A DNA stretch of 38,846 bases, from positions 1 through 38,846 of the forward strand of contig CAIOZY010000022.1 in the NCBI GenBank assembly GCA_903862935.1, in the 5' to 3' direction. The position numbers and the translations under genes are program-made. How positions within the stretch are numbered: position 1 is the stretch's first letter; the number at the start of each line of letters is the position of its first letter. The notes below the pieces were generated by a model that saw only the letters and a program-made list of their open reading frames with translations, was not told where the DNA came from and did not search any database. Source of the DNA: an uncultured Opitutaceae bacterium. Lineage in GTDB: Bacteria > Verrucomicrobiota > Verrucomicrobiia > Opitutales > Opitutaceae. This document shows positions 1 to 38,846 of the stretch, in pieces.

Positions 1-1
1 A

Positions 2-121
2 GTCCTCAGCGTCACGCCGTTCGAAAAAGTCCCTGTCGCAGAACTCTTTGCATCACGCCCTGCCCAGTTCGGTGAAGATGCTTTCACGGGGGATTTCCCT
101 AACTTGTTCAACAACCGTTAA
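2..121 (+). CDS. C-terminal end of an unidentified protein (partial)
   Basis: An open frame enters from the left edge and ends at TAA 119-121, giving 39 residues that finish GDFPNLFNNR. Of the three forward frames this one reads most like protein (PFEKVPVAELFA, then QFGEDAFTGDFP). The other two are Arg/Ser-rich and look like shadows. The start lies outside the window and I do not recognise the family. The 169 bases between this stop and the 3' end of trmL hold no gene and no convincing terminator. Confidence 0.4.
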   Translation, partial: VLSVTPFEKVPVAELFASRPAQFGEDAFTGDFPNLFNNR

Positions 122-290
122 TTGATTCCGGACACTACTGAGGTGATTATATCTCGCACTGACCCACAATCGATTTCGCGCAACCACTCGCGGCTCCTCT
201 TCCGAGGGGCCCCAGAGTCTCCCGCGCACGCGGATCCCTCTTCCGTTTCTAGGAGCGAAAGCCTCCAGCTTGGGTCAGGTGCATAACCCT

Positions 291-755
291 TTAGGCGCTG
301 GGCATCCCCACCTGCCGGAGCGCCTCGTAGCAGGCGATCCCCGCCGCGGTCGACAGGTTAAGGCTGCGCAGTTTCCCGTTGGCGTGCGGGATCCCGACCC
401 GGCGCTCGCGCAATTCCTCGTGCAGCCAGTCCGGGGCGCCGCTGCCCTCGTTTCCGAAGACCAGGCCGTCCCCGTCCTCAAAGCGGGCCTGCCAAAAACT
501 GTTCGTCGCCTTGGTCGTGAATAGCCACAGGCGCTTCGGGGCTGCGGCGCTCGCCTTGAACTGCGCCCAGGTGTCGTGGTGGTGCACGTCGAGCTCGTAC
601 CAGTAGTCCATCCCCGACCTCTTCAGGTGCCGGTCGCTGATCGCAAAACCCAGGGGGTGGATCAGGTGGAGCCGGGACCGCGTGCAGGCGCACATCCGGC
701 CGACATTGCCGGTGTTCTGGGGGATCTGCGGCTCGAACAGGACGATGTGGATCAC
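291..755 (-). CDS. trmL: tRNA (cytidine(34)-2'-O)-methyltransferase TrmL
   Basis: SPOUT-class RNA methyltransferase of 154 residues, the usual TrmL length. TrmL methylates the 2'-O of the wobble base in certain leucine tRNAs using S-adenosylmethionine. The N-terminus reads HIVLFEPQIPQNTGNVGRM, the TrmL signature, and the C-terminal knot reads NLSTAAGIACYEALRQ. FGNEGSG in between matches the family's SAM-site loop. A frame open to 908 exists, but its first 51 residues are low-complexity shadow of thrB. The GTG at 755 is chosen because it starts exactly at the conserved N-terminus and overlaps the thrB stop as GTGA, implying translational coupling. It is last in a leftward smpB-thrB-trmL set. 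Confidence 0.93.
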   Translation of the reverse strand: MIHIVLFEPQIPQNTGNVGRMCACTRSRLHLIHPLGFAISDRHLKRSGMDYWYELDVHHHDTWAQFKASAAAPKRLWLFTTKATNSFWQARFEDGDGLVFGNEGSGAPDWLHEELRERRVGIPHANGKLRSLNLSTAAGIACYEALRQVGMPSA

Positions 756-1660
756 TCGATAGCCAGGCCCTGGTTGTCGGCCTCGAGGATCCGGCAGGCG
801 CAGGCTACGCCCGCCCTGCGGAAGGCCTCGCCCATGGCCGCCGAGACCGCCTCGCTGCCGGCCCTGGCGCTGACGCAAAGTACACTCGAGCCGCTGCCCG
901 ACAGCCACCCGGTGAAGGCCCCGGCGGCGGCGCCGGCCTCGATCGCGGCCTTGGCCCCGGGGATCCGGGGCAGCCGGTACGGCTCGTGGAGGAGGTCCCC
1001 GCCCGCGTGTCGCAGCCGGGCGTAGTCGCCGGTTGCGAAGGCCGCCACAAGGTAGGCGGCGCTGTTGACGCTTTTGACAGCGTCAAAATACGGCAGGGTC
1101 AGGGGCAGCGCGCCGCGGCTCTCCTTGGTCAGCAGCTCGATCTCCGGGGAGGCCACGACAAAGACGAGCCCCGAGGGAACCGCGAAGCGGATCGTGTCCC
1201 GGTAGGCCCCGCTCGCCGGGTCGCACCGGGAGACGCAGAATCCTCCGAGGATTCCGGCGCTTGCGTTGTCGGGATGGCCCTCCAGGGCGGTCGCAAGGGC
1301 GACCAGGCGGTCCTTGGGGCAGCCAGCGCCGTGACGGGCGCTTAAGCCTGCCAGGACCCCGGCGATCACCGTGACGCTAGACCCCAGGCCCCGGGCGCAC
1401 GGCACCTCGCCGTCGATCCGGTAGGAGAAGCCCTCCGGCCGGATCCCGGCCTCCGCAAAAAACGCCTGGGCTGCCCCCTCCACCAGGTCCTGGGCCCGGC
1501 CGTCTTCCGGCCGCTCCGGCCGGGGCGCGGCCCCGGGGGAGGGTGAAAGGGTCACGCGGTTATAAAGTCCGAGCGCGAGCCCCAGGGTGTCAAAGCCGGC
1601 CCCGCAGTTGGAGGTGCTCGCGGGCACCCGCACGGTGACGGTGGGTTGGGGGCTGCTCAT
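752..1660 (-). CDS. thrB: Homoserine kinase
   Basis: GHMP-family kinase of 302 residues that phosphorylates homoserine with ATP, the step before threonine synthase. Visible motifs are the N-terminal VRVPASTSNCGAGFDTLGLAL, the ATP-binding loop ARGLGSSVTVIAGVLAG near residues 90-105, and the C-terminal GWLSGSGSSVLC. Its ATG overlaps the smpB stop as ATGA and its stop overlaps the trmL start as GTGA, so three unrelated housekeeping functions appear to be translated from one message. No other threonine-pathway gene is in the window. Confidence 0.95.
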   Translation of the reverse strand: MSSPQPTVTVRVPASTSNCGAGFDTLGLALGLYNRVTLSPSPGAAPRPERPEDGRAQDLVEGAAQAFFAEAGIRPEGFSYRIDGEVPCARGLGSSVTVIAGVLAGLSARHGAGCPKDRLVALATALEGHPDNASAGILGGFCVSRCDPASGAYRDTIRFAVPSGLVFVVASPEIELLTKESRGALPLTLPYFDAVKSVNSAAYLVAAFATGDYARLRHAGGDLLHEPYRLPRIPGAKAAIEAGAAAGAFTGWLSGSGSSVLCVSARAGSEAVSAAMGEAFRRAGVACACRILEADNQGLAIE

Positions 1661-2133
1661 TGCCTGCGGTATTTGAGCTCCTTCGCCGCCTCGCGAATCT
1701 CGATCTTCTTTTTCAGGGTCTCGCGCTTGTCGAAGAGCTTCTTTCCTGTGCAGAGGGCGACCTCCACCTTGAGGAGGCCGCCCTTGAAGTACAGCCGCAG
1801 GGGGATCAGGGCCCGGCCGCCGGCATCCAGGGCCTCGGCGATCCGGTTGATCTGGCGCTCGTGGAGCAAAAGCTTCCGGAAGCGCCGCGGGTCGTGGTTA
1901 TTGATGTTTCCGAAGGTGTACGGGTCGATGTGGGCGTTCAGGAGCCACACCTCGCCCTTGACCACCCGGCCGAAGGCCTCGGCAATCTGGGCTTTGCCGG
2001 CGCGCACCGACTTGATCTCGGTGCCCTTAAGCTGGATCCCGGCCTCGAAGCGCTCGTCCACAAAGAACTCGTGGAGCGCCCGGGAGTTTCGGATCTCGGT
2101 GTAGCGCCGGGGTTCTTTGGTGGGCTCGGCCAT
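1657..2133 (-). CDS. smpB: SsrA-binding protein SmpB (trans-translation)
   Basis: SmpB brings tmRNA (SsrA) to stalled ribosomes. The 158-residue protein has the family core: YTEIRNSRALHEFFVDERFEAG, then GTEIKSVRAGKAQI, then HIDPYTFGNINNHDPRRFRKLLLH. The basic tail KKIEIREAAKELKYRR matches the C-terminal helix that enters the decoding site. The frame is open 20 residues further upstream, but the ATG at 2131-2133 is preferred because family proteins start just before this point. No clear Shine-Dalgarno site precedes it. The tmRNA gene itself is not visible in this window. Confidence 0.96.
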   Translation of the reverse strand: MAEPTKEPRRYTEIRNSRALHEFFVDERFEAGIQLKGTEIKSVRAGKAQIAEAFGRVVKGEVWLLNAHIDPYTFGNINNHDPRRFRKLLLHERQINRIAEALDAGGRALIPLRLYFKGGLLKVEVALCTGKKLFDKRETLKKKIEIREAAKELKYRRQ

Positions 2134-2173
2134 GGGGTTTAAGGGGGGGGCCGGAAACGCCTGGTCCTCAGAC

Positions 2174-2206
2174 AAAAAAGGCGGCGCCGGCAAACGCGGG
2201 ACCGCC
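2174..2206 (-). terminator. Probable intrinsic terminator after rpoZ
   Basis: Read leftward, a GC-rich imperfect stem with GGCGG and CCGCC as outer arms is followed at once by six T (the A run at 2174-2179 on the plus strand). It lies 26 bases past the rpoZ stop and 41 bases before the smpB start, so it would separate rpoZ from smpB-thrB-trmL or act as a partial terminator. Confidence 0.55.
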
Positions 2207-2231
2207 CGGGTTGGTGACGCTGCCGTCTCGG

Positions 2232-2432
2232 TCAGTTCTCGCCCGCCTCGTAGCTGATCTTTTCCTCGATGATTTCACGAAGGGCGGTGTCCTCCGGGGA
2301 GAGCTTCTCAAGCGACTCGACAAGCGGGCGGTTGCCGCGCTTGAGCTGCTTTACGCGGCGTGAAACAACGTTGATGAGGATGTTCGGATCCTGCACCCGC
2401 GCAAGGGCCTGTTTGATGTAATCGTCTCGCAT
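2232..2432 (-). CDS. rpoZ: RNA polymerase omega subunit
   Basis: 66-residue protein beginning MRDDYIKQALARVQDPN and containing NVVSRRVKQLKRGNRPLVE, the omega core (the SRRVKQL stretch packs on the beta-prime C-terminus). Omega assists folding and assembly of beta-prime. The frame stays open upstream to 2750, but that part runs over cutA on the opposite strand and lacks conserved sequence, so the ATG at 2430-2432 is used. A leftward promoter and the rightward cutA promoter must share the 99 bases between 2433 and 2531. Confidence 0.88.
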   Translation of the reverse strand: MRDDYIKQALARVQDPNILINVVSRRVKQLKRGNRPLVESLEKLSPEDTALREIIEEKISYEAGEN

Positions 2433-2531
2433 CTTTAGCTGGGAAAAGGACGGAGATTCCCGAATGGCCCGGGCACCGTCAAGGGAATTTATCCTTTGCT
2501 GGCCGAGGGATTGCGGCCCACAATTTGGCCC

Positions 2532-2834
2532 ATGTTCATCGCATGGACCACGGTTGCGACCCGCGAGGACGCCGACCGGCTGGCCGCGGAGGCCGTCGCC
2601 CGGGGCCTGGCAGCCTGCGTCCAGGTGGAGCCGGTCGTCTCGCATTACCTCTGGGAGGGAAAGCAGGAACGGACCGAGGAACTGCGCCTGGCGTTCAAGT
2701 GCCTGCCCGAGAAACTGCCTGAGCTTGAGGCCTTCGTTTTGGGCGCCCACCCCTACGCCACCCCGGAGTGGATTGCCCTCCGGGCGGACCGCGTCTCGGA
2801 AAAATACTTGTCATGGGCGGAGAAGGGTCGGTAG
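2532..2834 (+). CDS. cutA: CutA-type divalent-cation tolerance protein
   Basis: A 100-residue protein with the CutA ferredoxin-like fold signature: AWTTVATREDADRLA at the N-terminus, GLAACVQVEPVVSHYLWEGK in the middle and HPYATPEWIALRA near the end. CutA proteins form trimers and were linked genetically to copper tolerance in E. coli; the biochemical role is not settled. The ATG at 2532 fits the conserved N-terminus; an in-frame ATG at 2496 would add 12 unconserved residues. The downstream small basic protein starts 8 bases after this stop, suggesting a two-gene operon. Confidence 0.92.
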   Translation: MFIAWTTVATREDADRLAAEAVARGLAACVQVEPVVSHYLWEGKQERTEELRLAFKCLPEKLPELEAFVLGAHPYATPEWIALRADRVSEKYLSWAEKGR

Positions 2835-2842
2835 CTTCCAGC

Positions 2843-2998
2843 ATGTCCCAACACAAGAGTCTCCAAGGCGCGAGCGGTATCGTCCGGAAGCGCAACGTTT
2901 TAAAGCGTTTTGAGCGCATCGATACCCTGAAGAAGCGCGGCCAGTGGAAGCCGGGCGACCGCGTGGTGGGCCTGCGCAAGACCAAGTCGGAGCCCTGA
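2843..2998 (+). CDS. Small basic protein of the Verrucomicrobia/Chlamydiae type
   Basis: 51 residues, strongly basic, starting MSQHKSLQGASGIVRKRNV and continuing LKRFERIDTLKKRGQWKPGD to an end in VGLRKTKSEP. From memory this matches a lineage-restricted family (modelled as TIGR04137) found in verrucomicrobia and chlamydiae, thought to be ribosome- or rRNA-associated because of its charge and spread; no function is proven to my knowledge. The internal ATG at 2843 is chosen over the upstream in-frame codon at 2768 because conservation begins there and the upstream part is shadow of cutA. It is the strongest lineage marker in the window. Confidence 0.85.
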   Translation: MSQHKSLQGASGIVRKRNVLKRFERIDTLKKRGQWKPGDRVVGLRKTKSEP

Positions 2999-3026
2999 TC
3001 GGGCCTGACTGTCTCGGGCGCACGGC

Positions 3027-3665
3027 GTGCACGCCTGGATCCAAGAGCTGGTCGACTGGTACTCCCAGTCGCTGCAGTCCGGCGGCTATCCGCTGGTCAT
3101 CCTGTTGATGGCGATCGAGAGCTCGGTCGTGCCCCTGCCGAGCGAACTGGTGATCCCGCCGGCAGCCTACCTGGCCTACACGCACCAGGGCGGGATGAGC
3201 CTGGCCGGGGTCGTCGCCGCCGGCGCCTTCGGCTCGTGGCTGGGGGCGACAATCATGTACTGGGCCTCGCGCCTGGCCGGACGGCCCCTGGTGATCGCCT
3301 ACGGCCGGTTGGTCCTCATTCCGCCGGAGAAAGTCGAGAAGGCCGAGCGCTGGGCGGCCCGCTTCGGCAGTTTCGGCGTATTCGGTTCCCGGATGCTTCC
3401 CGTGATCCGCCACCTGATCGGGATCCCCTGCGGGATCGTGAGGTTCAACTACCCGAAGTACTCCCTGTACACCCTGGCCGGCTCGGGCCTGTGGTGCGCG
3501 GTCCTGGCGTGGGTCAGTGTCGCCGCCGGCAATAACCCCAAGCTCATGAGCGGGGACATGAAGACTGTCACCGTCTGGCTCGCGGGCGCCGTCTTGGTCC
3601 TGGGCACCCTTTACTATTTTTTCGTCCACCGCTACATGCGGGAGGACAAGTCCAGCGGGGCCTGA
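3027..3665 (+). CDS. DedA-family inner-membrane protein
   Basis: 212-residue integral membrane protein with about five hydrophobic segments. The DedA signature appears as AIESSVVPLPSELVIPPAAYLA, followed by a GSWLGATIMYWASRLAGRPL loop and FGSRMLPVIRHLIGIPCGI, including the re-entrant Gly/Pro-rich segments and conserved Glu and Arg of the family. DedA proteins are implicated in undecaprenyl-phosphate or phospholipid flipping and envelope homeostasis. The start is GTG at 3027. It lies 28 bases after the small basic protein and may be co-transcribed with it. The exact substrate cannot be read from sequence. Confidence 0.88.
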   Translation: MHAWIQELVDWYSQSLQSGGYPLVILLMAIESSVVPLPSELVIPPAAYLAYTHQGGMSLAGVVAAGAFGSWLGATIMYWASRLAGRPLVIAYGRLVLIPPEKVEKAERWAARFGSFGVFGSRMLPVIRHLIGIPCGIVRFNYPKYSLYTLAGSGLWCAVLAWVSVAAGNNPKLMSGDMKTVTVWLAGAVLVLGTLYYFFVHRYMREDKSSGA

Positions 3666-3731
3666 GCCGGCCCTGACGGGCGAAAGTTTGACGGCCCGGC
3701 CAATCCCGGGCATTGGAGAGCCACATACCCC

Positions 3732-4895
3732 ATGAACTTCGGCGACCTGCGGGCCCTGTACCGGAAAACGCTGCTAGATGACGTCATGCCCTTCTGGCTT
3801 AAGCACGGCTTCAAGCCGGACGGGGGATTCTACACCTGCATGGACGACGACGGCCGGCTCATCAGTACGGAGCGCTGGAGCTGGTCGCAGTGGCGGGCGG
3901 TCTGGGTCTTCAGCGCCCTGCACCGGCGGATCGGGCCCGACCCGCGCTGGCTCGAGTCAGCCGGAAAGATCTATGAGTTTCTGACCCGGGTCGGAAGGAC
4001 CGCAGACGGGCACTGGCCGCTTTTGTGCTCGGCCGACGGGAAGATCCTGCGAGGGTACGACAGCCTCTACGTTGACGGGTTCGCGCTCTATGGCCTGGTG
4101 GAGTACTGGCGGGCCACCGGGAAGGCTCAGGCCCTGGAGCTGGCGCTCGAGACCTACCGGGCGGTGGAGGTTGCGCTCGCCCAGGCCGCGCCGCCCCCGA
4201 TGTACCCCTACCCCATCCCGCCGGGGCTTCGCCCCCACGGGGTCCGCATGCTCTTCTCGCTGGCCTACCACGACTTGGCGCAGGCAAGCGGCGACGCCGG
4301 TGTCGCCAGGGCCGCCCGGCGCATGCAAAAGGAGATCTTCAGCGAGTTCCTCAGGCCCGAAGATGGCCTTGTCCACGAGTGGCTCACGATCGGCGGGCCG
4401 CCGCCGGACTCCCCCGAGGGAAGGGCCGTCGTCCCCGGCCACGCGATCGAGTCGATGTGGTTTCAGATCGAGGCCGCGCGCCAGGGGAACGACCGGTCGG
4501 TCATCGACCGGGCCTGCTCCCTTATCCTGACCCATCTGGAGCGGGGCTGGGATCCGGAGTTTGGCGGGCTCCTGCTGGCGATCGACTGCAAAGGGCTGGA
4601 GCCGGTGGGTTGGGCCCATGCGGAGACGAAGCTGTGGTGGCCACACACAGAAGGCCTGGTGGCGACCCTGCTCGCTTTCGAGCAGACCAGGGACAAGCGC
4701 TTCCTCGATTGGCATGAGAAGGTCCGGGACTACGCCTACCGGACCTACCCCAACGCCCGGGATGGGGAGTGGTTTCAGAAGATGGACCGCCGCGGCCGGA
4801 GGATCACGGAGACCCTCGTCCTGCCCGTTAAGGATCCCTTCCACCTTCCCCGGGCCCTGATCATGTGTCTGGAGTGCCTGGGGCGGCTGGATTAA
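3732..4895 (+). CDS. AGE-family (N-acylglucosamine 2-epimerase-like) enzyme
   Basis: 387 residues, normal for the AGE superfamily, an (alpha/alpha)6-barrel group that epimerises or isomerises sugars such as N-acetylglucosamine/N-acetylmannosamine, cellobiose or mannose. Family motifs: RWSWSQWRAVWVFSAL (65-residue region), VVPGHAIESMWF, HAETKLWWPHTEG and DPFHLPRALIMCLE at the C-terminus. The His residues in the last three motifs are the usual catalytic candidates. No signal peptide, so cytoplasmic. The NagA-like deacetylase beyond the 4896-5696 islet would fit amino-sugar catabolism, but they face opposite ways. Substrate is inferred only at family level. Confidence 0.88.
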   Translation: MNFGDLRALYRKTLLDDVMPFWLKHGFKPDGGFYTCMDDDGRLISTERWSWSQWRAVWVFSALHRRIGPDPRWLESAGKIYEFLTRVGRTADGHWPLLCSADGKILRGYDSLYVDGFALYGLVEYWRATGKAQALELALETYRAVEVALAQAAPPPMYPYPIPPGLRPHGVRMLFSLAYHDLAQASGDAGVARAARRMQKEIFSEFLRPEDGLVHEWLTIGGPPPDSPEGRAVVPGHAIESMWFQIEAARQGNDRSVIDRACSLILTHLERGWDPEFGGLLLAIDCKGLEPVGWAHAETKLWWPHTEGLVATLLAFEQTRDKRFLDWHEKVRDYAYRTYPNARDGEWFQKMDRRGRRITETLVLPVKDPFHLPRALIMCLECLGRLD

Positions 4896-5696
4896 GCCGG
4901 CCTAGAACTCGATCCTGCTCCTGCACGCAGATTGGGCGGGGTGTTATCTCCCATCGGAGCGGAAGGTTATTTGCGGAGCAAACGGGGCTGGGGTAATGGC
5001 CTTGTTATTATTTCGTTAAAAGGGGTATGCACTTGGCGTAAGCGTCCAATTTTTCGGCAAGTGGTCCCAAGATATGTTACGACTTCTTCGGTTTGCGCCA
5101 TAGCTCGATAGCCGGGGCCATCGGTGCCACTCGCTTCTCGCCTCGCAGTGGGCAAAGAGGAATTCGACGGAGACCTTCGATTCGAGAGAAACGAATTCAT
5201 CGGCGATATCTAGCAAAGTATAGCCATACTCTAGTCGATTTAGCTTAGAAATTGGTAGTTATTGCTAGAAATCACCCAACTCGCTCTATGGAGGCCATTA
5301 AAAACCCGTTCTCCCCCGGGGCTGGATCGCCGCCTCCTGAACTCGTAGGCAGAGAGAGCATCCTTGAGTCTGCCCGCATCCTCTTCGGAAGAATAATTGA
5401 GAAGCGTCCCGAAAAGAGCATCCTGCTCACTAGAAAAGTTACCTACGCGGTAATGGTCATTCTTGTCTTTCACAGCATCCAGAAGAAGGAATTCGGCGGT
5501 CAAGTCACCGCCGATCCAAGGAGAGTTTTCGCGAAAATCAAAAATAAGCCAGACCTAGCAGAACAGATAAGCCCGCGGGGGTTGCCCAGCCGAACGACAC
5601 CGCACAAAGTATATGCGACGAAGCCAAGCGGCGGCCGCCGGTTATTGTTCTTCTGCCGTAATGCCCAACCGCCAGGCGAGGCGAGGCTAGGCCTGC
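4896..5696. mobile_element. AT-richer islet bounded by short inverted repeats (possible element remnant)
   Basis: About 800 bases are clearly poorer in G+C than everything around them and have no intact gene. The left edge, directly after the AGE stop, reads TAAGCCGGCCTAG (4893-4905). The right edge, read on the minus strand directly after the nagA-like stop, reads TAGGCAGGCCTAG (5699-5687). The two agree at 11 of 13 positions as an inverted repeat. Inside are a recognisable AAA ATPase N-terminus (5288-5431) and short open stretches on both strands (for example minus 5016-5255 and minus 5432-5557) that I cannot assign. No transposase or target-site duplication was recognised, so the element status is an inference. 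Confidence 0.35.
5288..5431 (+). pseudogene. N-terminal remnant of an AAA-family ATPase
   Basis: The ATG at 5288 opens 48 residues that begin MEAIKNPFSPGAGSPPPELV and go on with GRESILESARILFGRI and RPEKSILLT. This is the characteristic start of a bacterial/archaeal AAA ATPase family that acts alone or with toxin-antitoxin and mobile loci. In such proteins the next residues are the Walker A loop (GLRGVGKT type). Here the frame continues without any P-loop and stays open to 5707 with unrelated sequence, so the gene is broken at about 5431. A frame on the opposite strand (5240-5503) is the antisense shadow of this piece over much of its length. Confidence 0.6.
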
Positions 5697-6623
5697 CTAT
5701 GGGCTGAAGATTTTCGCCGGTACGCTCGAGGCACAGGCCCAGGTCGTATCCCGGGGGACCCCGCACCAGCGGGCTGCGTTCTCGACGCCGCGTTCGAGGG
5801 TCAGCGACGACCCCGCGAAGGTCGGAGCCCCCGGCATGCGGACGATTCCGTCCCGGCCGCACCGCACGCGGACCTTTCCGATCCGGTATGTTCCCGGACC
5901 GGCCCCGGCCGCGGCCATCGCGTCGGTCGTGAGGATAACCCGCCCGGCGGGCTTCGCCCGGATGAGGTTTTTCAGAACCGCAGGCGGCAGGTGGATCCCG
6001 TCGGGGATGAAGCAGGCGACCAGTTCATCCCGGGCAAGGAGCCGCTGGATAATGTTGTCGTGCCGGTGCAGGATCGCCGGACAACCGTTCCCCAGGTGGG
6101 TGCATAAGCTCGCCCCGGCGGCAATGGCCCGGTCGATCTCGCCCTCGGTGGCATCCGTGTGGCCGAGCCCGACGACGACCCCCCGCTCCGCCAGCCCGGA
6201 GATGAACCGGGCGCTCCCCGGCCATTCCGGGGCAATCGTGACCAGCCGGATCAGCCCGCAGGCCGCCCTCTGCAGCCGGTCGAACTCCCTCAAATCGGGC
6301 GCCTTCACGAACTCTCTCGGGTGGGCGCCCCGGTAGCCGTCCTCGGGGCTGATGTACGGACCCTCGAGGTGGAAGCCGGCGATCACGTCCTTCAAGACAG
6401 GGTCGGCCGAGCGCATTGCGCAGATCCGGGCAAACTGCCGGTCCAAGGCGGCTACGGAGTCGGTGATGAGGGTCAGGAGGATCTTTCCCGTTCGGTGCCT
6501 GCGCAGGGCGATGCAGGCCCGGCGCAACTGGCGTGCGCTGAGGCGGGGATCCTGGAAATCAACCCCGGCAAACCCGTTCACCTGGATGTCGAACAGGCTG
6601 CGTTTCGGAATGAATTTCGTCAT
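5697..6623 (-). CDS. N-acetylglucosamine-6-phosphate deacetylase-like amidohydrolase (short form)
   Basis: 308 residues against about 380 for typical NagA. Motifs in order: FDIQVNGFAGVDF (QxN as in E. coli NagA rather than HxH), AGFHLEGPYISPEDG (metal-ligand Glu), GLGHTDA, CTHLGNG, PDGIHL, LTTDAMAAAG (catalytic Asp) and FAGSSLTLERG. The protein lacks the N-terminal beta-sandwich strands and also ends at PAKIFSP, before the C-terminal strands that would complete that sandwich. Both ends missing suggests a barrel-only subfamily, but the stop lies inside the inverted repeat bordering the AT-rich islet, so slight clipping of the 3' end is possible. It is divergent from the PocR-AraC regulator, with 101 bases between starts. 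Confidence 0.78.
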   Translation of the reverse strand: MTKFIPKRSLFDIQVNGFAGVDFQDPRLSARQLRRACIALRRHRTGKILLTLITDSVAALDRQFARICAMRSADPVLKDVIAGFHLEGPYISPEDGYRGAHPREFVKAPDLREFDRLQRAACGLIRLVTIAPEWPGSARFISGLAERGVVVGLGHTDATEGEIDRAIAAGASLCTHLGNGCPAILHRHDNIIQRLLARDELVACFIPDGIHLPPAVLKNLIRAKPAGRVILTTDAMAAAGAGPGTYRIGKVRVRCGRDGIVRMPGAPTFAGSSLTLERGVENAARWCGVPRDTTWACASSVPAKIFSP

Positions 6624-6724
6624 AATGAAGTCCCCCGGTTCGGAAAAAGGCAGGCTTTCAGATGGGCCCCGGCGGCTCAAGCCCGCGCTGGACACCCCGC
6701 TCCTCCCCCATAACCTCGCATCCT

Positions 6725-7930
6725 GTGAGATCCCGCAGCCCCAGCGGCCCGGCCGCGTCGGCCCTTGCCGTCTTCCCGCGCCTGCTCGACGCGCCGGGTT
6801 TCGACCGGCTTGCGGGGATTTACCGCAAAAAGACGGGGCTCAAGCTCGCGGCCGTCGACGCCAAGGGAGGGTGGCTTCGCGGGGACCCCCAGCTCTCGAA
6901 TTCCGCTGAGTCCGCGCGCTCCTTCCGGGCGCAGGTGGTCGCCGAGGCACTGCGCTGGGGGGAGCCCTGCGTGATGGCCGACGAGGCCCACCGGGTCCAC
7001 TGGGCCGTACCGGTCATGGAAAACCAGAGGCTGTGCGGCGGGCTGGTCGTTATCGCCGGGCCCCTGCAGCGCCCCCGAAAGGAGGGCGCGCTGGACCGCA
7101 GGCTCCTGAAGGCCTGCGCATGCCTCCAGGACCTCGCGGTCGAAAGTAACCTCACGAACGCCTCGCTCCTTGCCGAGCGCTACCAGTTCGCCCGCAGGGA
7201 GCGCGACCGGGCCGAGGCCCTCTACGCCGTGAAGGACCGGATCCACGACGACATCCGCGGGACCTACCTTCGGGAGGAGCCCGCCCTTCTGGCCGCGATC
7301 CGCCGGGGCGAGCGGGCCGAGGCCCGCAGCATCTTGAACCGGATCCTGGCCGCAATCTACTCGATTGGCGAGTCGCGCCTGGAGCTGCTGAAAAGCCTGG
7401 CCCTGGAGCTTGTGATCATGATGGCGCGCGCGGCCGTCCAGGCCGGGGCCGCCTCCGAGAACGTCCTGGGCATCAACTACCAGTCGGTCGCCGCCCTTGC
7501 GGGCGTGACCGACGAGGAGGCGCTCGCCCCCTGGCTTTGCGAGATGCTCGAACAGCTGATCGACTCGATCGAGTCCCACCGCAAGAACCCGAGCCCCATC
7601 CTCCTCACCGGGGCCCTGGAGTACATCGAGGCCCACTTCACCGAGCCCATCCGCCGGGAGGATGTCGCCCAGGCGGCAGGGCTGTCCCCGAGCCACTTCT
7701 CGCACCTGATGCGGGCGAAGACCGGCTGGTCCTTCCGGGAGCTGCTCACCCGGCTGCGGGTCGACCGGGCCTGCCAGATGCTCGCCCGGACCGACCTGGG
7801 GCTGGTCCAGATCGCCCTGGAATGCGGGTTCGGCGACCAGAGCTACTTTACGCGCATGTTCCGCCGCAGGACCGGCCTCACGCCGGGCGCCTACCGGCGC
7901 CGCCACCGGACGACGGAAGCCAAGCCGTAG
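6725..7930 (+). CDS. AraC-family regulator with PocR-type sensor domain
   Basis: About 401 residues. Residues 25-150 resemble the PocR ligand-binding domain (DRLAGIYRKKTGLKLAAVD, CGGLVVIAGPL). A helical middle section follows, and residues 295-395 are a double helix-turn-helix of the AraC type (VAQAAGLSPSHFSHLMRAK and ALECGFGDQSYFTRMFRRR). The GTG at 6725 is preferred; an ATG at 6662 would add 21 Pro/Ser/Arg-rich residues. It is divergent from the NagA-like gene and 45 bases upstream of URO-D-like gene 1, so it probably controls this catabolic cluster. PocR domains sense small metabolites; the ligand here is unknown. Confidence 0.85.
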   Translation: MRSRSPSGPAASALAVFPRLLDAPGFDRLAGIYRKKTGLKLAAVDAKGGWLRGDPQLSNSAESARSFRAQVVAEALRWGEPCVMADEAHRVHWAVPVMENQRLCGGLVVIAGPLQRPRKEGALDRRLLKACACLQDLAVESNLTNASLLAERYQFARRERDRAEALYAVKDRIHDDIRGTYLREEPALLAAIRRGERAEARSILNRILAAIYSIGESRLELLKSLALELVIMMARAAVQAGAASENVLGINYQSVAALAGVTDEEALAPWLCEMLEQLIDSIESHRKNPSPILLTGALEYIEAHFTEPIRREDVAQAAGLSPSHFSHLMRAKTGWSFRELLTRLRVDRACQMLARTDLGLVQIALECGFGDQSYFTRMFRRRTGLTPGAYRRRHRTTEAKP

Positions 7931-7975
7931 GCCCCCGCGCGCCCGCCTCCTTTTATTCACCCGACAGCCCTTCCC

Positions 7976-9241
7976 ATGAGCCGAAAGCAGACGGTCCTGC
8001 AGGCCCTCGACCATCGAGCCGGGCGGATCCCGGTCGATTTCGGGGCAACCGGTGTGTCCGGCATCCACGTGAGCGTGGTCGCCGCGCTGCGCCGCCACTA
8101 CGGCTTCGAGGACAGGCCGGTCCGGCTGATCGACCCGTACCTGATGCTCGGCGAGATCGCGCCCGACCTGCAGGACGCGATGGACGTCGACTGCGTCCCC
8201 CTGCGCGGCCGCGGCACCCTCTTCGGGTTCACGGTCACCGGGGGCTGGCGCGAGTGGCGCGCCCCCTGGGGCCAGGTGGTCCTGGTGCCCGAGGACTTCC
8301 AGACGAAGACCGCCGAAAACGGCGACATCCTGATCCACCCCTGCGGGGACCGCTCGGCCCCGCCGTCCGGGCTCCTGCCGGCGACCGGCCACTACTTTGA
8401 CGCGATCATCCGCCAGGAGCCGATCGACGAGGACAAGCTCGACCCGGCTGACAACCTGGAGGACTACCAGCCGATGGGGCCAGCCGACGAGGCCCACTGG
8501 CTCGAGAGGACCAAGGCCCTGCGCGGCTGCGACCGGGCGGTCGTCGGCGCAATCGACCGGTGCACCTCCCTGGGCAACATCGCCAACGTCCCCGGCCCCT
8601 ACCTGAGGCACCCCAGGGGGATCCGCGATGTGGCCGAGTGGTACATCTCGCTCGTCACCCGGCGCGACTATGTGCACGCGATCTTCGAGCAGCAGACGGA
8701 GACCGCCCTGGGAAACCTGAAGCGCTTCAACGCGATCGGGGGCGACGCAATCGATGTTTTGTACACCTGCGGCACCGACTTCGGCACCCAGGAGTCGCAG
8801 TTTTGCTCGGCCGAGGCCTTTGACGAACTCTTCGCCCCGTACTACCGGAAGGTGAACGACTGGGTGCACGCGAACACGCGCTGGAAGGTGATGAAGCACT
8901 GCTGCGGGGCGATCGACCCCCTGCTGCCGAGCTTCATCCGGGCGGGTTTTGACATCATGAACCCGGTCCAGTGCTCGGCCGCCGGGATGGATCCCCGGCA
9001 CCTCAAGCAGGCCTACGGAAAGGACATCGTCTTCTGGGGCGGCGGAATCGACACCCAGAAGACCCTTCCCTACGGGACACCGGCCCAGGTCAGAGCCCAG
9101 GTCCTCGAGCGCTGCCGGATCTTCGGCGAGGGCGGCGGCTACGTCTTTAACACCGTCCACAACGTCCAGCCGCTGACCCCGGTGGCGAACGTCCTTGCGA
9201 TGCTGGACGCCGTCCGCGAGTTCAACGCGGCCGGCGGCTGA
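7976..9241 (+). CDS. URO-D/MtaA-like protein 1 (HxC metal site)
   Basis: 421 residues of the uroporphyrinogen-decarboxylase superfamily, related to cobamide methyltransferases (MtaA, CmuA) and not to HemE: the HemE N-terminal arginine motif is absent. Visible: ALDHRAGRIPVDFGATGVSG, then WKVMKHCCGAID with H308 and C310 forming the HxC zinc motif of MtaA-like enzymes, then MNPVQCSAAGMDP, FWGGGIDTQKTLPYGTP and FNTVHNVQPLTP. The usual third Cys ligand near the C-terminus is replaced by the NTVHN stretch. No corrinoid protein gene is nearby. It follows the PocR regulator and precedes the HpaI-type aldolase in one direction, so a role in catabolism of a small, perhaps methylated or acidic, compound is inferred. 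Reaction unknown. Confidence 0.8.
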   Translation: MSRKQTVLQALDHRAGRIPVDFGATGVSGIHVSVVAALRRHYGFEDRPVRLIDPYLMLGEIAPDLQDAMDVDCVPLRGRGTLFGFTVTGGWREWRAPWGQVVLVPEDFQTKTAENGDILIHPCGDRSAPPSGLLPATGHYFDAIIRQEPIDEDKLDPADNLEDYQPMGPADEAHWLERTKALRGCDRAVVGAIDRCTSLGNIANVPGPYLRHPRGIRDVAEWYISLVTRRDYVHAIFEQQTETALGNLKRFNAIGGDAIDVLYTCGTDFGTQESQFCSAEAFDELFAPYYRKVNDWVHANTRWKVMKHCCGAIDPLLPSFIRAGFDIMNPVQCSAAGMDPRHLKQAYGKDIVFWGGGIDTQKTLPYGTPAQVRAQVLERCRIFGEGGGYVFNTVHNVQPLTPVANVLAMLDAVREFNAAGG

Positions 9242-9316
9242 CCGGCCTTTGCGTTCGACATAGACTGGGCAGGCGCAGCATAACTCGCCCCGCAGCCCAC
9301 CTTTACTTCCCCCGCG

Positions 9317-10090
9317 ATGAATCCCCCGCTCCCCAGAATCGATCGGAAGAGCGCCCTGCCCCTCCTGGGGCTGGCCATGGCCTACCCGAGCGCCGGGTCC
9401 CTCGAGAGGATCGGCCCGGACTGGGACTGGGTCTGGATCGACCTCCAGCACGGCGACCTGGATCTGCGCGAGATGACGGACCTAGTCCGCACCTGCGACT
9501 TCATCGGCAAACCGGGGCTTGTCCGCGTGCCGGCCCAGGACCCGGGCTGGGTGAGCCGCGCCCTGGACTCCGGAGCGGCCGGAGTCATCGTCCCCATGGT
9601 CGAGAGCCTCGATGAGGCCCGCGCCATGGTCCGGGCGGCCAAGTTTCCCCCGCTCGGCAACCGCTCCTACGGCGGCCGCCGCGTGATCGACCGTCTCGGG
9701 CGCGGCTATTACAGGGCGGCGAACGAGGACATGGTGCTGATTGTCCAGGTCGAGTCGAACGAGGCCGTGGCCCTTTCGGACGAACTCGCCGCACTCCCCG
9801 GGATCGACGGGCTCTTCCTCGGCCCCGACGACCTCACGATCCGCGAGGGGCGAGACGTCGACTCGCCGAAGGACGCCGCCACGATCGGCAGGCAGGCCCA
9901 CCACGTGGCCGACTGCTGCCGCAGGCACGGAAAACTGAGCGTATGCGTCGGGGCGGGCGACGCTGCGATGGCCCTGGCGAAGGACTGCGGGTACCGCCTG
10001 GTGGTCGGGGGCGGCGACGTCGGCTTCCTCGCCGGAGGCTCCAAGGCCGCCTCGCAGAAGGCCCGCGCGTTCTTCGCTCCGAAGGCCTGA
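9317..10090 (+). CDS. HpcH/HpaI-family class II aldolase
   Basis: 257-residue metal-dependent aldolase of the HpaI/GarL/RhmA type, which splits 2-keto-3-deoxy acids into pyruvate plus an aldehyde. Motifs: DWVWIDLQHGDLDLREM, VRVPAQDPGWVSRALDSGA, VIVPMVES, the GNRSYGGRR loop, VQVESNEAV (metal-ligand Glu) and DGLFLGPDDLTI (metal-ligand Asp). No signal peptide. It lies 75 bases after URO-D-like gene 1 in the same direction and converges with the aldo/keto reductase, stops 11 bases apart. This suggests the cluster handles a sugar acid or related keto acid; the exact substrate is not deducible. Confidence 0.87.
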   Translation: MNPPLPRIDRKSALPLLGLAMAYPSAGSLERIGPDWDWVWIDLQHGDLDLREMTDLVRTCDFIGKPGLVRVPAQDPGWVSRALDSGAAGVIVPMVESLDEARAMVRAAKFPPLGNRSYGGRRVIDRLGRGYYRAANEDMVLIVQVESNEAVALSDELAALPGIDGLFLGPDDLTIREGRDVDSPKDAATIGRQAHHVADCCRRHGKLSVCVGAGDAAMALAKDCGYRLVVGGGDVGFLAGGSKAASQKARAFFAPKA

Positions 10091-10101
10091 TCGGCCCGGA
10101 C

Positions 10102-11001
10102 TCAGGTCCCGGACAGTTCGGAGAGCGGCTCGCGGCCGCTCAAGGCCAGGGCGTCGAAGGCCTGGTCCAGCTGCGCCGAGGTGCGGCCGCCCACCAGGAC
10201 CGTGCCCACACCCGGCTGGCGAAACACCCAGGCCAGGGCCAGTTCTGGCATCGAGCGGCCGGTCTTTGCGGCGATCGCCTCAAGGGTCCTCAGGCGGGCC
10301 CAGGACTCGTCGTTAAAGTATACCTTCTGGTGCCCGGGGATGATGTCGAAGCGGCTCCCCTTCTCGACCCCGGCCTTGTGCTTTCCCGTGAGGAAACCCG
10401 CCCCGAGCGGGCTGTAGGTGACAATCTCGATCCCGCGGCGCTCGCACAGCTGCTTCAGGGCCGGGGTCACGTGCCGGACGGCAAAATTGTGGTTGTTTTG
10501 GATCGCGCGCACCGGGGCGTAGCCGCGCTCGTCCTGGATCCTGAGCACCCGCTCCAGCTGCTCGAACGAGAAATTGCTCACCCCCAGGGCGCCGATCGAG
10601 CCGGATCGCAGGGCCTGGTCGAAGGCGCCCAGGGCCTCGGGGCTGGCCGCTTCCTCGGTCCACTGGTGCATGTAGAATAGCCCCGTTCCCCCGGGCCCGA
10701 GGCGCTTCAGGCTTAAGCCCACGCATTCGGCGACCCGCTCCGGGGTGTAGGGGGCGAGCATCTTCGTCCCGATGACGAGGGAGCCCAGCCCGGGTCTTCG
10801 CGAGGCAAGCCATGCGCCCACCACACTCTCCGAGGCGCCCGCCGCGTAGGCCTGCGCCGTGTCGAAGTGGGTGACCCCGCGGGCCACGGCCCGGTCCATG
10901 ATCGCGAAGGCCTCCGTTTCGCCGATCTCCCGCCCAAAGGTGACGCAGCCCAGGCCGATCCGGCCCATCCGTCCGGCCAGGGGGCTATTTCCCGAATTCA
11001 T
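10102..11001 (-). CDS. Aldo/keto reductase
   Basis: 299-residue NAD(P)H-dependent oxidoreductase with an (alpha/beta)8 barrel. The catalytic tetrad can be read: Asp and Tyr in THFDTAQAYAAGASE, Lys in VIGTKMLAPY and His in FYMHQW. GVSNFSFEQLERVL and the C-terminal GTVLVGGRTSAQLDQA match the substrate and cofactor loops. The ATG at 10999-11001 overlaps the stop of the upstream two-part protein as ATGA. An open extension to 11163 is shadow sequence. Likely role is reduction or oxidation of an aldehyde or sugar intermediate in the cluster. Confidence 0.9.
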   Translation of the reverse strand: MNSGNSPLAGRMGRIGLGCVTFGREIGETEAFAIMDRAVARGVTHFDTAQAYAAGASESVVGAWLASRRPGLGSLVIGTKMLAPYTPERVAECVGLSLKRLGPGGTGLFYMHQWTEEAASPEALGAFDQALRSGSIGALGVSNFSFEQLERVLRIQDERGYAPVRAIQNNHNFAVRHVTPALKQLCERRGIEIVTYSPLGAGFLTGKHKAGVEKGSRFDIIPGHQKVYFNDESWARLRTLEAIAAKTGRSMPELALAWVFRQPGVGTVLVGGRTSAQLDQAFDALALSGREPLSELSGT

Positions 11002-13133
11002 CGGCGCACTCTGGCGGGCCCTGGGTTGCCCGTCAATCGGTAGCGCACGTACCCCACCTGGCAGGGGGCGCCATGGGAAAGGAACAGCTCGCCTGTGCGC
11101 GTCACGGCGATCGAGGAGCAGACGGTGTGGAGCTGTCCCGGATTGTCGTGGTGGTGCTGGCACATCCCGCCGGCCTCGTGGGTCTGCATGAGGGAGATTG
11201 CGCCGGGAATGTCCAGCCGCCCCTGCAGGGGCCGGGCGTGGGTTTCAAGGAAGCGCTCCCGAAGGTGGGTGTTCGCGGCCTGCCCCCAGTTGGCGCCCAG
11301 TTGGAAGAGCCGGTCGGACCTGGGGTGCGGGTAATTGCCCGCGCAGAAAAACCCGCCCTCCCCCGCCCTGCGCCGGAAGACCCGGCGGAGGATCCCGACC
11401 GACTCCACGCGGGCTGCCGCCCCGGACCGGTCCAGGAGGAGGAGCCCCCCCCCCAGTTCCATCGGCATCCGCGGGTTGTCGATCAGATCCAGAGCCTCCG
11501 ACACGTCCCGGCACATCGCAAGGAGCATCCAGGTCCCCGCCGCCCAGGGCATCGTGTGCCGCCCCGAGGCCTTCCAGGAGGCGAGCCTGCGCGCGGCCAG
11601 ATCCTCCGTCTTCGCGTCGGCATTCAGGGTCGCCCCCGAAACGGAGAGCCCCGCCTCGTTCACCCCGTGGTGCATGTACAGGTGGAAAGCCAGGCCCTCG
11701 TCCGGCCGGACCCGGACGTAGCCCAGGCCGCGGTAGTCGGGAAATTCCCTTTCCTTTGAAAACGCGTTGATCGGGCCGTCCGCCCCGGTGCAGGCGATCC
11801 CCATGCAGGAGGTCTTCTGGTCCTGGGCCCCCCGCTTGACGAGCGCGACTTCCGACGCGGAGACCCCTGCCGCCCGGGCGGCGCCCCGGACCAGGCCTGC
11901 GTAGAACGGGGCCTCCTTCTCGTAAAACCCAACGTCTCGGTCCGGGGCCGGGCCCCGCCCGACCTCGACTTCGAGCGAGGTGGGGCCCCCGATCCGGCGG
12001 CGGTTTTGGACGAGCTTTCGGCCGATCTCCTGCCAGGTCCCGGCGTAGGTTTCCTCGGGCATCCGCCGGCTGAACCGGGCCCAGGCCTTTCCGAGGCCCG
12101 GACCGATCTGGACTGTGGCCCGGGAAAGCCCGAGGACCTTGCCGCCGGCCGCAGCGGAGACTTCGACTCCCAGGGCTCCGCGTTTCCTGGAGAGAAAAAC
12201 GGCCGGCACCCGGACGGCCCTGCCGGGTTCGAGCCGGACCCGGCTCTTGAGGACCCGGCCTCCGGCCCGGATCGCAACTAAGACCTGCCGGTAAACCGGC
12301 GACGACAGGACGGCAAACCCGTGGATCGGCTCTCCCGGGCGCCCGGCCGCGGCAAAGTCCGCCCGCGCCAGGACCGGCGAGAACGCGCTCCCCGGGTCCG
12401 GAGCCCCTCCGCCCTCGTCCACGGTCACCAGCGAGCGGACCTCGGCCCCGCTCCCCGGCCGCAGGGTCAAGCGTTCGGATCTCCAGGTGACGCTCACCGC
12501 CCTGCCTCCGCCCGCGAGGCGGGCGCGCATTTTTCCCGGGGCATCGATTCGCTGGAGAAATCCGGTCCCGTACTGCTCGACCTGCCTCCAGAAAACCTTT
12601 TTCCCCGAAGCCGCGGCCTCCTTGGGCCCCGACGGATCCAGCGAGGACGGGCTCAGGCCCGAGCACCCGAGCTCGTTCCCCACCCAGCTCCGGTCGGTCA
12701 GTCTCCAGGGCTCGTCCTCCTGAACGCTGCGCAGGGTGATCCGGCAGTAAACGGATCTGTCCGAGCCGTTGCGCACCGAGTCAGTCACCAAAAATGACGA
12801 GCTTCCCGGTTCAAGCCGTATGCGGCGCTCCCAGACAAGCCCCGAGGGCAATTTCCCCGTTAACCAGACCCCAAGCCGGCCCCGGCTCGCCCTCAGGATC
12901 TTCCACTCCCCTGCTCCCGCTCCGGTCCGCTCCAGTCCCGGGACAAACAAAAGCCCGCAGCCGGCAATCCCCGCCCCCCTTTTGGCAATCAGGGGAAAAC
13001 GGGCCGCCGATTTGAGTTCAATCGCCGTCAGGGCGCACAGCTGCCCGGGATCCAGGGTCAAGCGTACTCTGGAATTCTCAAGGGTAATCGGGCGGGTCAA
13101 AAACCGATCTAAACTCCTTCCATTTCGGGCCAT
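10998..13133 (-). CDS. Two-part protein: beta-sandwich region plus C45/Ntn-hydrolase-like domain
   Basis: 711 residues, no signal peptide. Residues 1-440 are beta-rich (ITLENSRVRLTLDPG, LEPGSSSFLVTDSVRNGSD) and look like a mutarotase-type or similar sandwich fold. From about 443 the sequence resembles peptidase family C45 (acyl-CoA:6-aminopenicillanic acid acyltransferase-like Ntn hydrolases): SCMGIACTGADGP with C443 as candidate nucleophile, YVRVRPDEGLAFHLYMHHG, VNEAGLSVSGATLNA, and CQHHHDNPGQLHTVCSSIAV. C45 enzymes mature by self-cleavage just before the Cys, here between S442 and C443. The gene is translationally coupled to the aldo/keto reductase and divergent from URO-D-like gene 2. It may cleave an amide bond on a sugar-like substrate; this is inference. 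Confidence 0.62.
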   Translation of the reverse strand: MARNGRSLDRFLTRPITLENSRVRLTLDPGQLCALTAIELKSAARFPLIAKRGAGIAGCGLLFVPGLERTGAGAGEWKILRASRGRLGVWLTGKLPSGLVWERRIRLEPGSSSFLVTDSVRNGSDRSVYCRITLRSVQEDEPWRLTDRSWVGNELGCSGLSPSSLDPSGPKEAAASGKKVFWRQVEQYGTGFLQRIDAPGKMRARLAGGGRAVSVTWRSERLTLRPGSGAEVRSLVTVDEGGGAPDPGSAFSPVLARADFAAAGRPGEPIHGFAVLSSPVYRQVLVAIRAGGRVLKSRVRLEPGRAVRVPAVFLSRKRGALGVEVSAAAGGKVLGLSRATVQIGPGLGKAWARFSRRMPEETYAGTWQEIGRKLVQNRRRIGGPTSLEVEVGRGPAPDRDVGFYEKEAPFYAGLVRGAARAAGVSASEVALVKRGAQDQKTSCMGIACTGADGPINAFSKEREFPDYRGLGYVRVRPDEGLAFHLYMHHGVNEAGLSVSGATLNADAKTEDLAARRLASWKASGRHTMPWAAGTWMLLAMCRDVSEALDLIDNPRMPMELGGGLLLLDRSGAAARVESVGILRRVFRRRAGEGGFFCAGNYPHPRSDRLFQLGANWGQAANTHLRERFLETHARPLQGRLDIPGAISLMQTHEAGGMCQHHHDNPGQLHTVCSSIAVTRTGELFLSHGAPCQVGYVRYRLTGNPGPARVRR

Positions 13134-13243
13134 GGCGGTGTATACCGCGTCATATAGATGGCCCCGTTCCCAACAAGGAAAAACGCCGTGACCCCTTATC
13201 CGGCGAGCCTGCCCAGGCTTAGATAGGCCCCCCTCAGATACCC

Positions 13244-14494
13244 ATGAACTCCAGAGAACGCATCCTTGCGACCTTGCACCGCAAGCCCGTCGACCGGCTC
13301 CCGGTCGACCTCGGGGGCACCCGCCAGACCGGGATCGCCGCCCGGGCCTACCACAGGCTCCGGGAGCGCCTGGGGCTTGCGACCGGCAGGCCCGTGCGCG
13401 TCTTCGACCTGTGCCAGATGCTGGCCGAGGTCGAGCAGTCGGTCTGCGACCGGTTCGGGGCAGACTGCGTCTGGCTGCCCCGGCCCGCCGTCGAGTACAA
13501 TTTCGGGATCGAGAACGGGAACTGGAAAAGGTGGCAGCTGCACGACGGGACGCCCGTTGAGGTGCCCGGCGGCTTCCACCCGGTGGAAGAGCCCGACGGC
13601 TGCCTGGTCCTTATGCACAACGGTGTCCCCGCCGGGCGCATGCCCCGGGGCGGATTCTATTTTGAGCGGGTCGGGAAGTTTCCCGGGGCCGCCCACCCGA
13701 ACCTGAGCACCTGGCGCCCGCCCCGGGTCGCCAATTCCGCGATGGAGCACTACGCCCAGCAAGCCGAGGCCCTCGACTCGGGGACCGACAAGGCGATCGT
13801 CGCCGCGTTCGGCCCGGCCTACGACCTGTTCTACGCGATCGGCCACGGCGGGTTCGAGGACTGGATGATGACGTTTGCCTCCGAGCCGGAGTACGTGCAG
13901 GAGCTCTACGGCCTGATGGTCGAGGCCTGGCTCGACGACCTGAAGCGCTTCTACGCGGCGGTCGGCAACCGGGTGCACGTCATCATCCTGACCGACGACT
14001 TCGGGATGCAGAGCGCCCCGTTCCTGTCCGAGACCATGTTCCGGGAGCTAGTCCTGCCGGCCTACAAGCGCGGTTTCGACTGGATCCACGCGAACACGCC
14101 CTGGAAGGTGCTGCTGCACTCCGACGGGGCGATCTTCTCCCTGATCCCGGCCTTGATCGACATGGGGGTCGACATCCTGAACCCCGTGCAGACGAGCGCG
14201 GCCGGCATGGACCCGGTGAAGATCAAGGCGGCCTTCGGGGACAAGCTCCTGTTCTGGGGCGGGGCCTGCGACTGCCAGAACACGCTGACTTTCGGGACGC
14301 CCCAGCAGGTGGCCGCCGAGGTCCGGATCAACGTTCCGGCGCTCGCCCGCGGGGGGGGCCTGGTCCTCGGCTCCGTCCACAACATCCAGGACAACGTCCC
14401 CCCGGACAACATCATCACGATGTTCGACACCGCCCGGGAATTCGACGGTTTTGTCCGGAAGACCTCCGCCGAGGCCGCGACGGGCCGGGGCTAG
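13244..14494 (+). CDS. URO-D/MtaA-like protein 2 (HxD variant)
   Basis: 416 residues, clearly related to URO-D-like protein 1 along its whole length (LHRKPVDRLPVDLGGT, NPVQTSAAGMDP, GTPQQVAAEV, GSVHNIQDNVPPDNI). At the metal site the HCC motif of protein 1 is HSD here (H292, D294), while the later GGGIDTQ is replaced by GGACDCQ, giving C342 and C344. So the two paralogues have exchanged the position of their Cys residues. Not HemE. Divergent from the two-part Ntn protein across 110 bases and followed by a strong hairpin with a T run. The starting ATG at 13244 matches the family N-terminus MNSRERILATL. Confidence 0.8.
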   Translation: MNSRERILATLHRKPVDRLPVDLGGTRQTGIAARAYHRLRERLGLATGRPVRVFDLCQMLAEVEQSVCDRFGADCVWLPRPAVEYNFGIENGNWKRWQLHDGTPVEVPGGFHPVEEPDGCLVLMHNGVPAGRMPRGGFYFERVGKFPGAAHPNLSTWRPPRVANSAMEHYAQQAEALDSGTDKAIVAAFGPAYDLFYAIGHGGFEDWMMTFASEPEYVQELYGLMVEAWLDDLKRFYAAVGNRVHVIILTDDFGMQSAPFLSETMFRELVLPAYKRGFDWIHANTPWKVLLHSDGAIFSLIPALIDMGVDILNPVQTSAAGMDPVKIKAAFGDKLLFWGGACDCQNTLTFGTPQQVAAEVRINVPALARGGGLVLGSVHNIQDNVPPDNIITMFDTAREFDGFVRKTSAEAATGRG

Positions 14495-14553
14495 CGCCCT
14501 GCGCTTCCGGTTTTTGGTGTTGGCAGGGGGACAAGCCTTTCCTACACAGTTAT

Positions 14554-14587
14554 GGGCTCCGGCCCCTGTCCGGAGCCCCTTCTTTTT
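14554..14587 (+). terminator. Strong intrinsic terminator
   Basis: A perfect 9-bp stem, GGGCTCCGG (14554-14562) and CCGGAGCCC (14570-14578), with a 7-base loop and a T-rich tail ending at 14587. It lies 60 bases after the URO-D-like 2 stop and only 3 bases before the ATG of the lipoprotein gene, so it either ends the upstream message or sits in the leader of the lipoprotein mRNA. Confidence 0.8.
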
Positions 14588-14590
14588 ACC

Positions 14591-15313
14591 ATGATCGCCC
14601 ACACTCGCTTCCGTCTGGCACTCAGCCTTGCCTCACTCGCCCTCTTCACGGCCTGCGGAGGCCCGAAGCAGAGCCCCGAGACCCGCCAGTACCTGCAGAA
14701 GGTGGCGCAGGCCACAGACCAGCTCGACAGCGACCTGGCCAAGATCACGGTGCCCCAGGCGCCGGCCCTGCCGGCGGAGCTGGCGGCGCACACCGAGAAG
14801 CAGGCCGCGGAACTCGAGCGGTTCGGCGAGCAGCTGAAGCCCTACTACACGGCCGCGAACGGCATGGCCAACGACGTCCTCGCAGTCTGCGACAAAGCCC
14901 TGTCGGCCACCCGCTCCCTCGATCCCTTGAACGTCGACCCCGCAGCGGTCGACTTCGCCGAGCAGATCAAGGGCCTGACCGACCGCCGCCAGCAGCTCGC
15001 CGTCAACATGATCGCCCTGGTCGCCGGGCAGCGCTCCGCGATGGCCAAGGGCTTCATCACCGGCTACACGGTCAGGGTCATGGACGCCGGGGTCGCCGCC
15101 CTCCTGGCCCCCGGCTCCGGCCCCGCGCCCGCCGCCTTGGAGCCGACGCCCGAGCAGAAGGCCCAGATGGACTCCCAGACCAAGTCGGTCGCGCAGGCGA
15201 TCACTGCCTGGGCCGAGAATGTCGCCCAGGCCGCCAAGGCCCGGAGCGATCTCGCCGCGGCCCTCAAGGCCAAGTATCCGGGCGACGACTGGAGTTTCCT
15301 CGCGGCCCGCTAG
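14591..15313 (+). CDS. Predicted lipoprotein of unknown function
   Basis: 240 residues. The N-terminus is a lipoprotein signal: basic start, hydrophobic run, then lipobox LFTAC with C22 as lipidation site. The mature protein is Ala/Gln-rich and helical (TRQYLQKVAQATDQLDSDLA; ELAAHTEKQAAELERFGEQL), so it may form coiled coils in the periplasm. I recognise no family. The ATG at 14591 is chosen since the signal peptide starts there; an in-frame ATG at 14552 would translate through the hairpin. No Shine-Dalgarno site is visible because the terminator tail occupies that position. The next gene starts 22 bases after the stop. Confidence 0.75.
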   Translation: MIAHTRFRLALSLASLALFTACGGPKQSPETRQYLQKVAQATDQLDSDLAKITVPQAPALPAELAAHTEKQAAELERFGEQLKPYYTAANGMANDVLAVCDKALSATRSLDPLNVDPAAVDFAEQIKGLTDRRQQLAVNMIALVAGQRSAMAKGFITGYTVRVMDAGVAALLAPGSGPAPAALEPTPEQKAQMDSQTKSVAQAITAWAENVAQAAKARSDLAAALKAKYPGDDWSFLAAR

Positions 15314-15335
15314 GGCCGGGCGCTAACTTTTTCCG

Positions 15336-15782
15336 ATGAAGGCGGCACTCGCCCTCCTTGCGGCCCTCGCCCTGGGAGGCCTCCTGCTTGCGGCGGCCCC
15401 CGCCGACTTTGAGGCGGTCCGCCGGGCCGATCAGGCCCGGATCTCGGCGACCATCGCGGCCGACAAGGCCGCTTTGGAGGCCGTGATCTCGCCGCAATTA
15501 AGCTACGCCCACTCGAGCGGCAAGCACGACACGCGCGACTCCTACATCGCCTCGATCGTAGGCGGGCACACCAAGTATTTCTCGATTGCCTACGAGTCCT
15601 TGGATTTCTCGGAGGCGGCCGACGGGATCGTCCTGATGACCGGCCGCTGCCTCATCAAGTCCTCAAACGACGGGAAAGACGTCAACAACTACCTGTCCTT
15701 CCTCGCCGTCTGGCGCCGGGAAGCCGGCGTTTGGCGCTTCCTCGCCTGGCAGTCGAACCACCTTCCCCTGCCGGGCAAGTAG
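15336..15782 (+). CDS. Exported NTF2-like (DUF4440-type) protein
   Basis: 148 residues with a signal peptide (about 20 hydrophobic residues ending LLLAAAPA) followed by a cone-shaped NTF2-like fold of the DUF4440 type: RRADQARISATIAADKAALE, ISPQLSYAHSSGKHDTRDSY, then FLAVWRREAGVWRFLAWQSN. Such proteins often bind small ligands or act as ketosteroid-isomerase-like enzymes; no specific activity is evident. It follows the lipoprotein gene closely and converges with the beta-propeller gene, with one base between the two stops, so messages probably overlap at their ends. Confidence 0.8.
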   Translation: MKAALALLAALALGGLLLAAAPADFEAVRRADQARISATIAADKAALEAVISPQLSYAHSSGKHDTRDSYIASIVGGHTKYFSIAYESLDFSEAADGIVLMTGRCLIKSSNDGKDVNNYLSFLAVWRREAGVWRFLAWQSNHLPLPGK

Positions 15783-15783
15783 C

Positions 15784-16749
15784 CTACGGCAGGGCCGGTT
15801 CCTGGCGGAGCGGCTGCATCACGCCGTTTCGCTCGTCGTGGAGGAGGCCCGTGTCGAGCCCGTCCAGGACCAGGACCGCCTGGATCGACGAGATGATCGC
15901 CCGGTCGCTCCACTGCCAGACGATCCCGCCCTTGGAGTCGAACTCGACAATCTGGAGCCCGGAATTGCCGTGGCCGGGCCCGTGGCCCTGCCAGTTGGCG
16001 GCGACGATGTCGCCGTTGGAGAGGATCTGGAACATCGCGTAGAAGTACGGGTGGACCGCAGCTGGCACCTGGCCCGCCCCGCCGAACCGGCGGATCAGTT
16101 CTCCTTTTGCTCCGAACTCGACCATGAAGCCCCCGTAGCCCCCCGCGGCGATCGTGTGCCCGTTTGGCAGGCGCAGCGCCTTCCAGGCGTGCCGGAATCC
16201 GGGGACTGCGGCCGTCCAGATGAAATTGCCCTTCCCGTCACCCTCCTGGATCTTGTCGTTCATCCCGAATAAGAACGTGCCGGAGGGGGTCTGCCGCATG
16301 AGCCGGACATAGTCGCCCGGGTAGGTGGTTTTCCGCAGCGCCTTCCCGTTTGCGTCCACCTCCGCCACGAAGACCCCGAGGGGCGCCTTGTCGAGCGCGT
16401 AGGCGATCAGGGTGTGGCCGTCCGCAAGCCGCCGGGCCGACGAGACGTTGGCATAACCGATCAGATCGAGGACCCGCCGGCCGGTGGCGAGTTCGTACTC
16501 GGCGAAGCCCACGTCGTGGCTCACCAGGAGGAGCCCGTTCCCCACAAGCTGCAGGTCCCTGGGGTGGGCGTGGCCTATCGGGACCCTCCAGTTGTGGGCC
16601 GCGTTTGTCTCATCGACACGAAGGAGGTTTCCGAGGCCCTCGTCGATCGCGACAAAGTCATGCCGGATCGGATCGGCCCTGAGGCCGAAAAGCCCGAGGA
16701 GCGCGGCAACAAGAAACGCCACCTTCCCGCTGGGGGTCATCAAGGTCAT
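15784..16749 (-). CDS. Exported beta-propeller protein
   Basis: 321 residues with a signal peptide (hydrophobic run FLVAALLGLFG, likely cut after LRA). The rest shows repeated WD/NHL-like blades with a characteristic 'NGHT' turn: LADGHTLIAYALD, LPNGHTIAAGGYGG, SNGDIVAANWQGHGPGH, and a repeated pattern of G-x-x-hydrophobic strands. It resembles the PQQ-like or arylsulfotransferase-like propellers often found beside periplasmic sugar-handling genes. No catalytic residues can be assigned. A start 6 codons earlier (16767) is possible; the ATG at 16749 gives a better signal peptide. Confidence 0.72.
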   Translation of the reverse strand: MTLMTPSGKVAFLVAALLGLFGLRADPIRHDFVAIDEGLGNLLRVDETNAAHNWRVPIGHAHPRDLQLVGNGLLLVSHDVGFAEYELATGRRVLDLIGYANVSSARRLADGHTLIAYALDKAPLGVFVAEVDANGKALRKTTYPGDYVRLMRQTPSGTFLFGMNDKIQEGDGKGNFIWTAAVPGFRHAWKALRLPNGHTIAAGGYGGFMVEFGAKGELIRRFGGAGQVPAAVHPYFYAMFQILSNGDIVAANWQGHGPGHGNSGLQIVEFDSKGGIVWQWSDRAIISSIQAVLVLDGLDTGLLHDERNGVMQPLRQEPALP

Positions 16750-16814
16750 GGGGTGAAAGTCTTCCACCCGCGCGAAGTCCGAGGCGAGCCCAAACCTCCC
16801 CTTACCCGGCTGCC

Positions 16815-17735
16815 TCAGGCCGCAGGCTCGGGCCCGTCGAAGATGGCCACCAGGCTCGACCCGTCTGACCGGCGGTAGGCCCGGTACATGCCCACGGTGT
16901 TGAAGGGCATCGCGACCCGCCCGTCGCGGTCGATCGCGATCAGGCCGCCTAGCCCCCCGAGCTTTTGCACCTTGTCGATCGCGGCCTGGGCGGCCTCCTC
17001 GAGGCCCAGGCCCTTGTACTCCATGAGCGCCGATACGTCATGGGCCGCGCAGACCCGGATAAAGTACTCGCCCTCCCCGGTCGCGCTCAAGGCGCAGGTC
17101 GCGTTGTTGGCGTAGGTCCCGGAGCCGACGAGCGGGGAATCCCCGACCCGGCCGAACTGCTTATTGTTGAGCCCCCCGGTGGAGGTCCCGGCCGCGAGGT
17201 TCCCGGACTTGTCCAGGGCCGCGCACCCGACTGTCCCGAGTTTTCCCGGCTTTTTTCCGGAGTGCTTCTCCCGGGCCAGTTCCTCGATCCGCCGGGCCGT
17301 CTGCAGTTCGTCGTTTGTCACCAGCGGGAACCCGACCCGTCCGGCAAAGCGCTCCGCCCCCTCCCCGATCAGCATCACGTGGGCGGACTTGTCCATGACG
17401 GCCCGGGCGAGGGCGATCGGGTTTTTGACGTGGCGAAGCCCGGCGACCGAGCCCGCCCGAAGGGTTACCCCGTCCATCAGGGCCGCGTCCAGTTCGCACA
17501 CCCCTTCTGCGTTCAGGACCGAGCCCGAACCCGCGTTAAAGAGCCGGGAGTCCTCAAGGACCGTGATTGCGGCGACCACGGCTTCCAGGGCGGGCCCGCC
17601 GCGGTCGAGGACCGCGTAGCCCGTGTCGATCGCCTGGACAAGCTTCGCCCGGCAGGCCCTCCGGCCCTCCGGGGAGACCTCCTCGGGGAGGGTGACGCCC
17701 GCTCCCCCGTGGATCACCAGTCCGTGGCGCCCCAT
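16815..17735 (-). CDS. iaaA: Isoaspartyl peptidase / plant-type L-asparaginase (Ntn hydrolase)
   Basis: 306 residues, matching the precursor length of this family, which self-cleaves before a threonine to give alpha and beta chains and hydrolyses isoaspartyl dipeptides and asparagine. The start LVIHGGAG, the middle FNAGSGSVLNAEG and AALMDG, and the cleavage site GTVGCAALDKSGNLAAGTS with nucleophile T168 are all clear, followed by TSTGG and GDSPLVGSGTYA (substrate loop). The frame runs open far upstream into putA, but the ATG at 17733-17735, 5 bases after the putA stop, begins the conserved sequence. It is the last gene of the leftward MPE-putA-iaaA set. Confidence 0.92.
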   Translation of the reverse strand: MGRHGLVIHGGAGVTLPEEVSPEGRRACRAKLVQAIDTGYAVLDRGGPALEAVVAAITVLEDSRLFNAGSGSVLNAEGVCELDAALMDGVTLRAGSVAGLRHVKNPIALARAVMDKSAHVMLIGEGAERFAGRVGFPLVTNDELQTARRIEELAREKHSGKKPGKLGTVGCAALDKSGNLAAGTSTGGLNNKQFGRVGDSPLVGSGTYANNATCALSATGEGEYFIRVCAAHDVSALMEYKGLGLEEAAQAAIDKVQKLGGLGGLIAIDRDGRVAMPFNTVGMYRAYRRSDGSSLVAIFDGPEPAA

Positions 17736-17740
17736 GGCGC

Positions 17741-20700
17741 TCACTCCTCCGGGGGCGTGAACCCCCGGCGCAGGACGTTTTCGGCGACAGCCCGGGAGAA
17801 CAGGAAGTTCTCGAGGTACTCCTTGCCGCCGGCCTTGGTGCCGCCCCCGGACATGCGGAAACCGCCGAAGGGGTGGCGCTCGACGATGGCGCCTGTGACC
17901 CCACGGTTCAGATAGATGTTTCCGACCATGAGTTCCTCCTCGGCGCGCTGCAGGGCGCTCGGGCTCCGGGAGAAGATCCCGCCCGTCAGGGCGTAGTCGG
18001 ATGAGTTCACGATCGCGAAGGCCTGGTCCAGGTCCCTGGCCTTCAGGATCGAAAGCACCGGGCCAAAGATCTCCTCGCGGACGATCGTGTGCTCGGGCTT
18101 GCACTCGACAAAGACTGTCGGCGGGACGTAGTAGCCCCCGCTTGCGACCGCCTCGGGCGAGAGTTTCGCCTGCCAGGCCAATTTCGCCTCGGCCTTTCCC
18201 TTCTCGATGTAGCCCAGGATCGACTTCTGCGCCGCGGCGTCGATCACGGGGTTCACGATCGTGCCGGGGCGCGAGGGGTCGCCCACCGGGATCGCCGGGC
18301 AGGCCGCGACAAAGCGGTCCACAAACCGGTCGTAGACCCCCTCAAGGACGATCAGGCGCGACAGGGCCGAGCACTTCTGGCCGGCGTAGCCGAAGGCGCT
18401 CGCCAGGGCCGCCGGGATCGCCTCGTCCAAGTCGGCGTCGTTGTCGATGATGAGGGCGTTTTTCCCTCCCATCTCGCAGACGACCTTCTTTAGGTTCCGC
18501 TGGCCCGGCATGGTCTTTCCCGCCGACTCCCAGATCCCGCACCCCACGGCGCGGGAGCCTGTGAAGGCGTAGAAATCAACCTTGGGGTGGGCCACCAGGT
18601 GGGCGCCCGCGTCCGAGCCGAAGCACGGCAGGTAGGAGGCGACCCCGGGCGGGAGCCCTGCCTCCATGAGGATCTCCATCAGGGTCGCCCCGATGATCGA
18701 GGTCTGGCGGGCCGGCTTGATGATGACGCAGTTTCCTGCGACCAGGGGCGCCACCGTGAGCCCGGTCAGGATCGCCATCGGGAAGTTCCACGGTGCAATC
18801 GCCACGCCGATTCCGCGGGGGGTCCAGGTCTGGACGCACCGCTCGCCGGGGGTCCGCTGGGTGACGACGGGCTTGGCGAGCTTTCGCATCTCCACCGCGT
18901 AGAAGCGGCAGAAGTCGATCGCCTCCGAGATGTCCCCGTCCGCCTCGACCCAGGGTTTCCCGGCCTCGAGGATGAGGAGGGAATTGAGCTCGAAGCGCCT
19001 GGACTCCATGATGTCGGCCGTCTTCTCCAGGAGCCGGGCCCGGTTCTCAACCGGGGTTGCCCGCCATCCGGGGAAGGCCTTCTCGGCTGCGAGGACAGCC
19101 GCCTCGGCGTCCTGGACTGTGCCGCGGGCCCAGTAGCCCACGACCTGGGCGGGCCGGGCGGGGTTGACCGACGGGACGTACTCGCGGTCCGAGATCTTCT
19201 TTCCACCGATCACCAGCGGCCACTTTTTCCCGATCTTCGAGGCCTGGTAGTCCTCGAGGGAGGCCTTCTGGCGCTCCCGGTTGGAGGCGACCGTGAAGTC
19301 GGTGTTCGCGGCGTTCACGAAGGAGCCCGGGGCCCGGGCGGGGCGCGCCAGGGGCTCCCCGGCCTTCGCGATCTCGTCGACGGGGTTTCGGAGCAATTGC
19401 TCGCGGCTCGCCTCGCCCATGTTCTTGATCCGCAGGAACCCCTCGTTACTCGTGTTCTCGAGGAGCCGGCGGACGAGGTAGGACATGCCGGGCAGCAGGT
19501 CTCCGATCGCGCAGTACTCGCGGACCCGCCGTCCGCTCTGCAGGAGGGCGCTCTTCAGTTCGTCCGCCATCCCGTAGAGGGCCTGGAACTCGTAGGCCTT
19601 CGGGTCGATCCCGCGCTTCTCGGCCTGCGCGATCACGTGGGCGCAGGTCCGCACGTTGTGGGAGGCGAAGTTCGGGGTGATGACATCGACATTGTCCAGG
19701 AGAACGCAGGTCAGTTTCTCGTAGTTAGCGTCCGACTCGGGCTTGCGCTGCCACACCGGAGGGGCCCACTCCCGCTGCTGGGCTATGATCGTCTCGTAGT
19801 CCCAGTACGCGCCCTTGACCAGCCGCACGTCGATCCTGCGGCCCTTGCTGCGGGCCCAGGCGATCAGCCCGTTTAGGTCCGCCTCGCAGTCCTTCAGGTA
19901 CGCCTGGAGGGCGATTCCGGTCGCCGGCTTTTGAGCAAACTCGGCCTCCTCGAGGATCGACTTGTAGAGGGCGAGCGTAAGGTCTTTGAGCTTGTAGCTC
20001 TCCATGTCGAAATTCACCAGGGCCCCGACCTCGCCGGCCCGGCGCAGGATCGGCCGCAGCCGCCGCTTGAGGGCCTCGATCGAGTTCTCCGGGTCGGCCG
20101 GGTGGACGTCGGGGGTCAAAGCCGAGATCTTGACCGAGAGGTTCAGGCGCGGCAGCGGCCCCTTGGGCCCCGTGTCGCTGAAGGCCGGCTGCGGGTCCTT
20201 CGCGAAGGAGGCCGAGACCGCCTCCAGGACCTCGAGGTTTCGGCGCAGGAAGATATCGGCCTCCTCCTCGCTGACGACCGCCTCGCCCAGCAGATCGATC
20301 GTCGTCGCAAGGCCCAGTTTCGCGTTCTTTCGGATCTGCTTCAGGAGGTCCTCGGCGTCCTTTCCGGCGACAAACTGGCCGGCCAGGTCCACGATCTGAG
20401 CCTTGACCGGACCCGCCACGAGCGCCGGGGCAAAGGAGGAGGCCGCCAACCCCGCCTTCAGCGCCGGGTTCAGTTCGACCGCCTTGTCGCCCAGGTACTC
20501 CTGCAGGTGCCGGACAATCTCGGTGGAGGAGTTCAGGGCCGGCAGGACGTCGACAAACCGGAACAGCTGGGTCTTGAAGACCGGGTCCTTCATCGCCCAG
20601 TCCATCAGGCGCCCGTAGGCCCCCTTCTTGGAGAACAGGGCAGGCGCAGGCGCCTTGTCCATCAGCGCGAAGAGCTTGTCGCCCCAGGCGCGAACCGCGG

Positions 20701-20746
20701 CCTCAACCGCCGGATCCGGTTTGGAAAATCGCTCGGTCGGATTCAT
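17741..20746 (-). CDS. putA: Bifunctional proline dehydrogenase / glutamate-semialdehyde dehydrogenase
   Basis: 1001 residues. Residues about 100-450 are the FAD-dependent proline dehydrogenase (NLSVKISALTPDV, RLVKGAYWDYE, FASHNVRTCAHVI, QALYGMADELKSAL). Residues about 510-1000 are the NAD-dependent aldehyde dehydrogenase (APWNFPMAILTG, IKPARQTS, FTGSRAVG, E758 in CEMGGKNALI, nucleophile C792 in GQKCSALS, EEIFGPVLS). Together they oxidise proline to glutamate. The protein begins directly with the dehydrogenase arm and lacks the N-terminal ribbon-helix-helix repressor domain of enteric PutA, so regulation must come from elsewhere. AAGGA 8 bases before ATG 20746 is one of the few good ribosome sites here. 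Confidence 0.95.
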   Translation of the reverse strand: MNPTERFSKPDPAVEAAVRAWGDKLFALMDKAPAPALFSKKGAYGRLMDWAMKDPVFKTQLFRFVDVLPALNSSTEIVRHLQEYLGDKAVELNPALKAGLAASSFAPALVAGPVKAQIVDLAGQFVAGKDAEDLLKQIRKNAKLGLATTIDLLGEAVVSEEEADIFLRRNLEVLEAVSASFAKDPQPAFSDTGPKGPLPRLNLSVKISALTPDVHPADPENSIEALKRRLRPILRRAGEVGALVNFDMESYKLKDLTLALYKSILEEAEFAQKPATGIALQAYLKDCEADLNGLIAWARSKGRRIDVRLVKGAYWDYETIIAQQREWAPPVWQRKPESDANYEKLTCVLLDNVDVITPNFASHNVRTCAHVIAQAEKRGIDPKAYEFQALYGMADELKSALLQSGRRVREYCAIGDLLPGMSYLVRRLLENTSNEGFLRIKNMGEASREQLLRNPVDEIAKAGEPLARPARAPGSFVNAANTDFTVASNRERQKASLEDYQASKIGKKWPLVIGGKKISDREYVPSVNPARPAQVVGYWARGTVQDAEAAVLAAEKAFPGWRATPVENRARLLEKTADIMESRRFELNSLLILEAGKPWVEADGDISEAIDFCRFYAVEMRKLAKPVVTQRTPGERCVQTWTPRGIGVAIAPWNFPMAILTGLTVAPLVAGNCVIIKPARQTSIIGATLMEILMEAGLPPGVASYLPCFGSDAGAHLVAHPKVDFYAFTGSRAVGCGIWESAGKTMPGQRNLKKVVCEMGGKNALIIDNDADLDEAIPAALASAFGYAGQKCSALSRLIVLEGVYDRFVDRFVAACPAIPVGDPSRPGTIVNPVIDAAAQKSILGYIEKGKAEAKLAWQAKLSPEAVASGGYYVPPTVFVECKPEHTIVREEIFGPVLSILKARDLDQAFAIVNSSDYALTGGIFSRSPSALQRAEEELMVGNIYLNRGVTGAIVERHPFGGFRMSGGGTKAGGKEYLENFLFSRAVAENVLRRGFTPPEE

Positions 20747-20818
20747 GTGAAAATTCCTTCTTGCGGCGGGGGCCGCCCGGTGGGGGTAGCCCGTCGCCTG
20801 GTGGAAAAAAACTGTGGG

Positions 20819-21781
20819 CTAAGCGGTTGCCTCCTGCAACACCGGCTCCTCGGCCTCGGCCATGACGGAGGCCGGGATCTCCCACGAGGTTGTGTCGATC
20901 TCCTGCGGCTCGGCCTTCGGGGCCGGGGCAAGGGTGATCATCCGCGCAAAACCCTGCGAGAGGGCCGGGGTGACCCACTGGAGCCCGCCTCCCGGGATCC
21001 GGTCTTTTCGGTCCAGCTGCACGTGGCCGGCGAAGGCCGCCGCCAGGCCCGGGGTCTCCAGGGCGACCGCCCGGAAGCGCCGGGTGATCGTCGTGTTCCG
21101 GGAAAGGATGCCCCAGCGCGCCCGGCGCCTGGGGTCCCAGTCGGACTCCCCGCAAAGGATCGGGTCCTGCCACTTGGCGATGACCGCCCGGCGCAGGTAC
21201 GGCAGCGACAGCGGCACATGGCAGAACAAGACCACGGGCTCGGCCCCCCGCACGGCCGTGTTGAATTTGCGCAGCTGCTCCAGGCGGATCTGGTAGTCGC
21301 TATTGTCCAGCATGACCAGCCGCACCCCGCCGACAATCGTGTCCTCGAACTCCGGGCTCCAGCGGTAGTCGCCGATAAAGCGGATCCAAAGTCTTTCCCG
21401 ATGGGCCTGCCGCCTCTCTTGGCCCCAATCAGCCGGGGCGTCCCAATCCCGCTCGCCCAGGGTAAGGCCGAAGGGAACCCGGACGCTCTCCAGCCGCGAG
21501 GATAGCGTGTCCAGGTTCGCGCTCGTCGCCGACTCCATCAGGTCGCCCGTCAAGGCGACAAAGTCCGGCGCCAGGTGCGGGATCTCGGCAACCAGCTGGT
21601 CCAGGTAGGCCAGCTGCAGGCCCCCGAGCCGGCGGTTTTGGCGGGAGAGGGCTTCAAGGCGGTCCGGGTCGCGCCGGTCGCACTCGCACAAGTTCAGGTC
21701 GCTTGCCTGGAGGATCCGCAGGCGGCGCTTCAGGCCGGGGACCGGGACTTCGGTGGGGAGGATTCGAAGGGAGGGAGCCAT
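20819..21781 (-). CDS. Metallophosphoesterase-like protein with degraded active site
   Basis: 320 residues with the calcineurin-like layout: LQASDLNLCECDRRD, VALTGDLMES, LTLGERDWD, VVLFCHVPLSLPYL and AAFAGHVQLDRKDR. These correspond to the DxH, GDxx, GNHD, H and GHxH metal-site motifs, but three are altered (DLN for DxH, GERD for GNHD, GHVQ for GHxH). A normal two-metal site therefore looks unlikely and the protein may be structural, single-metal or regulatory. It lies 72 bases upstream of putA in the same direction. The ATG at 21781 is chosen; 21 further open residues upstream lack conservation. Two LuxR-box-like sequences lie 64-167 bases before the start. Confidence 0.72.
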   Translation of the reverse strand: MAPSLRILPTEVPVPGLKRRLRILQASDLNLCECDRRDPDRLEALSRQNRRLGGLQLAYLDQLVAEIPHLAPDFVALTGDLMESATSANLDTLSSRLESVRVPFGLTLGERDWDAPADWGQERRQAHRERLWIRFIGDYRWSPEFEDTIVGGVRLVMLDNSDYQIRLEQLRKFNTAVRGAEPVVLFCHVPLSLPYLRRAVIAKWQDPILCGESDWDPRRRARWGILSRNTTITRRFRAVALETPGLAAAFAGHVQLDRKDRIPGGGLQWVTPALSQGFARMITLAPAPKAEPQEIDTTSWEIPASVMAEAEEPVLQEATA

Positions 21782-21844
21782 GGGGGTTATCCCGGCCAGC
21801 CGGTCGGGAACGCCCGAGTCTACGCCATCGCTGCCCGGGCGCAT

Positions 21845-21862
21845 ATCCTACTAAAGATGTAA
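21845..21862 (-). promoter_or_regulatory. Degenerate operator-like half palindrome
   Basis: Minus strand TTACATCTTTAGTAGGAT. It agrees with the palindrome at 21931-21948 (TTACACCTTTAGGTGTAA on the same strand) at 13 of 18 positions, with the left half nearly intact and the right half decayed. It is 64-81 bases upstream of the metallophosphoesterase-like start, a position fit for a second, weaker regulator site in the putA operon promoter. Confidence 0.35.
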
Positions 21863-21930
21863 GTCAGCCGGGCCCGGCCGGGTGTGGAAACCGGGGAAAC
21901 CGCCCCCCAACCGATCGCCCATCCGAAACC

Positions 21931-21948
21931 TTACACCTAAAGGTGTAA
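21931..21948 (+). promoter_or_regulatory. Perfect 18-bp palindrome, putative LuxR-type operator
   Basis: TTACACCTAAAGGTGTAA is a perfect 18-bp palindrome. It sits 2 bases past the stop of the LuxR-type regulator gene and 150-167 bases upstream of the metallophosphoesterase-putA-iaaA operon. Its minus-strand form matches the palindrome upstream of the regulator gene at 14 of 18 positions. It has no T run, so a terminator role is less likely. Confidence 0.55.
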
Positions 21949-21950
21949 TT

Positions 21951-23111
21951 TCACCGGTTCAGAAGCGCCGCGACCCGCGTTCGGTTGTGCGCACCGAGCT
22001 TCACAAAGATGGAGGTCAGCTGGGTCTTTATAGTGAGCGGGCTCCGCCTTAAGGCCGCGGCGATCTCGTCAGTCCTCATGCCCTCCCGCACGTACATCGC
22101 GACCTCGCGCTCGCGGCTGCTTAAGCGCGCGAGGAGCGCCAGGGCCCCCGGCGACACCGCCCGGTGCCGGTCGCCCCGGGGCCGGCGGTAGTCCAATTCG
22201 ATGTGGAAGGCGGGCCTTTGCAGCGAGTCCTTCCCCGCCGCCCGGAGCGCGATCTGGACGTGCAGGCCGATCGCGTGGTCGCTCACGACCTGCGGCTTGA
22301 TCGACCCCTCCTGCCCGGTCCCGGCGATCTTCTCCCACTGGAGCCTCATCTGGGCGCACGCTTCCGCCAGGGGCGGCGGAACCTTGAAGGCCCGCCTTGG
22401 AACCATGGCAGCGCCGCTTCGCTCCCCGTGGTTCCAGACCGCGCAGGCGATCGCCGCCTCGCTGTTAAACCACAGGGGCTTAAGCTCCCAGTCGAGGAGG
22501 AGGAGGCCCACTGGGACCGACTCGAGGAGGGCCGCCACCTGCCCTCCGAAATACACCGCCTCCTCGTGCTCCAGGACCCGCCGGATCGCGGTTTCGACCT
22601 GGGGCTGGAGCGCCTCGGCAAGCCGGATCTCCCGGGCCGTGAAGTCGCCCTCCGCGGCCGCCCGGTGGAAATTCAGGGCGCCTACGACCGAGCGGCGGTC
22701 CCAGGCGGCAACGCACAGCAGGTGATCCCAGCCCTCTTTCCGCATGACCCGCTCCTGGAAAAGGGAGCCTGCGATCGCCCCGGCCGGGGCGATGTCGCTA
22801 AACCGGTAGACCGGGGCCCCGGGGTGGAGGGCGAGCCAGACCCGGTCGGGATGCTCCCGGCGCCACTCGCGGGGGGTGTAGGGATGGGCCCGCCGGAAGA
22901 CCTTGCGGGGGAGCCCGTCTGCGGAGCGGCCGATTTCGAGGGTCAGCGAGCGGCAGGGAATCAGTTCCCCGGCAATGTGCCGGAGTGCGTGCCAGAGGTC
23001 CGCTCCGTTTAAGCAACCGTGCAGCCGCAGGAGGTCGCCCGCCGGCAGGGACTCGGACGGGGCCGCGGCGACGGGGGCGGCGGACGGGGGGATGGAGGCT
23101 CCGGGGTGCAT
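21951..23111 (-). CDS. LuxR-type transcriptional regulator with sensory N-terminal region
   Basis: 386 residues. About residues 25-190 look like a GAF-type sensor (LHPGAPVYRFSDIAPAG, VVGALNFHRAAAEGDFTARE), 200-245 contains a PAS-like strand set (PVGLLLLDWELKPLWFNSEA), and residues 325-386 are a LuxR/NarL helix-turn-helix (LSSREREVAMYVREGMRTDE then AALRRSPLTIKTQLTSIFVK). No receiver domain, so it senses a ligand or redox signal directly. It lies upstream of, and reads in the same direction as, the metallophosphoesterase-putA-iaaA set. Palindromes flank it at 23140-23157 and 21931-21948, suggesting autoregulation and control of proline/asparagine catabolism. That link is an inference. Confidence 0.88.
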   Translation of the reverse strand: MHPGASIPPSAAPVAAAPSESLPAGDLLRLHGCLNGADLWHALRHIAGELIPCRSLTLEIGRSADGLPRKVFRRAHPYTPREWRREHPDRVWLALHPGAPVYRFSDIAPAGAIAGSLFQERVMRKEGWDHLLCVAAWDRRSVVGALNFHRAAAEGDFTAREIRLAEALQPQVETAIRRVLEHEEAVYFGGQVAALLESVPVGLLLLDWELKPLWFNSEAAIACAVWNHGERSGAAMVPRRAFKVPPPLAEACAQMRLQWEKIAGTGQEGSIKPQVVSDHAIGLHVQIALRAAGKDSLQRPAFHIELDYRRPRGDRHRAVSPGALALLARLSSREREVAMYVREGMRTDEIAAALRRSPLTIKTQLTSIFVKLGAHNRTRVAALLNR

Positions 23112-23139
23112 GACAGGGTCGGGTCGGGCTGCTTGGGGG

Positions 23140-23157
23140 TTACTCCTTTTAGAGTAA
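23140..23157 (+). promoter_or_regulatory. Palindrome upstream of the LuxR-type gene, putative autoregulatory operator
   Basis: TTACTCCTTTTAGAGTAA has perfect 6-base arms (TTACTC / GAGTAA) and is centred 37 bases upstream of the regulator's ATG. It shares the pattern TTACnCCTTT....GTAA and the length of 18 with the palindrome beyond the other end of the same gene. The position would allow the regulator to act on its own promoter. Confidence 0.5.
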
Positions 23158-23548
23158 GGGCGAACAACAGGGCGTCAATTCAGCACTCCGACCCGCGCCT
23201 ACCCTCTCGAACGAAGAGTACTCAGGCGCAACAGAACCAACAAACGCCAGCATTAGCTCGGTATCGATGAGGTGGTGAACCCGGGGATCGATCTCGGCAT
23301 CACTTTACTGTAGCCGCGGTGCATTCACCGGGTTGCATTCTCATAATCTCCCTTCCCAGACGGCTTGAAAGCCGAACACGCTCGTAGCACAGTCATGCCC
23401 GCTCAATGGCCTGCAACGCCACCTCACCGTTTCCGCTGCTTTATCAGGTATCGCCGCCCGTGGGCACGATCGTCTTAAGAGGATAGTCTGAGAGAGATCG
23501 GCGCAGGTGAGTGGCTAGAACTTCCCACGGGGAATCCAACCCTCCCGT
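23158..23548. other. Gene-free stretch before the toxin-antitoxin islet
   Basis: About 390 bases with many stops in all frames and a lower G+C content than the neighbouring genes. I see no intact gene, tRNA, repeat array or transposase fragment. The position just downstream (leftward) of the Phd-type antitoxin is where its toxin would normally lie; no RelE, ParE or Doc-like sequence can be read there, so the toxin is either lost or decayed beyond recognition. Confidence 0.5.
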
Positions 23549-23791
23549 TCACTTCGAAAGTTCTCGGAGAGTGTTCCGGTACTTCTCTGCTCCGCGATGG
23601 TAGATCTCCATCGCCTCGGGATCTCCAAGGATCTTTAGGGTTTCGGCTATCGCGGCCACGCGTTTGTGGCTGATCATGACTGCTACAGGTTTTTCGTGCC
23701 GCGTGATCGTAAGCACCTTGCCTTTCTCAGCCCGCCTCACAGCCGCGGCGGTCTCAGCCTTGAGCCCCTTGATGCTGTAGGTGCATTTCAT
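23549..23791 (-). CDS. Phd/YefM-family antitoxin (orphan)
   Basis: 80 residues with the Phd/YefM layout: an N-terminal DNA-binding half (YSIKGLKAETAAAVRRAEKG, KVLTITRHEKPVAVMISHKR) and an acidic/basic helical tail (DPEAMEIYHRGAEKYRNTL) that would wrap a toxin. Such proteins repress their own operon and neutralise RelE, YoeB or Doc-type toxins. No toxin gene follows. A frameshifted relative lies 0.8 kb away at 24569-24816. The gene may be an immunity remnant of a lost module. Confidence 0.85.
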   Translation of the reverse strand: MKCTYSIKGLKAETAAAVRRAEKGKVLTITRHEKPVAVMISHKRVAAIAETLKILGDPEAMEIYHRGAEKYRNTLRELSK

Positions 23792-23798
23792 AAGAGGC

Positions 23799-23826
23799 CA
23801 AATATTTTATGAGGGGATCCTGTCAA
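23799..23826 (-). promoter_or_regulatory. Candidate promoter of the Phd-type antitoxin gene
   Basis: On the minus strand a perfect TTGACA (23826-23821) is followed after 16 bases by TATTTG (23804-23799), just 7 bases before the antitoxin ATG. The AT-rich run ATAAAATATT lies between. The start would be nearly leaderless. The -35 box is convincing; the -10 assignment is not certain. Confidence 0.35.
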
Positions 23827-24032
23827 GGGACCATGTGAAGCGATTCGGCGGCCTCGCATCTGCCCGCAATCGTCAGCATCATGCGCACACCGAGACGGAC
23901 ACCAAACGAGACGAGTTCAGCTGGGCTGTGGGGGGGGCTGTTGCGGCGCCTTTCTGGGATAGCTCTGAACCTTGCTTATGGTGGTCGTTACAACGCTAGG
24001 ACAGATGGCCGTTTCCGACCCAGGCCTCCAAC

Positions 24033-24305
24033 TTACGAAGAAATGAGCTCGCTCGCAGCTTCGACCGCAGCAGAGAAATTTCCCATCGCCTTCTGGCGGG
24101 CATAGGCCTGGAAGCGGCGCACTGCTTCGGGAGATAGCTTGACCGTCTTTCTTAGCTTGCCCAGGGGCTTTCGGCCGGCGCCGGCGCGGGCTCCGCCTCG
24201 AGTCGCGACGGCTCGGCTCGTGTCAAAATAGTCGAGAATGTCCCTGCCCGCGTCGAAGCGGGTTTCAAGAGTTCGGGAAGTAGTTTTTGTGGAGAGCTTC
24301 TTCAT
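24033..24305 (-). CDS. Ribbon-helix-helix antitoxin partner of BrnT
   Basis: 90 residues. The N-terminus (TSRTLETRFDAGRDILDYFD) has the usual BrnA-like look, while the C-terminal half contains a linker GGARAGAGRKPLGKL and a ribbon-helix-helix type stretch KTVKLSPEAVRRFQAYARQK. That part differs from textbook BrnA, where the C-terminal RHH reads otherwise. The gene begins inside the 3' end of brnT, overlapping it by 41 bases, as common in brnTA pairs. It would repress the operon and bind the toxin. Confidence 0.78.
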   Translation of the reverse strand: MKKLSTKTTSRTLETRFDAGRDILDYFDTSRAVATRGGARAGAGRKPLGKLRKTVKLSPEAVRRFQAYARQKAMGNFSAAVEAASELISS

Positions 24306-24600
24306 TGTCGCGGGGGCGCCGGGCGGAGATCAGCCGGAGGAGTTCACCGCGTGGCGCATAGATGACGGTCCAGTAATTTCCGCCTATGAGGCCGATGGCG
24401 AGATGCCGCTCCTCGCCGGGCCTTATTGACGGGATCGAAACGACCGGGCCCTCCCAGAGTTCTGCGGCGATCTCGAGGCTGATTCCATGTTTGGATTCGT
24501 TGGCAGTACTCTTGTTGGGATCCCACTCGAATCTCTCTTTTGAAAACGTACGTATGAAATCAAAACACTCAAGTACTGAATGACCGGTCTGTGATCGCAC
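24265..24600 (-). CDS. brnT: BrnT-family ribonuclease toxin (DUF497)
   Basis: 111 residues from a GTG start. The BrnT core is complete: FEWDPNKSTANESKHGISLE near residue 24, then EERHLAIGLIGGNYWTVIYA and RLISARRPRDNEE at the C-terminus, with the conserved Lys, His, Glu, Trp and Arg of this RelE-like fold. BrnT toxins cleave RNA and arrest growth. The true start may be somewhat inside the frame, since conserved sequence begins at residue 24. The first 32 bases overlap the decayed antitoxin copy upstream, suggesting the modules were laid over each other by insertion or recombination. Confidence 0.85.
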   Translation of the reverse strand: MRSQTGHSVLECFDFIRTFSKERFEWDPNKSTANESKHGISLEIAAELWEGPVVSIPSIRPGEERHLAIGLIGGNYWTVIYAPRGELLRLISARRPRDNEEALHKNYFPNS

Positions 24601-24816
24601 TCACTGCGGGACTGTAGCAAGCGGGAGGGCCTGTCATCGCGACAGGCTCCACCGGGATCTCAACGGTCTGGGCGATCCCGGCAGCGCGCCCGTGGATCAT
24701 CATGGCCGCGGCAGGCCTTTCCTGCCGGTTGATCAGAAGCACCTCCCCCCACTCAGCGCGCCTCACGACCCAGCAGTCCCGGCCTCGGGCGATTCAATCG
24801 TGAAGGTGCTCCTCAT
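24569..24816 (-). pseudogene. Frameshifted copy of a Phd/YefM antitoxin
   Basis: Reading leftward from ATG 24816, MRSTFTIESPEAGTAGS aligns with MKCTYSIKGLKAETAAA of the intact antitoxin at 23549-23791. One missing base then shifts the frame (a TGA follows), and the next frame resumes as VRRAEWGEVLLINRQERPAA, MMIHGRAAGIAQTVEIPVEP, VAM, aligning with VRRAEKGKVLTITRHEKPVA, VMISHKRVAAIAETLKILGD, PEAM. The toxin-binding tail is not preserved. It is therefore a decayed relative of the same family. Confidence 0.65.
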
Positions 24817-24834
24817 GGGGCACTCGAGTAACAT

Positions 24835-24875
24835 CATGGGGAGTCCGGCAGGGACCCCCGCAAACTGACCCCATG
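24835..24875. repeat. Nested inverted repeat
   Basis: Outer arms CATGGGG (24835-24841) and CCCCATG (24869-24875) enclose an inner hairpin formed by GGGGAGTCC and GGGACCCCC. There is no T run. It lies between the dehydratase 3' end and the decayed antitoxin start and may be a remnant end of an inserted segment or a simple transcript-end structure. Confidence 0.3.
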
Positions 24876-24891
24876 CCAGGGATCCCGGCCC

Positions 24892-25857
24892 CTACGGCTT
24901 CTCCCAGGGGACCGTCTTCGGGTCCACGTTTCCCCCGGACAGGACAATTCCGACCCGAAGCCCCCTTAGCCGCGGCGCCGCCGCCAGGGTCGCGGCAAAT
25001 GCGACCGCGGAGGATGGCTCGACCACGATCTTCAAAACCGTCCACAGCTGCCGCATGGCCTCCACAATCGCAGGCTCGGAGACCGTGATGATCCCCTCGG
25101 CGTGGCGCCTGAGGATCGAAAACGTCACCGGCGCAAGCGAGGTCCGCAGCCCGTCCGCGATCGTCTTCGGGTCGGTCTGCGGGATCAGTTGGCCCGCCTC
25201 GAGGGACCGTGTCGCATCGTCGGCCCCGGCGGGCTCGGCTCCGAATACACGGATCGAGGGCTTAATCCCCTTTGCGGTGATCGCGATTCCGCTTAAGAGC
25301 CCTCCCCCGCCCACGGGAGCTAGGATGACGTCCAGGTTCGAGACCTCCGCCAAAAATTCCAGCGCCACCGTCCCCTGCCCTGCGATCACATTCGTGTTGT
25401 CGTAGGGGTGGATCAGGGTCGCACCCGTCTCCGCGGCGATCCGCTCCGCCGTCGCCTCCCGGTCGGCGAGGGTCGGCCGGCAGAAGGTGATGATCCCCCC
25501 GTAGCGCCGGATCGCCTCGACCTTGAGGGCCGGGGCGTTCTCCGGGACGACGATATAGGCCCGGATCCCGCGGGTTGCGGCAGCGAGGGAGAGCGCCGCC
25601 CCGTGGTTACCCGAGGAGTGGGTGAGAACCCCGTTTCGGGCCTCCTCATCGCGTAAGGCGAAAACCGCGTTGTGGGCCCCCCGGGCCTTGAAAACCCCAG
25701 CCCGCTGCAGGTTCTCGCACTTGAAGAAAAGCCTCAACCCGGTCTCGGCGTCCAGGGTACGGCTCGTGAGGACCGGGGTCCTGGCGATGTGCGCGGCAAT
25801 CCGGTCCCAGGCGGCCTGGACGTCGGTTAACGCCGGCTCTCGGGTCGCGGGGCGCAT
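24892..25857 (-). CDS. PLP-dependent threonine/serine dehydratase (or serine racemase-like)
   Basis: 321 residues, the length of the catabolic/biosynthetic-core form without a C-terminal ACT domain, so not feedback-inhibited IlvA. The PLP lysine is K57 in GVFKARGAHNA; SSGNHGAALSLAA and the phosphate-binding loop VGGGGLLSG follow, with the C-terminal VVEPSSAVAFAA and IVLSGGNVD. The enzyme would deaminate threonine or serine to 2-oxobutyrate or pyruvate; serine racemase activity cannot be excluded. It starts 17 bases after the M20 dipeptidase gene in the same direction, which fits use of peptide-derived amino acids. Confidence 0.92.
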   Translation of the reverse strand: MRPATREPALTDVQAAWDRIAAHIARTPVLTSRTLDAETGLRLFFKCENLQRAGVFKARGAHNAVFALRDEEARNGVLTHSSGNHGAALSLAAATRGIRAYIVVPENAPALKVEAIRRYGGIITFCRPTLADREATAERIAAETGATLIHPYDNTNVIAGQGTVALEFLAEVSNLDVILAPVGGGGLLSGIAITAKGIKPSIRVFGAEPAGADDATRSLEAGQLIPQTDPKTIADGLRTSLAPVTFSILRRHAEGIITVSEPAIVEAMRQLWTVLKIVVEPSSAVAFAATLAAAPRLRGLRVGIVLSGGNVDPKTVPWEKP

Positions 25858-25874
25858 GGGCCGCTGCCTTTCGT

Positions 25875-27284
25875 TTACCGGGCGAGTTCCGGCCAGAGAA
25901 ACGCCCCGAGCCGGGCTCCCAGGCGGTACCCGGCAAGGCTCATCGCCTCGTTCGGGGAGTGGGTGTTGTCCGAGGGAAGCCCCAGGCCCAAAAGGAGCGT
26001 CTCCGCCCCCAGGGCGGACTTAAACAGGCTCACGATAGGGATCGAACCGCCCTCGCGGACCATCGATGCGGGGTGGCAGTAGGCCTTCTCAAGGGCCCGC
26101 AAAGCCGCCTTGGCGGACGGCTCGGTGACCGGGATCAGGTAGGCCGGGCCCCCGTGGTGGCCCTTTGAAAACTCCACCCGCACGGTCGGCGGGCAGATCC
26201 GCTTCAGGTGCGCCTTGACCAAGCCCGCGATCCGGGACGGATCCTGGTCCGGCACGAGCCGGCAGGTCAGTTTCGCGCGGGCCCAGGCCGGGACGATCGT
26301 CTTCCCGCCCTCGCCCTGGTAGCCGCTCGTGAGCCCGTTGACCTCCAAAGTCGGCCGGCTCGTCCGCTGCTCCTCGGGGGTGTAGCCCTTCTCGCCCTTC
26401 AACTGGGGCACCCCCACAAACTTCGCCAGGGCCTTCGGGGTCCAGGGATCCTGGGCCAGCCGCCGGCGCTCGGCCTTGGAAAGGGGCACGACCCCGCGAT
26501 AGAACCCGGGGACCGCAATCCGGCCGTCCCTGTCGTGGAGGGCCGCGATCATCCGGCAAAGGACGGTGGCAGGGTTGTCGACCGCGCCTCCGAAGGACCC
26601 GGAGTGCAGGTCGCGGGAAGGTCCGCGGACGATGACCTCGACGGCGACGTTGCCCCGGAGCCCGTAGGTCAGGGCGGGCTTGGCCAGGCTCGGCATGCTC
26701 CCGTCGGAGACCACCACCCCGTCGCATCTGAACTTCTTTCGGTTCTTCAGGAGGAACTCGGTCAGGCGTGCGCTGCCGACCTCCTCCTCGCCCTCGAGGA
26801 CAAACGTCAGGTCGCACGGCAGCTCGGTCCCGGTCTTCAGGTAGGCCTCGACCGCGTTCAGGTGGGCCAGGTGCTGGCCTTTGTTGTCGCTGGAACCCCG
26901 GGCGTAGATCCGGCCGCCCCGGATTGCGGGCTTGAAGGGCGCCGACACCCACAGGCCCAGGGGGTCCGTCGGCTGCACATCGTAGTGCCCGTAGACAAGA
27001 TAGTGGAGCCTCCCCTTCCCCTTAACGGGCGGGGTCCGGGCGACGACAATCGGGTTTCCCGGAGTCTCGTAAATCTTGGTCGCCAGTCCGATCGAGCGGC
27101 AGTGCTTGGCGATCCAGGCGGCGCAGCGCCGGATGTCTGGCCGGTGCTCGCGCTGGGCGGACACACTCGGGATTTCCAGGTATTCGCTCAACTCGCGCAC
27201 AAAGCGGGCCTCGTTCTTCTTCAGGTAGGCGTTGACGGCGGCGAGGTTCGAGTCGCCCTTCCCTGTCCGGGTCTTGTTTGGCAT
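25875..27284 (-). CDS. M20-family metallodipeptidase
   Basis: 469 residues, typical of the CNDP/carnosinase-like M20 group. Metal ligands can be read in order: H in VYGHYDVQPTDP, D in ARGSSDNKGQ, catalytic E and ligand E in VLEGEEEVGS, D in VSDGSMPS, and H in DNTHSPNEAMSLAGY. The HSGSFGGAVDNP stretch belongs to the inserted dimerisation domain. No signal peptide, so it is a cytoplasmic dipeptidase (or related deacylase). It is probably co-transcribed with the threonine/serine dehydratase and is divergent from the alginate-lyase-like gene across 111 bases. Confidence 0.92.
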   Translation of the reverse strand: MPNKTRTGKGDSNLAAVNAYLKKNEARFVRELSEYLEIPSVSAQREHRPDIRRCAAWIAKHCRSIGLATKIYETPGNPIVVARTPPVKGKGRLHYLVYGHYDVQPTDPLGLWVSAPFKPAIRGGRIYARGSSDNKGQHLAHLNAVEAYLKTGTELPCDLTFVLEGEEEVGSARLTEFLLKNRKKFRCDGVVVSDGSMPSLAKPALTYGLRGNVAVEVIVRGPSRDLHSGSFGGAVDNPATVLCRMIAALHDRDGRIAVPGFYRGVVPLSKAERRRLAQDPWTPKALAKFVGVPQLKGEKGYTPEEQRTSRPTLEVNGLTSGYQGEGGKTIVPAWARAKLTCRLVPDQDPSRIAGLVKAHLKRICPPTVRVEFSKGHHGGPAYLIPVTEPSAKAALRALEKAYCHPASMVREGGSIPIVSLFKSALGAETLLLGLGLPSDNTHSPNEAMSLAGYRLGARLGAFLWPELAR

Positions 27285-27395
27285 AAGTCCCTCGATAGCC
27301 GATTCGCGCCCGGTTGCCAGCGTCTTTCAGGCGCCGCATCCGGGAAACGCCGGCGAGGATTGCCTCAGGACCCGCCCCCTGCCTAGCTCTCCCCC

Positions 27396-28517
27396 GTGCA
27401 CCAAAGCCCGATCAGCCGAGCGGGACTTCTGATCCTGAGTGCCGGACTTTTCTGCCTTTCGGCCCGGGCGGGTGCGTTCCCAGCCCAGGGCAACACTCCG
27501 CCCCAGTCTTCCAAAGAGGATCGCAGGGTCTCCCGCGCCCTCTCGGAGCCCCTCGTCACAATTGTAGACAAGACCCATCCCTCCCCGACCGGCGACCCCC
27601 ATGACTACGTGAGCTTCGCCCGGTACTACTGGCCCGATCCCGCCAGGCCGGACGGCCTTCCCTTCATCCAAAAAGACGGCCACCCGAACACCGCCTGGAT
27701 CGAGCGCGGGGATTCCCGCCGGCTCGAGGCGATGATCCGGACTGTGGAGGCTCTGGCGGACGGCTGGGTGCGGCTCCACCGGCCCGACTGCCCTTCGAGG
27801 GCCGACGCGTGGGTGCGAGCCTGGTTTCTCGACCCCGCGACCCGGCTAAAGCCCGACTTTAGCTACGCCCAGATCCGGATGGGCCGAAACGACAACCGCG
27901 GGAGCGCCTCGGGACTCATCGACACCCGCGGCCTGCTGCGCGTCGCGGAGGCTCTTTCGGCCCTGCACGGCGCCCCGGGGATGAGCCCCGAAGCCGAGGA
28001 GGCGGCAAGGACCTGGTTTACCGCCTACCTCGACTGGCTTCTCACCAGCCGGAGCGGCCGGACCGAGCACCGGGCTAAGAATAACCACGGCTCCTGGTAT
28101 CTCGCGCAGGCCGTTGCGATATCCCGTTTCCTCGGGAAAACCGACCAGGCCCTGGCCCTGGCGCGGGAGGACTTCGAGCGGATCGACGCCCAGATCGAGC
28201 CCGATGGGAGCCAGCCTCTGGAGACCGCGCGCGTGGACGGACTCAGTTACAGCCTGTTTAACCTCGAGGCTCAGCTGACCCTCGCCCGCGTGGCTAATCC
28301 CCTGGGAATCGACCTTTGGGCTTACACCGCCCCGCGCGGGGGGAGCCTGAAAAAGGCCCTGGAGTACCTGCGGCCGTACGATACCGAGCCCAAAGGCTGG
28401 CCCCACAACCAGCTCGCCGCGGTGAAGCCCGGGTTCCTCGCCCCCCTCCTGCAGGCCGCCGCCCAGCTCGATCGGAACCCGCCGGGGGAGAGTCCGGGCC
28501 CAAGCGGAACGCGTTGA
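27396..28517 (+). CDS. Exported alginate lyase-like protein (PL5-type fold)
   Basis: 373 residues from a GTG start with a signal peptide (LLILSAGLFCLSARAGA). The mature part is an alpha-toroid typical of alginate lyase family PL5: YYWPDPARPDGLPFIQKDGH near the start, then DFSYAQIRMGRNDNRG, the active-site stretch RAKNNHGSWYLAQAVA (Asn, His, Tyr) and LETARVDGLSYSLFNLEA. Such enzymes cleave mannuronate-rich polysaccharide by beta-elimination, or act on related uronates. In verrucomicrobia these proteins are widespread and may have other polysaccharide targets. The periplasm is the likely site of action. Confidence 0.87.
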   Translation: MHQSPISRAGLLILSAGLFCLSARAGAFPAQGNTPPQSSKEDRRVSRALSEPLVTIVDKTHPSPTGDPHDYVSFARYYWPDPARPDGLPFIQKDGHPNTAWIERGDSRRLEAMIRTVEALADGWVRLHRPDCPSRADAWVRAWFLDPATRLKPDFSYAQIRMGRNDNRGSASGLIDTRGLLRVAEALSALHGAPGMSPEAEEAARTWFTAYLDWLLTSRSGRTEHRAKNNHGSWYLAQAVAISRFLGKTDQALALAREDFERIDAQIEPDGSQPLETARVDGLSYSLFNLEAQLTLARVANPLGIDLWAYTAPRGGSLKKALEYLRPYDTEPKGWPHNQLAAVKPGFLAPLLQAAAQLDRNPPGESPGPSGTR

Positions 28518-28572
28518 CAGCCCGGCACCACCCCGTTTCCTCGCTAACGAGTTCCCTGAAAGTTCAATCCTC

Positions 28573-28791
28573 ATGAAAACAAACATCGGCTGCATGGACC
28601 GGATCATCCGCATCATCGTCGGGGTCGCCGCGATCGTCGCCGGCTACCTCTACCATAACTGGTGGGGGCTCCTGGGCCTGATCCCGCTCCTGACCGCGAT
28701 GACCCGCTTCTGTCCGCTCTACGTCCCGCTCGGCCTGAACACGGGCTGCTGCAAGAAAGACGACGACAAGCCCGCCGCACCCGGCGCCTGA
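28573..28791 (+). CDS. Small DUF2892-type membrane protein
   Basis: 72 residues that begin MKTNIGCMDRIIRIIVGVAA, the DUF2892 signature (N, D-R-x-x-R), followed by two hydrophobic segments separated by HNWWG and a Cys-rich end FCPLYVPLGLNTGCCKK. It resembles the membrane part of YgaP-like rhodanese proteins, which bear this module at their C-terminus. It sits 55 bases after the alginate-lyase gene and ends before a terminator. Function unknown; membrane location predicted. Confidence 0.85.
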   Translation: MKTNIGCMDRIIRIIVGVAAIVAGYLYHNWWGLLGLIPLLTAMTRFCPLYVPLGLNTGCCKKDDDKPAAPGA

Positions 28792-28817
28792 ACACCGAGA
28801 CCCCCCTCGCCTGTCTT

Positions 28818-28851
28818 GGCCGCCGTCGTAAGCGGCGGCCGGTCCTCTTTT
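28818..28851 (+). terminator. Probable intrinsic terminator after the DUF2892 gene
   Basis: Stem GGCCGCCG (28818-28825) with CGGCGGCC (28833-28840), 7-base loop, then a T-rich tail (TCCTCTTTT) to 28851. It lies between the DUF2892 gene and the YeiH-type permease (start 28865), separating the two transcripts. Confidence 0.65.
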
Positions 28852-28864
28852 CAACCGCCCCCAA

Positions 28865-29866
28865 ATGAGCCTGGATATTAAGGCCCTGTGCGGCGTCCAG
28901 CCCGGCCAGCCGGTGAACCGGGCGGCCTGCGTCCTCCTGCCGCTCGGGGCCGCGGCCTCCCTTCTTCCCTGGACTCCGCCCTGGGCTGCCCTCTTCGGGG
29001 GAACCGTGATCGCGCTCGCCTTCGGAAACCCCTGCGTCGGCCTGACGGGAAGGTCCGCCAAGTGGCTCCTCCAGATCGCGGTCGTCGGCCTGGGGGCCGG
29101 AGTCAATCTCGGGGTTGTCGCCCGGGTGGGCGGCGCGGGGCTCGGCTACACGATCGCCGGGCTTGTCGCCACCTTCGCGATCGGCTCCCTTCTCGCCACC
29201 TGGCTTGGGATCGCGCCCAAGGTGGCCGCGCTCATCTGCGCCGGCACCGGAATCTGCGGCGGGAGCGCGATTGCGGCCGCAGCCCCCGCAATCGGCGCCA
29301 AAAGCGAGGAGACCTCGGCCGCCCTGGCGGTCGTATTCCTCCTGAACGGGGCCGCCCTCTTCATCTTTCCCGCGGTGGGGACCTGGCTCGGGATGGACGC
29401 GCATCAGTTCGGCCTGTGGTGCGCCCTGGCGATCCATGACACGAGTTCCGTCACCGGGGCCGCCATGACCCATGGGACGCAGGCTTTGGCCACGGCGACC
29501 ACGGTCAAGCTCGCCCGGGCCCTGTGGATCGTCCCGGTCGCCCTCGCCCTTGGCGCCTGGTTTAGGCGCGGCGCGGCCGAGACCGACGCGAAGCGCCGCC
29601 GGACGATCACGGTCCCCTGGTTTATCGCCGGGTTCCTCATCGTCTCGATGATCTTCACCTTCATCCCGGCCCTGGCGCCGGCGGCCAAGCCGGTCTCCCG
29701 GATCGCCCGCTCGATGCTCACCGTGACCCTGTTTTTCATCGGGATGGGACTCAGTCGGACGGTTTTGAGGATGCTGGGCCTTCGCCCGCTCATCCACGCC
29801 GTCGTCCTGTGGATCATCATCGGCGGGGGGACCCTGGTCGCGATCCAGACCGGGCTGATTCGCTAG
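28865..29866 (+). CDS. YeiH-type (UPF0324) membrane protein, putative sulfate/anion exporter
   Basis: 333 residues with about ten hydrophobic segments. UPF0324 signatures: LLQIAVVGLGAGVNLGV, the ICAGTGICGGSAIAAAAPAI loop near residues 120-140, and HDTSSVTGAAMTHG, followed by TTVKLARALWIVPVALAL. E. coli YeiH and relatives are annotated as putative sulfate exporters on limited evidence. The start ATG at 28865 follows a terminator, so the gene is likely transcribed alone. A short hairpin lies 19 bases after its stop. Confidence 0.9.
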   Translation: MSLDIKALCGVQPGQPVNRAACVLLPLGAAASLLPWTPPWAALFGGTVIALAFGNPCVGLTGRSAKWLLQIAVVGLGAGVNLGVVARVGGAGLGYTIAGLVATFAIGSLLATWLGIAPKVAALICAGTGICGGSAIAAAAPAIGAKSEETSAALAVVFLLNGAALFIFPAVGTWLGMDAHQFGLWCALAIHDTSSVTGAAMTHGTQALATATTVKLARALWIVPVALALGAWFRRGAAETDAKRRRTITVPWFIAGFLIVSMIFTFIPALAPAAKPVSRIARSMLTVTLFFIGMGLSRTVLRMLGLRPLIHAVVLWIIIGGGTLVAIQTGLIR

Positions 29867-29885
29867 GGAGCAGGGGCTTGCTACT

Positions 29886-29900
29886 CACGGCGGAGCCGTG
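29886..29900 (+). repeat. Short hairpin after the YeiH-type gene
   Basis: CACGGC-GGA-GCCGTG, perfect 6-base arms, without a T run. It may help end the permease transcript. The remaining 240 bases up to rsbR (29901-30141) contain no recognisable gene; a small inverted repeat CTGGC/GCCAG occurs around 29955-29970. They presumably hold the stressosome promoter, but no clear -35/-10 pair stands out. Confidence 0.4.
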
Positions 29901-30141
29901 ATTCCCGTAAATGGGTAGGTAGTATTACTCTGTCCAGCGTCCGCCTTTTCAACCCTGGCGGATTGCCAGCGTGTTTCAGGGGAATCTTCATTTGAGGCGC
30001 ATAGCCTGCGCTGCGTCGTCTCATCCTGCGGTAACCGGTTCGTACAGGGGCTCATTCTTCCGGGATGCCCGGGACCGGGATGACTCCAGCAAGGCGGCAA
30101 TAACACTCACTCGCAATCCCGCGCCAACGATTCGCCACTCG

Positions 30142-31374
30142 ATGAAGACCAGCCAGAAACCCTCAAACCGCTCTGGACAGAATGCCGCACCCGGCAACGA
30201 GGCTGCCAGCGCCTATAACCGAAGCCTCATCGAGGCGAGTCTCGACGCCATGGTCACGATCGGCCCCGACGGGAGGATCACCGATGTGAACGGCGCGACC
30301 GAGTCCGTGACCGGGCGCTCCCGCACCGAGCTGATCGGAACCGACTTCTCGGGCTACTTCACCGAACCGGCGAAGGCGGCCGCCGGCTACCAGAGGGTTT
30401 TCCGCGACGGGCAGGTCCGCGACTACCCCCTCGAAATCCGCCACAGCGACGGTCACGTGACGAGTGTCCTCTACAACGCCTCGGTCTACAAGGATGCCGA
30501 AGGGAAGGTGATCGGCGTCTTCGCCGCAGCCCGCGACATCACCGAGCGCAAGGAGGCCGAGGCCCTGCTCGCCAAGGCAAGCGCCTACACCCGCAGCTTG
30601 ATCGAGGCGAGCATCGACCCCCTGGTCACGATCGGCCCGGACGGGAAGGTGACCGACATCAACGCCGCAACCGAGATTGCGACCGGTTACCCCCGCTCCG
30701 AACTGATCGGGACCGACTTTGCAGGCTACTTCACGGACCCCGCCAAGGCCCGGGCCGGCTACCAGCAGGTCTTCCGCGACGGGCAGGTGCGCGACTACCC
30801 CCTGGAGATGCGCCACCCCAGCGGAAAGGTGACCTCGGTCCTCTTCAACGCCTCGGTCTACAAGGACGCCGAAGGCAAAGTGATCGGCGTCTTCGCAGCC
30901 GCCCGCGACATCACCGAGCGCAAGGAGTCGGAGGCCCGGATCAAGCAGCAGGCAAACGAGATCCTGGAGCTGTCGACCCCGGTCATGCAGGTGTGGAAGG
31001 GGGTCGTCGTGGCGCCTTTGATCGGCTCCCTCGACAGCTCCCGCACCCAGCAATTCATGGAGCGGCTTTTAAGCCGGATCGTGGAGACCAATTCCCCGGT
31101 CGCCCTGGTCGACATCATGGGGGTGCCGACAATCGACACCCAGACCGCGCAGCACCTGATCGAGGCGATCAGCGCGGTCAAGCTGCTGGGTTCCCAGGTG
31201 GTCCTGACCGGCGTCCGGCCGGCGATCGCCCAGACCCTCGTGCACCTCGGGGTCAACCTCTCCGACATATCGACCCGCTCGTCCCTCGCCGCCGGGCTCC
31301 AGGTCGCCTTCACCAAGCTCGAGCTCGAGGTCGTCAAGAAGAGCCAGCCCGGCCGGGCGGAGACAAAGCCGTGA
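30142..31374 (+). CDS. rsbR: RsbR-type stressosome protein (PAS-PAS-STAS)
   Basis: 410 residues. Two PAS domains (25-138 and 149-262), each ending in RDITERKE, precede a C-terminal STAS domain (about 283-395) with LIGSLDSSRTQQFMERLLSR, DIMGVPTIDTQTAQHLIEAI and GVRPAIAQTLVHLGVNLSDI. In B. subtilis RsbRA the N-terminus senses stress and the STAS domain builds the stressosome core, with two phosphothreonines. The equivalent of T205 is present (T365, in IAQT), but the equivalent of T171 is Met (DIMGV for DITGV). Frame is open upstream to 29971, but the first conserved residues follow the ATG at 30142. The stop overlaps the rsbS start as GTGA. Confidence 0.88.
   Translation: MKTSQKPSNRSGQNAAPGNEAASAYNRSLIEASLDAMVTIGPDGRITDVNGATESVTGRSRTELIGTDFSGYFTEPAKAAAGYQRVFRDGQVRDYPLEIRHSDGHVTSVLYNASVYKDAEGKVIGVFAAARDITERKEAEALLAKASAYTRSLIEASIDPLVTIGPDGKVTDINAATEIATGYPRSELIGTDFAGYFTDPAKARAGYQQVFRDGQVRDYPLEMRHPSGKVTSVLFNASVYKDAEGKVIGVFAAARDITERKESEARIKQQANEILELSTPVMQVWKGVVVAPLIGSLDSSRTQQFMERLLSRIVETNSPVALVDIMGVPTIDTQTAQHLIEAISAVKLLGSQVVLTGVRPAIAQTLVHLGVNLSDISTRSSLAAGLQVAFTKLELEVVKKSQPGRAETKP
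30214..30927 (+). repeat. Tandem near-duplicate PAS-coding units in rsbR
   Basis: Two copies of about 342 bases (30214-30555 and 30586-30927), 372 bases apart from start to start, encode PAS domains that agree at most positions, including identical runs such as GYFT, VFRDGQVRDYPLE, NASVYKDAEGKVIGVFAAAR and DITERKE. Divergence concentrates near residues 36-60 and 101-111 of the first copy, where ligand contacts are expected. This points to a recent internal duplication. Confidence 0.8.
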
Positions 31375-31748
31375 CCGCGGAAAACATTTCCGTCATCAGC
31401 TTAAGGAACCTCCTCTTGGTGACGGTTCCGCCGGACCCCGACGACGAGACGATCTCGGCTTTGCAGCAGAAGATCCTCGAGTCGATGGCCCGCCACGACG
31501 CCCGGGGCCTGGTCCTGGACATATCGACCGTGCAGACCCTGGACTCGTTCTTCGCTAGAACCGTCATGGAGACCGTGCAGATGGTCGCGTTGATGGGCGG
31601 ACGGACGGTGCTCGCGGGCATGCGGGCCGACGTCGCCGTCACGGCGACCCAGCTGGGGCTTTCGATCGGGGCGACCCAGACCGCCCTCGACGTCGACCGG
31701 GCCTTTGATCTATTGCAGGGCGAAATCCAGGGGGGACGGACCGCATGA
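31371..31748 (+). CDS. rsbS: RsbS-type single-domain STAS protein
   Basis: 125 residues, a lone STAS domain. The core LVLDISTVQTLDSFFARTVM carries the phosphorylatable serine at position 59 (LDSF), the same number as S59 of B. subtilis RsbS. AGMRADVAVTATQLGLSIG and TALDVDRAFDLL follow. RsbS scaffolds the stressosome with RsbR and holds RsbT until phosphorylated by it. The GTG start overlaps the rsbR stop (GTGA) and its stop overlaps the rsbT ATG (ATGA), so the three core proteins are probably made in fixed ratio. Confidence 0.92.
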   Translation: MTAENISVISLRNLLLVTVPPDPDDETISALQQKILESMARHDARGLVLDISTVQTLDSFFARTVMETVQMVALMGGRTVLAGMRADVAVTATQLGLSIGATQTALDVDRAFDLLQGEIQGGRTA

Positions 31749-32155
31749 GTATCGCCCTCGCCGACGAAATCCGGATCGACTCCGAGAGCGACATCGTGGT
31801 CGCCCGGAAGCTGGTCCGCGACACCGCCACATCCCTGGGGTTCGGCCTGACCGACGTCACCCGGATCGTCACTGCGGCCTCGGAACTGACCCGCAATATC
31901 TACATCTACGCCGGAAGCGGGATCATGCGCTGCCGGCCGGTCGCCAGCGATGCCCGGCGCGGGGTCGAGCTTGTCTTCGAGGACAAGGGCCCGGGGATAG
32001 CCGACATCTCCAAGGCGATGACCCCCGGCTACACAACGAGCCGCGGGATGGGCATGGGCCTTCCGGGCTCCAAGCGGCTGATGGACGAGATGGACCTCAA
32101 GTCCGCGGTCGGCCAGGGCACGACCGTGGTTGTCCGAAAATGGCTCCACAAGTAG
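31745..32155 (+). CDS. rsbT: RsbT-type serine/threonine kinase (stressosome switch)
   Basis: 136 residues of the GHKL ATPase fold. N box ASELTRNIYIYAGSG, G1 box EDKGPGI and G2 box GMGMGLPGSKRLMDEMDL are all present. RsbT phosphorylates RsbR and RsbS and, once released, switches on a partner (the RsbU phosphatase in Bacillus). No RsbU gene is present here, so its released target is probably one of the downstream proteins. It overlaps rsbS by ATGA and the next gene by 16 bases. Confidence 0.92.
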   Translation: MSIALADEIRIDSESDIVVARKLVRDTATSLGFGLTDVTRIVTAASELTRNIYIYAGSGIMRCRPVASDARRGVELVFEDKGPGIADISKAMTPGYTTSRGMGMGLPGSKRLMDEMDLKSAVGQGTTVVVRKWLHK

Positions 32156-33168
32156 CCCAGGCACCCGCTGCTCCCCGGACCATCGAAGTGCGCCACCGCT
32201 CCGACGTGGCGCCGGCGCGAAACCTCGCCCGGACCGCCGCGCAGGGGCTCGGGTTTGCCTCCGAGGCCTGCGAGGAGATCGCTCTTGTGGCGAGCGAGCT
32301 GGCCACAAACCTGGTCAAGTACACCCCGGGGGGAAGCCTGACCCTCACCCCGATCGGGGGCCCTGAAAAGAGGGGCCTCCAGATCGAGTCAAAGGACGCC
32401 GGGCCCGGGATCGCAAACATCCGCCAGGCCCTGACGGACGGGTTCTCGACCTCGGGAAGCCTCGGCGTGGGCCTGGGGTCGGTGAATCGCCTCACGGATG
32501 AATTCGACCTCCAGTCCCGGCCCGGGAGCGGCACCCACCTCACCTGCCGGAAGTGGATTCGGGCCCGCCCCACAGCCTCGAAGGACTGCCCGCTCGACTT
32601 CGGGGTTGCAAGCCGCGGAAAGACCGACCCGAACGGGGACGACTTCCTCGTCAAGAAGTGGGAGGGGTTCGCCCTGATCGGACTGATCGACGGCTGCGGC
32701 CACGGCCAGAGGGCCCACCAGGCCGCCCGGACCGCCCGGCACTACGTCGAGAGCCACTTCGACCTGCCCCTGGAGGCGATCTTCGCCGGGACCGAGAGGG
32801 CCTGCCATGGGAGCCGGGGGGTCGTGATGGCCCTTGCCCGGTTCGACTGGGAGGCCGCGACATTGACCTTCGGCTCGATTGGAAACATCGAGGCAAGGCT
32901 TCTGAAGGGCGACACCCCCCTTCCCTTCATCGTCCGACGGGGGATCCTGGGGGCGCACGCCCCCCGCCCGGTCGTGGCGACGATTCCCTGGGACCCTTCA
33001 AACATCCTCGTCCTGCACACCGACGGGCTGACCTCGCACTGGAGCGCGACCCAGTTCAAGCCGCTCTGGGGAAAGCCCGCCGACGAGATCGCCCGGGAGC
33101 TCCTGAGGGCCCTGGGAAAGACCCTGGACGACGCAACCGCGCTTGTCGTAGCCCCCAAGAACCCATGA
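32140..33168 (+). CDS. GHKL ATPase fused to RsbX/SpoIIE-type phosphatase
   Basis: 342 residues. Residues 10-140 are an RsbT/RsbW-like ATP-binding domain (VASELATNLVKYTPGG, DAGPGIANI, GLGSVNRLTDEFDL). Residues 150-342 are a PP2C-type phosphatase like RsbX, with NGDDFLVKK, LIDGCGHGQRAH (metal-binding Asp), VLHTDGLTSHW and DDATALVV. RsbX returns the stressosome to rest by dephosphorylating RsbS and RsbR. The fusion brings a second kinase-like domain to the feedback enzyme. It overlaps rsbT by 16 bases and the next gene by ATGA. The start ATG at 32140 lies before the conserved sequence; the open frame upstream is rsbT shadow. Confidence 0.85.
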   Translation: MAPQVAQAPAAPRTIEVRHRSDVAPARNLARTAAQGLGFASEACEEIALVASELATNLVKYTPGGSLTLTPIGGPEKRGLQIESKDAGPGIANIRQALTDGFSTSGSLGVGLGSVNRLTDEFDLQSRPGSGTHLTCRKWIRARPTASKDCPLDFGVASRGKTDPNGDDFLVKKWEGFALIGLIDGCGHGQRAHQAARTARHYVESHFDLPLEAIFAGTERACHGSRGVVMALARFDWEAATLTFGSIGNIEARLLKGDTPLPFIVRRGILGAHAPRPVVATIPWDPSNILVLHTDGLTSHWSATQFKPLWGKPADEIARELLRALGKTLDDATALVVAPKNP

Positions 33169-34871
33169 AGACCGAGGACCTGATGCGGACGCTCGCCGAG
33201 AAGGAGGCGGAGCTGGGCGCAGCCCACAGCGAACTCAGCCAGACGAACTCCGAACTGATGCGCCTGACCCTGGAGCTGGACGAGCGGGTCGCAACCCGCA
33301 CGGCCGAGCTTTTGGAGGCCAACAAGGCCCTGCAGGCCGAAAACTGCGCCCGCCGGCAGGTCGAGCTCCGGCTGCGCCAGCAGGCGGAGCTGTTGGACAA
33401 GGCAAACGAGATCATCGTGAGCGCGGGGCTCGACGGCCGGATCAGTTTCTGGAACCGCGGGGCCGAGCGGCTCCTCGGCTGGTCCGCCAGCGAGATGATG
33501 GGCCGGCCCGTGGCGGAGGTCCTGGCCCTGGACGAACTGCGGGCGAGTTGCCCCGGGGCGCAGCCCTTCCGGGCGCTCGCCGACTGGAGGGGGGAGATCC
33601 GCACCCGCAAAAAAGACGGCGCCGAGGTGATTCTCGAGGCGAGCGTCACGGCGCTTCGCGACGAGGCCGACCAGGCGGTCGGCTGGCTCAGCATTTCCGG
33701 CGACGTCACCGAGAAGAAGGCCCTCCAGGAGAAGTTCCTGAGGGCCCAGAGGCTGGAGAGTATCGGGATGCTCGCCTCGGGGATCGCCCACGACCTGAAC
33801 AACGTCCTGGCGCCGATCAGCCTCGCCGGGGAGCTCCTCAGGACCCGGCTCACGGGGAAGAGCGACCTGAGGTACCTGGAGACCCTGGAGCGCAGCGTCG
33901 CCCGCGGCGCGGCCCTGGTCCGGCAGATCCTGGGGTTCGCCCACGGGATCGGCGGCGAGCACCGGGTGGTCCAGGTGAAGCACCTGGTGCGCGACATCGC
34001 GGCCATGATCTCCCAGACCTTCCCCAAGTCGGTCGTCCTCGAGGAGTCCGTCCCGAGCGACCTGTGGCCCATCCAGGGCCAGCCGACCCAGATCCACCAG
34101 ATCCTCCTGAACCTGTGCGTGAACGCCCGGGACGCGATGCCGGGCGGGGGGACCCTGAAGTTGACGGCCGAGAACCGGATCCTCTCCGAGGCGGAGGCCG
34201 GGGCGATCCCGGACGGCAGGCCCGGCTCCTGGATCGTCCTTTCCGTCGAGGACAGCGGAAGCGGGATCCCGCCTGAGGTGATGGCCCGGATCTGGGAGCC
34301 GTTCTTCACGACGAAGGCTGACAAGGGGACGGGGCTCGGCCTCGCGACGGTCCGGGGGATCGTCGAGACCCACAAGGGCTTCCTCACCCTCGACACCGCC
34401 GTGGGCCGGGGCACGACCTTCCGGGTCTACCTCCCGGCCGACGCGACCGCGACCGTCGGGGCCGACACGGGCGCCGAGAAGGCGGCCGACCGCGGCCACA
34501 GCGAGCTGATCCTCGTTGTCGACGACGAGGAATCCAACCGGGAGACGGTGCAGGACAGCCTGGCGATCAGCGGCTACCGGGTCCTGACCGCGGGCGACGG
34601 CGCGGAGGCGGCGGCGCTCTTGGCGGCGCGCTCGGCCGAGGTCGCGCTCGTCATCACCGACTACGACATGCCCGTCCTCGACGGAAGCGGGTTGATCCAG
34701 ATGATCCGGGCCAGGCACCCGAAAATGAAGGTCCTCATGATCAGCGGCGACGACCGGATGCGCAACGCCGAGTGCGACGCGAAGCTTCCCAAGCCCTACA
34801 CGATCGAGACCCTGCTCCGCGAGGTGGCCCAGCTCCTTCCGGGCCGGGGATCGCTGCAGGCCGCCAGCTAA
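33165..34871 (+). CDS. PAS-containing histidine kinase with C-terminal receiver
   Basis: 568 residues: N-terminal coiled coil (about 1-85, rich in Leu/Glu/Gln), PAS (about 75-190; [20 protein letters not shown]), HisKA with H209 in [12 protein letters not shown], HATPase ([38 protein letters not shown]) and a receiver (about 445-560) with phosphoacceptor D499 in [12 protein letters not shown] and [10 protein letters not shown]. No membrane segment, so it is cytosolic and could bind the stressosome or RsbT directly. It is translationally coupled to the RsbX-like gene (ATGA). It has the layout of an NtrB-like kinase with a phosphate sink or a docking receiver. Confidence 0.9.
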
Positions 34872-34888
34872 CCCGAGACCTCGCACCG

Positions 34889-37051
34889 ATGAGCCCCTTC
34901 TCACATCCCGCCCTTCGGGGCACCTGGGCCCGGAAGGCCGCCGGGCATGCCGCCCTATTCGGATCCACGGTCGCGGCGGCCCTCGTCGCCACGCACCTGA
35001 TTTCGCTTCCGCCGACCCACATGACGGCGATCTGGCTTCCGGCCGGGATCGCCCTTGTGGGTTTCCTGTCGAGCCTGGGCTGGTCGTCGCTGCCCACCGT
35101 CATCCTGGCCAACTGGGCGGTGATCGCCCTGAATAACCACTACCCGCTCCTTTCGGTGCAGCCGGTGAGCCTGCTCCTGTGCGGGGTGAACGCGCTGCAG
35201 CCGGCCATTGCCTACTGGATCTGGCGCCGGTGGATCCGGGAGTCGCCGTTTGCGGACGGCTGGGAGTTCTTGAAGTTCGTGGTCGGAGTGTCGCTCGTCC
35301 CGGCGGTCGCGACCGGCTGGATGGTGATCGGGGTGATCCGGATCTTCGGGCCTTTGGAGGGGATCAGCTGGGCGGAGTTCGCCTTCCGGACGGGGATCAC
35401 CACGATTTCCGACGCCCTCGGGGTCTTCCTCGTCCTTCCGCTTGTCTTCGCACCCTGGGACGGGGGGCTCGTCAAGTCCCGCAAAGCCCTGCCGTGGGCC
35501 CACCTAGCGAACGCCGGCCTCGCCCTGGGCGTTGCCTGGCTCAGTTTCCACATCTTCTCGCACGCCGTCTGGTTTGCCGTGATCGCGGCCTTCACCGGGG
35601 CGATTCTGTGCGGGGCCCGGGGGGTCGCGGTGTCGGTCCTGATCGCGGCCGTCTACGGCCTTGCGGCAACGGCGGGCGGAACTGGTCCCTTCAGCGGAAC
35701 GGCCCACGTCGCCTTTGAACCCATGCTTGCTATGGCGAGTTTCGCCTTCTGCCTGGGGGTCCCCGGGGAATTTGCCGGGATCGTCCTGGACCAGCTCCGC
35801 ACCCACCGCCGGAACCTCGAGACGGTCGTCGCCTCCCGCACCCGGGAGCTTGAGCGGGCGAAGGAGGCCGCCGAGCAGGCGAACAAGGCAAAGTCCGACT
35901 TCCTCGCCTCGATGAGCCACGAGATCCGGACCCCCATGAACGGGGTCCTGGGGTTTGCGCGGCTCCTGGAGTCGAGCCGGCTCGATTCCGAGCAGCGGGA
36001 GTTCGTCCAGTCCATCCTCTCGAGCGGGCAGACCCTCCTGTCGCTTCTGAACGACATCCTGGACCTGTCGAAAATCGAGGCCGGCGGGGTGACCGTGGAA
36101 AAGCGGGAGTTCTCGGCCGCGGTCCTCGTGGGGGACACGACCCGGCTCTTCGAGCCGTCCGCAAAGGAGAAGGGCCTGAAGCTTGAGTGGAAGTGCGATT
36201 CGGCGGTCCCCGAGGTCCTGCTTTCGGACTCGGCCCGGCTGGGCCAGGTGGTCGCAAACCTGGTCTCCAACGCGATCAAGTTCACGGCCCGGGGCGGGGT
36301 CTCCGTGCGGCTTTCGGGAAAGCCGCTGTCGGTCAACAAGGGCGCCCCGGCCCTATTCGAACTGTGCGCCGAGGTGCAAGACACCGGAATCGGCATCACC
36401 GCCGAGGAGATGAACCGGCTCTTCCGGCCGTTCAGCCAGGCCGACTCCTCGATCACCCGCCGCTTTGGCGGCTCCGGGCTGGGGCTCGTCATCTCGAGGA
36501 GACTGTGCGAGCTGATGGGCGGAAGCCTGACGGCGACAAGTGCTCCCGGTAAGGGTTCGGTCTTTGCCGCGCGGGTTGTGGCGGAGATTCCGGTCCCGGC
36601 CTCCCCGGGGGATGCCGAGGCCCCCAAGGCCTCCGCCGCCGGGGAGGCCGAGACGGGGCCCCGCCTGCGCGTCTTGGTCGTCGAGGACAACCCCGTCAAC
36701 CGCAGGCTCGCCGGGCATCTGCTGCACCGGATGGGCCACCAGACCGAGTTTGCCGAAAACGGGAAAAAAGCTCTCGATCGCGTGAAGGCCGGCGGCCTGG
36801 ACGTCGTCGTCATGGACATCCACCTCCCGGAGATGGACGGGATGACCGCAACCCGGAGGATCCGGGAGGCCGAGCTGATGAACGGCACCCGGCGGCTCCC
36901 GATCATCGCGCTGACCGCAAGCGCCATGGCGGCCGAGCGCGACGAGTGCCTGCGGGCCGGGATGGACGACTTCCTCGTGAAGCCGCTCGACCCGGACGCG
37001 TTCCGGGGGGCGCTCCGCAGGGCCGGGAAAAACGGCGGATCGGAGGCCTAA
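34889..37051 (+). CDS. MASE1-type membrane hybrid histidine kinase
   Basis: 720 residues. Residues 15-300 are eight or so membrane segments of the MASE1 sensor type ([38 protein letters not shown]). A coiled stretch ([20 protein letters not shown]) leads to HisKA with H344 in [16 protein letters not shown], an HATPase ([33 protein letters not shown]), and a receiver with D643 in [12 protein letters not shown]. No output domain. It follows the previous kinase by 17 bases in the same operon. MASE1 is usually in c-di-GMP enzymes and kinases; its ligand is unknown. It would couple a membrane signal to the stressosome pathway or relay output from it. Confidence 0.9.
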
Positions 37052-37052
37052 G

Positions 37053-37070
37053 GCTCCGCCCTGGCGGAGC
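37053..37070 (+). repeat. Inverted repeat after the stressosome operon
   Basis: GCTCCGCC-CT-GGCGGAGC lies directly after the kinase stop. Arms are perfect but the loop is only 2 bases and no T run follows, so termination would need Rho or another factor. The 111 bases from here to hutH show no further feature. Confidence 0.4.
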
Positions 37071-37181
37071 AAGGGGAAGGAATGGGGGATTTTCGGGCAT
37101 CGAGTCCCGGGCTCATGCAATTGTCTGGAATCCAAGGGGAAATCCTCGGATAATCGCCAAAGTCCGAACCCCATTTTCCCA

Positions 37182-38726
37182 GTGAAACCGGGCACCCCCT
37201 TCCAACTCGGGGACCGTCCCCTCGATGTGGCGACGGCCGGGGAGGTGCTGGGCTCGAAGCGGACGATCGCCCTCTCCCCTGCAGCCCGGGACCGGATCGC
37301 CGCATCCCGCGGGGTTGTCGAGCGGCTGCTCGCAAGCGGCGGGGTCTACTACGGGATCAACACGGGCTTCGGGGCCCTGGCCCACCAGCGGGTGCCCGCC
37401 GACAGCCTGGTCCAGCTCCAGGAAAACCTGATCCTGAGCCACGCGGTCGGGGTCGGGGACGAGGTCCCGGCGGACATTGTGCGGCTGATGCTTCTTTTGA
37501 AGGTGAACGGGCTGTCGCAGGGGCTGTCGGGCGTGAGGCCCTTCTTGGTCGACCGGCTGCTTCTCCTGTACAACGAGGACGTCCTGCCGGTCGTCTTCAC
37601 CCAGGGGTCCCTGGGGGCCTCGGGCGACCTGGCGCCCCTGGCGCACATGACCCTTCCGCTGCTCGGCCTGGGCGAGGTCATGCTCAAGGGAAAGCGGATG
37701 CCGGCCGCGGAGGCGCTGGCTGCGGTGGAGCTAAAGCCGATCCATCTCGAGTCGAAGGAGGGCCTGGCCCTCATCAACGGGACCCAGTTCATGTCGGCCT
37801 ATGCGGTCCATGCGCTCCTTCGGATTCTGCCCTTGCTGAAGACAGCCGACATCGCGGCAGCAATGACTTTGGAGGCGACCCGGGGCAGCGCCGCCCCCTT
37901 TGACGAGCGGATCCACAACGCCCGGCCCCACGAGGGCCAGGGCCGGACTGCGGCGAACTTAAGGCGCCTTCTCACCGCCTCCGAGATCCTGCCCTCCCAC
38001 AGGAATTGCCCGAAGGTGCAGGACCCGTATTCCCTGCGGTGCGTCCCCCAGGTCCACGGCGCCTCCCGGGACATCGTCCTTCAGGCGCTTAAAACGATCG
38101 AAATCGAGATCAATTCGGCGACCGACAACCCGCTCGTATTTCCCGAGGGCGACATCGTGAGCGGAGGGAACTTCCACGGTGAGCCGCTCGCCTTTGCGAT
38201 GGATTTTCTTGCGGTAGCGGTCGCGGAACTGGCCTCGATCTCGGAACGGCGGCTCTACCTCCTTTTGGGCGGCGACACGGTGGGCGATATTAAGCTCCCG
38301 AAACTTCTCATGAAGGACACCGGGCTCAACTCCGGGTTCATGCTTCCCCAGTACACGGCCGCCGCCTTGGTCTCCGAGAACAAGATCCTCTGCCATCCGG
38401 CATCCGTCGACTCGATCCCCAGTTCCCTGGGGCAGGAGGACCATGTCTCGATGGGGGCGACGGCGGCCACCAAGCTGATCCAGGTCGTCCGAAACGCCGA
38501 GACAGTCCTTGCAATCGAGGTCATGAGTGCGGCCCAGGCCCTCGATTTCATCCACCCCTTGAAGGCCGGAAAGGGGATCGAGGCCGCCCACCGGGAGGTG
38601 AGGAAGGTGATCTCATTTGCCGAATCCGACCGACTCTTCCACGACGATATCCAGGCGTCCCTGGCTCTCGTCCGCTCCCCTGCCCTGATCGCAGCCGCCG
38701 AGGGGGCGGTAGGGCCGCTCCAATGA
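37182..38726 (+). CDS. hutH: Histidine ammonia-lyase
   Basis: 514 residues from a GTG start. The enzyme removes ammonia from histidine to give urocanate. The self-formed MIO cofactor arises from Ala146-Ser147-Gly148 in [15 protein letters not shown]. Also visible: [15 protein letters not shown] (catalytic Tyr), [52 protein letters not shown] and [15 protein letters not shown]. It is histidine- and not phenylalanine-specific by context, since hutU follows at once (ATGA overlap). Confidence 0.95.
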
Positions 38727-38846
38727 GGCCGGAGACGGTAACGCAGCAGTTTCTCCGTGCCCCTCGCGGTCTTGCGATGACTTGCAAGACCTGGGCTGCG
38801 GAGGCGGCGATGCGGATGCTCATGAATAGCCTCGACCCCGAGGTTG
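38723..38846 (+). CDS. hutU: Urocanate hydratase, N-terminal part
   Basis: 41 residues before the window edge, with [20 protein letters not shown] followed by [10 protein letters not shown], the start of urocanase, the next enzyme of histidine breakdown. The ATG overlaps the hutH stop as ATGA, so the two are translationally coupled. The rest is outside the window. Confidence 0.85.

Follow-up and report, generated by a model that had tools for sequence, protein, structure and literature searches.

A LuxR/NarL-type regulator gene in the window (the whole 38,846-nucleotide stretch of Opitutaceae DNA analysed here) is flanked by two related palindromes, and both appear to be genuine binding sites for the protein encoded between them. 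We propose, with a probability of roughly 0.6, that this protein is a regulator of aromatic amino acid catabolism whose usual targets have been lost, which has kept its own operator, and which may control the adjacent metallophosphoesterase-putA-iaaA genes. The features concerned are:

16815-17741, minus strand: iaaA-type asparaginase / isoaspartyl peptidase (Asparaginase_2, 348.7 bits)
17741-20746, minus strand: putA, 1001 aa, with PutA_N, proline dehydrogenase and aldehyde dehydrogenase (Pfam, NCBIfam)
20819-21844, minus strand: metallophosphoesterase-like ORF, 341 aa (Metallophos 22.4 bits, cut-off 21.5)
21845-21862, minus strand: third, degenerate copy of the palindrome; a possible but doubtful site that overlaps the ribosome-binding region of the metallophosphoesterase
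21931-21948, minus strand: palindrome TTACACCTAAAGGTGTAA, 2 bases past the regulator stop; second probable operator
21951-23111, minus strand: LuxR/NarL-type regulator, 386 aa, ATG at 23111; GerE by Pfam
23140-23157: palindrome TTACTCCTTTTAGAGTAA, minus-strand reading TTACTCTAAAAGGAGTAA, 28 bases upstream of the regulator ATG; probable autoregulatory operator

Palindromes at the two ends of the regulator gene

Both palindromes are present where the preliminary description of this DNA had placed them, including the one just after the regulator stop, and its match counts for the two palindromes (14/18) and for the third copy (13/18) were correct when counted by eye. Its figure of about 37 bases between the regulator start and the upstream palindrome needs correction, as the actual gap from the ATG at 23111 is 28 bases. 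The 21931-21948 site has a 7-2-7 form with fully complementary 8-base arms, and is upstream of the metallophosphoesterase, at a distance of 86 bases from the ATG at 21844 (the site starts about 103 bases before that ATG); the 23140-23157 site is palindromic in its outer 6-base arms only. The third copy had been placed 64-81 bases upstream of the metallophosphoesterase, which holds if that gene starts at 21782. If the start is instead the in-frame ATG at 21844, which has AGGA before it, the copy abuts the start codon and may be a ribosome-binding sequence instead of an operator.

The possibility that such palindromes are common throughout the genome had also been raised, and the sites turned out to be rare. 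Without mismatch, TTACNCCTNNNNGNGTAA occurs only at 21931 and 23140 in the whole 3.35-Mb genome, and the 21931 site is the sole exact copy of TACNCCNNNNGGNGTA. Allowing one mismatch, TACNCCNNNNGGNGTA is found at 30 places, versus 144 for the reversed control; of these places, 27 lie outside the window, 22 of them within ORFs. We regard these as background and reject a wider regulon in this genome based on one-mismatch sites.

Domain architecture of the regulator

The regulator carries a C-terminal GerE domain (PF00196, 43.6 bits, cut-off 23.5), and an AlphaFold model (mean pLDDT 83.9, pTM 0.59) delimits a GAF-like domain (about 24-185) and a PAS-like domain (about 200-308) with a long helix between them, followed by GerE (329-382). 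Pfam matches to GAF in this protein are below cut-off, as is the only Pfam match to PAS, which comes from one short relative, and the GAF part is absent from most close relatives. Among the best 50 Foldseek matches shown, DhaR, phytochromes and SdiA came top, covering most of the model at high rmsd (17-18 for the SdiA structures); the GAF domain 3eea (TM 0.65 by its own length) ranked below these, and the match of VqmA to the regulator was weak and partial (E 1.5e-4, TMq 0.19). A Pfam scan with HMMER filters on, accepting hits up to E 5, showed no Autoind_bind domain in the protein, and no Response_reg receiver domain was found by Pfam. The segment SPLTIKTQL, our candidate for the recognition helix, is shared without change by 21 of 26 aligned proteins, the window protein among them, and CAVWNHGE (residues 223-230, in the PAS-like domain) is invariant in all 26 and could possibly form a ligand or metal site.

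The site is conserved upstream of related regulators

Searching 141 related genomes gave regulator matches in 33, of which 17 were classed as close (E 5.4e-49 or better), a line drawn post hoc where identity falls from about 51% to 34% or less. Another 39 loci were taken from genomes titled as Opitutaceae or other Verrucomicrobiota. The close loci numbered 54, or 45 distinct ones (the window included) after identical C-terminal stretches were merged. The 54 do not include homologues with only about 24-34% identity, 15 of which had loci (L044-L056, L093, L094) and received a separate scoring. The motif of the preliminary description reached a simple score of 9 or 10 out of 10 at 25 of the 54 close loci (a few of the 25 not upstream) versus 0 of the 15 distant ones. 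The common form of the relatives' upstream sites is TACKCC-N4-GGMGTA, a NarL-type 7-2-7 arrangement.

Scored against a 12-position pattern, sites of at least 10/12 lie upstream (within 260 bases before the matched region) in 39 of the 45 distinct close relatives, compared to 2.4% of 2250 dinucleotide shuffles, 2 of the 15 distant homologues, and 16 of 336 other ORFs in the same neighbourhoods, some of which are probably true sites. Since the pattern took its shape from the very sequences in which sites were later counted, and since the relatives are not independent (G051 and G084, for example, represent one genus), these figures are not strict probabilities. Genome-wide over the 17 regulator genomes, the strict pattern shows no enrichment, with 23 places vs 63 for the control, and TACKCCNNNNGGMGTA is present in 10 of these 17 genomes and in 28 of the 124 others; the signal lies in the location of the sites. 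The proposal that this LuxR-type protein regulates itself through the palindromes, which lack of conservation in relatives would have refuted, is therefore well supported by comparative evidence.

Two sites of unequal strength in the window

As an independent test in the reverse direction, we scored the window with a matrix built from 28 distinct upstream sites of the relatives, excluding the window's own sites, in a directional and a strand-symmetric version, and compared the scores with the maximum of each of 100 dinucleotide-shuffled windows. Both versions ranked 23140 first and 21931 second. The 23140 site (22.6 symmetric, 21.2 directional) was equalled by none of the shuffled windows in either version, while the 21931 site (16.3 and 12.5) was reached by 2 and 18 of 100, respectively. 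On these counts, the assignment of 23140 as a predicted operator is secure and that of 21931 moderately secure, the strength of the latter lying in its symmetry and place. On the directional matrix, 21931 scores lower than every one of the 28 relatives' sites (19.8-31.7), whose symmetric scores (13.6-27.2) include 2 lower than that of 21931; the best symmetric score was 14.1 in 168 kb of other stretches of the genome chosen for holding near matches. The third copy scored 8.2 on the directional matrix, rank 5 in the window.

The orientation of 21931 is that of a target-type site (10.5, versus -0.1 in the opposite orientation). Read in the sense of the put-cluster genes it is TTACACCTTTAGGTGTAA, which resembles the rough form TTACTCCNTTYGGCGTAT of the relatives' sites before 4-hydroxyphenylpyruvate dioxygenase (HPPD) in that sense, and so agrees in orientation with HPPD-type sites. 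Its distance to the ATG at 21844 is also within the -65 to -122 range of HPPD sites.

The regulator family and phenylalanine/tyrosine catabolism

Neighbourhood ORFs around the relatives were clustered and their representatives named by NCBIfam and Pfam. The recurrent neighbours include HPPD (TIGR01263, 379 bits, cut-off 277), phenylalanine 4-monooxygenase (NF008877, 287.5, cut-off 247), acetyl-CoA acyltransferase (TIGR01930, 430, cut-off 240.55), and homogentisate dioxygenase (L129 4217-5404, with HgmA_N and HgmA_C above Pfam cut-offs), as well as a flavin-reductase-like protein, an acyl-CoA ligase and an FAH-like hydrolase, the last of which was below equivalog cut-offs. The Opitutaceae homogentisate dioxygenase scores 57 bits against an hmgA equivalog cut-off of 510.75 and is, by this score, a divergent branch. 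In 34 of the 45 loci, HPPD and the regulator are divergently arranged, and 31 of these 34 have a site of at least 10/12 within 260 bases; in some HPPD-less relatives (G018, G077), the divergent gene is a thiolase, followed by FadJ-like and 2-oxoacid dehydrogenase genes. The window protein, itself a long branch (0.39), belongs to a clade (97/99) of 8 rows, 5 of them with divergent HPPD. Clustering of HPPD adjacency on the tree was considered and rejected, as its 10 changes were matched or undercut by 328 of 500 shuffles.

Across genomes, HPPD is present in 15 of 141, namely 12 of the 17 with the regulator versus 3 of the 124 others (Fisher 3e-11), which leaves 5 of 17 regulator genomes without it; homogentisate dioxygenase is present in 16 of 141. 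When genes were examined for a site of at least 10/12 within 250 bases upstream (1.4-2.1% in shuffles), HPPD had one in all 11 regulator genomes examined (the twelfth, G058, was left out since the end of the contig truncates its HPPD; the intergenic site there scores 9/12), phenylalanine hydroxylase in 6 of 12 (the other 6 fell short of 10), and the fused E1-E2 2-oxoacid dehydrogenase in 4 of 14 (10 fell short). The corresponding counts for genomes in which a close regulator was not detected were 1/3, 1/2 and 0/2, respectively. Sites also occur at separate places, with a strict one before the fumarylacetoacetase of G049 at its own locus (TIGR01266, 549 bits), and strict or near-strict ones before the gene of a VorB-like oxidoreductase in both G027 and G050 (annotated for one of the two) and before an FAH-like gene in G076. 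Judged by these neighbours and sites, the regulator family is tied to phenylalanine/tyrosine catabolism, and proline is not the family rule.

Two further observations concern the relatives. In G024, which has HPPD and no close regulator, a LuxR-like ORF (L242 684-1997; GerE 13.7 bits, below cut-off) is preceded by TACTCCTTAGGGAGTA at 2024, 27 bases upstream. In G018, two strict sites 75 bases apart (L139 9407 and 9482) lie upstream of a 147-aa protein with no Pfam match.

A possible switch of target in this genome

We infer that the regulator is a cytoplasmic GAF-PAS-GerE protein whose GerE dimer would bind 7-2-7 palindromes of the form TACKCC-N4-GGMGTA, as NarL does. In the usual setting, a single predicted site lies between the divergent regulator and a catabolic operon (HPPD, homogentisate dioxygenase, often thiolase), and others precede a subset of the phenylalanine hydroxylase, fumarylacetoacetase and 2-oxoacid dehydrogenase genes. 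Since one site in the divergent region is shared, the regulator would act on its target and on itself; the distance of the site from the target suggests activation, and its closeness to the regulator's own start suggests self-repression. A single protein could thereby sense a presumed amino-acid-related signal, set its own level, and switch amino acid breakdown. In the genome studied here, the usual targets appear to be gone, the putative operator at 23140 has been kept, and a second is predicted at 21931, through which the regulator probably controls metallophosphoesterase-putA-iaaA, three genes that are presumably co-transcribed. The link to putA comes from one genome. A stronger version of this proposal, that of regulatory capture, in which the regulator survived when all of its usual regulon was lost and came to control proline breakdown through a new symmetrical operator, is tentative, and we hold it somewhat less probable than its negation.

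The gene contents of the genome are consistent with the loss of targets. No match was found for HPPD or homogentisate dioxygenase at E 1e-20, for phenylalanine hydroxylase at 1e-25, or for the fused dehydrogenase at 1e-100 (a strict line) in this assembly of 3.35 Mb (62 contigs, 95.55% complete), in which a single absence could be a gap. Remnants of an HPPD operon gave no significant match in the window (best E 0.05 for the families tested). The first gene after the 21931 site is the metallophosphoesterase-like ORF. The ribbon-helix-helix domain was not found in PutA, where Pfam reports only PutA_N, Pro_dh and Aldedh, in agreement with the earlier statement that this PutA has no repressor domain of its own.

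Upstream of the regulator, genes for a Phd/YefM-type antitoxin (23549-23791, minus) and a BrnT-type toxin (24265-24600, minus) occupy the place of the relatives' catabolic operon, which may mark a rearrangement. Besides putA and iaaA, the window holds other amino acid breakdown genes: a hydroxyaspartate/threonine dehydratase-like gene (24892-25857, minus), an M20 dipeptidase (25875-27284, minus) and an aromatic amino acid lyase (37182-38726, plus).

Alternative explanations

The best-surviving alternative, unlikely in our view but deserving of weight, is that the protein is an orphan that regulates only itself after target loss, with 21931 as either an additional site for its own control or a relic, and with putA as a chance neighbour on the same strand. 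Comparisons of putA loci favor it. Among relatives, none of 19 usable putA upstream regions (of 21 loci) holds a site of at least 11/12 within 1.5 kb; three reach 10/12, none of them within 250 bases. Of the four regulator genomes that gave a putA upstream region, none has a site of at least 10/12 within 250 bp. The distance from putA to the regulator exceeds 115 kb in G027 and G033, and in G018 and G011 the two are on separate contigs. The failure to find any of the usual target genes in this genome, the long branch of the regulator, and the low directional score of 21931 relative to the relatives' sites point the same way. Against it, 21931 is the only exact TACNCCNNNNGGNGTA in the genome and stands in target-type orientation at the distance usual for HPPD, and an unused site would be expected to decay. 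Two candidate conservation signals were rejected in the course of these comparisons: a conserved regulator-putA link was not found (57 genomes for linkage, 4 regulator genomes for the 250-bp upstream site), and the metallophosphoesterase is not a conserved partner, as it is at 0 of 21 putA loci and has no match at E 1e-20 in 140 other genomes.

Much less probable is that the palindromes are chance occurrences or RNA structures such as a terminator or attenuator. Each could form a 7-bp RNA hairpin, the plus-strand fold of 21900-21960 has a z of -2.84 (0.71 for 23120-23175), the transcribed minus strand gives -0.59 and -1.90 for the same two intervals, and, as regards chance, 18 of 100 shuffled windows attain the directional score of 21931. 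However, the site recurs upstream of the relatives' regulators and before genes at other loci, and we reject the terminator or RNA-element reading given that 21700-23400 contains no terminator-like site and that folds on the transcribed strand are weak.

A dedicated family of proline/asparagine catabolism regulators, as first put forward, has the adjacency and the 21931 site of this genome on its side and is very improbable, largely refuted as a family rule by relatives that are tied to phenylalanine/tyrosine genes and whose putA, in those examined, is unlinked and has no conserved upstream site. What stands of that idea is the narrower one, local control of the put cluster, a reasonable single-genome inference because searches for the usual targets came up empty and the promoter position is occupied by a symmetrical site.

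Relation to known regulators

NarL of E. coli offers the closest parallel to the site, as its output-domain dimer binds inverted heptamers two bases apart, and an engineered NarL site (TACCCCTAAAGGGGTA; PMC4549865) shares all but 2 of its 16 positions with TACACCTAAAGGTGTA of the window. NarL is a phosphorylated nitrate response regulator, whereas the window protein has GAF- and PAS-like domains and no receiver domain was found in it. VqmA of Vibrio is a cytoplasmic, ligand-sensing activator with a PAS domain and a LuxR-type HTH (PMC8284805), a layout like that of those relatives that are only about 200 aa long; the window protein carries a GAF-like domain in addition, and VqmA serves quorum sensing via DPO, to which nothing in the window points.

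In Proteobacteria, tyrosine degradation falls under HmgR (IclR), HmgQ (LysR), HmgS (MarR) and TyrR/PhrR regulons (accessible part of PMC5343134). These resemble the window family in that they control hpd, hmg and phh genes, by prediction or as established, but differ from its LuxR type in protein family, and no LuxR-type regulator of tyrosine degradation was found in that part of the source. The open-access literature yielded neither a LuxR-type regulator of the homogentisate pathway nor work on Opitutaceae regulons, which is weak evidence of novelty.

Overall, our analysis predicts a regulator of phenylalanine/tyrosine catabolism in Opitutaceae (Verrucomicrobiota), together with its operator and regulon. 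The protein belongs to a different family from the regulators listed for Proteobacteria, which are of the IclR, LysR, MarR and TyrR types. A regulator and operator that would have persisted after the loss of their usual targets would also make regulator recruitment directly testable.
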